The notes below the pieces were generated by a model. The model was not told where the DNA came from, searched no databases, and saw nothing but the letters and a program-made list of their open reading frames with translations. The translations under genes and the position numbers were made by a program. This document shows positions 1 to 64,000 of a stretch of 64,000 bases of DNA, piece after piece. Origin of the DNA: Geomonas ferrireducens (GTDB lineage: Bacteria; Desulfobacterota; Desulfuromonadia; Geobacterales; Geobacteraceae); NCBI RefSeq assembly GCF_004917065.1, contig NZ_SSYA01000003.1, positions 580,318 through 644,317 on the forward strand. The letters run 5' to 3'. The first letter of the stretch is position 1, and each line of letters starts with the position of its first letter.

Positions 1-140
1 GCATCGTCGCGGACGCCGAGAACAAGCTGGTGCAGTTGAACAACCAGATCCAGGAGCTGAAGAGGGACAAGCTTCAGTTCGAGTCGGGCTTCAAGAACCT
101 CCTGGATACCTACTACAAGCTGCTCGCCCTGGACAAATAA
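1..140 (+). CDS. DivIVA-like coiled-coil protein, C-terminal end only
   Basis: Only the last 45 codons lie in the window; the reading frame begins at base 3 and stops at TAA 138-140. The visible tail is a heptad-rich helix (QLNNQIQELKRDKLQFE) followed by FKNLLDTYYKLLALDK, which resembles the C-terminal coiled coil of DivIVA-domain proteins that bind curved membrane and organise division or polar growth. The stop overlaps the ATG of the next gene (TAATG), so the two are translationally coupled. The call rests on the coiled-coil tail and on a remembered DivIVA-DUF167 gene order in Geobacter; the diagnostic N-terminal domain is outside the window. Confidence 0.55.
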   Translation, partial: IVADAENKLVQLNNQIQELKRDKLQFESGFKNLLDTYYKLLALDK

Positions 141-454
141 TGAACGAAGAGACGGTACGGGTAACACGCACACCTGAGGGGCTCCTCTTCACGGTGCACG
201 TGCAGCCGCGCGCCTCGCGCAGCGAGATCTGCGGACCGAAGGAAGGGGAGCTCAGGGTGCGGCTCACCTCGCCGCCGGTGGATGACGCCGCGAACAAGCA
301 GTGCGTCGAGCTCATCGCGAAGAGCCTCGGCATCGCCAAGTCCAAGGTCAGCATCAAGTCGGGCGCCAAGTCCCGGCACAAGGTGGTCAGAGTACAAGGG
401 GTGGAGCAGGATGACCTCCTGCCCTTATTCAAAACGGAGAAGGAGCAGCAATGA
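140..454 (+). CDS. DUF167 (YggU-like) family protein
   Basis: A 104-residue protein with the compact alpha/beta DUF167 fold. Visible family features are the N-terminal strand LLFTVHVQPRASRSEI, the core ELRVRLTSPPVDDAANK, and KSKVSIKSGAKSRHKVVRV. The family is widespread in bacteria and has no established biochemical role. The start is fixed by overlap with the upstream stop (TAATG), and its own stop overlaps the ATG of the CBS-domain gene (ATGA at 451-454), so it sits in a tightly coupled operon. The C-terminus carries about 15 charged residues beyond the core. Length is normal for the family. Confidence 0.85.
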   Translation: MNEETVRVTRTPEGLLFTVHVQPRASRSEICGPKEGELRVRLTSPPVDDAANKQCVELIAKSLGIAKSKVSIKSGAKSRHKVVRVQGVEQDDLLPLFKTEKEQQ

Positions 455-909
455 AGGCGAAAGACATTATGGTAACGGACGTGCCGTCCATCACCACTAA
501 GACCACGGTGGGTGAGGCGGTCCGGATCATGAAGAGCAACTTCGGCGACGAGAGCTTCCTGAACGCCGCACCCGGCCTGATCGTGGTCAACGAAAGGGGA
601 GGACTCGCGGGGATCCTCACCCCCTTGAGCATCATCACCGCCATCATGGACGACGCGCCGGAGGGAAAATCCGACCCCGCCTTCTTCGGCTCCCTGTGCG
701 ACCGCATCAAGGACCTTCCCACCTCCGCCATCATGGAGCACCAGCCCATCTCGGTCACCCAGGATGCGAGCGTCAGCGACGTGGCGAGGCTCTTTCTCAC
801 GCACCGTTTCCAGAGGGTCCCCGTGGTGGACGGCAAGAAGGTGGTGGGGATCATCTACCGCTCGCGCCTGCTCTTCGCCATCAGCCAAAGCCTGATCGTT
901 GCCTCTTGA
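451..909 (+). CDS. CBS-domain protein (tandem CBS pair)
   Basis: A 152-residue soluble protein made almost entirely of two CBS repeats: residues 1-60 (MKAKDIMVTDVPSITTKTTV) and about 85-145 (SAIMEHQPISVTQDASVSDV, then FQRVPVVDGKKVVGIIYRS). A CBS pair usually forms one Bateman module binding adenosine nucleotides such as AMP, ATP or SAM and acts as an energy or metabolite sensor. No effector domain is attached, so it is a stand-alone sensor whose partner cannot be read from sequence. It is coupled to the preceding DUF167 gene by a 4-bp overlap. The ligand is unknown. Confidence 0.88.
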   Translation: MKAKDIMVTDVPSITTKTTVGEAVRIMKSNFGDESFLNAAPGLIVVNERGGLAGILTPLSIITAIMDDAPEGKSDPAFFGSLCDRIKDLPTSAIMEHQPISVTQDASVSDVARLFLTHRFQRVPVVDGKKVVGIIYRSRLLFAISQSLIVAS

Positions 910-935
910 CAAAAACGGAGGCGGCTACTTATATT
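906..935 (+). promoter_or_regulatory. Sigma-70-type promoter upstream of the FmdB gene
   Basis: A perfect -35 TTGACA at 906-911 overlaps the stop codon of the CBS gene. An 18-bp spacer leads to TATATT at 930-935. An AGGAGGT ribosome-binding site follows at about 980-986. The FmdB gene is therefore probably transcribed independently of the upstream operon. Confidence 0.65.
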
Positions 936-995
936 TGTACCTGCGCCCGGCCGTTCGCGTCAGGCGCTAAAGCTTCATAGGAGGTTGTAAAAGCG

Positions 996-1235
996 ATGCC
1001 ACTTTACGAGTATCAATGCAAAAGCTGCAACGAAACCTTTGAGTTGCGCCAGAAGTTTTCCGACGCACCCGCCACGGAGTGCCCGAAGTGCGGCGGCTCC
1101 GTTGAAAAGCTTATCTCCCAGTCCGGCTTCTCCCTGAAAGGGGGAGGGTGGTACGGTGACGGCTACGGCAGCTCCAAGGCGGCCCCTTCCTGCCCATCCG
1201 GCGGGGGATGCGCCGGTTGCCCTTCGGCCTCCTGA
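996..1235 (+). CDS. FmdB-family zinc-ribbon protein
   Basis: A 79-residue protein beginning MPLYEYQCKSCNETFE, the hallmark of FmdB / CxxC_CxxC_SSSS regulatory proteins. Two CxxC pairs (C9/C12 and CPKC near residue 29) build a zinc ribbon. The tail after residue 55 is rich in Gly, Ser and Cys (CPSGGGCAGCPSAS), a frequent low-complexity extension in this family. FmdB was first named as a putative regulator of formamidase, but the general function is not established. The gene has its own promoter and an intrinsic terminator directly downstream, so it is monocistronic. Confidence 0.88.
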   Translation: MPLYEYQCKSCNETFELRQKFSDAPATECPKCGGSVEKLISQSGFSLKGGGWYGDGYGSSKAAPSCPSGGGCAGCPSAS

Positions 1236-1253
1236 TGACGCCATGAAACGACA

Positions 1254-1282
1254 AGGCCCCCGTACCCACGGGGGCTTTTTTT
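1254..1282 (+). terminator. Rho-independent terminator after the FmdB gene
   Basis: GCCCCCGT and ACGGGGGC pair around a short loop and are followed by a run of T. It closes the FmdB transcript, 19 bases after the stop codon. Confidence 0.85.
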
Positions 1283-1305
1283 GTCCCCTGTTCCCGGCAA
1301 AATCC

Positions 1306-1334
1306 TTTACAAAACCTTCCGTTTTAATTATTAT
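1306..1334 (+). promoter_or_regulatory. Sigma-70-type promoter upstream of folD
   Basis: TTTACA at 1306-1311, a 17-bp spacer and TATTAT at 1329-1334, in an AT-rich patch between the FmdB terminator and folD. It would leave a leader of about 75 bases. Confidence 0.55.
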
Positions 1335-1417
1335 CGACAACTTAAAAATCTGAGCCCGGTCCGCCCGCGAGGACGCGCCGCGCCTGCATATTCCAGCGGA
1401 AAGAGGGGTACACGTTC

Positions 1418-2263
1418 ATGGCGAAAATCATCGACGGCAAGGCCATCGCGGCAAAGATCCGCGCAGAGATCAGCGCAGAAGCGGCACGACTGAAGGAGCG
1501 AGGAATCGTCCCGGGGCTCGCCGTGGTGCTTGTCGGGGAAGACCCGGCGAGCAAGGTCTACGTCTCCATGAAGGAGAAGGCGTGTGCCGACGTCGGGATC
1601 TTCTCCGACGAGTACAAGCTCGCAGCGGAAACGAGCGAGGAGGAACTCCTCACCCTCATCGACAAGCTGAACAACGATCCGAAGATCCACGGCATCCTCG
1701 TGCAGTTGCCGCTCCCCAAGCAGATCAACACCGAAAGGGTCCTCGAGGCAATATCGCCGGAGAAGGACGCCGACGGCTTCCACCCCTACAACGTCGGGCG
1801 TCTCGTCATCGGCAAGCCGCTCTTTCAGCCCTGCACCCCCTACGGCGTCATGGTGATGCTCAAGGAGACGGGCGTCGATCTGACCGGCAAGGAGGTCGTC
1901 GTGGTCGGGCGCTCCAACATCGTTGGCAAGCCGGTCGCCTTCATGTGCCTGCAGCAAAACGCGACGGTGACGCTGTGCCACTCGAAGACACGCGACCTCG
2001 CCGCCAAGGTGGGGCAGGCGGACGTGGTCATCGCGGCGGTCGGTGTCCCCGAGATGATCAAGGGGGCCTGGATCAAGGAAGGTGCCGTGGTCATCGACGT
2101 GGGCGTTAACCGCGTGGGTGAGAAGAAGCTCGTCGGGGACGTTGAGTACGCCGCGGCCAGCGAGCGCGCCTCTGCGATCACCCCGGTTCCGGGCGGCGTC
2201 GGCCCGATGACCATCACCATGCTTTTGCAGAACACCCTGGAGTCGGCGAAGCGGGGGATGTAA
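1418..2263 (+). CDS. folD: Bifunctional methylenetetrahydrofolate dehydrogenase / methenyltetrahydrofolate cyclohydrolase
   Basis: 281 residues, normal FolD length. It interconverts 5,10-methylene-, 5,10-methenyl- and 10-formyl-tetrahydrofolate in the cytosol and supplies one-carbon units for purines and formyl-Met. The N-terminal catalytic domain contains [14 protein letters not shown], including the conserved Lys of the cyclohydrolase site, and [11 protein letters not shown]. The Rossmann domain carries [15 protein letters not shown] (NADP binding) and the C-terminus has [17 protein letters not shown] short gap of 51 bp separates it from galU on the same strand, so they may be cotranscribed. 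No unusual features. Confidence 0.96.
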
Positions 2264-2314
2264 AGAGGCGGGATGGTAAGAGCAATCAATCAGACATGAG
2301 CAAGGAGTATTGCG

Positions 2315-3181
2315 ATGCGCGTTAAAAAGGCCGTTTTCCCGGTCGCGGGGCTTGGCACCCGCTTCCTGCCGGCCACCAAGTCAACACCCAAGGAAATGCT
2401 TCCGCTCATCGACAAGCCGCTCGTCCAGTACGTAGTGGAGGAGGCGGTCGCCTCGGGGATCGAGCAGATCCTCTTCGTCACCGGCCGCGGCAAGAGGGCC
2501 ATCGAGGACCACTTCGACATCTCCTTCGAGCTTGAGTCGCTGCTCTACGAGAAGGGGAAGGATCACGAGCTGCAGCAGGTGCGCGAGATCGCCGAGATGG
2601 CGAACATCTTCTTCGTGCGGCAGAAGGAGGCGCTGGGGCTTGGCCACGCCATCCTCTGCGCCAAGGAGTTCGTCGGTGACGAGCCGTTCGCCGTGCTTCT
2701 CGGTGACGACATCATCGACGCTCAGCAGCCCTGCCTCTCCCAGCTCCTCGAGACCTACGAGAGCTACCGCTCCCCGGTCCTCGCCCTGGAGCAGGTACCC
2801 ATGGAGACCATCTCCTCCTACGGCTGCGTGCGGGCGAACCACCTGGCGAACCGTGCCTACGAGGTGCTCGACCTGGTGGAGAAGCCGCCGGTCGCCGAGG
2901 CGCCTTCGGATCTCGCCATCATCGGCCGCTATATCCTGACACCGGGGATCTTCCCGATCCTTGAGACCCAGGAGCCGGGTAAGGGTGGCGAGATACAGCT
3001 CACCGACGCCATCAAGACGCTGTCGCGCCAGGAGCCGATCTACGGCTGCCGCTTCGACGGGATCCGCCACGACTGCGGCGACAAGCTCGGGTTTTTGAAG
3101 GCGACGGTGGATATGGCGCTGAAGCGCGATGAATTCAACGGGGATTTCGAGGCGTTCTTGAGGCAGCGACTGGGCTGCTAG
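2315..3181 (+). CDS. galU: UTP-glucose-1-phosphate uridylyltransferase
   Basis: 288 residues. It makes UDP-glucose from UTP and glucose-1-phosphate for cell-surface polysaccharide and glycosyl transfer. The N-terminal nucleotide-binding motif FPVAGLGTRFLPATKSTPKE is intact, as are the catalytic-region sequences VLLGDDIID and LVEKPP, and GKGGEIQLTDAI toward the C-terminus. An AAGGAG ribosome-binding site precedes the ATG. The 3' end overlaps the convergent tonB-like gene by 4 bp (3178-3181), so there is no room for a separate terminator on either strand. Confidence 0.95.
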   Translation: MRVKKAVFPVAGLGTRFLPATKSTPKEMLPLIDKPLVQYVVEEAVASGIEQILFVTGRGKRAIEDHFDISFELESLLYEKGKDHELQQVREIAEMANIFFVRQKEALGLGHAILCAKEFVGDEPFAVLLGDDIIDAQQPCLSQLLETYESYRSPVLALEQVPMETISSYGCVRANHLANRAYEVLDLVEKPPVAEAPSDLAIIGRYILTPGIFPILETQEPGKGGEIQLTDAIKTLSRQEPIYGCRFDGIRHDCGDKLGFLKATVDMALKRDEFNGDFEAFLRQRLGC

Positions 3182-4023
3182 TGCAGCCGGCCGCTGCCGC
3201 TGCCGTAGTGGAAGAAGGCGATCAGCTTGAAGCTTTCGCCGGTGTACCCCTTGGGAAAGGAGCCGATCGGCCCGATGGCGTTTAGGGTGCGCAGCACCTC
3301 GTCGTCCAGGATCTTGCTCCCGGAACTTTCCAGCATGTCGACGCGGGTGATCTCTCCCTTGCGGTTGAAGGTGATCCTGACCGGCGTCGTCCCCTCGATG
3401 CCGCGCATGATCGCCGCCTGCGGGTAGTGCCAGACGCCATAGATGGATGTCTCCAGCCGGCGTAGGAACGAGCCGAACTGGATGTCGTCGGTGTTCAGGA
3501 AGCGGGTATCGCCTTCCTCGACTTCGCTGCGGTACTTCTCGCGGTAGCTCTCCTCCAGGCGCGCCAGCCGGGTCGCGCTCGGGAAGAGCTTAGCGCGGTC
3601 CACCGGGCCGCCTTTGGGCTTGAAGATCCCCTGGCCCGGTGCCGCCTGTTCCCTGGACGGCTGGGGCGCCGGGTAGGACGGCTCACGCGTTGCCTGGGAA
3701 GGACGGTTCGGCTGAGGCGGAGCGCTGTTTCTTTGCGGCAGTATCCGGTCCACCGCGTCTCTCGCCTTCGGGGCCATCTCCCTGACGACGCGCTGCGGGG
3801 TTTCCGAGTACCTCTTGATATCGGGTTTGGGCTGCGGCTTGATCTCCGGTTTCGGCTGGGGAGGGAGCTCCGGAAGGTCGGTCAGGTCGACCATGGTCGC
3901 TTCCGGGGGCCTTTTGTCTTGTCCGGGGGGGATTAACGTGATAACAAGATATACCGCCAGATGGCACAGCAGCGAGAGCAGCAGCAGGTAAAGGAAGTTT
4001 TTCTCGACGTATCTATCTGACAT
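3178..4023 (-). CDS. TonB-family energy transducer
   Basis: 281 residues. A short cytoplasmic N-terminus is followed by one membrane helix at about residues 10-30 (LYLLLLSLLCHLAVYLVITL), a proline-rich periplasmic spanner (LPELPPQPKPEIKPQPKPD, then a second Pro-rich stretch near 90-130) and a C-terminal TonB domain (PVRITFNRKGEITRVDMLES ... LDDEVLRTLNAIGP). TonB proteins carry proton-motive-force energy from ExbB/ExbD to outer-membrane receptors. No exbB/exbD or receptor gene lies nearby, so the substrate is unknown. The C-terminal domain is typical of the TonB/AgmX-like group found in Deltaproteobacteria. It is convergent with galU. Confidence 0.85.
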   Translation of the reverse strand: MSDRYVEKNFLYLLLLSLLCHLAVYLVITLIPPGQDKRPPEATMVDLTDLPELPPQPKPEIKPQPKPDIKRYSETPQRVVREMAPKARDAVDRILPQRNSAPPQPNRPSQATREPSYPAPQPSREQAAPGQGIFKPKGGPVDRAKLFPSATRLARLEESYREKYRSEVEEGDTRFLNTDDIQFGSFLRRLETSIYGVWHYPQAAIMRGIEGTTPVRITFNRKGEITRVDMLESSGSKILDDEVLRTLNAIGPIGSFPKGYTGESFKLIAFFHYGSGSGRLH

Positions 4024-4170
4024 GTATCTCCACCCGTGACTGATCGGGTGATTCGTTGGTGCTGAACCTCGCGTGATGGTAGAAGATCATTTCGCAAAAA
4101 GCAAGGGGTTTGGACAGACAGTTTTCGCGCCTGACGGCGTGCCCTCCACCCCTCAGATTTTTACCGCTCC

Positions 4171-4184
4171 TTGACCTAGGTCAA
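4171..4184. promoter_or_regulatory. Perfect 14-bp palindrome (candidate operator) upstream of etfB
   Basis: TTGACCTAGGTCAA is a perfect inverted repeat 59 bp before the etfB ATG. Its first six bases (TTGACC) could also serve as a -35 element, so a bound dimeric repressor would block the promoter. The cognate regulator is not identifiable here. Confidence 0.5.
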
Positions 4185-4242
4185 CTTTTTTTCAGAAATC
4201 TCTAGTAACGTTAAGACATAAAATTTCACTTCCGAGGTAGCC

Positions 4243-5055
4243 ATGCTCGTAGTGGTGTGCGTCAAGCAGGTCCCAGATACCACGCAGGTACAGATCGATC
4301 CAGTCACCAACACCCTCATCCGTGAGGGCGTTCCCTTCATCGTGAACCCCTACGATACCCACGCCGTGGAACAGGCGCTCCGCTTCAAGGACCGTTACGG
4401 CTGCCGCGTGGTCGCCATCTCCATGGGCCCCCCCAACGCCGAAGCGACGCTCAGAAAGGCGCTCGCCCAAGGTGCGGACCGGGCCGTGCTCCTCTCCGAC
4501 CGGGTCTTCGGCGGCGCCGACACGCTCGCCACGAGCAAGGTGCTCGCCGCTGCCATCGAGCGCCTGGCCAAGGAGGACGAGGTAGGTGTGGTGATCTGCG
4601 GCAAGCAGACCATCGACGGCGACACCGCCCAGGTCGGTCCCGGCATCGCCACGCGCCTCGACTTCGCCCAGCTCACCCTGGTGGACCGGGTCGACGAGCT
4701 CGACCTCTCCGCCCGCAGGATCAAGGTGAGCCGCAAGCTCGAGGGGCGCCACGAGCACGTCGAGGCACCGCTTCCGGTGCTCCTCACCGTGGTGCGCGAG
4801 CTGAACCGTCCCCGCTACCCGACCGTTGCCATGCGTCTCGAGTCCGCCGACGCGCAGGTGGAGGTGTGGGACAACAGCGTGCTCGGGCTCGACGTGAACA
4901 CCATAGGCCTCAAGGGCTCCCCGACATGGGTGAGCCGCATCTTCTCCCCCGAGAGGGCAAAAGGGGAGATGCTCGGGGACGGTGCGCATGACCCGGAAGG
5001 GGCGGCCCAAATCCTCATCGACAAGATGATCGAGAAGGATCTCTTAGCGCTTTAA
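4243..5055 (+). CDS. etfB: Electron transfer flavoprotein, beta subunit
   Basis: 270 residues, usual EtfB length. The start MLVVVCVKQVPDTTQVQIDP, the nucleotide-site segment VICGKQTIDGDTAQVGPGIA and ELNRPRYPTVAMRL are characteristic. With EtfA it forms a cytosolic heterodimer that accepts electrons from acyl-CoA and related dehydrogenases. The neighbours are a ferredoxin-fused etfA and an Fe-S membrane oxidoreductase, so electrons most likely go to menaquinone. A palindromic operator candidate sits in the promoter region. About 86 bp separates it from etfA. Confidence 0.95.
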   Translation: MLVVVCVKQVPDTTQVQIDPVTNTLIREGVPFIVNPYDTHAVEQALRFKDRYGCRVVAISMGPPNAEATLRKALAQGADRAVLLSDRVFGGADTLATSKVLAAAIERLAKEDEVGVVICGKQTIDGDTAQVGPGIATRLDFAQLTLVDRVDELDLSARRIKVSRKLEGRHEHVEAPLPVLLTVVRELNRPRYPTVAMRLESADAQVEVWDNSVLGLDVNTIGLKGSPTWVSRIFSPERAKGEMLGDGAHDPEGAAQILIDKMIEKDLLAL

Positions 5056-5141
5056 TTCAAATTCACCACCTGGATTTGGACGAGCGGGACCCGGAATAGG
5101 CGAACGAATCGTCACAACCAGGAATCATCAAGGAAGAAGCA

Positions 5142-6470
5142 ATGACCGATGCTGTGAAACCACCGAAAAAACCGCGCGGCAAGGCGCAGCTTTTGGAGAA
5201 CAAGTGCATAGCCTGCGGCGCCCGCTGCCAGAGCGCCTGTCCGGTTGACGCGATCCAGATGAACGACGCGGGCGAGCCGATCATCGACCCCTCGCGCTGT
5301 ATCGGCTGTGTGAAATGCGTGAAGGTCTGCCCCGTGCAGGCGATCGAGATGGCCTTCACCCCGGAGGAGCTGCGCATCCTTCAGGAACTCGCCGCCGCTT
5401 CCGGTGGAGAGGCCGTGGAGGAGGACCCCGAGGAGGCGGCACTCAAGAAGAAGCTCGCCGCCTACCGCGGCGTCTGGGTCTTCATCGAGCAGACCGAAGG
5501 GGAGGCCGCCAAGGTCTCCTGGGAGCTCCTGGGGAAAGGAAAAGAGCTCGCCCAGGCGAGGAAAGCGCCGCTTTGCGCCGTGGTCATGGGCGACAACGTG
5601 GAGAAGCTTTGCGCCGAGGCGTTCGGCTACGGCGCCGAGACCGTCTACCTCATGGACGCGCCGGTACTGCGCCACTACCGCACCGAGGCGTACCAGAAGA
5701 GCCTCTGCGCCCTGGTGGAGAAGTACAAGCCGGAGGTGATCCTCATGGGCGCCACCGGTCTCGGGCGTGATCTCGCCGGCGTTGTCGCCACCATCCTCGC
5801 CACCGGGCTCACCGCAGACTGCACAGGCCTCTCCGTCGACGACAAGGGGAACCTGATGCAGACCCGTCCCGCGTTCGGCGGCAACATCATGGCCACCATC
5901 GTCTGCGACAAGTTCCGCCCCCAGATGTCCACGGTCAGGCCGCACGTCATGCCGATGCCGGAGTTCGACCCGCAGGCCAAAGGAGAGATCGTGCGCGAGC
6001 CGGTGCCGATCGCCGAGAATGACGTCCAGGTGAAGGTGCTCGACATCCTCATGGACGGCGGCGGCTCCAAGGTGGACATCGCCGGCGCCGAGTTCATCGT
6101 CTCGGGCGGGCGCGGCATGATGGCCAAGGAGAACTTCTCCATGCTCGAGGAACTCGCCGAGGTCCTCGGCGGCGTGGTCGGCGCTTCCAGGAGCGCGGTC
6201 GATGCCGGGTGGATGCCGCCGGACCGCCAGGTGGGTCAGACCGGTAAGACGGTGCGTCCGAAGGTGTACATCGCCTGCGGCATCTCCGGTGCCATCCAGC
6301 ACCTGGTCGGGATGCAGGACTCGGACGTGGTTATCGCCATCAACCGCGACGCCGACGCCCCCATCTTCGAGGTGGCGAGCTACGGCATCGTAGGCGACCT
6401 CTTCAAGGTGATCCCCGCACTCACGCAGAAGCTGAGGACGCTGAAGGCGGCCCGTTCCGGGGCCAAGTAG
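5142..6470 (+). CDS. etfA: Electron transfer flavoprotein, alpha subunit with N-terminal 2[4Fe-4S] ferredoxin domain
   Basis: 442 residues, longer than classical EtfA because of an N-terminal ferredoxin module at residues 20-70. The cluster ligands are visible as [13 protein letters not shown] and [12 protein letters not shown]. The ETF domain begins near residue 105 ([13 protein letters not shown]). The C-terminal FAD-binding domain contains [32 protein letters not shown] and [12 protein letters not shown]. The ferredoxin module may relay electrons between ETF flavin and the downstream Fe-S oxidoreductase. Such fusions occur in anaerobes oxidising fatty or aromatic acids. Whether this ETF bifurcates cannot be decided from sequence alone. 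Confidence 0.94.
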
Positions 6471-6532
6471 CCGCAAGAGAAAAAGAACCCTGCTAGCGGC
6501 CCATAGGCCGCAAACGATACGAGGTACCACCC

Positions 6533-8521
6533 ATGCAAACCGCCATCTTCACGACGCTTCTGGTCGCCTCGCTCCTGTTTTTCGGCTGGAGCGTCTACCG
6601 CCGCTTGTCGCTGGTCCTTCTGGGACTGCCCGAGGAGAGGTTCGACCAGCCGGGGCGCCGCCTTTCCGAGATGTTCCTCTACGCCTTCGGGCAGCTGCGC
6701 GTCATCAAGAAGCCCTTCGGCCTGAACCACTTCGTCATCTTCTGGTCCTTCGTGATCCTCGCCATCGCGAACGGCGAGTTCCTGGTGAACGGGGTCTTCC
6801 CGTCGGTGAGCCTCGCCCTTTTGCCGGAAGGGTTGCACCGGGCGCTCCTCATCGCCTTCGACGTGGTGTCGCTTCTGACCCTCTTCGCCATCGTCCTCTC
6901 CTTCGTGCGCAGGATCGTGGTGAGGCCGCCGCAGCTTGACAGCCTGTACGTTAAGGGGAGAAGTCCCGAGGCGTTCGCCATCCTCGCCTTCATCGCGCTT
7001 TTGATGCTCGCCTACTTCGGGATGCACGGCGCCATCATCGCGCAGGGTAGGGAGGCCGCCGCTTCCGCCATGCCGGTATCCACCGTGGTGGCCGCCTGGC
7101 TCACCCATGCCGGCGTCGATCTTACCCTCGTGGAGCGCGTCTCCTGGTGGGTGCACGCCCTCGTGCTGATAGCCTTCATCTGCTTCCTGCCGCTTTCCAA
7201 GCACATGCACATCCTGACCGCGATCCCCAACTGCTATTTCGGGGCGCTCGAGTGGCCCGCCACGCAGCCGCGCGAGACCTTCGAGAAGGGGGCGGTCTAC
7301 GGCGTCGGTAGCGTGGAGCGCTTCACCTGGAAGGACCTCTTCGACTCCTTCTCCTGCACCGAGTGCGGCCGCTGCCAGTCCGCCTGTCCGGCCTCCATCA
7401 CCGGTAAGCCGCTGAACCCGCGCCAGATCGTGCACGCCATCAAGACGAACCTTTTGGAGAACGGTCCCGCGCTTAAGGAAGGGAGAAAAGGGACGCTGCC
7501 GCTCATCGGCAACGAAGGAGAGGGGACCAACACCGAGGACGCCATCTGGTCCTGCACCACCTGCGGCGCCTGCATGGAGGCATGCCCGGTACTCATCGAG
7601 CAGATGCCTAAGATCGTCAAGATGCGCCGCCACCTGGTGGAGACCGAGTCGAAGTTCCCCGAGGAGCTTTTGAACCTCTTCGAGAACATGGAGCAGCGCT
7701 CCAACCCCTGGGGGATCGCCCCGGGCGAGCGCGCGAAGTGGGTCTCCACCCTTCCCGTGAAGCCGTTTGTCGCGGGTGAGACCGAATACCTCCTCTACGT
7801 CGGCTGCGCCGGCTCCTTCGATTCCCGCGCCAAACAGGTGACCGTGGCGCTCGCCACCGTCCTGAACGCGGCCGGGGTCTCCTGGGGGATCCTCGGCAAG
7901 GACGAGAAGTGCTGCGGCGATTCGCTGAGACGCCTCGGCAACGAGTACCTCTTCGACAAGATGGCCAAGGAGAACGCGGAGATCTTCCGCGAGCGCGGCG
8001 TCGCCAAGGTGATCACGCTCTGCCCGCACTGCCTGACCACGCTGAAAAACGATTACCGCCAGTACGGCCTCGAGCTCGAGGTGGTGCACCAGAGCGAACT
8101 GATCGCCGACCTGATCAAGAAGGGGCGCATCAAGCTCGACGGCAGCGAGAAGAGCCTCGGCAAAATCGCCTACCACGACCCATGCTACTTAGGGCGCCAC
8201 AACGACATCTTCGAGGCGCCGCGCACCGTGGTCCAGGCCGTCACCGGCAGCGCACCGCAGGAGGCCGAGCGCCACGGCCGCAACTCGTTCTGCTGCGGCG
8301 CGGGCGGCGGGCGCATGTGGATGGAGGAGTTCATCGGCGACAGGGTGAACCACACCCGCGTGGACGAACTCCTGGCCGAAAAGCCGGACACCGTCTGCGT
8401 CGCCTGCCCTTACTGCATGACCATGATGGAGGACGGCCTGAAGGACCGCGGCGCCGGAGAGGTCAAGGTGCGGGACGTGGTCGAGGTGCTCGCCGAAGGG
8501 CTCTTGCACAAAAAGGGTTGA
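6533..8521 (+). CDS. Membrane Fe-S oxidoreductase, ETF:menaquinone oxidoreductase type (HdrD/CCG-domain)
   Basis: 662 residues. The N-terminal part has about five to six membrane helices at residues 1-240 (NarI-like, with IFTTLLVASLLFFGWSVY and HALVLIAFICFLPLSKHMHI; several His residues could ligate heme b). A cytoplasmic region follows with two [4Fe-4S] sites (CTECGRCQSACP and CTTCGACMEACP) and two CCG domains (CCGDSLRRLGNE ... CPHC; DPCYLGRHN ... CCGAGGGRMW), as in heterodisulfide reductase HdrD. The order etfB-etfA-oxidoreductase fits the described EMO/EtfD role of passing ETF electrons to menaquinone. Assignment to EMO is by architecture and context, not by alignment. Confidence 0.88.
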   Translation: MQTAIFTTLLVASLLFFGWSVYRRLSLVLLGLPEERFDQPGRRLSEMFLYAFGQLRVIKKPFGLNHFVIFWSFVILAIANGEFLVNGVFPSVSLALLPEGLHRALLIAFDVVSLLTLFAIVLSFVRRIVVRPPQLDSLYVKGRSPEAFAILAFIALLMLAYFGMHGAIIAQGREAAASAMPVSTVVAAWLTHAGVDLTLVERVSWWVHALVLIAFICFLPLSKHMHILTAIPNCYFGALEWPATQPRETFEKGAVYGVGSVERFTWKDLFDSFSCTECGRCQSACPASITGKPLNPRQIVHAIKTNLLENGPALKEGRKGTLPLIGNEGEGTNTEDAIWSCTTCGACMEACPVLIEQMPKIVKMRRHLVETESKFPEELLNLFENMEQRSNPWGIAPGERAKWVSTLPVKPFVAGETEYLLYVGCAGSFDSRAKQVTVALATVLNAAGVSWGILGKDEKCCGDSLRRLGNEYLFDKMAKENAEIFRERGVAKVITLCPHCLTTLKNDYRQYGLELEVVHQSELIADLIKKGRIKLDGSEKSLGKIAYHDPCYLGRHNDIFEAPRTVVQAVTGSAPQEAERHGRNSFCCGAGGGRMWMEEFIGDRVNHTRVDELLAEKPDTVCVACPYCMTMMEDGLKDRGAGEVKVRDVVEVLAEGLLHKKG

Positions 8522-8525
8522 TACC

Positions 8526-9662
8526 GTGCTCCCCCTTCCGGGATGCCCAAAAAATGGGGTGCCGGGGAGGGGGAGTGCACGCTTTGCAGGCAAAAGGAGA
8601 ACCCCGCTGACCCCGCTCACCCCATGGCGCGCCGCCGTCGCGATTTTTTTCTTCCTTCTCGTCCCCCACACCTCTCCTCCGGCCGAGGCCGCCGGGAGGA
8701 CGGTGACCATTGCCGCGGTCGGCGACATCATGATGGGCACCGACTACCCGACCCCGAGGCTCCCGCCGCGCGGCGGCCGGGACCTCTTCGCCGCGGCCGC
8801 GCCGTTTTTGAAGCGCGCCGACCTCGCCCTCGGAAACCTCGAGGGACCGCTCACCACGGCGCAACTCCCTGGAAAAGAGCCCCTTCCCGGGCGCCGCTAC
8901 CTCTTTCGCACTCCCCCCTCGTACGTTCGCAACCTGAAAGAAGCAGGCTTCTCCATGGTCTCGCTCGCCAACAACCACGCCCGCGACTTCGGGCCGGAGG
9001 GGCTCGTCGAGACGAGGCGCGCCCTCGAGGAGGCGGGGATCCTTTTCTCCAGCAAGAAGGGAGAGGTGGCCCGCTTCGAAGTGCGCGGCGTGAAGGTCGC
9101 CGTGATCTCCCTCTCCTACGGCCCGGCGCCGCGCTCCATCGTCTTCCCGGCACAACCCCTGCAGGAGATCGCCCGCGAGGCGCGGGAGAACGACATCGTC
9201 ATCCTCTCCGTCCACGCCGGCGCCGAGGGGCGCGGGGCGCTGCACGTCTCTCCCGGGATGGAGCGTTTCCTCGACGAGTCGCGCGGCGACCTGGTCGGCT
9301 TCGCCCATGACGCCATCGACCGCGGCGCCGACCTCGTGCTCGCGCACGGACCGCACGTGCCGAGGGGGCTGGAGCTTTACCGCGGCAGGCTGATCGCCTA
9401 CAGCCTCGGCAACTTCGCCACCTGCGGCGGGGTGAGCGTTGCCGGGGAGAGCGGCTACGCCCCGCTCATCACCGCCGAGCTTGCCGCCGACGGCTCCTTC
9501 GTTGCCGGGAGCATCGAGTCGTTTCGGCAGTCTTTCGGCACCGGTCCGCGCCCCGACCCGAAGCGGCGCGCCCTGCGCCTGATGCGCAGGCTCTCGGCCG
9601 AGGATTTTCCGGACTCCCCCATCGTCTTCGGGGAGCGGGGAGCGCTCGGCGTAAGGCGATAA
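8526..9662 (+). CDS. CapA-family (poly-gamma-glutamate capsule type) metallophosphoesterase-like protein
   Basis: About 378 residues from the GTG at 8526. The body shows the CapA pattern: AAVGDIMMGTDYP, ADLALGNLEGPLTT, MVSLANNHARDFG, ENDIVILSVHAGAEG and LVLAHGPHVPRGLELYRGRL, giving metal-site Asp, Asn and His residues. A signal peptide is visible (AAVAIFFFLLVPHTSPPAEA). The start is uncertain: a strong AAAAGGAG at 8592-8599 precedes an in-frame CTG at 8607, which would place the signal peptide at the very N-terminus, whereas GTG 8526 adds 27 poorly conserved-looking residues. The family is linked to surface polymer synthesis; no other capsule genes are nearby, so the substrate is unknown. Confidence 0.8.
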   Translation: MLPLPGCPKNGVPGRGSARFAGKRRTPLTPLTPWRAAVAIFFFLLVPHTSPPAEAAGRTVTIAAVGDIMMGTDYPTPRLPPRGGRDLFAAAAPFLKRADLALGNLEGPLTTAQLPGKEPLPGRRYLFRTPPSYVRNLKEAGFSMVSLANNHARDFGPEGLVETRRALEEAGILFSSKKGEVARFEVRGVKVAVISLSYGPAPRSIVFPAQPLQEIAREARENDIVILSVHAGAEGRGALHVSPGMERFLDESRGDLVGFAHDAIDRGADLVLAHGPHVPRGLELYRGRLIAYSLGNFATCGGVSVAGESGYAPLITAELAADGSFVAGSIESFRQSFGTGPRPDPKRRALRLMRRLSAEDFPDSPIVFGERGALGVRR

Positions 9663-9674
9663 GAAGGAGTTCCC

Positions 9675-10361
9675 ATGTTCCTCATCGTGCAGAACGATCC
9701 CAATTGTCCGGCAGGCATGCTGCACCAGGTCCTGGATGCGGCGCGCGTCCCTTTCCGCACCGTTTGCGCCTTCGCGGGGGACCCGATCCCCGACCCTGCA
9801 GGCCTAACGGCGGCGGTGGTGCTCGGGGGTGAGATGGGTGCGCACGACACGGAGCGGCACCCGCACCTCTCTCGCGTCGTCGCTTTCATGCGGGAGGCCG
9901 TCGCCGCGGGGCTGCCGCTGCTCGGCATCTGCCTCGGCGGACAGCTTCTCTCGCACGCCTGCGGCGGCACGGTGAGTTCCCCATCACCCCACGGGGAACG
10001 CGGCATACACCGCGTCGACCTCAACGCTGCGGGCGCTGCCGACCCACTCTTTGCCGGCGTAACCAATCCCTTCGTCACCTTCCAACTGCACAACGACAGC
10101 TTCACCACACCCCCCGGGGCGACTCTGCTCGCCTCTTCCCCAGCCTGCCCTGCGCAGGCCTTCCGCCTCCCCGGGCGCATCTACGGGGTGCAGTTTCACC
10201 CCGAGGTGGACCGCTCCATCGTGGACCTTTGGGACGGCTTCTTCACCCCGCGCGCCGACCACCTCTCCGGCTTCATCGCCGCAGAAGAGACCTTCAACAC
10301 AGCCTCCCGTACCATCCTCGCCAATTTCGTATCACTCTCGCTCTCCCCTGCACAACCTTGA
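9675..10361 (+). CDS. Class I glutamine amidotransferase-like protein (GuaA-type GATase domain)
   Basis: 228 residues consisting of one class I GATase domain. The nucleophile elbow LLGICLGGQLLSHACGG (catalytic Cys) and VQFHPEVD (catalytic His and Glu) are intact. Such stand-alone proteins hydrolyse glutamine or gamma-glutamyl compounds; no synthetase partner is adjacent, so the acceptor is unknown. An AAGGAG site lies just before the ATG, 12 bp after the CapA-like gene, so the two are probably cotranscribed. A gamma-glutamyl theme (CapA plus GATase) is tempting but is only inference. Confidence 0.85.
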   Translation: MFLIVQNDPNCPAGMLHQVLDAARVPFRTVCAFAGDPIPDPAGLTAAVVLGGEMGAHDTERHPHLSRVVAFMREAVAAGLPLLGICLGGQLLSHACGGTVSSPSPHGERGIHRVDLNAAGAADPLFAGVTNPFVTFQLHNDSFTTPPGATLLASSPACPAQAFRLPGRIYGVQFHPEVDRSIVDLWDGFFTPRADHLSGFIAAEETFNTASRTILANFVSLSLSPAQP

Positions 10362-10478
10362 AATAGCCGACCCTTTATTGTAAAGTTCTAACGTTTGTGC
10401 TCCGGGCATCATTAAAATCGCCCCCTGCCCGGGGGCGCGGCCGTAGATCTTCCTCCGGAGCGCGACCGAGGAGGTGCC

Positions 10479-12913
<2,435 letters not shown>

Positions 12914-12920
<7 letters not shown>

Positions 12921-15047
12921 CCAGGAAGAGCAAGCGCGAAACACCGCTGGTCATGGTGGTGGACGACGACCAGGCGGTGCGTATGCTGGCCCGGGAGGCC
13001 CTGGAGAGTTCCGGGTTCGTCGTGCGCGACGCGGAAACCGGGGAGCAGGCGCTGGGACGAGTTCGCCCTCCACGACCCGGACATCGTGCTCTTGGACGTC
13101 ATGATGCCGGGGATCGACGGCTTCTCGGTCTGCTCCGAGATCAGAAACACCGATGCCGGGCGCGACACCCCGGTGCTCATGATGACGGGGCTGGACGATC
13201 TCGCTTCCATCGATTCAGCCTACGAGGCGGGAGCGACCGACTTCATCACCAAGCCGATCAACTGGCATATCCTGGGCTACCGGGTGAGCTACATGCTGCG
13301 GGCGAGTTCCGCGCTCGAGCAGTTGAGGGAGAGCAGGGCGGGCCTTGCCCACGCACAAAGCCTCGCGCACATAGGAAGCTGGGAATGGGACCTCTCCAGC
13401 GGCGAGATACGCTGCTCCGAGGAGGTGTACAGCATCTGCTGCCTCGACCGGGAGCAAAACCGGATGAACCCGATCCTGGACCTGGTGCACCACCAGGATC
13501 GTGCCTTCGTGCAGAGCTCCCTCGAGGACGCCGTATCAAGGCGCACCCCCGTCAGTTTCGATTACCGCATCCTGATCGAAGGGGGAGAGCGCGTGCTGCA
13601 CGCGGAACTGGCGACGGTTCTCGACGACGCGGGAACCGCCATCTGCCTCACCGGGACCATACAGGACATCACCGAGAGGAAGCGGGCGGAGGAGCAGATT
13701 CGGCTGCTCGCCTACTATGACGCCCTGACCGGGCTCCCCAATCGCCGATTCTTTCAGCAGCAGCTGGAACAGGCGCTCATCTACGCGAACCGCAACGACC
13801 GGATGCTTGCCGTCCTTTTCCTCGACCTGGACCGCTTCAAGCTGGTGAACGACACCCTGGGGCACGGGGTGGGGGACCGTCTGCTGCAGGACGTGGCGGA
13901 CCGCCTTTTGCGCTGTGTGCGCAGAAGCGACTGCCTCGCCCGGGCCGAGCAGGATGAGTGTCCCCCTTCGCTCGTGTCGCGCCTCGGCGGTGACGAGTTC
14001 ACCATCATGCTCTCGGATATCGAGCATTTCCAGGACGTGGCGAAGGTCGCCCGGCGCATCCTCGAGGCGGTCTCGGTTCCCTACTCGCTCGAGGGGCAGG
14101 AGGTCTTCGTCTCCACGAGCATCGGCATCAGCCTCTACCCCTTCGACGCCACCACGGCTAGCGACCTGATAAGGAACGCGGACGGCGCCATGTACCAGGC
14201 GAAGGAGCAGGGGAGAAACGGCTACCAGATCTACGACGAGTCCATGAGCGCGAAGGCGCTGGAGCGGATCATCCTGGAAAGCCAGCTGCACAAGGCGATC
14301 AAGGAGGGAGAGTTCGTCCTCCACTATCAGCCCCAGGTCTCCAACGCCACCGGGGAGGTGGTGGGGCTTGAGGCGCTGGTGCGCTGGAACAGCAGGGAGC
14401 TCGGCATGGTCGAGCCGTCGCGCTTTCTCCCCCTTGCCGAGGAGATCGGACTGATCATCCAGATCGACCAGATCGTCATCGCGGAGGCGTGCCGCCAGCA
14501 CAAGCTCTGGATGGACGCGGGGATGAAGCCGGTGGTCATGGCGGTGAACATCTCCGGGCAGCAGTTCATGAAGAACGAACTCCTGGACGCGGTGACCGCG
14601 GTCCTCAAGGAGACCGGTCTCCCCCCCGAGTTCCTCGAGCTGGAGCTCACCGAGGGGGTGCTCATGGCCCACACCGAGCGGACCGTCCAAACCCTGCATG
14701 CGCTGAAAGGGATGGGGGTGCGCCTCGCCATCGACGACTTCGGCACCGGGTTTTCATCGCTTTCGTACCTGAAGCGCTTTCCCCTCGACGTCCTCAAGAT
14801 CGATCGCGCCTTCATCAAGGACATCATCACCGAGGCGGACGATGCCGCCATCACCCTGGCCACCATCGAGATGGCCCACACCTTGAAACTCCTGGTCATC
14901 GCGGAAGGGGTGGAGACTCGGGCGCAGCTCGATTTCCTGACCGACCACGGCTGCGACATGTACCAGGGATACCTGTTCTGCAAGCCGGTCCCCCCCGAGG
15001 AGATCGCGCGCATGTTTCTCCTGTCTCTCCCCTCCGACCCTGCCTAA
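12914..15047 (+). pseudogene. REC-PAS-GGDEF-EAL response regulator, disrupted by a +1 frameshift
   Basis: The frame opened by ATG 12914 gives the first half of a receiver domain (LVMVVDDDQAVRMLARE) up to ETGEQAL. After the GGG at 13054-13056 it goes out of frame. Removing one G restores ALDEFALHDPDIVLLDVMMP and continues to the stop at 15047, giving a 710-residue protein. Domains in the repaired product: REC 10-125, PAS 145-250, GGDEF 265-430 (RLGGDEF intact), EAL 445-690 (EALVRW, DDFGTGFSSL, LKIDRAFI intact). It would make and degrade c-di-GMP under control of the overlapping hybrid kinase. The lesion is either a genuine mutation or a sequence error. A truncated product from ATG 13086 would lack half of the receiver. 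Confidence 0.85.
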
Positions 15048-15833
<786 letters not shown>

Positions 15834-15883
15834 GCCCTAGCTGACAAGACCAATCCATAACAAAACGATCAATGGAGAGTGTT

Positions 15884-17416
15884 ATGATACGTGACATTAA
15901 AAAGGTTAAGGACGCAGCTACCCCCGCTTCCAGCTGCCTCGCGATGAAACTCGGCAAACTGGCCCTTCTGGGCAGCCTGATGCTCGTACCGGTCCTCGCG
16001 ATCGCCGAGGAGAAGGCCGCCGATTCCGCCACGGCCCCGGCCGCGGCAAGCGCTGTTGCCGCCCCGGCCACGGCACCCGCAGCACCCGCCGCAACACCGG
16101 CCGCTCCCGCAGCCGCAGCCCCTGCAGCCGCCGCACCGAAAAACGTCGACCCGGTCCTCAATACCGGCGACACCGCCTGGATGCTGGTCTCCGCCGCCAT
16201 GGTCCTCTTCATGACCCCCGGCCTGGCCCTTTTCTACGGCGGCATGGTGCGCCAGAAAAACGTCCTCTCCACCATGATGCACTCGCTGGTGGCCATGGGG
16301 ATCGTGGGGGTGCAGTGGGCCATCATAGGTTACTCGCTCGCCTTCGGACCGGACATGGGGCACGGCCTTGTCGGTAACTTCAGCAAGGCGCTGCTTGACG
16401 GGCTGATCACCTTCAAGGACGGCAACGCGGTTTACGCGCTGTTCCAGAACGTCCCGACTGAGCCGGGCGCGATTCCCGAATACGTCTTCGCCATGTACCA
16501 GGCGATGTTCGCCATCATCACCGTGGCCCTCATCTCCGGTGCCCTCGCCGAGAGGATCAAGTTCTCCGCCTACTGCCTCTTCGTCCTCCTCTGGACCACC
16601 CTGGTCTACGACCCGCTGGCGCACTGGGTCTGGATGTCTGACGGCTGGCTCTTCAAGATGGGCGCTCTCGACTTCGCCGGCGGTACCGTCGTTCACCTCT
16701 CCTCCGGTATCTCGGCCCTGGTGGTGCTCGCCTTCCTCGGCAAACGTCACGGCTTCCCGAACGAGCGCATGGCTCCGCACAGCTTGCCGCTTACCCTGCT
16801 TGGCGTCGGCATCCTCTGGTTCGGCTGGTTCGGCTTCAACGCGGGTTCCGCCATCGTCGGTGCGGGGTGCTCCGACGCGGCAGGCGGTCTCGCCGGCCTC
16901 GCCTTCATGACCACCACCATCGCCCCGGCCGCCGCAGGCCTCACCTGGATGATCGCCGAGTGGATTCACGCCGGCAGGCCGTCGGCACTGGGCTTTGGCT
17001 CCGGCGTCGTAGCGGGCCTGGTCGTGATCACCCCCGCAGCCGGTTTCGTTCAGCCGGGTGCCGCCATTCTCATGGGCATCGCAGGCGGCCTGGTCTGCTA
17101 CGGCGGCGTGATGCTGAAGGCGAAACTGAAGTACGACGACTCCCTGGACGCCTTCGGCGTACACGGCGTGGGCGGCACCACCGGCGCCATCCTGACCGGC
17201 GTCTTCGCCACGGTCGGCGCCACCGGGCTCACCTCCGGCAACATGAAGCAGTTCGTCACCCAGCTGATCGCGGTCGGTGCTGCTGCAGCATACGCGGTGG
17301 TGGTGACCTTCGTGATCGCCCTCATCCTCGATAAGACCATCGGCCTGCGCGTCGAGAAGGAAGACGAGATCATGGGCCTCGACCAGACCCAGCACTCCGA
17401 GACCGCTTACAACTAG
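15884..17416 (+). CDS. amtB: Ammonium transporter with signal peptide and Ala/Pro-rich N-terminal extension
   Basis: 510 residues from ATG 15884, chosen because GGAGAG sits 7 bases before it. A signal-peptide-like helix spans about residues 25-43, followed by about 40 residues of Ala/Pro low complexity and then the 11-helix Amt/Rh domain from about residue 90. Channel hallmarks are present: MVLFMTPGLALFYGGMVRQ, the twin-His sites in GGTVVHLSSG and GVHGVGGTTGAI, and WFGWFGFNAGSA. It conducts ammonium across the inner membrane and is gated by the GlnB/GlnK encoded upstream. The Ala/Pro extension would be periplasmic and is longer than in E. coli AmtB. A terminator follows. Confidence 0.95.
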   Translation: MIRDIKKVKDAATPASSCLAMKLGKLALLGSLMLVPVLAIAEEKAADSATAPAAASAVAAPATAPAAPAATPAAPAAAAPAAAAPKNVDPVLNTGDTAWMLVSAAMVLFMTPGLALFYGGMVRQKNVLSTMMHSLVAMGIVGVQWAIIGYSLAFGPDMGHGLVGNFSKALLDGLITFKDGNAVYALFQNVPTEPGAIPEYVFAMYQAMFAIITVALISGALAERIKFSAYCLFVLLWTTLVYDPLAHWVWMSDGWLFKMGALDFAGGTVVHLSSGISALVVLAFLGKRHGFPNERMAPHSLPLTLLGVGILWFGWFGFNAGSAIVGAGCSDAAGGLAGLAFMTTTIAPAAAGLTWMIAEWIHAGRPSALGFGSGVVAGLVVITPAAGFVQPGAAILMGIAGGLVCYGGVMLKAKLKYDDSLDAFGVHGVGGTTGAILTGVFATVGATGLTSGNMKQFVTQLIAVGAAAAYAVVVTFVIALILDKTIGLRVEKEDEIMGLDQTQHSETAYN

Positions 17417-17448
17417 TACCTGCCGGATTCAGCAGCAGTGATTTTGGA

Positions 17449-17473
17449 GGGGGGCGCAAGCCCCCCTTTTTTT
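17449..17473 (+). terminator. Rho-independent terminator after amtB
   Basis: GGGGGGC, loop GCAA, GCCCCCC and a T run. It ends the glnB-amtB transcript about 30 bases after the stop. Confidence 0.85.
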
Positions 17474-17684
17474 GTGCCCGGACCCTCATGGAGGCGAACT
17501 TTAAACGACGTTCCCGAACCTGCAGGGGGAAGGTCAGGGGAGCCGACTCGCGGCGGGGCGGGCTTGGCACTCTGCAACTCTTTTGCACTGTCGCGCCGCC
17601 AAAAAAATGATCTAGCGTTTTGAAATACCGAGATTTCCTGTTACTGTTTTCCAGCCGTAACAGAACGATCTCGGGAGGGCGATT

Positions 17685-18134
17685 ATGGATTCGAGGGACA
17701 TGGTGCTCCGCAAGGAAGGGGACGGCAGTGGGTACTACGAGCGCTGCAGCGCCGAGGCGGGGATCGCTGGGCTTTCCTCCATCTTCAGGATGTTCAGCGA
17801 GGACGAACTGCGTCATGCGGGGGCCCTGCGCGCCCTGAGAGACGGCGGCCGGGTCGATCTGCGCCAATCGGCGACGCTTGAGGGGGCGAGAAGCATCCTG
17901 CGCCGCCTGTCCGAGGAGGAACTCGCACGCTATAGCGGCGACCTCGGGCTTTACCTGAACGCGATGCAGTTCGAGGCCCTTTCCGCACGTGCCTGCGCCG
18001 ATCTCGCGCGTGAGGCGCTGCATCCCTGGGAGCGCGAGCTGTTCCAGACCATGGCCGAGGAGGACGAGATGCACTTCACCCTTCTCGAGGAGATGCGCGA
18101 ACTTTTGGAGGACGGGAGGGAGGATGTCTACTGA
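17685..18134 (+). CDS. Ferritin-like / rubrerythrin-type diiron domain protein
   Basis: 149 residues, mostly helical. YYERCSAEAG and SEDELRHAGALRAL fit the first ExxH-type helix pair of a rubrerythrin-like four-helix bundle. A second pair appears as ERELFQTMAEEDEMHFTLLEE, so a diiron site is plausible. There is no rubredoxin domain. The family protects anaerobes against peroxide or stores iron, but some members have lost activity. GGGAGG precedes the ATG. Its last 11 bases overlap the start of the inositol monophosphatase gene. The middle of the protein (about 45-100) does not resemble the usual spacer closely, so the call is to fold level. Confidence 0.7.
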   Translation: MDSRDMVLRKEGDGSGYYERCSAEAGIAGLSSIFRMFSEDELRHAGALRALRDGGRVDLRQSATLEGARSILRRLSEEELARYSGDLGLYLNAMQFEALSARACADLAREALHPWERELFQTMAEEDEMHFTLLEEMRELLEDGREDVY

Positions 18135-18933
18135 GGGGCTGCAAGCGATGCTCGACACCGCGGTCACCGCGGCGCGCCATGCCGGCAGGCTGCAGAAGGA
18201 GCGGCTTTGGGGTGAGTTCACCTTCGACTTCAAGGGTGAGGTGGATATCGTGACCGAGGTGGACCGCGCCTGCGAGGAACTCATCGTGAGCCGGATCGCT
18301 GCCGCCTTCCCCGGCCACAGCTTCCTCGCCGAGGAGAACCTCTACGACGGCGGCGACCCCGCCTGGCGCTGGGTCATCGATCCCCTGGACGGCACCACCA
18401 ACTACGCGCACGGCTTCCCCTGGTTCTGCGTCTCCATCGCCCTCGAGCACGAAGGAGAACTGGCGCTTGGGGTCATCTACCACTGCATGATGGACGAGCT
18501 CTTCACCGCGGTACGCGGCGGCGGCGCCTTCCTAAACGGCAGGCCGATCCGGGTCTCCTCGCGCAAGCCCCTGCGCCACTCCCTGATCGCGACCGGCTTT
18601 CCCTATGACGTAGCGCGCGGCAACGAGAACAACTTCAGAAACTTCTTCGAGCTGCAACTGGCCGCGCGCGGTGTGCGCCGCGCCGGGGCCGCCGCCCTCG
18701 ATCTCGCCTACGTGGCCGCCGGGAGGCTCGAAGGTTACTGGGAGTGCAAGCTGAAGCCGTGGGACGTGGCGGCGGGGTCGCTTTTGGTCAGGGAGGCGGG
18801 GGGGATGGTAACGAACCACAAGGGGGAGCCGCACAGGATCGGCGACCACCGCATCCTTGCCAGTAACGGGCTCATCCACGAGGAGATCGAAGCGCTCCTG
18901 GAGCGGGCCGAACGGTCGGCGCCGCTTCTTTGA
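18124..18933 (+). CDS. Inositol monophosphatase family protein
   Basis: 269 residues from ATG 18124, which overlaps the 3' end of the ferritin-like gene. The metal-binding motifs of the family are intact: the ESFLAEE-like segment HSFLAEENLYDGG, WVIDPLDGTTNYAHGFPWF, and WDVAAGSLLVREAGG. It hydrolyses inositol-1-phosphate or related sugar/nucleotide phosphates using Mg ions. The SuhB branch also affects ribosome assembly, but I cannot separate these on sequence. The longer frame extending upstream to 17989 lies inside the previous gene and is rejected. A terminator follows. Confidence 0.92.
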   Translation: MSTEGLQAMLDTAVTAARHAGRLQKERLWGEFTFDFKGEVDIVTEVDRACEELIVSRIAAAFPGHSFLAEENLYDGGDPAWRWVIDPLDGTTNYAHGFPWFCVSIALEHEGELALGVIYHCMMDELFTAVRGGGAFLNGRPIRVSSRKPLRHSLIATGFPYDVARGNENNFRNFFELQLAARGVRRAGAAALDLAYVAAGRLEGYWECKLKPWDVAAGSLLVREAGGMVTNHKGEPHRIGDHRILASNGLIHEEIEALLERAERSAPLL

Positions 18934-18954
18934 GCGGCAGTTAGATTTTGGAAA

Positions 18955-18980
18955 GGGCGCTCTTATGAGCGCCTTTTTTT
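18955..18980 (+). terminator. Rho-independent terminator after the inositol monophosphatase gene
   Basis: GGCGCTC, loop TTAT, GAGCGCC and eight T. Confidence 0.85.
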
Positions 18981-19097
18981 TGCTTTGGCGCAAAGGAGTG
19001 CCGGCGCCGGTCGCTTCTTAAAATCCTGTAGGAAAAAACGTGGCGATGTTATATAGTTGTGCAGCTTTTCGCCCACCCTGACAGCCGGAGGATCCTG

Positions 19098-19553
19098 ATG
19101 CTTAACCTGCGCAAGAAAATCCTGGTGGCCATCGACGGCTCGCCGCTCTCGGACAAGGCCGCCGAGGAGGCGGTGCGTTTCGCAGCGGGGATCCCTAGCC
19201 AGTTCAAGAGCAAGGTGTACGGGCTCCTGGTGCTCCCCAACGCGCCGCGCAACACCTTTACCGACTTCGTCCCGGCCCGCCCCATAACGGAGCAGGAGAA
19301 GTGGGGCGAGTTGAAGGAGCGCATCTTCTACGTCGTGGAGAAGATCGCGACGGAACTCGACGTGCCGCTCGAGACGGCCGTCGTCTACGGAGACCCGGCC
19401 GAGGAGTTGATCCGCTTCGCGCAGAAGGAGGAGATCGACGTGATCGTGATCGGGAGCACCGGCAAGGGGTTTTTGAAGCGAAAGCTGCTGGGGAGCGTCT
19501 CCCACAAGGTGGTGCGGGACGCGAAATGCTCGGTCTACGTGGTCAGAGGGTAG
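19098..19553 (+). CDS. Universal stress protein (UspA family)
   Basis: 151 residues from ATG 19098, preceded by GGAGG. The start KKILVAIDGSPLSDKAAEEA is the beta1 nucleotide loop, and the ATP-binding Usp signature GSTGKGFLKRKLLGSVSHKV near the C-terminus is intact, so it probably belongs to the ATP-binding class. Usp proteins dimerise and accumulate in stress or starvation; specific targets are rarely known. It is a single gene. Its last 11 bases overlap the convergent TIM-barrel gene. Confidence 0.9.
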   Translation: MLNLRKKILVAIDGSPLSDKAAEEAVRFAAGIPSQFKSKVYGLLVLPNAPRNTFTDFVPARPITEQEKWGELKERIFYVVEKIATELDVPLETAVVYGDPAEELIRFAQKEEIDVIVIGSTGKGFLKRKLLGSVSHKVVRDAKCSVYVVRG

Positions 19554-20337
19554 CCTTGTCGGTCTCCTGCCTGAGATAGGCGAGGATCTCCTTCAGGCTT
19601 TCGATGATGATCTGCTCCCCCTTGGGAAACTCGTGGGGGGAGAGCTCCAGGGTCAGGATGTCGTTGTACTCGGTATTGCGCAGGTGGTTCAAAAAGCGGG
19701 TGAGCGGCAGGATGCCGTGTCCCGGCAACAGGTGCTGCCTGCCGTGGCCGTAGTCCGAGAAGTGGATGTTGCGGATCCGTCCGCTGTTGTAGCAGAGGTA
19801 GAAGTCGTTGATGAAGTTGGCCCGTCCGCTCCCCATGTGGGTGCAGTCGAAGGTGAGAAAGAGGTTCCTCTCGTGCAGGAACTCGATCAGCTTCTGGGTC
19901 TCCGAAAGGATGTAACCGTTGATCCGGTACTTTCCGGTCCACGGCATGTTCTCCAGGGTGAGCGTCACCTGGTCCCCCCCCACCTCCTGCTGAAAGTCCT
20001 GCATGCGGTAAAGCCAGCGCCAGTAGGCGAACTCGCACCCCATCCATGACGGCGGGTGGAAATTCACCAGCCCTATGCCGCATTCCGCGGCGATCTCCAC
20101 GCAACGTTTCAATGAGTCGACCGGACTTCCCCAGCCGTCCAGCTGCAGGAAGGGGGCATGGATGGAGAAGATCGGCATGATCTCCGCGAGTTCCCTCACC
20201 AGGCGGCGCGAGTTCACCTTCTGGAACTCCTGGTTGATCACCAGTTCCATGCCGTCGAACCCGGCCTCCCTCGCCATGGCGAACGCCTTGGGGAGCGGGA
20301 AGATGAAGAGCGTTCCTGCGGAGATGGAAATCCTCAT
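19543..20337 (-). CDS. Sugar phosphate isomerase/epimerase-like TIM-barrel protein
   Basis: 264 residues beginning MRISISAGTLFIFPLPKAFA. A longer frame begins at 20514 but lies inside the upstream gene. It shows the AP-endonuclease-2/xylose-isomerase-like barrel: MELVINQEF, IFSIHAPFLQLDGWG, LVNFHPPSW, VTLTLENMPW, LFLTFDCTHMGSG, RNIHFSDYGHG and ILTLELSPHEF. The Glu, His and Asp residues at strand ends are suitable for divalent metal binding. The substrate is unknown. It starts 8 bp after the stop of the DUF294-like gene, so it is probably the last gene of that operon. Confidence 0.82.
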   Translation of the reverse strand: MRISISAGTLFIFPLPKAFAMAREAGFDGMELVINQEFQKVNSRRLVRELAEIMPIFSIHAPFLQLDGWGSPVDSLKRCVEIAAECGIGLVNFHPPSWMGCEFAYWRWLYRMQDFQQEVGGDQVTLTLENMPWTGKYRINGYILSETQKLIEFLHERNLFLTFDCTHMGSGRANFINDFYLCYNSGRIRNIHFSDYGHGRQHLLPGHGILPLTRFLNHLRNTEYNDILTLELSPHEFPKGEQIIIESLKEILAYLRQETDKATL

Positions 20338-20345
20338 GCCCGGTC

Positions 20346-21611
20346 CTATACCTGTCCCACCATGTTCTGGTAGGCGATCTTCTGCAGGTTGAGCACCGCC
20401 TCCAGCGCTTCCCTGAGCCGTGCGTCCTGTTCGGGGTCGAAATCCTCGGGGTTCGCATACCCGCCGGCCCCCTCGCTGCGGATCTCGCTTTCGATACGCA
20501 GCGTGAGCAGGCACTGCAGCGCCTTCAAGAGCCTCTCGGCGAGGTCCACGTCCATGGCGCCCCGGTACAAGAGCGCACGGATACGCTGCAAGGTCCCCCC
20601 CTCATGCACCTGGGCCTTCAGCGACAGGATGCGCACGAGCTGCACCAGCGGGGAGAGGGCGAGCCTTTCGATGTCGATCTCGCCCTGGTGTTCTCCTTGC
20701 TCGAGGCGCCAGCGCCCGAAACGGCCGAGAGCAAGCGGCAGGCTGATCACGCGCCGCGCGAGCTGGAAGAAGGGATCGCGCCCGAGTTCTTCTCTTAGCG
20801 CGAGGGCTGCCGCGCCGACCGCCTGGTCCGCGAGCGGCTCGAACCCGGTGACGTAGGCGAGGTCGGCCATGGATTCAAGGCGCCAGCGCCACTCCGGGAG
20901 CGGAGTCGCACGCTGGCGCTCTGCCGCGGCGAAGGGGGGAAGCGGAGCCGGGGAGACGGGGGGCGCTTCACCTTTGCCGTTGCCGTTTTTCAGAAGCGAG
21001 CGCCATTCTGAGAGGGAGCCGTGCCACGGGGTCTCCTGCTCGCCCAGAAGCCCCGACTGCTGTAGCGCCAGGGTGAACTGCCGGCTGAACAGGTAGAATC
21101 GCTCGGAGTCGAGCTGGTGCAGCAGGAGGTAGCGGTTCCTGCTGTAGAGGGTCTGTTCGCCGCGGGCTCTGTCGCCGGAAACGAGGAGGGCGTACACCGG
21201 CGCCGTTCCCTGTCCCAGCTCGCGCATGCGCTCTTCGGCGAGCTCCGCCGCCTTTTTCAGCACGAGGTCATGCAGGCGGCTGCAGGCGCCGCAAAGGGCG
21301 AGGGGAGAGCGGCGGCGTCGGAAGTGGGCCGCCGCGAGCTCGCGGTGGCGCTGCTGAGGCGCCACGAGTGCTGAGGCCGTTTCCGCGTGGGCGATCTCCT
21401 CCTCGACGACGGCAAGCTCCTGGTCGAGCTGTCCCTCGTAGTCGAGCTCCGCGCGCAGGGTGTCCATGAGCGTCGTAAGAAAGCTCTCGGCGGCGCGGGA
21501 TGAGCTGCTCTCCCACTTGCGCTCCAGGCGCGTTTTCAGATTTTCCAGCAGCACCGTGCTGGCCCGCCAGGTGAGGATGTCCTCCCCTTTGGATCCCAAC
21601 AGCATGGGCAT
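20346..21611 (-). CDS. DUF294-type nucleotidyltransferase-like protein, apparently catalytically inactive
   Basis: 421 residues with the same layout as the gene at 23672-24889: a helical N-terminal region, a nucleotidyltransferase-like segment around residue 165, and a C-terminal DUF294_C helical region ending LQKIAYQNMVGQV. In the paralogue the active-site block reads GSDGREEQTLITDQDYLI; here the aligned block reads GDRARGEQTLYSRNRYLL, so the G-S and D-x-D signature is replaced (D-Q-D becomes R-N-R). It is probably a pseudo-enzyme, perhaps a regulatory partner. It lies in the minus-strand gene set with the SSS symporter. Residues about 210-240 are a Gly/Pro-rich insert. Start at 21611 is supported by GGGGGG; Met-3 is an alternative. 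Confidence 0.75.
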   Translation of the reverse strand: MPMLLGSKGEDILTWRASTVLLENLKTRLERKWESSSSRAAESFLTTLMDTLRAELDYEGQLDQELAVVEEEIAHAETASALVAPQQRHRELAAAHFRRRRSPLALCGACSRLHDLVLKKAAELAEERMRELGQGTAPVYALLVSGDRARGEQTLYSRNRYLLLHQLDSERFYLFSRQFTLALQQSGLLGEQETPWHGSLSEWRSLLKNGNGKGEAPPVSPAPLPPFAAAERQRATPLPEWRWRLESMADLAYVTGFEPLADQAVGAAALALREELGRDPFFQLARRVISLPLALGRFGRWRLEQGEHQGEIDIERLALSPLVQLVRILSLKAQVHEGGTLQRIRALLYRGAMDVDLAERLLKALQCLLTLRIESEIRSEGAGGYANPEDFDPEQDARLREALEAVLNLQKIAYQNMVGQV

Positions 21612-21629
21612 GAGTACCCCCCGAAAGAC

Positions 21630-21757
21630 CGTTCAACGTTCAGCGTTCAACGTTTTGAACCTCTAACTGCTTCACACCAGGAAAACCTCTGCATTCCAAG
21701 TTGCTCTTGGACCTCATGGATGCCGCGCGGGAACGTTGAACGCTGAACGCGGAACGT
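21630..21757. repeat. Intergenic GTTGAACG-type inverted repeat element (copy A)
   Basis: Left arm at 21630-21660 is built of CGTTCAACGTTCAGCGTTCAACGT-like 9-bp steps. Right arm at 21731-21757 has the complementary orientation (GAACGTTGAACGCTGAACG). About 70 bp of unique sequence separates the arms. The same arms flank the secA-argJ gap at 39069-39297. The element fills most of the gap between the SSS symporter gene and the DUF294-like gene and would fold into a long hairpin in RNA. Confidence 0.8.
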
Positions 21758-21768
21758 CCGTTCGGTTT

Positions 21769-23289
21769 TCAGTCCATATGCCCGTGCACCTCCTGCTCGA
21801 GGAAGCTTCTCATCTCCTCTGGCGGGGGAGGGGTGGCAAGCGATACGGCGATCATCACGAGGATCACCAGGGGCGTCCCGCACAGGGCGGACGAGGTCAA
21901 CGGGAAGAAGGCGGCGACGGCGGGAAAAGTTCCGCCGAAAAGGGGCTGCGCCACGGTGCAGAGCACACCGGTCAGCATCCCGGCGATGGCGCCGTAACGG
22001 TTGGCGCGGTCCCACCAGATCCCGAGAAGAAAGAGCGGGAAAATGGTATTCCCGGCCAGGGCGAAGGCGACCGCGGTGATCTCGGCGATGAGACCGGGCG
22101 GCTTGAGCGCGATGATGAGGACCAGCGCCGCCAGCACCAGGGTCCCTCCCTTGGCCACCTGCATGCGCGCCCGCTCGCTCGCGCGCGGGTTCAGGAAGCT
22201 GTAATAGATGTCGTGCGAGATCGACGAGGCCCCGGTCATGAGAAGCCCGGCCACGGTGAAGAAGGCGGCGGATAGGGCACCGGCGGCAAGGACCCCGACG
22301 AGCCATCCCGGAAGTCCCGCGGCGACCGCGGTGTTGAGTGTAACGACATCGGCCGCCGCACGCGCCGCCTCCGGGGAGGGGATCATGCCGCGGCGCGCCT
22401 CGATGAGCCTGCCGAAGACGGCGAAGGCGGGGGCGGACCAGTAGACGAGGGCAATGAAGAAGAGCCCCCACACAACGCTCCAGCGGGCGTCACGCACGTT
22501 GGGGACGGTGTAGAAACGGGAGAGGACGTGCGGCAGCCCTCCCGTGCCGACCATGAGGGTGAAGCAGAGCGCGCACCACTGGAAGAGGGAGTCATGGGCG
22601 AAGGGGAGGGTGAAGTCGATGCGGAACTCGCGCCAGAGGTCGGTCAAGGCGCGCCCGTAGCCGAACTGCGGTAGCACCCAGAAGTAGCCGAGACGGCGGG
22701 CGAGCCACATGAGCGGGACGATGAAGGCGACGCAGATCACCAGGTACTGCAACTGCTGGTTGCGCGGCACCCCGAGCGCCCCGGAGATGACCAGGTAGGA
22801 GACCACGGCAAGGGCCCCGTAGGTGACCCCCTGCTCGTACCCCACTCCGAACATGAAGGAGAAGATGAGCCCGATCCCCTTGAACTGTGCGACGCAGTAG
22901 ATGACGGAGATGGCGATTGCGATCACCGCGGCGATGAGACGCGCTGGCCTGGAGCCGTAGCGCTCGCCCACGAACTCGGGGGTGGTGAACTTGCCGAAGC
23001 GCCTTATCTGGCTCGCCAGCAAGACGAGGAGTAGCACGTACCCGCCGGTCCAGCCGATGACGTAGGCGAGCCCCTGGTAGCCGTGCAGGTAGATGATCCC
23101 GGCAAGTCCCATGAGGCTCGCCGCACTCATCCAGTTGCTGGCGATGGCGGCGCCGCCGCCGATACGGCCGGTGAAGCGCCCGCCGAAGCCGTATTCCTGG
23201 CTTTCGCGTGCTTTCTGCCTCAGCCCCACGAGGATGAAGGAGAGGAGCACCAACAGAACGACGAAGATGGACCAGGACGAGTCATTCAT
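21769..23289 (-). CDS. Sodium:solute symporter (SSS family, acetate/monocarboxylate-like large subunit)
   Basis: 506 residues with about 13 membrane helices. SSS features: FGGRFTGRIGGGAAIASNW, MSAASLMGLAGIIYLHGY, GTGGLPHVLSRFYTVPNVRD and the helix-rich C-terminus PLFLLGIWWDRANRYGAI. It should use the sodium gradient to import a small carboxylate across the inner membrane. It overlaps the DUF4212 small-subunit gene by 8 bp, the arrangement of the two-component VC_2705-type symporters. DUF294 genes flank the pair on both sides, a known association for acetate-type symporters. The substrate is not determined by sequence. Confidence 0.9.
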   Translation of the reverse strand: MNDSSWSIFVVLLVLLSFILVGLRQKARESQEYGFGGRFTGRIGGGAAIASNWMSAASLMGLAGIIYLHGYQGLAYVIGWTGGYVLLLVLLASQIRRFGKFTTPEFVGERYGSRPARLIAAVIAIAISVIYCVAQFKGIGLIFSFMFGVGYEQGVTYGALAVVSYLVISGALGVPRNQQLQYLVICVAFIVPLMWLARRLGYFWVLPQFGYGRALTDLWREFRIDFTLPFAHDSLFQWCALCFTLMVGTGGLPHVLSRFYTVPNVRDARWSVVWGLFFIALVYWSAPAFAVFGRLIEARRGMIPSPEAARAAADVVTLNTAVAAGLPGWLVGVLAAGALSAAFFTVAGLLMTGASSISHDIYYSFLNPRASERARMQVAKGGTLVLAALVLIIALKPPGLIAEITAVAFALAGNTIFPLFLLGIWWDRANRYGAIAGMLTGVLCTVAQPLFGGTFPAVAAFFPLTSSALCGTPLVILVMIAVSLATPPPPEEMRSFLEQEVHGHMD

Positions 23290-23605
23290 AGCTTCTATCC
23301 CGCTTGCGGCTGTGGTACTCGGTGATCCGGTCCACGTAGACGTTGAAGATGATGCACAAGAAGATGAACCAAAGCGGCAGGAACTGCCCGGTGAACCAGA
23401 AGTGCAGCGGGAGGTTGAACAAAGTGAGACGGGTGAGGAGGCTTCCGGCCCCGGTCCCGCGGCAGGCGTATACCAGGAACTGGAAGCCGAAAGTGCAGAC
23501 GACCCAGCCGAAGAGGATGGCGAGGATGATCAGCACCTCGTCCCGCATATGCCCCTTCTTGGGGCGGAACAGGTTTACCTTGGAGCGCTTTTCGGGACGG
23601 CTCAT
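23282..23605 (-). CDS. DUF4212 protein, putative symporter small subunit
   Basis: 107 residues with two membrane helices (VLIILAILFGWVVCTFGFQF and LPLWFIFLCIIFNVYVDRI) joined by a loop containing LPLHFWFTGQ, as in DUF4212 (solute:sodium symporter small subunit). The N-terminus is basic (RPEKRSKVNLFRPKKG). GGGAGGAG precedes the ATG. It overlaps the large symporter subunit by 8 bp, so the two are translationally coupled and probably form one transporter. The length is slightly above the family norm because of the N-terminal basic tail. Confidence 0.82.
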   Translation of the reverse strand: MSRPEKRSKVNLFRPKKGHMRDEVLIILAILFGWVVCTFGFQFLVYACRGTGAGSLLTRLTLFNLPLHFWFTGQFLPLWFIFLCIIFNVYVDRITEYHSRKRDRSYE

Positions 23606-23671
23606 GTCTCCTCCCTTGAAGGATGCGCGACCGCCGCGGTGGACGCCGAAAGGGCGTCGGGTGCGACGGCT

Positions 23672-24889
23672 CTAGAGTATGGAGAAGTTCGTGTGTATCG
23701 TCTTTTGCAAGTCCTCGATCAGAAGGAGCGCCTGCCGCATCCGCTCCCGCTCGTCTGAAGGGAGCGAGTACGGGTTCAGGTAGTAGGCGTCCTTCTGGAT
23801 CCCCTTGATGACCTTTATCTGGAGCAGGATGCGGTGCTTGGTGAGGATGCGGTAGGCCGCGACGAGCCCGCGCGCCATGTTGGCCGAGAAGCTGTGTTCC
23901 TGCTCCAGAAGCTCGATCCTTCGCACCGTCGAGGTGGCAGGGATCGCCTGGTTGATCGCCAGGATGCGCACGTTCATCACGAGCGGCGCCCAGGCGAGGA
24001 GCTTCAGGTTGAAGGCCCCCTTGTGCTCGCCGCTTCCCTCGGTCCAGAAACGCTTGAGAAATCCGAGGGCGAGCTTCATCTCGGTGGCCGCCTTGGCCAT
24101 CCCCCAAAGCGCCATGAAGTAGTCCTGCAAAAGGGAGCGGATCAGGGAGACCAACCGGCCGGCAAGTTCCTCGTCTCCCGCCACGTACCTGGCGTCGGAG
24201 AGGACGATCAGGTCCATGAGGTTCTTGCCGTAGTCCTCGGCCTCGTAGCGCACGATGGCGTGCAGGCGGCGCTGCCACTGCGAGATTGAGCCGCGCCAGT
24301 TGTCGTTGGAGGGCATGATCCCGCCGGTGCACTTCTTGAAGCCGATCTCGGCAAGTCTTTCGACGAGGATCCGGCTGTACTCGGCGAAGTACCGGTCCGC
24401 CTCCTCACCCCCATCGTCGGCGTAGACGATGAGGTAATCCTGGTCGGTGATGAGGGTCTGCTCCTCACGCCCGTCACTTCCCATGCTGATCAGGGCGAAG
24501 GGGACCGGCGGCGGGGAGGGGAACTCGGCCGCAACGAGCTCGAGAGCCCGCCGGGCGAGGGCGTCGCGGTACCAGGTGCAGTTTTCGTGCAGCGAGGGGA
24601 CGGAGTAGAAGCTTAGGAAACGCTCCATCTCGAGGGCGTTCAGCTCCTCATGGAGGCTTAGCAGTGCGGCGTAATCGGTCTCGGTTTTTACCCGCTCGAC
24701 CAGGTTCTCCTCTCGTCCGGAGCAGATCCTGAATCTGCCGAGTTCATCCGAAGTCCGCTGCACCAGCCCGGAGAGGAGGAGCTTCATCTCCTCGCGGTCC
24801 AGAAGCGGCAGGTAGGCGCGCACCTCCCCCAGCAACTCCTCGAGGAGTTCCCCGTCGCTTGGCTCCGGTGGGAAGATCTGATGCGGCAT
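23672..24889 (-). CDS. DUF294 putative nucleotidyltransferase (active-site residues intact)
   Basis: 405 residues. The N-terminal helical part (1-140) is followed by the nucleotidyltransferase block FALISMGSDGREEQTLITDQ with the continuing D-Y-L-I-V-Y-A-D, carrying the G-S and D-x-D residues expected for metal and NTP binding. The C-terminal DUF294_C helices include KGIQKDAYYLNPYSLPSDER. The family is related to the GlnD uridylyltransferase N-terminus and is typically found near SSS acetate symporters, where it is suspected to modify or regulate the transporter. Unlike many relatives it has no CBS or cyclic-nucleotide domain. It is first in the apparent operon with the DUF4212/SSS pair. Confidence 0.85.
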   Translation of the reverse strand: MPHQIFPPEPSDGELLEELLGEVRAYLPLLDREEMKLLLSGLVQRTSDELGRFRICSGREENLVERVKTETDYAALLSLHEELNALEMERFLSFYSVPSLHENCTWYRDALARRALELVAAEFPSPPPVPFALISMGSDGREEQTLITDQDYLIVYADDGGEEADRYFAEYSRILVERLAEIGFKKCTGGIMPSNDNWRGSISQWQRRLHAIVRYEAEDYGKNLMDLIVLSDARYVAGDEELAGRLVSLIRSLLQDYFMALWGMAKAATEMKLALGFLKRFWTEGSGEHKGAFNLKLLAWAPLVMNVRILAINQAIPATSTVRRIELLEQEHSFSANMARGLVAAYRILTKHRILLQIKVIKGIQKDAYYLNPYSLPSDERERMRQALLLIEDLQKTIHTNFSIL

Positions 24890-25033
24890 GTGCGGCCACC
24901 TCTTTAATGTGTTCTGTGGCGATTCTACAGAAAAAAACGGGGATGTAAAACTGTTTTGCTTGAATCGCGGTCACTTTTGACGGCTTCCAAGGTTTTCTTC
25001 TCCGGCAAAGGACACGGAAGGATTGGAGTGCGG

Positions 25034-25069
25034 GCAAAAAAATTGGGGAAGGTTTCCCTTCCCCAATTC
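25034..25069 (-). terminator. Rho-independent terminator after the ActP-type gene (minus strand)
   Basis: Read on the minus strand: TTGGGGAAGG, loop, CCTTCCCCAA and a run of T. It separates the DUF485/ActP operon from the downstream DUF294/SSS genes. Confidence 0.85.
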
Positions 25070-25091
25070 CTTACTGCGTTGATGCCGGTTG

Positions 25092-27086
25092 CTAGTGCTC
25101 GACTGCCTTAGCCATACCCAAACCGGTGTTCTGGCGGACGTAGACCTCGTCGAACATATCTTCGGAACGCCTGTTCGGGAAGGCGAGGGCGCCCAGGATG
25201 GCGGCCATGAAGCCGAGCGGGATGGAGATGAGGCCCGGGTTCTTCAGGGTGAAGAGCGGCTTGTCGAGGCCTACCATCGAGGTGCCGGTCTGCTGTGCGT
25301 CCACTTTGGCCTTGGCGAGCGCCTTCGCGTCCTTCTCGGTGAGGCTCTGGCCTGCCGGGAGTGCCGCCTGTTTCTTCTCCATGGCCACGATCACCTTCTT
25401 GGCGCCTTCGGCGACCACTTTCGGGTAGGTCATGTTGGGGGATACCATCACCAGGGCGATGGAGGCGACGGTGCCGACCAGGAGGCCGGAGATGACGCCG
25501 GCGGTGTTGAACTTCCTCCAGAACAGTGAGAGGATGACGACCGGCAGGTTGCCGGAGGCGGCGACCGCGAAGGCCAGCGCCACCAGGTGGGCGACGTTCT
25601 GCTTCTCTGCGGCGAGGCCGATCATGATGCCGCAGGCGCCTACCACGAAGGAGGTGAGACGAGCCGCGAAGACCTGCTCGTGCTGGTCGGCGTGGCCGTC
25701 CTTGATCACGTTCACGTAGATGTCGTGGGCGATGGCCGCGGAGGCCGCGAGTACCAGGCCGGAGACCACGGCAAGGATGGTGGCGAAGGCGACGGCGCAC
25801 AGGAAGGCGAGGAAGAGGTCGCCGACGATCGGGGCGATGTCGGCACCCATCTGCTGAGCCAGCATCAGGGTCGCCATGTTGCCACCCGGGTCTACCGAGG
25901 TGATCCCCTGCGGGGTGAGGTGGATAGCGGCACCGAAGCCGAGCAGCGTGGTCAGGATGTAGAAGCCGCCGATGATGAACATCGCGATGATGACGGATTT
26001 ACGTGCGGCCTGTGCGGTCGGCACGGTGAAGAAGCGCATGAGGATGTGCGGCATGCCGGCGGTGCCGAGCACGAGTGCCATACCGAGGGAGATCTGGTCA
26101 AGCGGGTTCTTCAAGTAAAGGCCGGGTTCGAGGAAGCGCTGGCCTGCGTCCACGCCGGAGAGGATGACGCCGTCTTTGAGCACCAACTTGGATACGTGGT
26201 CCTGGATCTCCGGGCTAGCCACGATGGTGGAGAAGAAGCCGATCGGGTTGAAGCCGGCCTTGACCATGACCAGGACGGAGAGCAGGAAGGCGCCGGCCAT
26301 GAGGAGGCCCGCCTTTATGATCTGGACCCAGGTGGTGGCGACCATGCCGCCGAAGACGACGTACCCGACCATCAGGATACCGACGCCGATGATGGACATC
26401 TTGTAGGGGATGCCGATCAGAAGGGCCATCAGTTTCCCCGCACCGACCATCTGGGCGGTGAGGTAGAAGGTGGAGACGGCGACCGTGGAGATGGCGGCGA
26501 AGGCGCGCACCGGCTTGGGCGAAGTCCTGAAGGAGAGGATGTCGCCAAGGGTGTACTTGCCCGCGTTACGGCAGGGCTCCGCAACGATCAGGAGCACGGT
26601 GATGTAGGCAACCAGCCAGCCGACCGAGTACATGAAGCCGTCATAGCCGTACAGCGAGATGAGGCCGGAAATACCGAGGAAGGAGGCTGCCGACATGTAG
26701 TCGCCGGCGATGGCCCAGCCGTTCTGGGTTCCCGTGATGCCGCCCCCCGCCGCGTAGAAGTCCGATGCGGTCTTCGTCTGCTTGGCGGCCCAGACGACGA
26801 CCCCCATGGTGATGGCGATGATGACGAGGAACATCCCGATGGTGATGGTCCTGTTCGTTTTAAGTTCTTTCTTTGCCGGTGCCGGTTTGGCGGGGGCAGG
26901 TGTGGCCACTGAAGCGGCTGCGTTGGGCGCGGGTGCTGCGGCCGTCGCGGCGGGTGCTCCCTGGGTTGCAGGTGCGCTCATCGCCGGGGCTGCGCCGGCT
27001 GCCGGTGCCTTCTGCTCTTCAGCGTAGGCGGCTGCGGCTACCGAGAGGGCCAAGCTGGCTGCTATGAATATCTTCTTGATGGTCAT
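25092..27086 (-). CDS. Acetate-type sodium:solute symporter with signal peptide and Ala/Pro-rich extension
   Basis: 664 residues, unusually long for ActP. A cleavable signal peptide (residues 1-22, ALSVAAAAYAEE) precedes about 50 residues of Ala/Pro low complexity (25-74), then the SSS core from residue 80. Core features: FYAAGGGITGTQNGWAIAGD, YMSAASFLGISGLISLYGYD, GTAGMPHILMRFFTVPTAQ and a long loop near the C-terminus (about 545-610). ActP proteins import acetate and related short carboxylates with sodium or protons; acetate is the central electron donor of Geobacter. It follows the DUF485 gene by 16 bp, the standard pair. The extension would be periplasmic. Confidence 0.92.
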   Translation of the reverse strand: MTIKKIFIAASLALSVAAAAYAEEQKAPAAGAAPAMSAPATQGAPAATAAAPAPNAAASVATPAPAKPAPAKKELKTNRTITIGMFLVIIAITMGVVVWAAKQTKTASDFYAAGGGITGTQNGWAIAGDYMSAASFLGISGLISLYGYDGFMYSVGWLVAYITVLLIVAEPCRNAGKYTLGDILSFRTSPKPVRAFAAISTVAVSTFYLTAQMVGAGKLMALLIGIPYKMSIIGVGILMVGYVVFGGMVATTWVQIIKAGLLMAGAFLLSVLVMVKAGFNPIGFFSTIVASPEIQDHVSKLVLKDGVILSGVDAGQRFLEPGLYLKNPLDQISLGMALVLGTAGMPHILMRFFTVPTAQAARKSVIIAMFIIGGFYILTTLLGFGAAIHLTPQGITSVDPGGNMATLMLAQQMGADIAPIVGDLFLAFLCAVAFATILAVVSGLVLAASAAIAHDIYVNVIKDGHADQHEQVFAARLTSFVVGACGIMIGLAAEKQNVAHLVALAFAVAASGNLPVVILSLFWRKFNTAGVISGLLVGTVASIALVMVSPNMTYPKVVAEGAKKVIVAMEKKQAALPAGQSLTEKDAKALAKAKVDAQQTGTSMVGLDKPLFTLKNPGLISIPLGFMAAILGALAFPNRRSEDMFDEVYVRQNTGLGMAKAVEH

Positions 27087-27102
27087 GTCCTGTCCTCCTT
27101 TC

Positions 27103-27414
27103 CTAGAGATGTAATTCGTCGATCAGTTCCCTGGTCAACCGGTCAAAGTCCTTGTTGGCGACATGCGAGTAGTAGAGTGCAATCCCCCAGGAGACGAAGA
27201 ACTGGGAAAGCGCGAAAATGTACCCGAAGTTGACTACGCCGATGATCTTGACCTTGAAGAGCCCCGGTGTGTACGCCGCCCCGATGGGGAGCAGGAAATA
27301 GTACACGCAGGAGAAAATCCACCATCCGAAAAGGAAGGCCGTCTTCTTGTGATGTAATTCCACGAATTTAGGATTCTTTGCAATTGCTTTCCAGTCGTAC
27401 TGTCTTTCTGCCAT
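27103..27414 (-). CDS. DUF485 membrane protein (YjcH-like symporter partner)
   Basis: 103 residues from the ATG at 27414, placed 8 bases after AAAGGAG; an in-frame GTG three codons earlier is less well spaced. The N-terminus WKAIAKNPKFVELHHKKTAF is typical of DUF485, followed by two membrane helices (FLFGWWIFSCVYYFLLPIGA and VNFGYIFALSQFFVSWGIAL). These small proteins are encoded with ActP-type acetate symporters and are thought to help their assembly or function. It is the first gene of the operon with the large symporter. Confidence 0.9.
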   Translation of the reverse strand: MAERQYDWKAIAKNPKFVELHHKKTAFLFGWWIFSCVYYFLLPIGAAYTPGLFKVKIIGVVNFGYIFALSQFFVSWGIALYYSHVANKDFDRLTRELIDELHL

Positions 27415-28225
27415 GGTTGTCACTCCTTTCTAGGGTAAGATGCGTTGCGCGGCGGCGTCCCGCCCCTGTTGTTCCTACTCTTCGATAAATCCCCCTTTCT
27501 CTTTCCGATTTCGTTTCCAAAATTCTCTATGCTGTTTTGCTAGATTTTGTTAAAGCGTTCTGTTTTGATTCAAAAAACGCCATGTTGTCGTTTTTGCGTA
27601 TCTTTTAAACCTGTTTTGTGCCGACGTTTCCGCTAGCCTCCGGTGAACCGGTTTTTCATCTGGCGTATACGTGTATTTCTTGTACCACACGTATGACAAA
27701 TGTACAATAAAAATAAACAGCGTTCTAAATATTTTGATCGGCAAAAAAGGCGAAAAACTCTTATCTGGTCACTCGTAACATTTCGATATAACGGGATTAA
27801 ATCTGGAAACGCGTGGTAAATTATTTTTTATTATTGTTGTGTTAACCGACGTTCGTGTGCCGTTCGGCAGCTTTTGTGTGGCTGTTTTGCTGCTCACTCA
27901 AACGCTGTCGCATTGTTGTGTCAGACATTTCAGGCAACTCAATCTCGCGCCTTTCTGAGCATGGCTGGATACTATAAAACCTCAAAAAGGCAAAATTAGT
28001 ATGTATCTTTAAGGGAGGGGCACGGCAATTGAAGAACCCTGACGGATCGAGATAGGTCCGATTGCCGCATTGATGACTGTCCTTTGTGGCTCAGGTAAGA
28101 CTGAAAAAAGTGCTATGAGGATGGAGTAAAAAAGAGGACTGAACTTTCTACTGATCGGATGTGGTGCTTAATGGCGGGTATTGTTGCGGCGTTTTATTAG
28201 ATAAATGTCAATGCAACTTTTCATA
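27415..28225. other. AT-rich intergenic region of about 0.8 kb without recognisable genes
   Basis: By eye this stretch is far more AT-rich than the rest of the window (for example 27541-27600 and 27700-27840). The only longer frame, 64 codons on the minus strand at 27550-27744, has no ribosome-binding site or family resemblance. The promoter of the DUF485/ActP operon must lie at the left end. One inverted repeat, CGGCAAT at 28023-28029 and ATTGCCG at 28061-28067 with an inner CGGA/TCCG, could be part of a small structured RNA. No tRNA or known riboswitch was recognised. Confidence 0.55.
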
Positions 28226-28260
28226 ATAAAAAAAGAGGATGCCAATGCCGGTATCCCCCT
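28226..28260 (-). terminator. Rho-independent terminator of the uncharacterised membrane operon (minus strand)
   Basis: On the minus strand GGATACC, loop, GGCATCC (one G-U pair) is followed by a T-rich tract. It lies about 30 bases after the stop of the gene at 28291. Confidence 0.7.
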
Positions 28261-28290
28261 TTATTCTGTCTCTTTCACATCAACTAGCTG

Positions 28291-29340
28291 TTATCTACGC
28301 CCCAATGACAGTGGTCGAGCCGGACCGTTCATCCGAATTGCCGCGGCGAACTCCATCCAGAAGATGAGGTAGATAGAAACCATGAGCGAAAGGCCTATGT
28401 TGGCGTTCTCCGGCCCGAGGGCTTTGGTGAGGATCGGGGAGGCGAAGCCGGCGCCCAATGTCCCGGTGGCGCGTTCCAGCAGGTAGAAGACGGGGAGGGT
28501 GAGCAGGGTCCCCGCCACCATGATGGCGATGCCACGCCCTCGTTTTACCCAGTACTTGGGGGAGAAGCCGAACATCCGCATGAAGATGACGACAAGGATG
28601 ATCCAGACCGAGTAGTCAACCGCCGCGTCGGGAAGGGCAAGCTTGTTCTTGACGAGCGCCACCTCGAGGATGGTAACCGCGAAGAGGAGCACGAACATCC
28701 AGTTGAACTTCTCGTTCGCCTGGGTCTGCCAGTTGCGGCTGTCCGGCGCTGCGGTCTCGCGCATGGAGTGGTTCGGAGTGCCGAGGGCCGAGAAGAGTAT
28801 TGCGAACCAGATCCCTGCGTTGTGGAAGAGGAGCGAGGCGTGGTTGCCGGCTACGTTGGCGATGCGCGACATGGGGTCCCGGGCGAAGTCGGCGGCGATG
28901 CGCATCAAAAAGAGGTTGACGATCACCGAGCACATGATGATGACGGTCAGGGTGAAGATGCGCCGTGGCAGCAGATAGGGATCGATGCGGTCGGGAAAGC
29001 CCAGGATGAAGGCGAACCAGATCAGGTACATGATGAGCGGGATGCCGAGACAGATGCCGTAGACTGAGTTGCCGGCGAAGTCGCCGTTTTGGGCGTAGAT
29101 GACGTACTTGTCGTCGCGGTCCGGATCGGTGTTTACCGCCTGGACCACTTCCTTCGGTACTTTCTTCACGTGCGGCAGAAGGCCCATGGCGTACCAGCCG
29201 TGGTCCCCCTGGGTGGTATCTACGACCCAGTATTGCTCCCCCATCATCTCGTCCAGCCCCTGGAAGATGCGCAGCGAGAAGACGGCGCAGGTCACGACGA
29301 CGACCAAAAGAAGAATCACGTTTGTCAATTTCATCGGCAT
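28291..29340 (-). CDS. Uncharacterised polytopic membrane protein (about 8 TM)
   Basis: 349 residues from the ATG at 29340, 8 bases after GGAGG. I do not recognise the family. Visible structure: TM1 near residues 4-24 (LTNVILLLVVVVTCAVFSLR); a hydrophilic, probably periplasmic, segment 25-85 with GEQYWVVDTTQGDHGWYAMG and DPDRDDKYVIYAQNGDFAG; then about seven more helices, including IPLIMYLIWFAFILG and IGLSLMVSIYLIFWMEFAAA. Polar residues inside the membrane region include His (NHASLLFHNAGIW) and Arg (VIFMRMFGF). It is the last gene of a three-gene operon behind a sigma-54 promoter and beside an NtrC-type two-component pair. A transporter or membrane sensor is possible; neither is shown. Confidence 0.75.
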   Translation of the reverse strand: MPMKLTNVILLLVVVVTCAVFSLRIFQGLDEMMGEQYWVVDTTQGDHGWYAMGLLPHVKKVPKEVVQAVNTDPDRDDKYVIYAQNGDFAGNSVYGICLGIPLIMYLIWFAFILGFPDRIDPYLLPRRIFTLTVIIMCSVIVNLFLMRIAADFARDPMSRIANVAGNHASLLFHNAGIWFAILFSALGTPNHSMRETAAPDSRNWQTQANEKFNWMFVLLFAVTILEVALVKNKLALPDAAVDYSVWIILVVIFMRMFGFSPKYWVKRGRGIAIMVAGTLLTLPVFYLLERATGTLGAGFASPILTKALGPENANIGLSLMVSIYLIFWMEFAAAIRMNGPARPLSLGRR

Positions 29341-29369
29341 GTGAAGTTCCTCCGCATCGACGCCCTGGG

Positions 29370-29621
29370 CTATTCCTTGTGGGTGGTCCAGAACATGGAG
29401 ACCGCGTTCGCCGCAAAAAGGCCGTAGAGCCACATGGTGTTCCAGGCCGGGCCGGACCAGTGGCTGCCGCGGCCGCCACCTACAACGCCTGAAGCGACCA
29501 CGATGCCGATCAGCGCGGTGAAGGCTACCATGGCGACGGCGCGCAGGATCGCGCTGTTGCGCCAGGTGTGCCGTTCCAGTTCCTCGAGTCTAGCGAGCAG
29601 TTCAAGTTCTTTTTCACTCAT
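29370..29621 (-). CDS. Small uncharacterised membrane protein (2 TM, N-terminal coiled coil)
   Basis: 83 residues from the ATG at 29621 (MSEKELELLARLEELERHTW), preceded by AAAGGAG. The first 20 residues form an amphipathic, charged helix, followed by two membrane helices (AVAMVAFTALIGIVVASGVV and WLYGLFAANAVSMFW) linked by a Gly-rich loop GGGRGSHWSGPAWN. There is no recognised domain. It lies 29 bp before the eight-TM gene and is likely to be its partner, in the way that small two-TM subunits accompany transporters; that is inference from operon position only. Confidence 0.7.
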   Translation of the reverse strand: MSEKELELLARLEELERHTWRNSAILRAVAMVAFTALIGIVVASGVVGGGRGSHWSGPAWNTMWLYGLFAANAVSMFWTTHKE

Positions 29622-29692
29622 CGCCGTTCTCCTTTTACAACAAAGCACAGTGGACTAAGGGGTGATCCGTCCGCCTGGCAGAACCCGTCGAT

Positions 29693-29890
29693 TCACACCA
29701 GGCAGAGTTTCGGATCGAGCTTTCCGACCGGAACGCGGTCCGAGAGCTCCTGGTACTTCAGGCATTCCCTGAATCGGCAGCTGCAGAACATGATGATCTG
29801 CTTCACGTCGTGCGGCGAGATGTAGCCGCAGCCTACGTCGCAGTAATCGTCATTTTTGCCGAAGAAGGGGCAGACCTTTGTTTCCTGCAT
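29693..29890 (-). CDS. Small Cys-rich protein, possible metal or Fe-S binder
   Basis: 65 residues with seven Cys: CPFFGKNDDYCDVGCGYISP and FCSCRFRECLKYQ plus one near the C-terminus. The spacing (C-x9-C-x3-C, later C-x-C-x4-C) could bind zinc or an Fe-S cluster. I recognise a similar short Cys pattern in small proteins of Deltaproteobacteria but no named function. It is the first gene downstream of the sigma-54 promoter at 29956-29971 and is followed after 71 bp by the two-TM gene. Short, but the codon use and conserved-looking Cys pattern favour a real gene. Confidence 0.7.
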   Translation of the reverse strand: MQETKVCPFFGKNDDYCDVGCGYISPHDVKQIIMFCSCRFRECLKYQELSDRVPVGKLDPKLCLV

Positions 29891-29955
29891 AAGACCTCTA
29901 TTCCTTTTTCAAAGCAGACGCACTCAGGCAAGAAAGGGGTGACGTAAACAGGATT

Positions 29956-29971
29956 AGCAACTGCCGTACCA
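29956..29971 (-). promoter_or_regulatory. Sigma-54 (RpoN) -24/-12 promoter of the Cys-rich / membrane operon
   Basis: On the minus strand TGGTACGGCAGTTGCT matches TGGYACRNNNNTTGCW fully, with correct spacing. It lies 66 bp before the start of the Cys-rich gene. An NtrC-type activator gene with an intact GAFTGA loop lies immediately upstream (30278-31660). Confidence 0.75.
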
Positions 29972-30007
29972 ATTTGGCGTTTACCTGCATCATCGGACCG
30001 CAAACGC

Positions 30008-30277
30008 TTTTAAACCGGTGAGTTATCGCATCGTGGGGCGGGGGCGCGGTGGAGCTTGCGCGGACATCTTTTCGCAAAAACGCGAAGAAAGCGAGAAGGG
30101 GAGGGGCGCGGTTACCGACGGGCAGCTTAGAAGGGCTTTTTCCCTTGTTTCGTGTAAAGGTGCGGGATATCGACGGGTTGGCTGCTGGATGCGCGGCGGG
30201 GCTAATGAATTTGCAGGGCTGCAAGTGTGGCGGCGCCCTTTTTCGCAAAGATGCAAAAAGAAGCGCCGCCGGCAGGG
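30008..30277. other. Intergenic region with a large inverted repeat
   Basis: No gene is seen. The striking feature is a 42-bp imperfect palindrome at 30229-30270: GGCGGCGC ... TTTTT ... AAAAA ... GCGCCGCC. It lies 8 bp beyond the stop of the NtrC-type gene on the minus strand. It is not followed by a T run, so it is not a standard intrinsic terminator. Enhancer sites for the sigma-54 promoter would be expected here, but none is obvious. Confidence 0.5.
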
Positions 30278-31660
30278 CTAGCTGTTGTACTCCTCTTTCC
30301 TGATGCCGTACTTCTTGATCTTGCGGTAGATGGTGGCCATGTTGGTCCCCGCTTCCTTGGCGGCGGCCTCCACGTTCCCCTGGTTCTTGCGCAAGAGGCC
30401 TCTTAGGTATTCGGTCTCGAAACGCATGAGCGCCCTCGAGTAGTCCCCTTCATCGGCCGCTGCCTCGGCGCCCCCTTCGGAAGGGATCACCTCGATGAAC
30501 TGGGAGAGCACCGGCAGGGTGATGTAGTCGCTGCTTTCCATGGCGATGCAGGCCTCGATCACGTTCTTCAGCTGGCGGATGTTGCCGGGCCAGGAAAAAT
30601 CAACCGCCGCCTCCATGGCGTCGTGGGCGAGCCCCTTTATGTGGGTGCCGAACTTGGCGTTTTGCAGCGAGATGAAGTGGGCGGCGATGAGCGCTATGTC
30701 GTCGCGTCGCTCCCTGAGCGGAGGCAGCTGTATGTTGACCACGTTCAGGCGGTAGAAGAGGTCCTCGCGGAACTCTCCCGCCTTCACCGCCTGTTTCATG
30801 TCCGCGTTGGTTGCGGAGAGTACGCGCACGTCGACCTTGGTGGGGGTGGGGTCTCCCAGGCGGTTGAACTCCTGCTCCTGGAGAAAGCGCAGCAGCGTCT
30901 TCTGCACCGTCATGGGGAGGTTCCCCACCTCGTCGAGAAAAAGTGTCCCGCCGTCGGCAGTCTCCAGAAGGCCGCGCCGGTTCTCGGCGGCGCCGGTGAA
31001 GGCCCCCTTCTTGTAGCCGAAGAGCTCGCTCTCCAAAAGCGAGGCGGGGAGGGCGCCGCAGTTGATGGCGACGAACTTCTTCTCCTTCCTGGGTGAGTTG
31101 TAGTGGATCGCCTGGGCGATGAGCTCCTTGCCGGTTCCCGACTCGCCGGTGATGAGCACCGAGGTGTCGCGCACGGCGAGCTTCTCCACCCGCTCGAGGA
31201 CCTCCTTTAAGGCCTTAGATGCGCCGATGATGTTGCCGAAGTTGAAGCGCCCGACGAGTTCCTCGCGCAGTTCGCGGTTCTCCTCCATGAGCCGGGTGTG
31301 CTGCAGCGCGTTCTTCACCCGGTACAAAAGCTCTTCGGGCTCAAACGGCTTGGTGAGCATGTCGTAGGCCCCCTTTCTCAGGGCCTGGATGGACATCTCC
31401 ACCGTGGCGTAGGCGGTGACCATGATCACCGGGATGGCCGGGTCCTTCTGTTTCACCTTCTGCAGGAGCTCGAGCCCGTCCATCCCCGGCATCTTGATGT
31501 CGGTGACGAGGAGGTCCCACTGCCCGGCCTGAAAGGACTCGGCCGCCTCGAAGCTCCTCGTGAACGCGGAGACCTGGTAGCCGTTGTCGGAGAGAACCGC
31601 CTCCATCATGCGGCAAAGCCCCTCCTCGTTGTCGACCAACATCACCCGTTTTTTCGTCAT
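30278..31660 (-). CDS. Sigma-54-dependent NtrC-family response regulator
   Basis: 460 residues. Receiver domain 1-120 (RVMLVDNEEGLCRMMEAVLS, phospho-Asp in VTDIKMPGMDG, Lys in TKPFEP). AAA+ domain about 140-375 with Walker A GESGTGKE, the sigma-54 contact loop GAFTGA, and Walker B GGTLFLDEVGNLP. A Fis-type HTH is at the C-terminus (NVEAAAKEAGTNMATIYRKI). It is preceded 37 bp upstream by a Cache-domain sensor kinase, its likely partner. The adjacent divergent-side operon 28291-29890 has a perfect-match sigma-54 promoter, making it the probable target. Confidence 0.94.
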   Translation of the reverse strand: MTKKRVMLVDNEEGLCRMMEAVLSDNGYQVSAFTRSFEAAESFQAGQWDLLVTDIKMPGMDGLELLQKVKQKDPAIPVIMVTAYATVEMSIQALRKGAYDMLTKPFEPEELLYRVKNALQHTRLMEENRELREELVGRFNFGNIIGASKALKEVLERVEKLAVRDTSVLITGESGTGKELIAQAIHYNSPRKEKKFVAINCGALPASLLESELFGYKKGAFTGAAENRRGLLETADGGTLFLDEVGNLPMTVQKTLLRFLQEQEFNRLGDPTPTKVDVRVLSATNADMKQAVKAGEFREDLFYRLNVVNIQLPPLRERRDDIALIAAHFISLQNAKFGTHIKGLAHDAMEAAVDFSWPGNIRQLKNVIEACIAMESSDYITLPVLSQFIEVIPSEGGAEAAADEGDYSRALMRFETEYLRGLLRKNQGNVEAAAKEAGTNMATIYRKIKKYGIRKEEYNS

Positions 31661-31697
31661 GGTGCCACTCCGTTATCCGCGCGCGGCGCGGCGTTTC

Positions 31698-33668
31698 CTA
31701 GCAGTATTCGTCCCTGTTGATGGGAAGCTTCACCTCGACGGTGGTGCCGACCCCCATCTCGCTGGTGATCTCGATCTTGCCGTGATGCTGCTCCACGATC
31801 TGCTTGGTTATCGCGAGACCGAGGCCGGTCCCCTTGACCTTGGTGGTGAAGAAGGGTTCGAAGATCTTCTCGATGTGCTCGGGCGAGATTCCCGCGCCGT
31901 TGTCGCGGAACCTGAGGCAAACCCATTCGTCTCCCACTGCGGCGGTGCTCACCACGAGCTCGCCCCCTCTCTGCATGGCGGCGCCAGCGTTCAGGATCAG
32001 GTTTATGGCCACCTGGCGCAGTTGGTCGCCGTCGACCATGACGCGCGGCAGGGAGAGGTCAAAGCTCTTTTGCACCGTCACGTGATGCATGTCGGTGTGG
32101 TTCGCCGCGAAGTCGACGATCTGCTCCAGAAGGTCGTTCACGTTGGTCTCCTCCAGTACCGGCTGCGGGGTCCGGGCGTAGGAGAGGAGGTCTTGAACGA
32201 TCTTTTTGCAGCGCTTGCTCTCGCGCTTGATCTCGTGGATGAACTTGTAGTTCGGGTCCTCAGGCGTCAGCTTCTTCTCGATGTAGGCGGCGTAGCCCAG
32301 GATTACGCCGAGCGGGTTGTTGATCTCGTGCGCCACACCGGATGAGAGGACGCCGAGCGACGCCATTTTCCCCTGCTGGGCGAGGTTTGCCTCGAGCTCC
32401 TTGTTGTGCTTGATGATCTTGGTCATGCGGTTGAAGGCGGTGGCCAGTTCGCCCAGTTCGTCTTCCGAGTCCACCGGCATGGTTTCGTCCAGCCGCCCCA
32501 TCTTGACCCTCCTGATCACCTCGATCATCCGGCTGATCGGCTCGGTCATAACGCGTGAGGCCAAAAGCACCATGAACACCGCCAGCACCGAAACGAGGAT
32601 GGTGAGCACCACCATGCTCTCGAGGATGCGACCCTTGATCGCGTTCGCCTCCTGGTAGAACTCCTCCTCGTAGGACCCCACCGCAACGATCCAGTTCCAC
32701 GGCTCGAAGTACTCGTAGCGCACGATCTTCATGCGGGGCGCCTCGTCCCCCTTGTTCTTCCAGGGGTAGCGGATCCAGCCGTTTTTCCTTTCGCACATCT
32801 CCTTTATGAAGTGCTGCCCGTTCGAGTCGGTGGCGTTCAGGAAGTTCTTCCCCTCCCCGGTGGGGTGGATCATGAAGTTCCCCGAGGTGTCCATGGCGTA
32901 GATGTAGCCGGTCTTGCCCACCTTCTTGCTCTTGATCTTCTCCTTGAGCGCCTCGAATGAGCGCCGCTCGAAGGCGACGTCCTCGTAGGTCTCCTCGAGG
33001 TAGCCGCCGGCGGCGATGATCCAGTCCCATTCCTTGAAGTAGCGGTACGCCACCATCTTCTTTCTCAGCGTCTTGTCCCCGAGCGCCGCGTTTTTCCAGG
33101 GGTAGACGATATACAGGATCTCGCCGGTCTTCGAGCGTTTCGCCTTTTCGATCATCTCCCTGATGAAGTAGCGCCCGCTTTCGTCGCGGCTGTCGAAGAC
33201 GTTTGCCCCCTCCTGCGCCACGTGCACCTTCAGTTCGCCGCGGCTGTCCATGGCGTAGATGTAGCCGGTCTTCCCGACGTTCACTTTCAAGAGGGCGTTG
33301 CGCGCCTCGCGCTGGGCCGTCTTCAGGTCCATCCGTCCGGTTTTCTGGAGGTTCTGCTGGCTCTTCACGACGTTGTAGGCAAGTTCGGTGACCGTCTGCA
33401 GCTCGTCGTGGAAGGATTTCTCCTTGTCCTGCTTGTAGACCTGGAATTGCTGGTAGTGGGAGTTCAGAAGGTCGACCGTGAAGGAGGCCATGTGCTGCAG
33501 GTCGTCCTTGCTGGTCTGGGTGATGCCGAGGTAGGCCTGCTTGGTCGAGATATAACCGATGATCCCACCCACGAGGAAGATGGGGATGATCACAAGGGGG
33601 AGCACCAGAACCACCATCTTCCAGCGCAGCTTCAGGTTGTTGATGAAGTCGAAGAGGTATCTCTGCAC
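31698..33668 (-). CDS. Sensor histidine kinase with tandem Cache domains
   Basis: 656 residues. TM1 about 18-40 ([20 protein letters not shown]). The periplasmic region (about 45-350) holds two clearly related Cache halves, each with the block [11 protein letters not shown] followed by a YPWKN segment and a WIIAAGGY / WIVAVGSY ending, evidence of internal duplication. TM2 about 355-378, then HAMP, HisKA ([20 protein letters not shown]) and HATPase ([22 protein letters not shown]). Cache domains bind small ligands such as carboxylates or amino acids. It is paired with the NtrC-type regulator downstream. The ligand is unknown; the nearby symporters make an organic acid a reasonable guess. Confidence 0.93.
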
Positions 33669-33813
33669 GGCTCCCCCGAAAAATGGGTTTTCTTTTTGCG
33701 CAAATGGTGGAAACTATCTCGTGTGCCGTTAGCGCGTCTATCCCGGTGTTTACTGGCTTTGCAACTAGACAAACACTTTTTTGCAAACACTGCTGACAGT
33801 GTAACGGCGATAC

Positions 33814-33827
33814 TACCGTATACGGTA
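33814..33827. promoter_or_regulatory. Perfect 14-bp palindrome between divergent genes
   Basis: TACCGTATACGGTA lies between the sensor kinase gene (minus) and the DUF2156 gene (plus), about 77 bp before the latter. It could be an operator for either gene. No regulator is assigned. Confidence 0.4.
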
Positions 33828-33903
33828 TGGCAAATGCCAGTCATTTTTTCGCATTTCTGCAAAAAAATGAGTATACTGTGACAAATTTTTTCCGGAGAGC
33901 GCC

Positions 33904-34785
33904 ATGGAGATTCCGCAATATCCCGGCTCGCGGGGCATCACGCTTGAAGACAAATCCCTCCTGGACCGGCTTTTTTCCGAGCTGCAGCCGCGCGTCTCGG
34001 AACTCACCTTCGCAAACCTTTACCTTTTCCGCAAGGCGCACGAATATCGCCTGACCAGAGTGGGGGACGCCGTCCTCGCGCTCGGGCGGGGCTACGACGG
34101 CACCCCCTACTTCCTTCCACCTTTCGGCGGCGACGTCAACGCGGCCGCCCTGAAGCTCCTCGATGAAGGGATCACGCTTTACGGCGCAGACGACGCTTTT
34201 CTCGCGCGCCACCTCCCATCGGAGCGCTTCGAGGCGGTGCCGGACCGCAACAATTTCGACTACCTTCACGTGAAAGAGGAGATGGCGCAGCTAAGCGGGA
34301 AGCTCTACCACAAGAAAAAGAACCGGGTGAACTACTTCGTGAACCGGCACCGCCACGAGGTGGAGCTCTTCGCGGAGCGGCACGTGGCGGGATCACTCGC
34401 GCTTCTCGAGGAGTGGGGGAGGGTGAAGATGGAGCTTGCCCCCGCCGGGTCGGTGCGGGGCGAGGTCGAGGGGTGCGCGGAGGCGCTCAGGCTGCATGGT
34501 GAGCTGGGGCTTTCCGGGGTCGTGGTGCTGGTGGAAGGGGTGGTGCGGGGTTTTGCCCTCGGTGAGCGGCTGAACCGGGAGACGGCGGTGTGTCACTTCG
34601 AGAAGGGAGACAACTTCATGGAGGGGCTGTACCAGCTCCTGGACCGGGAGTTCTCCCGCCTGTTGTTCACCGAATGCACCTATCTGAACCGCGAGCAGGA
34701 TTTGGGGGAGGAGGCGCTCAGGCAGGCGAAGCTCTCCTACCACCCGGTGGAGCTCCTCGCGAAGTACCGGGTGCGGAGGCGGTAA
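33904..34785 (+). CDS. DUF2156 (phosphatidylglycerol lysyltransferase-like C-terminal domain) protein
   Basis: 293 residues with the acyltransferase-like DUF2156 fold: SELTFANLYLFRKAHEYRL near the N-terminus, HKKKNRVNYFVNRHRHEVEL in the middle and LSGVVVLVEGVVRGFALGER toward the end. Relatives include the catalytic part of MprF/LysX-type aminoacyl-phosphatidylglycerol synthases, but this protein has no membrane flippase domain and is cytosolic. The aminoacyl acceptor is unknown. It is a single gene, with an AT-rich promoter region upstream containing TTTTTTCGCATTTCTGC-like sequence. Confidence 0.82.
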   Translation: MEIPQYPGSRGITLEDKSLLDRLFSELQPRVSELTFANLYLFRKAHEYRLTRVGDAVLALGRGYDGTPYFLPPFGGDVNAAALKLLDEGITLYGADDAFLARHLPSERFEAVPDRNNFDYLHVKEEMAQLSGKLYHKKKNRVNYFVNRHRHEVELFAERHVAGSLALLEEWGRVKMELAPAGSVRGEVEGCAEALRLHGELGLSGVVVLVEGVVRGFALGERLNRETAVCHFEKGDNFMEGLYQLLDREFSRLLFTECTYLNREQDLGEEALRQAKLSYHPVELLAKYRVRRR

Positions 34786-34798
34786 GCCTTCCTGGCGG

Positions 34799-35827
34799 CT
34801 ACGTCGTCCGCGCCGCCAGGCGTTCTTCCAGCTCCTGCGCCGCCTGGTCGAAGTCCTCCATGCAGAGGTCGAAGTCGGCCTCCCATGTGCGGTTTTTGTA
34901 ATAGACCTTGTCGTAGTAGTCGATCACCAACCCCTTCATGAATTCTTCCATTTCCCAGCGCTCCAGATTCTCGCCGAGCTCATCGCAGCGCTTGCCCCCA
35001 AGCTTTTTCCTGATGCGCTGCAGCGCCGTCGCCATTTCCTCCTTGTACTCGGGAAGGCCGTACTCTTCGATCAGACGCGCGACGCGGGTTTCCAGCGAGG
35101 CATGGCACCACACCCTGATCCCCTGCGCCATCTTCTGATAGAAGTCGCCCGGGAGCGAAACGCGCCCGATCCGCTCGCTCTCCCCCTCGAGGATGAGCGG
35201 CTCCCCTTCGGGCGCCCTGCGGCAGGCATCCCAGAGGATGGTCTCGAAGCGTTTCTGGGTGAGGTCCTGGTTTAGCCCAAGCTGGCCAAAGGCCGAGCCG
35301 CGGTGGCAGGCGAGTCCCTCGAGGTCGAGCGTGGAGCGGCCGCGCTCTTTAAGGCGCTGCAAAAGGGTGGTCTTGCCGATGCCGGTCATGCCGTGCAGGA
35401 CGACGAGCGGCGCCTTGGGCGTGAAGGGGGTGAAGTACTCGCCGACCACGTGGCGGAAGCTCTTGTAGCCGCCGATCAACTGGGTCGCCTTGAAGCCGGC
35501 GAGGTCGAGGATGACGGTGACGGTCTTGCTGCGCAGGCCGCCGCGCCAGCAGTAGACGAGGACGGGGCGTCCTGCCGCGGCGTCCGCGATCTCCTGCACC
35601 ATGGCCGGGAAGCGGTGCGCGGTGAGTTCCAGGCCGCGGCGGCGCGCCGCGTGGGGGCCGTCCTCTTTGTGCAGGATGCCGATCTCGACCCGCTCCTCGT
35701 CGGTGAGCAGCGGAACGTTGATGGCTCCGGGGATGTGGTCCTCTACATATTCTAGAGGAGTGCGGACGTCGACTATCAGGTGGGTATCGATAAGTTCTTC
35801 GTTAAACGGCGTTGTTTCCACGTACAT
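34799..35827 (-). CDS. mnmH: tRNA 2-selenouridine synthase
   Basis: 342 residues from the ATG at 35827, after AAAAGGAG. The N-terminal rhodanese domain (1-140) has the catalytic Cys in VLVYCWRGGLRSKT. The P-loop domain that follows has HGMTGIGKTTLLQRL. MnmH (SelU/YbbB) replaces sulfur by selenium in the wobble 2-thiouridine of tRNAs for Lys, Glu and Gln, using selenophosphate and a geranylated intermediate. Its presence implies selenophosphate synthetase elsewhere in the genome. It is convergent with the DUF2156 gene, with only a 13-bp gap. Confidence 0.93.
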   Translation of the reverse strand: MYVETTPFNEELIDTHLIVDVRTPLEYVEDHIPGAINVPLLTDEERVEIGILHKEDGPHAARRRGLELTAHRFPAMVQEIADAAAGRPVLVYCWRGGLRSKTVTVILDLAGFKATQLIGGYKSFRHVVGEYFTPFTPKAPLVVLHGMTGIGKTTLLQRLKERGRSTLDLEGLACHRGSAFGQLGLNQDLTQKRFETILWDACRRAPEGEPLILEGESERIGRVSLPGDFYQKMAQGIRVWCHASLETRVARLIEEYGLPEYKEEMATALQRIRKKLGGKRCDELGENLERWEMEEFMKGLVIDYYDKVYYKNRTWEADFDLCMEDFDQAAQELEERLAARTT

Positions 35828-36183
35828 TGGGCTCCTTTTCCGGCGGCCCATTATAGAGATGCGTCAGGGGGAATGCAAGAACGTCCGCACGGGCGGGGCA
35901 AGGGGCGGCTCCACCCCTTGAGGGAGAGGTCGGGAGGGGGAGGGGGCACATCGGGCAGGTTTTGGCACGTTTTGGCAGGACGCTGCGCGCCCCCTCCTGG
36001 CCCTCCCCCTTCGGGGACGGGGAAAACGTAGGGGGCGTGGCCGAACAGTGGGGAGACTGTCGGGCGATATTACACCCGGAAAACCCTGCAAGACTGGCGC
36101 CTTTTCAGTTGAGGGATTCTCACTTTTATGGTAGCGTACACTGTTTTTTTTATCCTGTTTTGACTGCTAAGGAGATTTCATAG
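35828..36183. other. Intergenic region upstream of secA
   Basis: No gene is evident. A G-rich then C-rich stretch (35921-36030) contains complementary runs such as GGGAGGGGGAGGGGG and CCCCCTCCTGGCCCTCCCCC and could fold into a strong hairpin. The secA promoter probably lies in the AT-richer part after 36110. AAGGAG at about 36169 is the ribosome-binding site. Confidence 0.4.
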
Positions 36184-39060
<2,877 letters not shown>

Positions 39061-39068
39061 TCTAAATA

Positions 39069-39297
39069 CGTTCAACGTTCGGCGTTCAACGTTCAATGAA
39101 AAGGCATGGTACCTTGCCTTCCTTTACCGGCGGCGCGGGACCCGTACCGCTGCCGGATGTCCGGAGTGACCTGCTCTATCGAACGTAGAATGTTGACTTG
39201 AACGGTTTCAAAGCGGTGTTGGTTGCTTTAGCAGTACCGCACCGAGATGCGGTGGGCGACCAACTCCGTTGAACGTTGAACGCTGAACGTTGAACGG
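39069..39297. repeat. Intergenic GTTGAACG-type inverted repeat element (copy B)
   Basis: Left arm 39069-39096 (CGTTCAACGTTCGGCGTTCA type) and right arm 39268-39297 (GTTGAACGTTGAACGCTGAA type) are inverted relative to each other and match the arms of copy A at 21630-21757. About 170 bp of unrelated sequence lies between. The element fills the gap between secA and argJ. No gene or tRNA was recognised inside. Confidence 0.8.
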
Positions 39298-39311
39298 TTT
39301 CTGGGGGATTT

Positions 39312-40487
39312 ATGAAAGGTTTTCGCTTCTCCGCCGTTGAGGCGGCCATTAAGAAGCCGGGCCGGCTCGACCTGGCACTTATATTCTCCGACTACCCCGC
39401 CCAGGTGGCGGCGGTCTACACCACCAACAAGGTGCAGGCGGCTCCGGTCCTCATCTCGCGCGAGCGCTCCAAAAACGGCAGGTGCCGCGCCCTCCTCGTG
39501 AACAGCGGCAACGCGAACGCCTGCACCGGCGAGCAGGGGATGGCCGACGCACTCGAGTGCGGCAGAAGGACCGCGGAGGCGCTCGGCCTCTCGGACGAGG
39601 AACTCCTCATCGCCTCCACCGGCGTCATCGGCCAGCCGCTCCCCATGGAGCGCTTCAAAAAGGGGATCCAGCCGCTCGTCGACGGCCTGGACCACGGCAC
39701 GCTCGATGACGTGGCCCGCGCGATCATGACCACGGATACCTTCGAGAAGATCGAGCGCCGCATCGGCGAGGCCGGAGGGAAGCCGTACAGCATATGGGGG
39801 ATCGCAAAAGGGGCGGGGATGATCCATCCCAACATGGCCACCATGCTCTCCTTCCTGGTCACCGATGCGGAAGTCGACGGCGCCTTCCTGAAGAGCGCCT
39901 TCACCGAGGCGGTGGACGGCTCCTTCAACGCGATCACGGTCGACAACGACACCTCGACCAACGATACGGCGGTCATCTTCGCCAACGGCGCCGCGCAGAA
40001 CCCGGCGATCAAGGCGGGGACGCCGGAAGGTGCCGCCTTCGCCGCTCTCCTGCACGACGTGCTCCTCTCCCTGGCGAAGCTTATCGTCAAGGACGGCGAG
40101 GGTGCGACCAAGTTCGTCGAGATCAGGGTGAAAGGCGCGGCAAACCAGGCCGACGCCAAGAAGGCGGCGCTCGCCGTCGCCAACTCCATGCTGGTTAAGA
40201 CCGCCTTCTTCGGTCAGGATGCCAACTGGGGCAGGATCATCGCCGCCATCGGCTACTCGGGTGCCGATGTGCAGCAGGATAGGGTGGAGATCCGCTTCGA
40301 CGACGTGGTCATGGCAACCGGCGGCGTCTTCGCCGGCGGCGATGCAGAGGCGGCCGGGACCCGCGTCCTGCAGCAGAAGGAATTCCACGTCACCATCGAT
40401 CTGAAACTCGGCGCCGGTGAGGCCGTCGTTTTCACCAGCGACCTCTCCTACGACTACGTCCGCATCAACGCGGATTACCGGACCTAA
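39312..40487 (+). CDS. argJ: Bifunctional glutamate N-acetyltransferase / amino-acid acetyltransferase
   Basis: 391 residues, normal ArgJ length. It transfers the acetyl group from N-acetylornithine to glutamate, the cyclic arginine pathway, and in bifunctional forms also uses acetyl-CoA. The precursor self-cleaves before the Thr of the MATML motif, visible in GAGMIHPNMATMLSFLVTDA near residue 175. Other features: LLVNSGNANACTGEQG, STGVIGQPLPME and the C-terminal SDLSYDYVRINADYRT. Whether it is mono- or bifunctional cannot be settled by sequence. It follows secA with the repeat element between. Confidence 0.96.
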   Translation: MKGFRFSAVEAAIKKPGRLDLALIFSDYPAQVAAVYTTNKVQAAPVLISRERSKNGRCRALLVNSGNANACTGEQGMADALECGRRTAEALGLSDEELLIASTGVIGQPLPMERFKKGIQPLVDGLDHGTLDDVARAIMTTDTFEKIERRIGEAGGKPYSIWGIAKGAGMIHPNMATMLSFLVTDAEVDGAFLKSAFTEAVDGSFNAITVDNDTSTNDTAVIFANGAAQNPAIKAGTPEGAAFAALLHDVLLSLAKLIVKDGEGATKFVEIRVKGAANQADAKKAALAVANSMLVKTAFFGQDANWGRIIAAIGYSGADVQQDRVEIRFDDVVMATGGVFAGGDAEAAGTRVLQQKEFHVTIDLKLGAGEAVVFTSDLSYDYVRINADYRT

Positions 40488-40568
40488 AAGGCAAACGACG
40501 CCGCCTCACTGGGCGGCACCGGCGGCACGCCGGCATCCCACTCTCCGCCACAAGCTGCTGGAGGAACA

Positions 40569-40973
40569 ATGATCCGCACCAGGATGTTACCCGTCATCGC
40601 TGCATTGGCTGCCACCCTCGCTTTACCGGGCCTTTCGCGCGCGGGCGACCTGAAGATAACGGAGATGGCGGTCACCACGAAGATCGTCAAGGGAAACCCC
40701 ATCGATTCGGTGCGGCGCATCTCCTCGACCTCGGTCAAGGCGCTGTACTGCTTCACCAGGTTCTCGGCACCTGAGGATACCGACACCACGATCAAACAGG
40801 TGTGGTATCTGGACGACCAGGTGGTCGCCGAGTACGAGCTCCCGGTTAAAGGGGCGCACTGGCGCACCTACAGCCGCAAGGCGGTGGAGAAGGGGAACTC
40901 GGGCGAGTGGCGCTGCGACGCCGTAGACAGGGAAGGCAAGGTTCTCAAATCGGTTAGCTTCAGGATGAACTAG
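40569..40973 (+). CDS. DUF2914 domain protein, exported
   Basis: 134 residues with a signal peptide (residues 1-24, VIAALAATLALPGLSRAGDL) followed by a DUF2914 domain: TSVKALYCFTRFSAPEDTD, IKQVWYLDDQVVAEYELPV, WRTYSRKAV and GEWRCDAVDREGKVLKSVSF. The domain occurs in exported or membrane proteins of Proteobacteria and has no assigned activity. AGGAAC precedes the ATG. It lies 81 bp after argJ and 44 bp before the serine hydrolase gene, so it may be cotranscribed with either. Confidence 0.85.
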   Translation: MIRTRMLPVIAALAATLALPGLSRAGDLKITEMAVTTKIVKGNPIDSVRRISSTSVKALYCFTRFSAPEDTDTTIKQVWYLDDQVVAEYELPVKGAHWRTYSRKAVEKGNSGEWRCDAVDREGKVLKSVSFRMN

Positions 40974-41017
40974 CTTGGAAGCGGTCACGTTCGGGTAACG
41001 CAGCAAGAGAGTACACA

Positions 41018-42196
41018 TTGAGATCAGTCACACGTTTCGGGGGGCGCCTTAGCCCCCTAATCAGAAGCATCTGCTTTATCCTGCTGGTCATCGTCTTCGC
41101 CACCGATTCCCATGCCGGCGATCAGCCCCGCATCGACTCGCTGATGAACGAGGCCATCTCGCGCAATCTCATTGCCGGCGGCGTCGTGGTCATCGGCAAC
41201 CGGGACCGCATCCTCTTCGAGAAGCCCTACGGGCGCACCTCCCCGTTTCCCGACGCTCCTCCCATGGCCGTTTCCACCATCTTCGACATCGCCTCGCTCA
41301 CCAAGGTGACCGCCACCACTCCGTCGGTGCTGAAACTCGCCGAGGAGGGGAGGCTCTCCCTCCTGGACCCGGTCGTCAAGTGGTTCCCGGAGTTCGCCGG
41401 GAAGGGGAAGGACGCCATCTTAGTGATGAACCTCCTGACCCATACCTCGGGGCTCGACGACATACCCCTTTCCAGTGCCAACCCGATGCAGAGCGCCGTC
41501 GAAGGCGCCGCCGCACAGAAGCTGAAAGGGGAGGTGGGGCATCGCTTCCGCTACGCTGACCTGAACTTCATCCTCCTGGCCGAGCTTGTGCGCCGCGCCA
41601 CCGGTGCTCCCCTCGACCTCTTCGCCCAGGTATCCTTCTACCGCCCGCTCGGCATGGCCGACACCTCCTTCCATCCCAGGGAGACCGGGCGCTGTTCCGG
41701 AACCATCAGCGACGACCGGGTCCTGTTCGGGGAGCCACAGGACTACCTTTGCCGCCAGTTGGGCGGGGTCGCCGGCCACGCCGGCCTCTTCACCACCGCG
41801 GGCGACCTTGCCCGCTTCTGCCGCATGATGCTCGCCGGGGGGGTACTCGACGGCAAGAGGGTGCTCGCCCAGCGCACCGTGGACCAGATGACCGCTCCGT
41901 ATTTCTCGCGCGGCGGACTCGTCGTTCGCGGCCTCGGGTGGGACATCTCATCTCCCTTCTCGGCACCACGCGGCCAGGGGTTCTCGAGGGTCTCCTTCGG
42001 GCACACCGGCTACTCGGGCTCCTCGATCTGGATCGACCCGGTATCGGATACCTTCGTCATTCTCCTCACCTCCCGGTTGGAATATAAAAAGGTCCATGAT
42101 TTCAACAAGCTGCGCGGCGACCTCTCCACGCTCGCCTCGCAGATCTTCGGCATCCCGCCGGAGCTCGGTGAGATGGCCAGGTTCAATGACGAGTGA
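41018..42196 (+). CDS. Serine hydrolase, class C beta-lactamase / penicillin-binding protein-like
   Basis: 392 residues from a TTG start. A signal peptide (ICFILLVIVFATDSHAG) directs it to the periplasm. The active-site Ser-x-x-Lys is in DIASLTKVTATTPS and the Tyr-x-Asn-like element in FRYADLNFILLAEL. HTSGLDDIP and GHTGYSGSSIWIDP match the third motif region (HTG in place of KTG). These are the features of AmpC/AmpH/esterase EstB-type enzymes. It may trim peptidoglycan peptides or act as an esterase; resistance is not implied. The start is the first suitable codon before the signal peptide but its ribosome-binding site is weak. Confidence 0.85.
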   Translation: MRSVTRFGGRLSPLIRSICFILLVIVFATDSHAGDQPRIDSLMNEAISRNLIAGGVVVIGNRDRILFEKPYGRTSPFPDAPPMAVSTIFDIASLTKVTATTPSVLKLAEEGRLSLLDPVVKWFPEFAGKGKDAILVMNLLTHTSGLDDIPLSSANPMQSAVEGAAAQKLKGEVGHRFRYADLNFILLAELVRRATGAPLDLFAQVSFYRPLGMADTSFHPRETGRCSGTISDDRVLFGEPQDYLCRQLGGVAGHAGLFTTAGDLARFCRMMLAGGVLDGKRVLAQRTVDQMTAPYFSRGGLVVRGLGWDISSPFSAPRGQGFSRVSFGHTGYSGSSIWIDPVSDTFVILLTSRLEYKKVHDFNKLRGDLSTLASQIFGIPPELGEMARFNDE

Positions 42197-42204
42197 TTAA
42201 TAAG

Positions 42205-42247
42205 AAAGGGCAAAAACCTTGACACCCTTTGCCCTTTATGCTAGCTT
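42205..42247 (+). promoter_or_regulatory. Hairpin after the serine hydrolase gene overlapping a sigma-70-type promoter
   Basis: AAAGGGCAAA (42205-42214) and TTTGCCCTTT (42228-42237) form a perfect stem, followed a few bases on by a T run, a likely terminator. Within it TTGACA (42219-42224), a 17-bp spacer and TAGCTT (42242-42247) form a candidate promoter for the receiver-protein gene at 42435. Both uses may share the sequence. Confidence 0.55.
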
Positions 42248-42434
42248 TTTTTACCATTTTGGCTTGATACTGGATATATTTGCGCTTACTTAGCAGACTG
42301 TCTTTTCTGTCAGACCAGACACAGAGAGAACCTTTGATCCTGCTTTGCTGTTCTCTATGTCTTAGCCGCACGGCATGACATCTTCAGTGCAAGATAACTC
42401 CTATAGATAAGCTTCCTAGTTACAGGGGGAATCG

Positions 42435-43736
42435 ATGGGCAACAGACTGCTCCTCGCCGATGACAGCATCACTATCCAGAAGGTCGTGGCGATCATCTTC
42501 GCCAATGAGGAGTTTGAACTTACCGTTGTCGATAACGGTACTGCTGCCCTTGAAAAGGCGCGGGAGATCAAACCGGACGTGATGCTCGTCGACGCGCTGA
42601 TGCCGGGCAAGACAGGCTACGAGGTTTGCGCCGAGATCCGCCGTGATCCGGTGCTCGGTGCCGTTCCCGTCATTCTCCTGATCGGCGCCTTTGAGCCGCT
42701 AGACGAAGAGAAGTCCCGCCAGTGCGGTGCCGATGCCACCATCTCTAAACCGTTCGAGTCGCAGCAGCTGATCGATCGGGTGAAGGAGATGCTGGAACTC
42801 GGCAAGACCCGCAAGACCGCCCCCCCCGCTGCAGCCCAGCCTGCTCCCGCCGCGGAAGAGATCTGGGGTGATCTCTCCTCGTTTGACGCCATGGCCCAGA
42901 TGGCGCCCGCTGCCGCCGCGCCTGCCGCGGCACCGGTTGCAACGCCCGCTGCCGCACCCGCGGACGAGGACCTCTGGGAAGGTGTCACCGCTACCGCCGA
43001 GCCCGCATGGGAACTCCCCGCGGTCGAGGAACCGGCATGGGAGGCGCCGTCGGCGCCGGCACAGCCCGCCGCTGCACCCGCCGCTGCCGTGGAGATGGTG
43101 GAGGCGACCATGGAAGACGACTTGTGGGGCGCCTTTGAACTGGAAGAGGAGGCCTCTGCCGCACCTGCCGAATCCCCAGCCCAGCTTTTCGGTGTGGTTG
43201 AGCCGGAGGCCGAGTATGAGGCCGAGGAGATCTTCAGCTTCGACGAGGCGGAAGAAATCGAGGAGACCGGCCCGCCGCTTGATCTCGAGGAACCGGCCGT
43301 CGATTCCGCGCTCACCGTTTCCGAGGAGGAGTTCTTCGCCTTTGCCGGGGAGTCCGAGCCGGCAGCGGCGGTCCCCGCCGAGGCCGAAGCGGAAGCCGAG
43401 GCTGCTGCCTTCGGAGTTCCCGAGTACGAGGCGTTCGAGTTCGGACTTGAGGAGCCTGCACCTGCCGCACCCGTTGCCGCCGCGCAAGCAGCGCCGGTCG
43501 TCCCAGCTGCACCCGTTGCACCTGCCGCTCCCGCGGTCGCAGCCCCGGTCCAGGCGGCCCCCGCGGCCGCATCGCCCGCAGCTGTCCCTGAGCTGACCGA
43601 GGACCAACTGGTCGCCGCGCTCTCCAAGGTGTCGCGCGAGGTGATCGAGCGGATCGTGTGGGAAGTGGTGCCCGACCTGGCGGAAGTGATCATCAAGGAA
43701 GAGATCCGCAAGCTGAAGAGCGGCGTACGCGGTTAA
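42435..43736 (+). CDS. Response regulator with long Ala/Pro/Glu-rich linker and conserved C-terminal helix
   Basis: 433 residues. The receiver domain occupies 1-125 (LLLADDSITIQKVVAIIFAN, phospho-Asp in VMLVDALMPGKTG, Lys in ISKPFE). Residues about 130-380 are low-complexity Ala/Pro/Glu sequence with recurring LWG/LWE and AWE-type tryptophan motifs (EDLWEGV, DDLWGAFELEE). The C-terminal 45 residues are ordered (LTEDQLVAALSKVSREVIER, then IVWEVVPDLAEVIIKEEIRK). This tail is shared with Myxobacterial and Geobacter receiver proteins, some linked to motility, and lies next to the pilus genes. It has no output DNA-binding or enzyme domain, so it likely acts by protein contact. A terminator follows. 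Confidence 0.85.
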   Translation: MGNRLLLADDSITIQKVVAIIFANEEFELTVVDNGTAALEKAREIKPDVMLVDALMPGKTGYEVCAEIRRDPVLGAVPVILLIGAFEPLDEEKSRQCGADATISKPFESQQLIDRVKEMLELGKTRKTAPPAAAQPAPAAEEIWGDLSSFDAMAQMAPAAAAPAAAPVATPAAAPADEDLWEGVTATAEPAWELPAVEEPAWEAPSAPAQPAAAPAAAVEMVEATMEDDLWGAFELEEEASAAPAESPAQLFGVVEPEAEYEAEEIFSFDEAEEIEETGPPLDLEEPAVDSALTVSEEEFFAFAGESEPAAAVPAEAEAEAEAAAFGVPEYEAFEFGLEEPAPAAPVAAAQAAPVVPAAPVAPAAPAVAAPVQAAPAAASPAAVPELTEDQLVAALSKVSREVIERIVWEVVPDLAEVIIKEEIRKLKSGVRG

Positions 43737-43770
43737 AGCGGGCGTCGTACGCGCATCCGCTTATGAAACA

Positions 43771-43794
43771 GGGGATTTTACGATCCCCTTTTTT
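43771..43794 (+). terminator. Rho-independent terminator after the receiver-protein gene
   Basis: GGGGAT, loop, ATCCCC and a T run, 34 bases after the stop codon. Confidence 0.8.
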
Positions 43795-43858
43795 CATTAC
43801 TTAATACAAGCTGTGCGGGGTGAGCCCTGCTAGAGCATTTTCCTGAAGAGGTAATCAG

Positions 43859-46525
43859 ATGGCAAACAAAGAGCTGGAAAAGGTTTACGAGCCGAAAAGC
43901 GTTGAGCAGAAGTGGTACCAGGAGTGGGAAGGGAAGGGTTACTTCCATGCCTCCGTCCCGTCGGACAAGCCGGGCTACTCCATCGTCATCCCCCCGCCGA
44001 ACATCACCGGTGTCCTCCACATGGGGCACGCCCTGAACAATACCCTGCAGGACATCCTGTGCCGCTGGAAGAGGATGGCTGGTTACAACGTGCTCTGGAT
44101 GCCGGGCACGGACCACGCCGGCATCGCCACCCAGAACGTGGTCGAGCGTCAGCTGGCCGCCGAGGGAAAGGACCGCTTCGAGCTTGGTCGCGAGGGGTTC
44201 ATCGAGCGCGTATGGCAGTGGAAGGGTGAATCCGGCGGGCAGATCATCGGGCAGTTGAAGCGCCTGGGCGCCTCCTGCGACTGGGAGCGCGAGCGCTTCA
44301 CCATGGATGCCGGTCTTTCGAAGGCGGTGCGCGAGGTCTTCGTACGCCTGTACGAAGAGAAGCTCATCTACCGCGACAACCGCCTGATCAACTGGTGTCC
44401 GCGCTGCCACACCGCACTCTCCGACATCGAGGTCGAGCACGAGGAGAAGGCGGGGCACCTGTGGCATCTGCGCTACCCGGTGGTCGGAAGCGATGAGTAC
44501 GTCATCGTGGCCACCACCCGTCCCGAGACCATGCTGGGCGACACCGCCGTCGCGGTCCACCCGGAGGACGAGCGCTACAGCCACCTGATCGGCAAGATGG
44601 TCATGCTCCCGCTGGTGAACCGCGAAATCCCGGTCATCGCCGACGACTACGTCGACCGCGAGTTCGGCACCGGCGTCGTGAAGATCACCCCGGCCCACGA
44701 TTTCAACGACTTTGAGATGGGCCTCCGGCACAACCTCGACCGCATCAACGTCTTCGACGAGTCCGGCGTGGTGAACGCCGCCGGCAAGCAGTACGAGGGG
44801 ATGGACCGCTTCGCCGCAAGAAAGCAGGTGGTGGCGGACCTCGAGGCGGCCGGGCTCCTCGAGAAGATCCAGGACCACGGTCTCTCCGTGGGTGGCTGCT
44901 ACCGCTGCAAGACCGTCGTCGAGCCGTACATGTCGCTGCAGTGGTACGTGAAGGTCGGACCGCTCGCGGAGCGGGCGCTCGCCGCGGTCAAGGACGGCCG
45001 CACCAAGATCGTGCCGCAGCAGTGGGAAAACACCTACTACGACTGGATGGAGAACATCCGCGACTGGTGTATCTCGCGCCAGATCTGGTGGGGCCACCGC
45101 ATCCCGGCCTGGTACTGCGACCACTGCGGCCACATCACCGTAGCGAAGGAAGACCCGACTTCGTGCAGCCAGTGCGGCTCCGACGAGATCCGCCAGGAGA
45201 CCGACGTGCTAGACACCTGGTTCTCCTCGGCGCTTTGGCCGTTCTCCACCATGGGATGGCCGGAGAAGACCCCCGAGCTCGCCGCCTTCTACCCGACCTC
45301 CTGCCTCGTCACCGGTTTCGACATCCTCTTCTTCTGGGTCGCCCGCATGATGATGATGGGGCTGCACTTCATGGACGAGGTCCCCTTCACCGATGTCTAC
45401 ATCCACGCCCTCGTGCGCGACGCGCAGGGGCAGAAGATGTCCAAGTCGAAAGGGAACGTCATCGACCCGCTCACCGTGATCGATGCCTACGGCACCGACG
45501 CCTTCCGCTTCACCCTGGCCGCCTTCGCGGCGCAAGGGCGCGACATCAAACTCGCCGAGGAGAGGATCGCCGGGTACCGCAACTTCGCCAACAAGATCTG
45601 GAACGCCTCGCGCTTCGCCATGATGAACCTGGAAGGTTTCGATCCGAACCAGGTCGATGTCGCGTCGCTCAAGCTCTCCAACGCCGACCGCTGGATCCTT
45701 TTCCGCCTGAACGAGGCGGCCGCCTCGGTCGACTCCGCCCTCGAAGGGTTCCGCTTCAACGAGGCGGCGAACGAGCTGTACCGCTTCACCTGGAGTGAGT
45801 TCTGCGACTGGTACATCGAACTCGCCAAGGACGACCTCTACAAAGGGGACGCCGAGCGCCAGGCTGCGACCAGGTACGTGCTCTGGCTCGTGCTCGAGAA
45901 CCTCCTGCGTCTTCTGCACCCGTTCATGCCGTTCATCACCGAGGAGATCTGGCAGGCGCTTCCGAAGAAGGAAGGCGCGGCCGACTCCATCATGATCTCC
46001 GACTTCCCGACCCCGCGCGATGAGTGGAAGAGTTACGCCGCGGCCGCCTCCGAGATGGAGCTGGTCATGGAAGTGATCAAGGGGATCAGGAACATCAGGG
46101 GCGAGATGGAAGTGGCCCCGAGCAAGCAGATCGCCGCCATCCTCGACTGCAAGTCCGAGGCGAGCCTCGCGCTTTTGAAGAAGAACGAAGTCTACGTGAT
46201 GAGCCTTGCGCGCCTTTCCGATCTCGCCATCGGTCAGGGGATCGAGCGTCCCGCCGAGGCCTCGCTGCAGGTGGCAGGTGACGTCGAGATCATCGTTCCG
46301 CTTAAAGGGCTCGTGAACGTCGAGGAAGAGGAGAAGCGCCTCGGCAAGGAGATCGCGAAGATCGAGAAGGACATCGAGTTCCTGTCCAAGAAGCTCGCCA
46401 ACCCGAGCTTCGTCGAGCGTGCGCCGGCCGACGTGGTCGAGAAGGAGCGCGAGAAGATCGCCGAGTTCGAGAACAAGAAGAAGCTCCTCGAGGAGAGCCT
46501 GGAGAAGATCCAGAGATTGAAGTAG
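43859..46525 (+). CDS. valS: Valyl-tRNA synthetase
   Basis: 888 residues, normal length. It charges tRNA-Val and edits misactivated threonine. Class I signatures: HIGH in PPNITGVLHMGHALNNT and KMSKS in GQKMSKSKGNVIDP. The CP1 editing domain lies between (TTRPETMLGDTAVAVHPED). The C-terminal coiled-coil arm (VEEEEKRLGKEIAKIEKDIE) is present. GAAGAGG precedes the ATG. A perfect palindrome follows the stop and separates it from the prepilin peptidase gene. Confidence 0.98.
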   Translation: MANKELEKVYEPKSVEQKWYQEWEGKGYFHASVPSDKPGYSIVIPPPNITGVLHMGHALNNTLQDILCRWKRMAGYNVLWMPGTDHAGIATQNVVERQLAAEGKDRFELGREGFIERVWQWKGESGGQIIGQLKRLGASCDWERERFTMDAGLSKAVREVFVRLYEEKLIYRDNRLINWCPRCHTALSDIEVEHEEKAGHLWHLRYPVVGSDEYVIVATTRPETMLGDTAVAVHPEDERYSHLIGKMVMLPLVNREIPVIADDYVDREFGTGVVKITPAHDFNDFEMGLRHNLDRINVFDESGVVNAAGKQYEGMDRFAARKQVVADLEAAGLLEKIQDHGLSVGGCYRCKTVVEPYMSLQWYVKVGPLAERALAAVKDGRTKIVPQQWENTYYDWMENIRDWCISRQIWWGHRIPAWYCDHCGHITVAKEDPTSCSQCGSDEIRQETDVLDTWFSSALWPFSTMGWPEKTPELAAFYPTSCLVTGFDILFFWVARMMMMGLHFMDEVPFTDVYIHALVRDAQGQKMSKSKGNVIDPLTVIDAYGTDAFRFTLAAFAAQGRDIKLAEERIAGYRNFANKIWNASRFAMMNLEGFDPNQVDVASLKLSNADRWILFRLNEAAASVDSALEGFRFNEAANELYRFTWSEFCDWYIELAKDDLYKGDAERQAATRYVLWLVLENLLRLLHPFMPFITEEIWQALPKKEGAADSIMISDFPTPRDEWKSYAAAASEMELVMEVIKGIRNIRGEMEVAPSKQIAAILDCKSEASLALLKKNEVYVMSLARLSDLAIGQGIERPAEASLQVAGDVEIIVPLKGLVNVEEEEKRLGKEIAKIEKDIEFLSKKLANPSFVERAPADVVEKEREKIAEFENKKKLLEESLEKIQRLK

Positions 46526-46537
46526 CAATTACCCTTT

Positions 46538-46564
46538 TGTCGGACCAGTCAGACTGGTCCGACA
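46538..46564. repeat. Perfect 27-bp palindrome of the CGGACCAGT repeat family
   Basis: TGTCGGACCAGTC and GACTGGTCCGACA flank a single A. It lies between valS and the prepilin peptidase gene, 12 bases after the valS stop. The same CGGACCAGT unit is tandemly repeated at 48925-48980. It could act as a transcript hairpin or protein-binding dyad; no T run follows. Confidence 0.75.
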
Positions 46565-46588
46565 ACGGATTGCCCCCAAGAGGTAGCA

Positions 46589-47410
46589 TTGACTCCTTAC
46601 ATTCTCTACGCCTTATTCGCCTTCCTGCTGGGGGCAGTGGTCGGTTCCTTTCTGAACGTCTGCATCTGCCGGATGCCGCACGGCGAGTCGGTGGTGTCGC
46701 CGCCGTCGCACTGCCCTAAGTGCGACTACCAGATCCGCTGGTACGACAACATCCCGATCCTCAGCTACCTGGCACTCAGCGGTAAGTGCCGCTCTTGCGG
46801 GACGCACATCTCGATCCAGTACCCGCTCGTCGAGGCTCTGAACGGGCTTTTAGCGCTCGCCCTCTTCGTCAAGTTCTTCCCGCCTGCTTTCCTGGACATG
46901 GCACCGCTGGAGGCGATGGGGCGGCCGGCCTTCTATTTCATCGTCCTCTTCGTGTTCTGCTGCGCTCTCGTCGTGATAACCTTCATCGACCTCGAACACC
47001 AGATCATCCCTGATTCGATCTCGCTTCCCGGCATCGTCGTCGGGTTCCTCGTCTCGTTCTTCATCCCGCACATCGGCTGGCTCAACTCGCTGATCGGCAT
47101 CGTGGCCGGCGGCGGAAGCCTGCTCCTCATCGCCTGGATCTACCAGGCGGTCGCCAAGAAGGAGGGCATGGGGGGGGGCGATATCAAGCTGCTGGCCATG
47201 ATGGGGGCGTTCCTCGGATGGAAATCGATCCTCTTCATCATCTTCGTCTCGTCGCTGCTCGGCTCCGCCATCGGCGTTACCCTGATGGCGATAAGGAAGA
47301 AGGACTCCACCCTCGCGATACCCTTCGGCCCCTTCCTGGCTAGCGCCGCTGTCCTCTACATCTTCTACGGCCGACGCATCATCAACTGGTACCTGAACAT
47401 GGGAGGGTGA
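46589..47410 (+). CDS. pilD: Prepilin peptidase / N-methyltransferase (A24 family)
   Basis: 273 residues from a TTG start preceded by AAGAGG. A polytopic inner-membrane aspartic protease that removes type IV prepilin leaders and methylates the new N-terminus. The N-terminal methylase-type domain has AVVGSFLNVCICRMP and the four-Cys zinc site (CPKC and CRSC). The catalytic Asp residues are in FIDLEHQIIPD and in GGGDIKLLAMMGAFLGW. About eight membrane helices. It overlaps the downstream sensor kinase by 4 bp and heads a pilus regulatory cluster. The many minor prepilins encoded downstream are its expected substrates. Confidence 0.94.
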   Translation: MTPYILYALFAFLLGAVVGSFLNVCICRMPHGESVVSPPSHCPKCDYQIRWYDNIPILSYLALSGKCRSCGTHISIQYPLVEALNGLLALALFVKFFPPAFLDMAPLEAMGRPAFYFIVLFVFCCALVVITFIDLEHQIIPDSISLPGIVVGFLVSFFIPHIGWLNSLIGIVAGGGSLLLIAWIYQAVAKKEGMGGGDIKLLAMMGAFLGWKSILFIIFVSSLLGSAIGVTLMAIRKKDSTLAIPFGPFLASAAVLYIFYGRRIINWYLNMGG

Positions 47411-48894
47411 GCGCGGCTGCCATGAAACCTCTCCGTTTCAGCCTCACCTTCTACATCCTCTCCGCCGTGAGCCTGCTGCTCGTGCTCGCATGGCTACTCC
47501 TCTCGCTTATCTCCTTCAAGACCGCAGAAAAAGACCTGCTGACCCAGAAAGGGGAAGACACCCGGCTTCTTTTGGGTGCCATCGTCTCCGTCCTGCCGCG
47601 TCCCTTGGCCCCGCCCGACCCCAAAAGCTCCGTGGCGCGGTATCTGGAACAGCTGAGGCAGGATGGCAGCTTTGAGGGGCTGCTTGTGGTGGACGATACC
47701 TTGCGACCGCTCTACGCGTATCCTGCCGGCAGTGCGGTGGACGACAGTCTTCTCAGCGTGTTGAACAACGGGCGCCCGCTTTTTCAAATCTCTGCCGATC
47801 ATGCCACGTGCCGCTCATACTCCGCGATCGTGGAGCAGGGGAAGGTCATCGGGGCGGCCCGGCTCACGCTCTCGCTTCGCCCCGCTCAGGAGCGGCTCCT
47901 ATCGTCGCGCCGTCTTTTTCTCGCTTACTTCGCCCTGGATTTCCTGCTGCTGCTGGTGCTTGGATCCTATCTGCTTTCCCGCACCGTGGTCTCCCCATTT
48001 AAGAAACTACTCCAGGCCACGCGGAGGATCACCGCCGGTGACCTCGGCGTTTCCGTGAACGTGGCGGGGAGTGCCGAGGTCGCGGAGCTCTCCGAGGCAT
48101 TCAACAGCATGCTGGTGGCTTTAAGGGAGAAGAGGGTGGAGGTCGAGGAGAAGGTAGCCGCGCTGACTTGGGCCAACAAGGAACTGGTCGAGGCGCGCAG
48201 CGAGGCGGTCCGATCCGAGAAGATGGCATCCGTCGGGCTTTTGGCTGCGGGTATGGCGCACGAAATCGGTACCCCCCTTGCGGCGATCATGGGGTACAGT
48301 GCGATCCTCACCGAGGATCTTGCCGCGGACCCGGAAAAGACGGATTACCTGCGGCGGATCATCGAGGAATCGCAGCGCATCGACCGAATTGTCAGGGGGC
48401 TTTTGGATTACGCCCGCCCGAAGGACGCGCAGCGCGAAGAGGTGGTGGTTCGCACTCTGCTGGAAAAGGTGGTTCAACTGCTTTCCCCCCAGGGGGTGTT
48501 GAAGCACCTGGAGGTGTCGATCGAGGTTGAGGCGGACCTACCGTTGATCTTTGCCGATCCTTATCAGCTAGAGCAGTTGCTGATCAACCTTATTATGAAC
48601 GCCAGAGACGCCATGCCGCGGGGTGGGAAACTGTGGCTAAAGGGAAGCAGTCGAGGAGCCGATGTGGTCGTCGAGGTGATCGACAGCGGCCACGGCATGC
48701 CGCCCGAACACATCGGGAAGGTGTTCGACCCGTTCTTCACCACGAAGGAGCCCGGGAAAGGGACAGGGTTAGGTTTGGCCATCGCCGCCCGCATCGCAGA
48801 ATCCTGTGGTGGTAAGCTCGAGGCCCAGAGCGAGCAGGGTAAAGGAAGCCGCTTCATTCTGACCCTTCCGGCGAAGGCGGAGAGTAAGGGGTAG
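47407..48894 (+). CDS. Sensor histidine kinase (PilS-like)
   Basis: 495 residues from a GTG that overlaps the pilD stop; an internal ATG at 47422 is an alternative. Two membrane helices (about 10-34 and 165-190) bracket a periplasmic region of about 130 residues without a recognised domain. HAMP (about 195-245), HisKA (LLAAGMAHEIGTPLAAIMGY) and HATPase ([30 protein letters not shown]) follow. It is followed by a sigma-54 response regulator and then a sigma-54 promoter for the PilY1 operon, so it probably controls pilus tip genes. Its signal is unknown. Confidence 0.92.
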   Translation: MSAAAMKPLRFSLTFYILSAVSLLLVLAWLLLSLISFKTAEKDLLTQKGEDTRLLLGAIVSVLPRPLAPPDPKSSVARYLEQLRQDGSFEGLLVVDDTLRPLYAYPAGSAVDDSLLSVLNNGRPLFQISADHATCRSYSAIVEQGKVIGAARLTLSLRPAQERLLSSRRLFLAYFALDFLLLLVLGSYLLSRTVVSPFKKLLQATRRITAGDLGVSVNVAGSAEVAELSEAFNSMLVALREKRVEVEEKVAALTWANKELVEARSEAVRSEKMASVGLLAAGMAHEIGTPLAAIMGYSAILTEDLAADPEKTDYLRRIIEESQRIDRIVRGLLDYARPKDAQREEVVVRTLLEKVVQLLSPQGVLKHLEVSIEVEADLPLIFADPYQLEQLLINLIMNARDAMPRGGKLWLKGSSRGADVVVEVIDSGHGMPPEHIGKVFDPFFTTKEPGKGTGLGLAIAARIAESCGGKLEAQSEQGKGSRFILTLPAKAESKG

Positions 48895-48924
48895 GCGGTG
48901 CGGGTGGCCGCCGGCGGGCTGCAG

Positions 48925-48980
48925 CCAGTCGGACCAGTCGGACCAGTCGGACCAGTCGGACGAGTCGGACGAGGTCCGAC
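48925..48980. repeat. Tandem 9-bp repeat CCAGTCGGA
   Basis: Four exact CCAGTCGGA units at 48925-48960, then one CGAGTCGGA and a partial inverted CGAGGTCCGAC. It lies between the sensor kinase and regulator genes. It can be read in frame as repeated Val-Gly-Pro if the regulator is started at GTG 48898, but a better start lies downstream of it, so it is more likely non-coding. Confidence 0.8.
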
Positions 48981-49002
48981 AGGAAAACTGAAGGAGCCGC
49001 AT

Positions 49003-50373
49003 TTGAGCGAGAAGAAGAAAATCCTGGTTGTGGACGACGAGGAAAACCTGCGTCACATGCTGCAGGTCCTGCTCAAAAAGCAGGGCTACCTGGTGGAGCA
49101 GGCGCCGGACGGCGCCGAAGCCCTCACCAAGGCACGCGAGGGGAACTACTCCTTCATCCTCTGCGACATCCGCATGCCGGTCATGGACGGCAAAAGCTTT
49201 CTCACCGCCTGCACCAAAGCGGGCGTCGGCGCCACGGTGATCATGATGTCCGCCTACGGTACCGTCGATGACGCCATCGAGTGCATGAAGCTTGGGGCCT
49301 ACGACTACATCTCCAAACCTTTCAACAGCGACGAGGTCGCCCTCGTCCTTAAAAAGGCCGAGGAGCGCGAGCGCCTGAAGGACGAAAACCGCCGCCTGCG
49401 CGAAGAAGTGGGGCGCGGCAGCACCCTTTCGGAGATCATCACCCGCAACGCGAGGATGTCCGAGATCATGCAGCTCGCCAAAAAACTCTCCGAGCACAAG
49501 ACCACGGTTCTTATCCAGGGCGAATCCGGTACCGGCAAGGAACTCATCGCCCGCGCCCTGCACAACTGCGGCTCGCGCAGACAAGGCCCCTTTGTTGCCG
49601 TCAACTGCGGTGCCATACCGGCATCCCTTCTTGAAAGTGAACTCTTCGGTCACGTCAGGGGGGCCTTCACCGACGCGAGCTATGACAAGGTGGGCCTTTT
49701 CGAGGAGGCGGATGGCGGCACCCTTTTTCTGGACGAGATCGCCGAGCTGCCGTTGCCGTTGCAAGTGAAACTGTTACGCGTGCTCCAGGAAGGAGAGATT
49801 CGCCGGGTAGGCGGGGCGGCCGCCACGAAGGTCGACGTTCGGGTGGTGTCCGCGACGAGCCGCGACCTCGTTCAGGAGATCGCAAACGGAACGTTCCGGG
49901 AGGACCTCTACTTCCGGCTCAACGTCTTCGCCCTTTCCCTCCCGCCACTGCGTGCGCGCATCGAGGATGTGCCTCTTCTGGTCGAGCATTTCCTGCAGAA
50001 ATACGGCGCGCTGATGGGAAAGCCGGGGGTGCGCCCCACGCCCGAGGCCCTGCAGGCGCTGGTGCACTACCGCTGGCCCGGCAACGTACGGGAACTTGAG
50101 AACTGCATAGAGCGCGGTCTTGTCCTTTGTGAAGGAACCGCTCTCGGGCTGGCTGCCCTCCCCGAGGGGGTGCGCGAGGAAGCGGGTCTTGGACGGTCGC
50201 TGCCTGAGCTGCCCGATTCGCTCTCCATCAAGAAAGGAGCAGAGGCGCTGGAGCGCCGGCTCATAGTGCGTGCCCTCGAACAGACGGGAGGCAACCGCAC
50301 TCATGCGGCGCGCCTGCTCGAGATCAGCCATCGCGCCCTTTTGTACAAGTTGAAGGAGTACGATCTCGGTTAA
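49003..50373 (+). CDS. Sigma-54-dependent response regulator (PilR-like) with GAFTDA loop
   Basis: 456 residues from TTG 49003, chosen because AAGGAG sits 6 bases upstream; the longer frame from GTG 48898 translates the tandem repeat. Receiver 1-120 (KILVVDDEENLRHMLQVLLK, phospho-Asp in CDIRMPVMDG). AAA+ domain with GESGTGKELIARAL and GGTLFLDEIAELPLP. The sigma-54 contact loop reads GAFTDA rather than GAFTGA. A Fis-type HTH is at the end (NRTHAARLLEISHRALLYKL). It is downstream of the PilS-like kinase, and the next gene has a sigma-54 promoter at 50519-50534, its probable target. Confidence 0.92.
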   Translation: MSEKKKILVVDDEENLRHMLQVLLKKQGYLVEQAPDGAEALTKAREGNYSFILCDIRMPVMDGKSFLTACTKAGVGATVIMMSAYGTVDDAIECMKLGAYDYISKPFNSDEVALVLKKAEERERLKDENRRLREEVGRGSTLSEIITRNARMSEIMQLAKKLSEHKTTVLIQGESGTGKELIARALHNCGSRRQGPFVAVNCGAIPASLLESELFGHVRGAFTDASYDKVGLFEEADGGTLFLDEIAELPLPLQVKLLRVLQEGEIRRVGGAAATKVDVRVVSATSRDLVQEIANGTFREDLYFRLNVFALSLPPLRARIEDVPLLVEHFLQKYGALMGKPGVRPTPEALQALVHYRWPGNVRELENCIERGLVLCEGTALGLAALPEGVREEAGLGRSLPELPDSLSIKKGAEALERRLIVRALEQTGGNRTHAARLLEISHRALLYKLKEYDLG

Positions 50374-50518
50374 CCGCCCCTGCGGTGCCAATTTTTTGCG
50401 GAGTCGGTGGCTCTGCTATGAAAAAAATGCATACGTTTCCGATTGCAGCCGTGGTATGGTATGGCGCAACTGTGCGGATTGAGGCGGAAACGGCGACAGG
50501 CTGATGTGCCTTCGTTCG

Positions 50519-50534
50519 AGGCATGGTTGTTGCT
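50519..50534 (+). promoter_or_regulatory. Sigma-54 (RpoN) -24/-12 promoter of the DsbC-like / PilY1 / minor pilin operon
   Basis: AGGCATGGTTGTTGCT matches TGGCAYRNNNNTTGCW except for the first base. The -24 GG and -12 GC are correctly spaced, and it lies 42 bp before the start codon at 50576 and just downstream of a sigma-54 activator gene. Confidence 0.7.
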
Positions 50535-50575
50535 GCCAACCCCGGGGCAATAAAAATCACGTATGAGGTGTACTG

Positions 50576-51358
50576 ATGTCGTTGTGGAAAGTTCTCGCCA
50601 CTTTTACCTTTGCAGCAGCCGTTTCCTTCTCCTCCCAAGCCTTCGCCATGTCGCAAGGTTGCACCGGTGAATGCGCATCATGCCATTCGATAACCCTCCA
50701 GGAGGCGAGCGGTCTCTTAAAGGAGATCGGCTCGGTCAAGGACGTCAAGCCGGCACCGGTGCGTGGGCTCTACGAGGTCACCTTCGAACAGCAAGGGCAA
50801 ACGGGAGTCGCGTATCTCGACTACGGCAAAAAGCACATCATAGCCGGCCAGGTCTTCGACATCGCCTCGCGGCAGCCGGTGGGAGGTTCGGCGCAGGCTG
50901 CGCGCCAGGAGCGCAAGGATCACTTGGACCCTGCCACGCTAACCACGGATAACGCCCTGGTACTCGGCAACCCCAAGGGGAAGAAGAAGCTCTACGTCTT
51001 CACCGACCCGGAGTGCCCGTATTGCGCGAAGGCACACGTCGAGCTGAAAAAACTGGCGGCCATGGAGCCCGACCTTGCCATCTACATCAAGCTCTTCCCG
51101 CTCAAGATGCACCCGAAGGCCTACGACAAGTCCCGCGTAATCCTGTCGCGCAATTCGATGGAACTCCTCGACCAGTCCTTCGCAGGGAAGCCGCTTCCCG
51201 CCGCGACCGATAAGGATGCGAAGAAACCGGTCGATGATACTATCAGTTTCGCCGCCGCCAACGGCATCAACTCGACCCCGACACTCGTGCTCCAGAACGG
51301 GCGCATCGTCGTCGGCTACCAGGATGCGGCGGCCATGCAGCAGTTGCTGACAAGGTAA
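50576..51358 (+). CDS. DsbC-like thiol:disulfide isomerase with N-terminal CXXCH motif
   Basis: 260 residues, periplasmic by its signal peptide (FTFAAAVSFSSQAFA). After it comes CTGECASCH; the CASCH at 33-37 fits a c-type heme attachment site. A DsbC-like dimerisation domain follows (VKPAPVRGLYEVTF, YLDYGKKHIIAGQVFDI), then a thioredoxin domain with active site DPECPYCAKAH (CPYC at 147-150) and the cis-Pro region GINSTPTLVLQNGRIVVGY. It probably isomerises disulfides. It lies directly upstream of PilY1, which is very Cys-rich, so PilY1 folding is the likely task. The CXXCH could bind heme or act as an extra thiol pair. Confidence 0.85.
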   Translation: MSLWKVLATFTFAAAVSFSSQAFAMSQGCTGECASCHSITLQEASGLLKEIGSVKDVKPAPVRGLYEVTFEQQGQTGVAYLDYGKKHIIAGQVFDIASRQPVGGSAQAARQERKDHLDPATLTTDNALVLGNPKGKKKLYVFTDPECPYCAKAHVELKKLAAMEPDLAIYIKLFPLKMHPKAYDKSRVILSRNSMELLDQSFAGKPLPAATDKDAKKPVDDTISFAAANGINSTPTLVLQNGRIVVGYQDAAAMQQLLTR

Positions 51359-51415
51359 GCGACATTGAATCACGCACATCTTCGACCGAATCAAATCTCC
51401 AATACGAGGTGTTCA

Positions 51416-54400
51416 ATGGGAACCACTATGAACAGGCTCTTCATCAAGAAATTGCTGCTCATTTTATCTGTCATGCTTGTCCCAGCCTCAGTATTGGCTG
51501 CTACTGATCCGGGTGATAACTGGTGCATAACCCCGGCCTTCATCTCCGGCGGTATCAAGCCGAACCTTTTGCTGATGATCGATAACTCGGCCAGTATGTA
51601 CGATTTAGGCTACATCGCGGGATCGACCTCGGCTGCCCCGACCTATACCTGCGGCACCGGGTCCGGCTCCGCTACGGTTTCTTCGTCCTATTGCTTCGAC
51701 AACACCTACGACAATACCAAGGACTACGAAGGGTACTTCAGCAAGCTCAACAGCGACGGTACTTTTACCTATCCCGTGTACCAGTACTCGGGCGGGAAGT
51801 TCCAAGAGATCACAACCGGCGTTCCCACCGACACCGGCACCGGGATTTACCGGACCAGTTACGTCTTCATACAGATGTCCGGCAGCAGCAGTGCTACACC
51901 TCCCGACAGGGTCGTATCTTCCTTCATAGCCAGCGGCAGGTTCCTCAACTGGCTTGCGGCCTCGAAGTTCGACATCGAGAAGAAGATCCTGACTGGCGGC
52001 AAGTACGGCTCCGGCGTGCTGCAAAGCGAGAGCAGGGGGTGCGTGGGGCGGCGCTTCGTGAAGGTCTTACCCGCTCTCTCCGGCCTTTCATTTGCGGTGC
52101 GCGGTCCTACCGCCGTGGAACCCTACTACGACCCGAGCACGCAGGGCGGAGGTACCCGCATCGAGATCTTCGAGGGGACCTACAACCAGAGTGACTGCCA
52201 GTGCGCGGTCTACAACTGGAGCAGCGGGAACTACGGCCAGGCCAGCACCGATACCAAGAACTGCCTGTCCACCACCAATGCAGACAACGCACTTGCCACC
52301 ATCAACCACACCCAGCAGGCCTGCTGGAAGATCAAGGACAACATCAGGACCGGGGCGACCGGCGACGCAATCTGGCAGGGGGTGAGCATCAACAGCCTCG
52401 AGACCGCATGCGACAACGTTTATTCAGACCCTAAAAACCCGATTTCCCCGTCTGCCATCACCGACGAGTCCAGCGGCAACTACATCTGCACCAGTGCGGC
52501 GACCCACACGGCCCCGGTCGCACCATACATCGGCACCAGCTCGGACACCACCGGTTTCATCGGCAAGTGCTATAACCTGGGCGGCACCAAGTTCGGCGGC
52601 GGAAGCTCGACAGATGACTGCGTGAAGAACGAGATCCTGCACTACTGCATGGGGCAGAACTCCGCCGAGGTAACCGACCCTTCCTCGGTCATCCCCACCA
52701 GCGGCAACATCCCGTCGGTACTGATGGACGCCGGCGTGCGCGCCATCGGCTCGCCGGTCGGCCCTGCAGGGAAGCCGGGTTACTGCTCCCGCGCTACCTC
52801 GACCACCTGCTCCACCGATGGGGACTGCACCGCAAAGGTGTGCTCCAACGCTCCGAGCACGAGCTGCACCAGCGATGCGAACTGCACCTCACCCGGCGTC
52901 TGCGTGCCACAAACCTGCAACAACCCCTTCTACGCAAAGGTGGCCGTCTCATCCGCACCGAGCGGCCTCATCAACGACTTTGCCGGCAGCATTCGTTTCG
53001 GCGTGATGAGCTTCAACAAGTTCGGCTCTGCGAGCGAGTGCGGATCCATCCTCGACATGCCTTGTCCCAAGTTCTGCTCCGGCAACACCAACAAGGTCTG
53101 CAGCAAAGATGCGGACTGCCTTAGCAGTCTGAACGAAGGGACCTGTCAGGACCCCACGCCCCCGAATAGGGATGGCGGCGTGGTGCTCAACACCATCGGC
53201 TCGGCCGTCGGCGACCACAGCTCCGGCATTATCAACACCATCGACGGCCTCCAAGCGGTTTCCTGGACCCCCTTCGCCGAGGCGTACTACAACGCCATCG
53301 CCTATTTCGTCAAGGATGCCACCGCGACCACGGCTACCTTGAACTCGACCAAGTTCACGCCGACAGCAGCCGCCATTCAGGCGCCGCTTGCGAGCACGCA
53401 AGACCCCGCGCTCAACAACCAGAACCCGATCCAGTTCCGCTGCCAGCAAAACAACGTCTTGCTGATCACTGACGGTTCCTCGACCGCCGACAAGAACGAC
53501 ACCATGAGGAACAAGGTCACTGACACCTCCAACTACTTCAGGGACCCGGCCACCCTCGCCGAGACCGGCTCCACCGCAGGGGTGTGCGGCAGCTACGGTG
53601 GGAGTGCCTACCTCCACGACCTGAGCTACTTCGCCTATCACCGCAACCTCTTCGACCCCAGCCAGATCTGCCACGGTACCGGCGCCACCACCTGCGAAAA
53701 TTCGCAAACCATAAAGACACACGTCGTGTACAACGCGCCGTCCAGCACCGGCACGACCAACGTCTGCGATCCCTACGTGCAGATGAACATGACGGCGACC
53801 AACGGCGGCACCACGCTGCACAACCCGAACAACCCGACGCAACTGAGGACCGAACTCAAAACCGCCCTCGAGAGCATCGCCGGTGGGGCCGCCTCGGGTA
53901 CCGCGGCCTCCATCTTGAGCAACAGCGAGGGGAGCGGCGCCAACATACTGCAGGCGGTGTTCTATCCGAAGAAAGTATTCGCGGACCAGACCGAAGCCAA
54001 GTGGATCGGCGAGATGCAGAACCTCTGGTACTTCGTGGACCCGCAGATCAACCGCTCGACCATCCGCGAGGATACCGATCAGAACAACATCTTCGACCTG
54101 ATCCAGGACAAGGTGGTCAGCTTCCGCTTCGATAGCACGGACAACACCACCTACGCCTACACCTCCATTGACCAAAACGGCGATGGCTCAGGCGACACCG
54201 CCGAGGTGAAGGTGGACGCCGACTCCGTGAAGAGTATCTGGCGTGCGGGCAAGAAACTCTGGGCGCGTCCTTTGACCGGCACCGGCGCGAGGCCGCGGAG
54301 AATCAAGACGAGCATCAACGGCACTTCGCTCATCGACTTCTCCTCAGATACCTTCAAAGGGGATGCCGGTGTCGACAACTCGGCGACGCTGATGCCCTAC

Positions 54401-56344
54401 CTGGACCTCACGGACAGTGGTGTCGCCACCAACCTGATCAACTACGTGCACGGACTGGAGCAGACCGGCTACCGCAGCCGGACCGTCTCCATCAAGGATA
54501 CCCCCACCAGCACGCCGGTTTCCGGCATTTGGCGGCTGGGCGATATCATCTCTTCGACGCCGCGCATCCAGTCCAATCTCAAGCTGAACACATACAACCT
54601 GCAGGCTCCCAGCGGCTACAGCGACAGCTCGTACGCGTCGTACATAGCCTCCAATGACTACGGCAAGCGCGGCATGGTGTATGTTGGCGCCAATGACGGT
54701 ATGCTGCACGCCTTCAACTTCGGCAAACTCGACGTTACGGCGAGCGGCACCCAGAAGGCGACGCTGACAAAGCTGGAGAGTACCGACCCGGCGCTTGGGG
54801 AGGAGATGTGGGCCTACATCCCCAAACAGGCGCTTCCATACTTGAAGTACTACGCCGATACCAACTATAACCATCTCTACTACATCGACGGCGCCACCGT
54901 GCTCTTCGACGCGAGTATCGGCGCCCCCAGCGGCATCAGCGGTTGTACCGACTCGACCTATTACAACTGCGACCGGCTGAACACGGTGGTCGACAGCAGC
55001 AACAACCTCGACAGCGACAAGAACCCATGGCGCAGCATTCTGATCGGCGGCATGGGGCTTGGCGGGGCCTCGTCATCGAACTGCAGCGATCCCGCTACCA
55101 ACAACTGCGTGCCGACACCGCGCATGGACCCCGTCACCACCACCAAAGGGCTCGGCGTCTCCACCTATTTTGCCCTCGACGTCAGCGACCCCAAAAACCC
55201 CTCGCTGATGTGGGAGTTCAACCGCCCCACTGATAATGACCTCGGTTTCACCACCACCGGTCCCGCCATCGTCAGGGTGGGGGACAAAGGGAAGAACGGG
55301 CGCTGGTTTGCAGTTTTCGGCTCCGGGCCCACCGGTCCGGTCGACACCGACGGCAATCAATTCCAGGGACGTTCCAACCAACGTCTCAAGTTCTTCGTGG
55401 TGGATCTGAAGACGGGCGCCCTGGTGGGGGATCCTCTCGACTCCGGGATCGACAACGCCTTCGCCGGTTCCATGATCGGTGCTTCCATAGATACCGACCG
55501 CTGGAACCCCTGGGCCGCCGGCAATTACCAGGATGACGCCATCCTGGTCGGCTTCACCAAGAAGACCGGTACCGGCACCTCCGCCACTTGGACCGACGGC
55601 GGAGTGCTCAGGATCATGACCAACAACGACACCAATCCCGCCAACTGGATTGTGAGCAAGGTGGTTGACGGGGTAGGCCCGGTGGTGACTGCCATCGCCA
55701 GGCTGCAGGACCGCAAGAACATGAACCTCTGGTACTACTTCGGGACCGGCCGCTACTACTACCGGGCCGGGAGTTCCATCGACGACTACAGCTCGCGGCG
55801 CTCAATCTACGGCCTGAAGGATCCCTGCTACAACACCGCCGCCGTTCCCGGCAACAGGCTGGACCCGAACTGCAGTACCACCATCAGCGCCGGCAACATC
55901 ACGGACCAGTCTCCAGACACCATCTCCACTTCAATCGGCAGCGGCGGGTGGAAAATCGACCTGGATGTCTCGACGACCGCTTACGGTGCCGAACGAGTTG
56001 TCTCCGACCTGGTGACGCTGACCAACGGCACCGTTTTCGCCACCACCTTCGAGCCTACATCGGACGCATGCGGCTTCGGCGGCAATTCCTTCCTGTGGGC
56101 ATTGGGCTACAACACCGGCGGCAGGCCAAGCGACGCGGCTCTCTCAGGCAAGGCTCTGATCCAGCTCTCGACGGGTGAGTTCAAGGAGGTCGACCTTGCC
56201 CAGGCATTCGGCAGCGGCGCGACGCGAGCGTATCGGCGCAGTGCGACACCCATGACCGGAAAGCCGCCGGCGGATTCGTTCCCGGTGGTCAGCAAGAGCG
56301 CCAATAAGCCGGTCAAGAAGATCCTGCATATCCAGGAGCGCTGA
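51416..56344 (+). CDS. pilY1: PilY1-type pilus tip / biogenesis protein, Cys-rich
   Basis: 1,642 residues from ATG 51416 (GAGGTG upstream). Signal peptide 10-29. A von Willebrand A-like segment with the MIDAS motif LLLMIDNSASM (DNSAS at 56-60) opens the mature protein. Residues about 455-580 contain several short Cys modules of the form C-S-x-D-x-D-C (CSTDGDC, CTSDANC, CSKDADC). The C-terminal part (about 1040-1560) is the PilY1 beta-propeller, with GMVYVGANDGMLHAFNFG, EEMWAYIPKQALPYL and LMWEFNRPTDNDLG. PilY1 sits at the pilus tip or outer membrane and promotes pilus extension, adhesion and surface sensing. It is encoded with its DsbC-like folding helper and the minor pilins. Confidence 0.92.
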   Translation: MGTTMNRLFIKKLLLILSVMLVPASVLAATDPGDNWCITPAFISGGIKPNLLLMIDNSASMYDLGYIAGSTSAAPTYTCGTGSGSATVSSSYCFDNTYDNTKDYEGYFSKLNSDGTFTYPVYQYSGGKFQEITTGVPTDTGTGIYRTSYVFIQMSGSSSATPPDRVVSSFIASGRFLNWLAASKFDIEKKILTGGKYGSGVLQSESRGCVGRRFVKVLPALSGLSFAVRGPTAVEPYYDPSTQGGGTRIEIFEGTYNQSDCQCAVYNWSSGNYGQASTDTKNCLSTTNADNALATINHTQQACWKIKDNIRTGATGDAIWQGVSINSLETACDNVYSDPKNPISPSAITDESSGNYICTSAATHTAPVAPYIGTSSDTTGFIGKCYNLGGTKFGGGSSTDDCVKNEILHYCMGQNSAEVTDPSSVIPTSGNIPSVLMDAGVRAIGSPVGPAGKPGYCSRATSTTCSTDGDCTAKVCSNAPSTSCTSDANCTSPGVCVPQTCNNPFYAKVAVSSAPSGLINDFAGSIRFGVMSFNKFGSASECGSILDMPCPKFCSGNTNKVCSKDADCLSSLNEGTCQDPTPPNRDGGVVLNTIGSAVGDHSSGIINTIDGLQAVSWTPFAEAYYNAIAYFVKDATATTATLNSTKFTPTAAAIQAPLASTQDPALNNQNPIQFRCQQNNVLLITDGSSTADKNDTMRNKVTDTSNYFRDPATLAETGSTAGVCGSYGGSAYLHDLSYFAYHRNLFDPSQICHGTGATTCENSQTIKTHVVYNAPSSTGTTNVCDPYVQMNMTATNGGTTLHNPNNPTQLRTELKTALESIAGGAASGTAASILSNSEGSGANILQAVFYPKKVFADQTEAKWIGEMQNLWYFVDPQINRSTIREDTDQNNIFDLIQDKVVSFRFDSTDNTTYAYTSIDQNGDGSGDTAEVKVDADSVKSIWRAGKKLWARPLTGTGARPRRIKTSINGTSLIDFSSDTFKGDAGVDNSATLMPYLDLTDSGVATNLINYVHGLEQTGYRSRTVSIKDTPTSTPVSGIWRLGDIISSTPRIQSNLKLNTYNLQAPSGYSDSSYASYIASNDYGKRGMVYVGANDGMLHAFNFGKLDVTASGTQKATLTKLESTDPALGEEMWAYIPKQALPYLKYYADTNYNHLYYIDGATVLFDASIGAPSGISGCTDSTYYNCDRLNTVVDSSNNLDSDKNPWRSILIGGMGLGGASSSNCSDPATNNCVPTPRMDPVTTTKGLGVSTYFALDVSDPKNPSLMWEFNRPTDNDLGFTTTGPAIVRVGDKGKNGRWFAVFGSGPTGPVDTDGNQFQGRSNQRLKFFVVDLKTGALVGDPLDSGIDNAFAGSMIGASIDTDRWNPWAAGNYQDDAILVGFTKKTGTGTSATWTDGGVLRIMTNNDTNPANWIVSKVVDGVGPVVTAIARLQDRKNMNLWYYFGTGRYYYRAGSSIDDYSSRRSIYGLKDPCYNTAAVPGNRLDPNCSTTISAGNITDQSPDTISTSIGSGGWKIDLDVSTTAYGAERVVSDLVTLTNGTVFATTFEPTSDACGFGGNSFLWALGYNTGGRPSDAALSGKALIQLSTGEFKEVDLAQAFGSGATRAYRRSATPMTGKPPADSFPVVSKSANKPVKKILHIQER

Positions 56345-56347
56345 TTG

Positions 56348-56833
56348 ATGAGAGAGAGAGGCTTTACACTTGTCGAGTTGGTCGTGGTGGTCGGCATCAT
56401 CGGGATACTGCTTGCCATAGCCACCCAGCAGTTCAGCCAGATGCAGCAGAAGGCCGCCATTGAGGCGCAAGCGAGGAAGGTGTACAGCAAGCTAACCGAG
56501 ATACGCGCGGAGGCCATGTACACCCGGACGCCGCGCGCTGTCACCATCAGCGGAAATCAAATCAACACTTATGCCAGCAACGACACCACCGCCGCGCCAC
56601 TTTCCGTTCTTCAGTTCGGCCTACCCATGGTCATGAACGTTTCACCCGGCAAGGTAGTGTTCGACGGACAGGGGGTGATGCAGTCCGACGACCTTTCGGT
56701 CTGCGTCCAGCCGGACGGCTCCGGGAGCAACCTCGGGAGCTTCGACAGCGTTGTCGTCTCCGCCGTGCGCAGCTACATGGGAAAAAGACAAACCGGAGGG
56801 GCCTGTGCGCCAGCAAACATTACTCAAAAATAG
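56348..56833 (+). CDS. fimU: Minor prepilin, GspH/FimT-FimU type (set 1)
   Basis: 161 residues with a very short prepilin leader: MRERG, then FTLVELVVVVGIIGILLAIA, with cleavage after Gly and the conserved Glu at +5. The globular part (about 30-161) is GspH-like, ending in CVQPDGSGS ... GGACAP with two Cys likely to form a disulfide. An in-frame TTG just before the ATG is an alternative start. FimU-type minor pilins help prime pilus assembly with PilV, PilW, PilX and PilY1, all encoded here in that order. It overlaps pilV by 29 bp. Confidence 0.85.
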   Translation: MRERGFTLVELVVVVGIIGILLAIATQQFSQMQQKAAIEAQARKVYSKLTEIRAEAMYTRTPRAVTISGNQINTYASNDTTAAPLSVLQFGLPMVMNVSPGKVVFDGQGVMQSDDLSVCVQPDGSGSNLGSFDSVVVSAVRSYMGKRQTGGACAPANITQK

Positions 56834-57215
56834 CGACGGCTTTACGCTGGTGGAGCTGATGGCCGCACTGATCATCGTGGCAGTCGGCATGTTCGGTGTG
56901 CTACAGATGATCAACGTCACCCTGCAGCACAACCTCCAGAACGAGGTACGCAACGAGGGGGTGCGCATCGGCGAGAAGTACATGACCGACCTGAGGGGAA
57001 AGACCTTCGGCGTCTACTCCTCTCCGTATACGACTTTCGTCGAGAACGGGAAGATCCGGGGGGCGGTCAAGCCGTACACCGTGGAACGGACCTCGCAGGT
57101 GCTTGCCTCCGATGGGGGGGGGGCGAGCACGTACCAGCTGATGGTCAACGTAAGGTGGTCGTTGCGCAACGCGAATTACCAGAACGAGGTGGTCACTGTG
57201 AAGGTTCGACCGTGA
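56805..57215 (+). CDS. pilV: Minor prepilin, PilV type (set 1)
   Basis: 136 residues from GTG 56805, chosen for the GGAGG site 6 bases upstream; longer frames reach into fimU. Leader RQQTLLKNSDG, then FTLVELMAALIIVAVGMFGV. The domain resembles PilV/GspI minor pilins. It overlaps fimU at its start, and its stop lies 36 bp before pilW. PilV is part of the FimU-PilV-PilW-PilX complex thought to sit under PilY1 at the pilus tip. Confidence 0.82.
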   Translation: MRQQTLLKNSDGFTLVELMAALIIVAVGMFGVLQMINVTLQHNLQNEVRNEGVRIGEKYMTDLRGKTFGVYSSPYTTFVENGKIRGAVKPYTVERTSQVLASDGGGASTYQLMVNVRWSLRNANYQNEVVTVKVRP

Positions 57216-57250
57216 GACGCGGAACGCAGCGGCCGGCAAAGGGACTTCGT

Positions 57251-58444
57251 ATGCTGAGAGGAAATAAAGGCTATTCACTGGTGGAACTCATCGTCGTCAT
57301 GGCGATCTTCACCATCGTCATCGTCGTGGCTTCGGCGGGGTTCAAGACGGTCCTCACCCAGGTGGGGCAGCAGAGCAAGCTCATGGAGACCGATATCGGG
57401 AGCATCGTGGGGTTGGAGGTGCTCCGTTCCGATCTGCAGGGGACAGGGTATGGACTCCCCTGGGCCTTTCAGAACACCCCGTCGGGCTACACCGAGGTCA
57501 CCACCGCGGAGCCGAGCGGAGAGCCGCCCACCAACGCCAACATCTGGGCTTCCGGCCAGAGCCCTCGCAGCTACAACGACGCAGCCGCGGTCCCACGCGC
57601 GGTGCAAAGCGGCAACACCACCTTCAACCTGAAAGATGGGGTGGGGTCGCAGTATCTCGTGATCAAGTCGCTTACGGTGGCCGGATCCAACAGCGGAGTG
57701 CAGAAGAAATGGTTGTCGGTAAGTTACGACGAGACCAACACCAAAAAGGCCCCGCTCTGGAACGACCCGTCCAATATTCGAAACTTCAGCGACACCGATC
57801 GGGTTATTGTGCTCAGGAACACCTTCAGCAACAACGTGCCTAGCAGACAACTCCAGGTGAACGAAGGAACCGGCGCATATTCGACCACCTTCTCGCACTA
57901 CACCTCCCTGACGGTGCCCCATTCCTCCGGCGACATGTTCCAGGTCTACGGGGTCGACCCCTCGACCGATCTACGCATGCCGTTCAACCGGGCCGACTAT
58001 TACGTGAGGCAGCCTGCCACAATGCCCCCAGCCTGTGCTCCGAATACGGGAGTCCTGTACAAGGCTGTACTGAAGCAGGCGGCCAACGGCGGTTTCTCTG
58101 AGATTCCACTTTTGGACTGCGTGGCGGACATGCAGGTGGTCTACGGCATCGGGCCATCTGGAAGCGGCGACATCACCTTCCACGATACCACGCTGCCCGG
58201 CACCGGAACCGCACAGGAGATCCGCCAGCAGCTCAAGGAGATCAGGGTCTACGTCCTGGCCCATGCCGGCAGGAAGGACACCGGCTACAGCTACCCGAAC
58301 ACCACCATCGATGTTGGTGAAAAATTCGCCGGGGCCCTTAAGGGGAGGAGCTTCGATCTGGAGCATCAGATAGGCGGTGATTGGCGCAACTACCGCTGGA
58401 AGGTTTACCCCATCGTGGTGCGGCCGCAGAACCTCATTCAGTAA
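57251..58444 (+). CDS. pilW: Minor prepilin, PilW type (set 1)
   Basis: 397 residues from ATG 57251. Leader MLRGNKG, then YSLVELIVVMAIFTIVIVVA with the +5 Glu. A GTG at 57212 overlapping the pilV stop is an alternative that would lengthen the leader. The large globular domain contains LEVLRSDLQGTGYGLPWAF, ADYYVRQPATMPPACAPNTG, LLDCVADMQVVYGIG and RNYRWKVYPIVVRPQNL. The block LDCVADMQVV and the W/RNYxWKVY ending recur in the second PilW at 60090, showing the two are paralogues. Confidence 0.85.
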   Translation: MLRGNKGYSLVELIVVMAIFTIVIVVASAGFKTVLTQVGQQSKLMETDIGSIVGLEVLRSDLQGTGYGLPWAFQNTPSGYTEVTTAEPSGEPPTNANIWASGQSPRSYNDAAAVPRAVQSGNTTFNLKDGVGSQYLVIKSLTVAGSNSGVQKKWLSVSYDETNTKKAPLWNDPSNIRNFSDTDRVIVLRNTFSNNVPSRQLQVNEGTGAYSTTFSHYTSLTVPHSSGDMFQVYGVDPSTDLRMPFNRADYYVRQPATMPPACAPNTGVLYKAVLKQAANGGFSEIPLLDCVADMQVVYGIGPSGSGDITFHDTTLPGTGTAQEIRQQLKEIRVYVLAHAGRKDTGYSYPNTTIDVGEKFAGALKGRSFDLEHQIGGDWRNYRWKVYPIVVRPQNLIQ

Positions 58445-58458
58445 CAACGGCGGTATTT

Positions 58459-59067
58459 ATGAAAAAGCTCAAAAACGAAGAAGGTATCGCGCTGGTGACG
58501 GCGCTGATGTTCACCCTGATCTGCCTGGGGATCGTGGCCGCGCTGATGCAGATGCTTCTGCTGCAGACGAAGGTCTCTGCCGTCGAGAAGAATTATCGCA
58601 ATTCGCTGGAGGCGGCCTACGGCGGCACCGAATTGGTCACCAAGGAGTTCATCCCCAAGCTCTTCACCAACTACTCGACCGGCATCGGACCTCTGCTCAC
58701 GGCCTACGCGAGCAACATCGAGCTTCAGGCGAGCACCGGGCTCAAGACCAAACTGAGCAGCGCCACAAGCGACTGGGGGACCCTTTCCAAGACCCTGAAC
58801 CCGAAAGACGCCCCGGACCTGCAGTTCATGCTCAAGGGGACCGGCACCAACGGCAACTTCAAAGTTTACGCGAAGGTTGTAGACACGGTTCCGGGGAACT
58901 CCGATACCACCGGCATCGACTACCTGGACAGCGGCGTCGGGGTTGCCGGCAGCGGCTCCGGCATCGCGCCCAAGCACAACCCGGCCCTCTACAGTGTGGA
59001 GGTGCAGGGAGAGCGGGCCTCCAACCCGAAGGAAAAGGCGATCCTCTCGGTTCTCTACGCCTACTGA
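58459..59067 (+). CDS. pilX: Minor pilin assembly protein, PilX type (set 1)
   Basis: 202 residues from ATG 58459. N-terminus MKKLKNEEGIALVTALMFTL has a PilX-like hydrophobic helix with Gly before the processed region. EKNYRNSLEAAYGGTELVTK and the C-terminal VEVQGERASNPKEKAILSVL are shared with the second PilX (61242), where the same ends read ALVTALMLTAL and LAVQGIRDGQERERARLSVL. It is the last gene of the first set; a strong terminator follows at 59091. Confidence 0.83.
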   Translation: MKKLKNEEGIALVTALMFTLICLGIVAALMQMLLLQTKVSAVEKNYRNSLEAAYGGTELVTKEFIPKLFTNYSTGIGPLLTAYASNIELQASTGLKTKLSSATSDWGTLSKTLNPKDAPDLQFMLKGTGTNGNFKVYAKVVDTVPGNSDTTGIDYLDSGVGVAGSGSGIAPKHNPALYSVEVQGERASNPKEKAILSVLYAY

Positions 59068-59090
59068 GATTTTTCCCCGCAATTAGCTGC

Positions 59091-59120
59091 GGCCCTCCCA
59101 CCCGGAGGGCCTTTTTTTTT
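59091..59120 (+). terminator. Rho-independent terminator after the first minor pilin set
   Basis: GGCCCTCC, loop CACCC, GGAGGGCC and a run of T. It separates the two minor pilin sets, so the second set needs its own promoter. Confidence 0.88.
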
Positions 59121-59222
59121 GCTCCTCACTTTTCCTTTTCTTTCATTCCCACTTTGCTAACATTGGTGAGTTCAAATTTTACCGTTTGGCAATCGCGGAG
59201 AGTCGGAACTCCGGGGGGGGCT

Positions 59223-59708
59223 ATGCGTGCACGCGGATATTCACTCGTTGAGATGATCACCATTGTTGCCTGCCTGGCGGTGCTCATTGCCTTGGGCACT
59301 CTCATGTTCCAGCGCTATGACCGCAACTTCAGGACCGAGGCGCAGACCCGGCTGATCCTCACCGAACTCATGAAGGCCCGGATGAACGCCATCACCCAAC
59401 ACAGGGCGACCCGTGTGAAGCTGTACCGGGATCGTTTCGAGGTGTACTCATCCGGGAGTGACGAGGGCGACCCCGTCATGGTGCAAACTTTGAACTTTCC
59501 ACTCATGAGCAACTTACCCGGCTTCGCGAAGGGGGCTAAAGTCGAGTTCCAGGAAACGGGCCTCACCCGCAATTTGGGTACTGTCTGTGTAGATGCCGAT
59601 GGAATGCAGCCAGCTTTGGACAGCATCATCATCTTCGCGACGAGCATGAGGTCGGGGGTAAAGGACAAGGGAAATGACTGCGACTCGGAAAACATCACCA
59701 TCAAATAG
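59223..59708 (+). CDS. Minor prepilin, GspH/FimT-FimU type (set 2)
   Basis: 161 residues from ATG 59223 after a G-rich ribosome-binding site. Leader MRARG, then YSLVEMITIVACLAVLIALG. The globular part contains TEAQTRLILTELMKARMNAI and GTVCVDADGMQPALDSIIIF. It opens a second FimU-PilV-PilW-PilX series after the terminator at 59091-59120. It is related to the set 1 FimU in layout but differs in sequence. It overlaps the next gene by 35 bp. Confidence 0.83.
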   Translation: MRARGYSLVEMITIVACLAVLIALGTLMFQRYDRNFRTEAQTRLILTELMKARMNAITQHRATRVKLYRDRFEVYSSGSDEGDPVMVQTLNFPLMSNLPGFAKGAKVEFQETGLTRNLGTVCVDADGMQPALDSIIIFATSMRSGVKDKGNDCDSENITIK

Positions 59709-60093
59709 TGGCGGCTTCACGCTTGTGGAGATGCTCATGGCCATGCTCGTGATGACTGTTGGGCTTCTGGGGCTTCTTCAGTGCGTGGTTGTCGCCTATC
59801 AGCACGGGACGAAGACACGCTTGCGTACCGAGGCGGTCCTGGTGGCGGAAAAATGGATGCATGAGTGGACCAGGCAACCCTTTGGCAACATAAGCACCGG
59901 CATCGATCTATCGGACGTCGAGAATAAGCAGGTGGACGGTGTTCCCTGGAGCTATAAAGTAACGCGAAAAGCGGAGCCGGCGGGGAGCACCACCACGACC
60001 TTGAAGCTGACCGTGCGGGTGCTCTGGAGTTCAAAGGGGGAGACGGCAAGCCACGAGATCTACACGCTGAGGACGAGGAGAGCGGGGGAATGA
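59674..60093 (+). CDS. Minor prepilin, PilV type (set 2)
   Basis: 139 residues. Leader MTATRKTSPSNSGG, then FTLVEMLMAMLVMTVGLLGL with the +5 Glu. The domain resembles PilV/GspI and parallels the PilV at 56805 in length, leader and position. It overlaps the preceding FimU by 35 bp and the following PilW by 4 bp (ATGA), implying tight translational coupling. Confidence 0.82.
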   Translation: MTATRKTSPSNSGGFTLVEMLMAMLVMTVGLLGLLQCVVVAYQHGTKTRLRTEAVLVAEKWMHEWTRQPFGNISTGIDLSDVENKQVDGVPWSYKVTRKAEPAGSTTTTLKLTVRVLWSSKGETASHEIYTLRTRRAGE

Positions 60094-61229
60094 GACCCAA
60101 GGATAAAGGGCAGGGATACACACTGGTAGAGATGCTTGTAGCCATGTTGATCTTCTCCGTGGTGATGACGCTCATCAGTGCCTCCTTCGCAAGGACGGTG
60201 AAAAACTCGAGCCAGCTCAGCAAAAACACAGAGACCGACATCGCCGGTCTCATCGGACTCGAAGTGATGCGAAGCGATCTTGAGCTGGCCGGGTTCGGTC
60301 TTCCTTGGAGCGTTTCAACAGACATCCACTACGATGAAGCCCTGAAGGACTGGCACTTCGTCACCGCCTGTACCGACGGATGCCCCGGCGCGAAAGCGAG
60401 CCTTTACAACGACAATCCTCCCTCTGCCTATCGGGTTGGAGACAACGTCGGCTTCAATGGCTCCGATTACCTCGTGCTCAAGGGTACCCCGCTGGGCAAC
60501 AGTCCGGTCTGCCGCAGCTGGTGCTACGTCAACTACAGCGGCTTCACCAGACCGTCGCGTGTCACTCCGGAACTCGACCAGAGGGACGAGCCACGGGTTG
60601 TCGTTCTTAAAAACGAGGTTTTCTCGGGGAAGGTAAGCCGCACTCTGGTGCACCAGGATAGCAAATTCACGGTCTCCTCCGGCGCCACCCTTGATCACGC
60701 ATTCAGTCCCACCCAGAAGACCGACACCTACCTGGCCTACGGCGTCGCCGAGACGGAGCTAAGGTTTCCCTTCAACCGCTCCGATTACTACATAGAACGG
60801 GGCACGGACAGGATTTCATCCTTCTGCAACGAGGGGACCGGCATCCTCTACAAGGCGGGGTTCAATCACCAGGCCAAGCCGACAATTTATCCGCTTCTTG
60901 ACTGCGTCGCAGACATGCAGGTCGTGCTCTACCTTGATAGCAACAACGACGGGGTGGTCGACTACCATCCGACGGCTGAAGACACGTTAACGCCAAAGGA
61001 CCTGCGTGAGGGGCTGAAACAGGTCAGGGTTTATGTGCTGGCGCAACAAGGGAAGCGGGATACCACCTTTGTCTACCCGGCCGAAACCATCGTCGTCGGG
61101 GACCCGAACCTGCCTGACGAGCCGGGGCACGTCTGGAGCGCTCCGGCGCTCGCCGCGAGGTTCGGCGCCAACTGGCGCAATTACCACTGGAAGGTCTACA
61201 CCATCGTAGTGCAGCCGAAAAACCTGTAG
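60090..61229 (+). CDS. Minor prepilin, PilW type (set 2)
   Basis: 379 residues. Leader MRPKDKGQG, then YTLVEMLVAMLIFSVVMTLI. Matching blocks with the first PilW: LEVMRSDLELAGFGLPWSV, RSDYYIERGTDRISSFCNEG, LLDCVADMQVVLYLD, LREGLKQVRVYVLAQQGKRD and NYHWKVYTIVVQPKNL. Four Cys residues occur in the region 95-150 that have no counterpart in set 1. It is coupled by a 4-bp overlap to the PilV gene. Confidence 0.84.
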   Translation: MRPKDKGQGYTLVEMLVAMLIFSVVMTLISASFARTVKNSSQLSKNTETDIAGLIGLEVMRSDLELAGFGLPWSVSTDIHYDEALKDWHFVTACTDGCPGAKASLYNDNPPSAYRVGDNVGFNGSDYLVLKGTPLGNSPVCRSWCYVNYSGFTRPSRVTPELDQRDEPRVVVLKNEVFSGKVSRTLVHQDSKFTVSSGATLDHAFSPTQKTDTYLAYGVAETELRFPFNRSDYYIERGTDRISSFCNEGTGILYKAGFNHQAKPTIYPLLDCVADMQVVLYLDSNNDGVVDYHPTAEDTLTPKDLREGLKQVRVYVLAQQGKRDTTFVYPAETIVVGDPNLPDEPGHVWSAPALAARFGANWRNYHWKVYTIVVQPKNL

Positions 61230-61241
61230 CGGGGAGGGACG

Positions 61242-61859
61242 ATGTGCAGCCTTCATTCGCAAAAAGGGGCGGCTTTGGTGACGGCGCTTATGCTGACCGC
61301 GCTGTCGCTGGTGATCGCCGTCGCACTTCTCACCATGATCACGGCGGGGACGCAGATTTCCGCAAGCCAGAAGCGTTATCACAGTTCCCTCTCCGCGGCG
61401 CGAGGCGCCGTCGATCTCTTCACCCAGGAGCTGATGCCCAGACTGTTCCAGCCGGAAACTGCTGTCGATGACCTTGAGCGCGAGTTCTCCGGGATCGGGC
61501 TGCATGTGAACCTTGATCCCTGCCTCAGACAGAAGCTCACGTTGTCTCCCGGCTCCTGGTCCGCCTGCAGTGCGGCCCAGGCCTCAAGTGACCCGGTTGC
61601 GGCTCCGGATGTCTCTTTCCGGCTCGCCGGTCTCCCTGCCGCAGGAGGGTTCACCGTAACAACTAAGATCGTAGACACAGTTCCCGGCAACACGGACCGA
61701 AGCGGTTATGACCTCCTTGATGGGGGGGGCGCTGTAGCTGCCCAGGACGATGTGGTACGCCCCCAGCACGTTCCGGCCATGTACCACCTGGCCGTGCAGG
61801 GGATCCGGGATGGGCAGGAGCGTGAGAGGGCACGGCTATCAGTGCTGTACGCTTATTGA
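61242..61859 (+). CDS. Minor pilin assembly protein, PilX type (set 2)
   Basis: 205 residues from ATG 61242. The N-terminal helix is KGAALVTALMLTALSLVIAV. RYHSSLSAARGAVDLFTQEL and DTVPGNTDRSGYDLLDGGG parallel the first PilX (NYRNSLEAAYGGTELVTKEF, DTVPGNSDTTGIDYLDSGVG). It closes the second set. A terminator follows at 61919. Confidence 0.83.
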   Translation: MCSLHSQKGAALVTALMLTALSLVIAVALLTMITAGTQISASQKRYHSSLSAARGAVDLFTQELMPRLFQPETAVDDLEREFSGIGLHVNLDPCLRQKLTLSPGSWSACSAAQASSDPVAAPDVSFRLAGLPAAGGFTVTTKIVDTVPGNTDRSGYDLLDGGGAVAAQDDVVRPQHVPAMYHLAVQGIRDGQERERARLSVLYAY

Positions 61860-61918
61860 ACCTGGAAGTGTAGATGCTCTTCACGACTGTGAAAATACAA
61901 ACCATAGGTATTCCTGAA

Positions 61919-61952
61919 TGGCAGGTTGCGTGCAATTGCAACCCGCCTTTTT
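61919..61952 (+). terminator. Rho-independent terminator after the second minor pilin set
   Basis: GGCAGGTTGC, loop, GCAACCCGCC and a T run, about 60 bases after the PilX stop. Confidence 0.8.
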
Positions 61953-62038
61953 ATTGGTATCATCTCCCCATCCCACCCATTAGAAAAGGTCTTCCCGGGG
62001 GGGGGAGGCATTTTCTCTTGAGACGATCTATTCCCACC

Positions 62039-62111
62039 TTTGGCATATAATTATGTGTAATTTGAATTAAAATGTTGACTTTCGTGAAGTTTGGCGTATA
62101 TCTATGCCAAA
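62039..62111 (+). promoter_or_regulatory. Promoter with three TTTGGCRTA half-sites upstream of the XRE regulator
   Basis: TTGACT (62075-62080), a 16-bp spacer and TATATC (62097-62102) form a sigma-70 promoter. TTTGGCATA (62039-62047), TTTGGCGTA (62090-62098) and inverted TATGCCAAA (62103-62111) surround and overlap the -10. This is a plausible autoregulatory operator for the HTH protein encoded just downstream. Confidence 0.55.
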
Positions 62112-62144
62112 ATTTCCTACGACTGTCTTAAGCGGTGCCAATCA

Positions 62145-62342
62145 ATGATCATGAACAGCGTGAAGAAATTACGGGAAGAGCGCCTGATGAGCAAGGCCGA
62201 GCTGGCGCGCCTGGCCGGGGTGTCACCGATAACCATCGACCGGATCGAACGGGGTGAGGATTGCAGGATGGAGACCAAGCGCAAGATCCTGCTTGCTCTT
62301 GGGTTTTCCCTCTCCGACAAGAACAAGGTATTCCAGGACTAG
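62145..62342 (+). CDS. Small XRE-type helix-turn-helix regulator
   Basis: 65 residues from ATG 62145 (ATG 62151 is equally possible; neither has a strong ribosome-binding site). The whole protein is one HTH: KKLREERLMSKAELARLAGV, then SPITIDRIERGEDCRMETKR and KILLALGFSLSDK. It lies between the minor pilins and pilM, 17 bp before pilM, so it should be cotranscribed with pilMN. The TTTGGCRTA sites in its promoter suggest self-regulation and hence control of the pilus machine genes. Its target is inferred only. Confidence 0.83.
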   Translation: MIMNSVKKLREERLMSKAELARLAGVSPITIDRIERGEDCRMETKRKILLALGFSLSDKNKVFQD

Positions 62343-62359
62343 GGTAATAGGACCACGCG

Positions 62360-63412
62360 ATGCTTTTCTCCAAGAAGAAGGACATAGTAGGGGTCGACGT
62401 AGGATCCAGTGCGGTGAAGCTGGTGCAACTGCGCCCGTCAAAGGGTGGGTACCAACTTGTAAAGATCGGGATCCTGCCGCTTCCTGCTGAGGCGATCGTC
62501 GACAACACCCTCATGGACAGCTCCTCAATAGTCGAGACAGTCCGCCAGCTTCTCACCACCCTCGGGGTGAAGGCCAAGGAGGCCGCCTGTTCCATTTCCG
62601 GCAACTCGGTCATCATCAGGAAAATATCACTCCCGGTGATGCCGGTTGAGGAACTCGAGGATCAGATCCACTGGGAAGCCGAGCAGTACATCCCCTTCGA
62701 CATCAACGACGTGAACGTCGATTTCCAGATACTCTTCCCGGACGAGCAGGACTCCTCCAAGATGAACGTCCTGTTGGTCGCCAGCAAGAAAGATATCATC
62801 AACGACTACCTATCGGTGTTTGCCGAGGCCGGACTTAAATTGGTCGTGGTCGATGTGGACTCCTTTGCCGTGCAGAACTCCTACGAGCTCAACTACACCG
62901 CAGATCCGGAACAGGTGGTGGCGCTGGTCAACATCGGGGCCAGCATCTTCAACCTGAACATCGTACGGGACGGCATCTCTCTTTTCACTCGCGACGTGCA
63001 GATGGGGGGGAACCTCTACACCGAGGAGATCCAGAAGCAGTTCGGCGTCAGCAGCAGCGAGGCGGAGGAGATGAAACTCGGTGCGGCCGAAGCTGCGGAT
63101 CCCCGCCTGAAGGAGGTGCTGCAGCGGGTGAACGACACAATCGCGCTTGAGATGCGCCGCTCCTTGGACTTCTACAACTCCACCGCCGGCGAGGAGCGCA
63201 TCACCAAGGTGTTCCTCTCTGGGGGAGGGGCGAAGACACTGCAACTTGTGGAAGCGGTGCAACAGCGCCTCTCGCTCCCGGTCGAGCTCATGAACCCCTT
63301 GGTCAAGATTGCGGTGAACGAGAAGGAGTTTGATCCGAGGTACCTTGAGGAGATCGCTCCGCTCATGTCGGTCGCGGTGGGCCTCGCGACTAGGAGGGCC
63401 GGAGACAAATGA
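62360..63412 (+). CDS. pilM: Type IV pilus assembly protein, actin-like
   Basis: 350 residues. Actin-like ATPase fold: IVGVDVGSSAVKLVQLRPSK at the N-terminus (phosphate 1 loop), VALVNIGASIFNLNIVRDG (phosphate 2 region) and KVFLSGGGAKTLQLVEAVQ (adenosine region). PilM is a cytoplasmic protein that binds the N-terminus of PilN and links the motor ATPases to the PilNO inner-membrane complex. It overlaps pilN by 4 bp (ATGA). It begins 17 bp after the XRE regulator gene. Confidence 0.95.
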   Translation: MLFSKKKDIVGVDVGSSAVKLVQLRPSKGGYQLVKIGILPLPAEAIVDNTLMDSSSIVETVRQLLTTLGVKAKEAACSISGNSVIIRKISLPVMPVEELEDQIHWEAEQYIPFDINDVNVDFQILFPDEQDSSKMNVLLVASKKDIINDYLSVFAEAGLKLVVVDVDSFAVQNSYELNYTADPEQVVALVNIGASIFNLNIVRDGISLFTRDVQMGGNLYTEEIQKQFGVSSSEAEEMKLGAAEAADPRLKEVLQRVNDTIALEMRRSLDFYNSTAGEERITKVFLSGGGAKTLQLVEAVQQRLSLPVELMNPLVKIAVNEKEFDPRYLEEIAPLMSVAVGLATRRAGDK

Positions 63413-63957
63413 TAAAGATAAACCTCCTTCCCGTACGGGCGTCAAAAAAGAAAGAGACCATGCGGCAGCAGGTCGTTGTCCTGGTGGTCGCGCTGGTTGG
63501 GCTTTTAGCCGTGGGGGTGGGCGCCTGGATCTACCTGCGCAGCCAGATAACCAGCCTCAACAACGAGATCGCCAGCTCAGAAAGTGAACTTGCCGCGCTG
63601 AAGACCAAGATCGGAGCGATCGACAACCTGAAGAAGCTGCAGGCCGACGTGAAGAAGAAGCTGGACGTGCTGAACCGGCTGCGTCGCGACAAGAGCGGGC
63701 CGGCGTCGCGGCTGTCCGCGCTTTCCGAGTCGGTGCCCGAAAAAGTGTGGCTCACCAAGTACACCGAGAACGGCGACAAGGTGTCGGTAAGCGGAGGCGC
63801 TCTAAGCGAGGATCTCATCGCGGTTTTCATGAAGAGCCTGCAGGCCTCCGGCGCCTTCAAGAACGTGGAGCTGGCCGTCTCGGAACAGGCCGAAATCTCG
63901 GGAGTCAAGTACAAACGCTTCGATCTGAACTTCCAGATAGCGGATCAGAAGCCGTAG
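63409..63957 (+). CDS. pilN: Type IV pilus assembly protein, inner-membrane
   Basis: 182 residues. The short cytoplasmic N-terminus MIKINLLPVRASKKKE carries the INLLP motif that docks in PilM. One membrane helix (about 20-42, VVVLVVALVGLLAVGVGAWI), a coiled coil (ITSLNNEIASSESELAALKT) and a periplasmic ferredoxin-like domain (VPEKVWLTKYTENGDKVSVS) follow. It pairs with PilO to bridge to the PilP-PilQ outer-membrane secretin. Coupled to pilM by a 4-bp overlap. Confidence 0.94.
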   Translation: MIKINLLPVRASKKKETMRQQVVVLVVALVGLLAVGVGAWIYLRSQITSLNNEIASSESELAALKTKIGAIDNLKKLQADVKKKLDVLNRLRRDKSGPASRLSALSESVPEKVWLTKYTENGDKVSVSGGALSEDLIAVFMKSLQASGAFKNVELAVSEQAEISGVKYKRFDLNFQIADQKP

Positions 63958-63982
63958 GCCGGGTTTCCGGCACAGGACAGGC

Positions 63983-64000
63983 GTGCGGACTACGCCTAAA
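63983..64000 (+). CDS. Possible start of pilO (first codons only)
   Basis: A GTG at 63983 opens a frame of six codons to the window end, 25 bp after the pilN stop, with AGGACAGG upstream. pilO is the expected next gene in a pilMNOPQ cluster. Six codons cannot prove identity. Confidence 0.3.

Follow-up and report, generated by a model that had tools for sequence, protein, structure and literature searches.

A conserved DsbC-type protein with a predicted heme c site, encoded beside pilY1

Cytochrome c maturation and disulfide formation are rivals for the same periplasmic cysteines. Both appear to meet in the product of one gene (50576..51358, + strand) of the window, the whole 64,000-nucleotide stretch of DNA analysed here. 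Delimited by its open reading frame (ORF), Pfam matches, a family alignment and trees, this gene encodes a DsbC-type protein of 260 amino acids with an N-terminal CXXCH motif. Does the motif carry a heme, and does the protein serve the cysteine-rich PilY1 encoded next to it? The reading favoured here, with a probability of roughly 0.6, is that of a periplasmic, probably dimeric DsbC-type thiol:disulfide isomerase or reductase with one covalent heme c per chain at the N-terminal CXXCH. The analysis shows the domain make-up, the conservation in the clade of C-x-x-C-H and of the catalytic CXXC and TP motifs, the gene order and the presence of System II; export, heme attachment, a dimer, isomerase activity and help with PilY1 folding in the window's operon are what we infer. 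A disulfide isomerase that is also a predicted cytochrome would join both cysteine systems in one chain, an unusual mixture of folding helper and cytochrome if the heme is attached.

The arrangement described in the first-pass annotation, with CASCH at residues 33-37 after a signal peptide and ahead of a DsbC_N and a CPYC thioredoxin domain, agrees with the coordinates, length and Pfam matches found here. The signal peptide (residues 1-24; 50576..50647, +), which ends in SQAFA and is followed by MS, was assigned by eye from its hydrophobic stretch and AFA cleavage site, and the AlphaFold model has a helix at residues 4-17 within it. Cys29 (50660..50662, +), located through its aligned column, lies upstream of CASCH (C33-A-S-C36-H37; 50672..50686, +), the covalent heme c site predicted from family conservation. 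The DsbC_N dimerisation domain follows at residues 53-100 (50732..50875, +; Pfam PF10411, 33 bits, cut-off 25), and then the thioredoxin-fold catalytic domain at residues 134-258 (50975..51349, +; Thioredoxin_2, PF13098, 60.7 bits, cut-off 27), which contains the CPYC active site at residues 147-150 (51014..51025, +). The TP motif of this domain is T234-P235, the proline of which we take to be cis. A role for Cys29 as a lipoprotein cysteine was rejected, as by eye the preceding residues do not fit a lipobox and the cysteine is absent in some members. The nearest named relative is Geomonas oryzae, with 95% identity for this protein; the first-pass annotation had referred to the cytochrome-rich periplasm of Geobacter, and the relative belongs to the family Geobacteraceae but not to that genus.

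By sequence, the best solved relatives are the DsbC proteins of Yersinia, Escherichia coli and Salmonella (PDB 1eej, 1jzd, 4npb, 4i5q), with which the window protein shares DsbC_N, the thioredoxin catalytic domain, a CXXC and the TP motif. An AlphaFold model built from a 16-row alignment (mean pLDDT 81.4, pTM 0.59; 51.7 to 81.4 mean pLDDT over five models, with values below 50 at residues 12-35) retrieved DsbC structures first in Foldseek (E 1.2e-13, probability 1.00). The ten best matches had query TM scores of 0.44-0.48 and an rmsd of about 10 Å over both domains, which indicates that the single domains match DsbC and their relative placing does not. The NCBIfam model PRK10877, a DsbC equivalog, scored 77 bits against a cut-off of 215. 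The protein is consequently DsbC-type and not an equivalog of E. coli DsbC, from which it also differs in its active site, CGYC in DsbC versus CPYC or CPFC in most family members. Across the family, DsbC_N was matched by 43 of 46 rows at E 0.01, P235 is present in 94/94 and T234 in 92/94 of the members with CXXCH, and both cysteines of the catalytic CXXC occur in 98/98 members, including the four that lack CXXCH and with four TGA codons entered as cysteine.

The window protein also departs from these relatives in its N-terminal extension with CXXCH, which was not seen in the solved structures matched. The DsbC matches of the family profile begin at position 43 or later, past the CXXCH, and no Pfam or NCBIfam model or solved relative matched here spans CXXCH together with the DsbC fold. 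Likewise, no Pfam or NCBIfam cytochrome c domain model matched the protein, and Paired_CXXCH_1 was weakly matched by one of 46 family rows (E 0.0092). The same genome also encodes an ordinary DsbC-like paralogue without CXXCH (L002) and a shorter thioredoxin-fold protein.

Is the motif then a chance occurrence? Relatives of the protein were found in all 58 genomes searched, its own included, and a family member in 44 by our count. The first-pass annotation had tied the heme proposal to conservation of the motif, to be given up if close orthologues lacked it; C33, C36 and H37 are kept in 53 of 56 aligned orthologues and CXXCH in 94 of the 98 family members of the tree set. Evident duplicates (L033-L043, L106) and short rows (L080, L099, L105 and the second piece of L089) were dropped before these counts, and L046 was additionally left out of the 56-row alignment; among the dropped rows, L080 is an intact member (a 261-residue ORF with CITCH) and L099 and L105 also carry CXXCH. 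Such conservation rules out a chance motif.

A wider view came from a profile search at E 1e-20 of 395 genomes of the phylum, which gave matches in 127. Among the matches listed, 79 scored at least 155 bits and all were read: 71 carry CXXCH and eight do not (G027, G032, G397, G231, G430, G274, G228 contig 585 and G245 contig 76), the search profile, built mostly from CXXCH members, favouring such members somewhat. Six of the eight have both domains, whilst G274 and G228 contig 585 match over the C-terminal part only and were counted as lacking the motif. As eight of the 79 best matches have no CXXCH, the heme would be dispensable in some members. From the 71 matches listed below 155 bits, 22 were read: CXXCH is absent from 18 of 18 lower-scoring DsbC-like proteins and from the paralogue L002, and is present in three rows, comprising two pieces of one G151 gene (CASCH) and a truncated G040 copy (CTTCH). 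A tree of 103 proteins separates the family (98 rows) from five DsbC-like outgroup proteins with support of 100/100, and none of the five outgroup proteins has CXXCH. When the tree is built without the motif region, the distribution of CXXCH calls for three changes inside the family, for which loss is the best reading; the CXXCH-less members from G231, G430 and G245 were found later and stand outside the tree. Some DsbC-like relatives without CXXCH (L201-L214, L218, L219) have features of their own, most of them possessing, where both regions are visible, an N-terminal cysteine and a second cysteine in a GLC(E/Q) stretch, which perhaps form a structural disulfide.

CXXC motifs are common in redox chemistry, and the N-terminal pair could in principle be a further redox-active disulfide from which electrons pass to CPYC, the histidine being incidental. 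A redox CXXC has no need of a histidine, however, and this residue follows in 94/94 of the members with the N-terminal CXXC; a scan of the family members for an N-terminal CXXC without it returned only three matches, all judged by eye to lie in signal peptides. The residue that follows the catalytic CXXC is, in contrast, variable (A, K, R, S, G and others). Retention of CXXCH, an invariant histidine and a variable post-catalytic residue together form the pattern of a heme c site rather than of a redox CXXC. In E. coli, the DsbD_N domain belongs to DsbD, the partner of DsbC. Among 395 phylum genomes, 47 have this domain (PF11412); it was not found in that of the window (G000), a further difference from the DsbC system which makes another entry for electrons thinkable. 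Against this use of the finding, DsbD_N is also rare where the best match listed for a genome falls below 155 bits, at 4/59 (G066, G103, G196, G417), and none of the 18 of those genomes that were read has CXXCH, so its absence is not tied to CXXCH. A relay of this kind is accordingly regarded as very unlikely. The absence of DsbD was rejected on the same grounds as a sign of a cytochrome route: DsbD_N occurs in one of 61 genomes with a CXXCH member among the 79 best matches (G207) versus 46 of 334 others, counted regardless of kinship, but the 4/59 figure is similarly low.

For the favoured reading, in which the motif carries heme, the machinery for attachment appears to be at hand. ResB was matched three times in the window's genome and CcmF not at all, a combination that indicates System II cytochrome c synthesis. 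According to the available part of one study, purified CcsBA attaches heme in vitro to CXXCH peptides of 9, 11, 16 and 20 residues, and attachment depends on both thiols and the histidine, and does without the first helix of cytochrome c (PMC8112865). By analogy, an exported, N-terminal and weakly modelled CXXCH should be a CcsBA substrate. Because CXXCH is conserved, System II is present and CcsBA acts on short CXXCH peptides, a covalent heme c on this DsbC-type protein is likely, as judged from sequence. Co-occurrence with the cytochrome c synthesis genes says little about dependence on System I or II, as these genes are too common: ResB is found in 332, CcmF in 52 and, by our union, either in 371 of the 395 phylum genomes, and one or other in 59 of the 61 genomes with a CXXCH member. 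G137 (96% complete, 610 contigs) and G252 (88% complete) have the family gene and neither ResB nor CcmF.

The residues upstream of the motif allow another kind of ligand set to be considered. The Cys29 column is cysteine in 78 of 94 CXXCH members. In a simple scan of the ten residues upstream of CXXCH, which can count signal-peptide cysteines (e.g. L148), cysteine occurs in 75/94, histidine in seven and neither in 12, two of which (L067 and L082) have a cysteine 11 residues upstream. With a cysteine or histidine within ten residues in 82 of the 94 members, four potential ligands are available that could bind zinc or another structural metal in place of heme. The 12 members with neither residue, and a spacing that varies from 3 to 10 residues next to an invariant CXXCH, argue against such a site, as does the expectation, drawn from the available part of the CcsBA study (PMC8112865), that CcsBA should attach heme to a reduced CXXCH on an exported chain; a purely structural metal site is thus very improbable. 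On the heme reading, a distal ligand may be sought among the conserved residues. H154 is kept in 90/94 and H179 in 89/94 CXXCH members, both also being found in all four tree members without CXXCH, and no histidine or methionine among the 98 family members is conserved only together with CXXCH, which weighs against the heme reading.

Thioredoxin-fold proteins are already connected with CXXCH through cytochrome c maturation. To our knowledge, CcmG, ResA and CcsX carry no CXXCH themselves. They resemble the window protein as periplasmic thioredoxin-fold proteins tied to CXXCH chemistry, but differ in that, in the available part of the source, their role is to reduce the CXXCH of apocytochromes (PMC4460558). 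No CcmG or ResA model was among the Pfam and NCBIfam matches of the window protein. Could the family nevertheless act in this pathway, as a reductase or decoy for apocytochromes that acquires heme in passing? Some neighbourhoods speak for it: in L150, profile matches place siroheme-synthase N-terminal, ccsB and hemA genes after the family gene, an arrangement that also counts for the favoured heme reading, and by eye siroheme-synthase-like and ccsB-like genes also lie downstream in L165 and L167, with hemA in L165 as well. The neighbours at other loci differ and no fixed ccs or ccm link was seen, which leaves a maturation role quite unlikely. By profile, L154 has dapB, the family gene and a GGDEF response regulator in that order, and several other loci look alike by eye; elsewhere the neighbour is pilY1 or, in family f51, a gene for a TfpZ-like type IV pilin accessory protein, which comes immediately after the family gene (L187 6855-7607, L191 4907-5662). 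The TfpZ profile matched these two genes at E 6.6e-35 and 8.4e-36, both under its curated cut-off, and L164 and L185 were assigned by eye; as read from these sequences, the TfpZ-like neighbour is a second link to type IV pili. A supposed ccm link in family f28 was discarded, the genes being 4-7 kb apart on opposite strands and not in an operon.

The first link to type IV pili is the operon of the window itself. Upstream on the + strand lie genes for a prepilin peptidase (PilD; 46589..47410; PF06750, PF01478), a sensor histidine kinase in the PilS position (47407..48894; HAMP, HisKA, HATPase_c) and a sigma-54 response regulator in the PilR position (48898..50373; PF00158, PF00072, PF02954), the latter two presumably being PilS and PilR. 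Downstream, pilY1 (51416..56344, +; PF05567, 36.1 bits, cut-off 28.1) encodes 1642 residues with 39 cysteines, and is followed by minor pilin genes (56345..59067, +; FimT/GspH-like, PilV-like, PilW-like and PilX-like), each with N_methyl or PilX_N above cut-off and with the PilV and PilW models matching below their own cut-offs. As the first-pass annotation stated, the DsbC-type gene directly precedes pilY1 on the same strand, the gap being 57 nt when ATG 51416 is chosen as the start, rather than TTG 51365 of the ORF list. A consensus scan of the + strand found no terminator-like site between the two genes and two such sites (50373-50386 and 50505-50525) between the regulator gene and the DsbC-type gene, and no sigma-54 promoter was seen by eye before the latter. 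One grouping of this kind has been described in Leptospirillum, where the TFP12 thiol oxidoreductase gene is grouped with a prepilin peptidase gene; the available part of that source describes the protein as cytoplasmic and describes no CXXCH, which sets it apart (PMC7084401).

How general is the association with pilY1? Within the order, called Geobacterales from named relatives, by our count, 35 of the 44 genomes with the gene have a pilY1 no more than about 500 nt further downstream on the same strand; for one of them (L060) the evidence is a partial match at a contig end. In other orders, 60 loci were compared with two PilY1 queries, and only L176 proved to have a PilY1-like gene nearby; there, a prepilin peptidase-like gene is followed by a family gene that lacks CXXCH, then by minor-pilin-like genes and a PilY1 of 61 cysteines (apart from PilY1, the genes were named by eye). 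Many loci are cut off at contig ends, so that a neighbour not seen may still exist. All but one of these 60 loci retain CXXCH. Conversely, pilY1-adjacent copies without CXXCH are found in L076 and L085 (two sister genomes), in the tandem second copy of L062 and in L176. The heme motif and the pilY1 association can thus occur one without the other: CXXCH persists with no pilY1 nearby and has been lost from some copies next to pilY1. On this sequence pattern, the thiol activity is a better candidate than the heme for serving PilY1, and the role of the heme looks more general. The earlier suggestion that the protein folds the cysteine-rich PilY1 therefore stands in part: the conserved place before pilY1 supports it, whereas a protein that exists for PilY1 folding is at odds with CXXCH being kept without pilY1 and lost beside it, and with adjacent PilY1 ORFs ranging from 11 to 78 cysteines. 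A second PilY1 in the window's genome (L199 1622-6275, C3 about 493.6-498.3 kb), with no family gene beside it, has 29-30 cysteines, and the idea that PilY1 is unusually cysteine-rich when paired was dropped in the absence of a clear pattern. A tie between CXXCH loss and pilY1 operons was likewise rejected: in the tree set, CXXCH is missing from 4/38 pilY1-adjacent members versus 0/60 others (Fisher p 0.02), but an independent-pairs test had only two to three pairs and gave no support, and by eye the CXXCH-less genes of G231 and G430 show no pilY1 nearby.

The closest functional precedent for a heme protein beside PilY1 is TfcP of Myxococcus xanthus, a noncanonical cytochrome c with His/Cys ligation encoded beside pilY1, which stabilises PilY1.1 and promotes its calcium binding, and of which heme-less variants accumulate poorly, according to the available part of the paper (PMC8833165). 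Could the window protein likewise be a heme protein that mainly chaperones or stabilises PilY1, with thioredoxin activity secondary? Both are periplasmic with a single CXXCH and a gene beside pilY1 and minor pilins (PMC8833165, available part), and the gene position is the same, tfcP lying immediately upstream of pilY1.1 in the available part of a second source (PMC13190605). A gene in G040 adds some support: its 123-residue ORF has CXXCH and the dimerisation part, lacks a thioredoxin domain and precedes a PilY1-like gene. Against this stand the catalytic CXXC in every family member, the position of all four CXXCH-less tree members in pilY1 operons, the reverse of what would be predicted, and the lack of any cytochrome c domain match. 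TfcP is also set apart by its description, in the available part of the paper, with a cytochrome c domain, a distal Cys91 about 60 residues past the motif and a charged C-terminal helix, and that text makes no mention of thioredoxin or disulfide (PMC8833165); past CXXCH, the window protein has no cysteines other than C147 and C150, which belong to the thioredoxin site about 110 residues away. A predominantly TfcP-like role is thus unlikely, and TfcP is, by analogy, an analogue and functional precedent rather than the same protein. Searches of open-licence papers brought up no description of a DsbC with CXXCH, of a disulfide isomerase with heme, or of a gene of this type next to pilY1; judged from sequence conservation, the protein is a real, conserved DsbC variant with a predicted heme, for which the papers searched yielded no description.

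The mechanism envisaged for the favoured isomerase reading is as follows. The protein would be exported to the periplasm, where the System II synthase would attach heme to the N-terminal CXXCH, placing one heme c per chain just before the dimerisation domain. A DsbC-like dimer would form, and CPYC, by analogy with its family, would reduce or reshuffle disulfides, PilY1 being a probable client in the window's operon on the basis of gene order. For the heme, stabilisation of the N-terminus and coupling of the enzyme to cytochromes are both conceivable; our preference is for a cofactor that stabilises the isomerase or gives it a redox coupling, and that serves the family in general instead of PilY1 in particular. 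A bolder version, which we consider doubtful, would have cytochrome-coupled disulfide isomerases across the phylum, in which a DsbC dimer with two covalent hemes would let electrons pass between CPYC and the cytochromes of the periplasm, in place of the DsbD route or in addition to it, and would in Geobacterales have been wired to assembly of PilY1, the protein at the pilus tip. Such proteins could supply cytochrome-rich periplasms with an electron source or sink for protein folding other than DsbD, and the pairing makes the folding of PilY1, a large protein with many cysteines, testable.

Several loci show variant forms of the gene. The family gene is present as tandem duplicates in L062, L078, L169 and L186; in L062, the first copy has CXXCH and the copy adjoining pilY1 does not. 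The 123-residue ORF of G040 (L105 971-1342, - strand) has a signal-like start and CTTCH, overlaps by 4 nt a 107-residue ORF (651-974), beyond which lies the PilY1-like gene, and may be either a free heme module or a truncated copy. In L147, L148, L160 and L046, an in-frame TGA (about 1872, 6417, 756 and 7384, respectively, coding strand) stands at the first cysteine of the catalytic CPYC and homology continues past it, which makes these probable selenocysteine (U-PYC) forms of the family.
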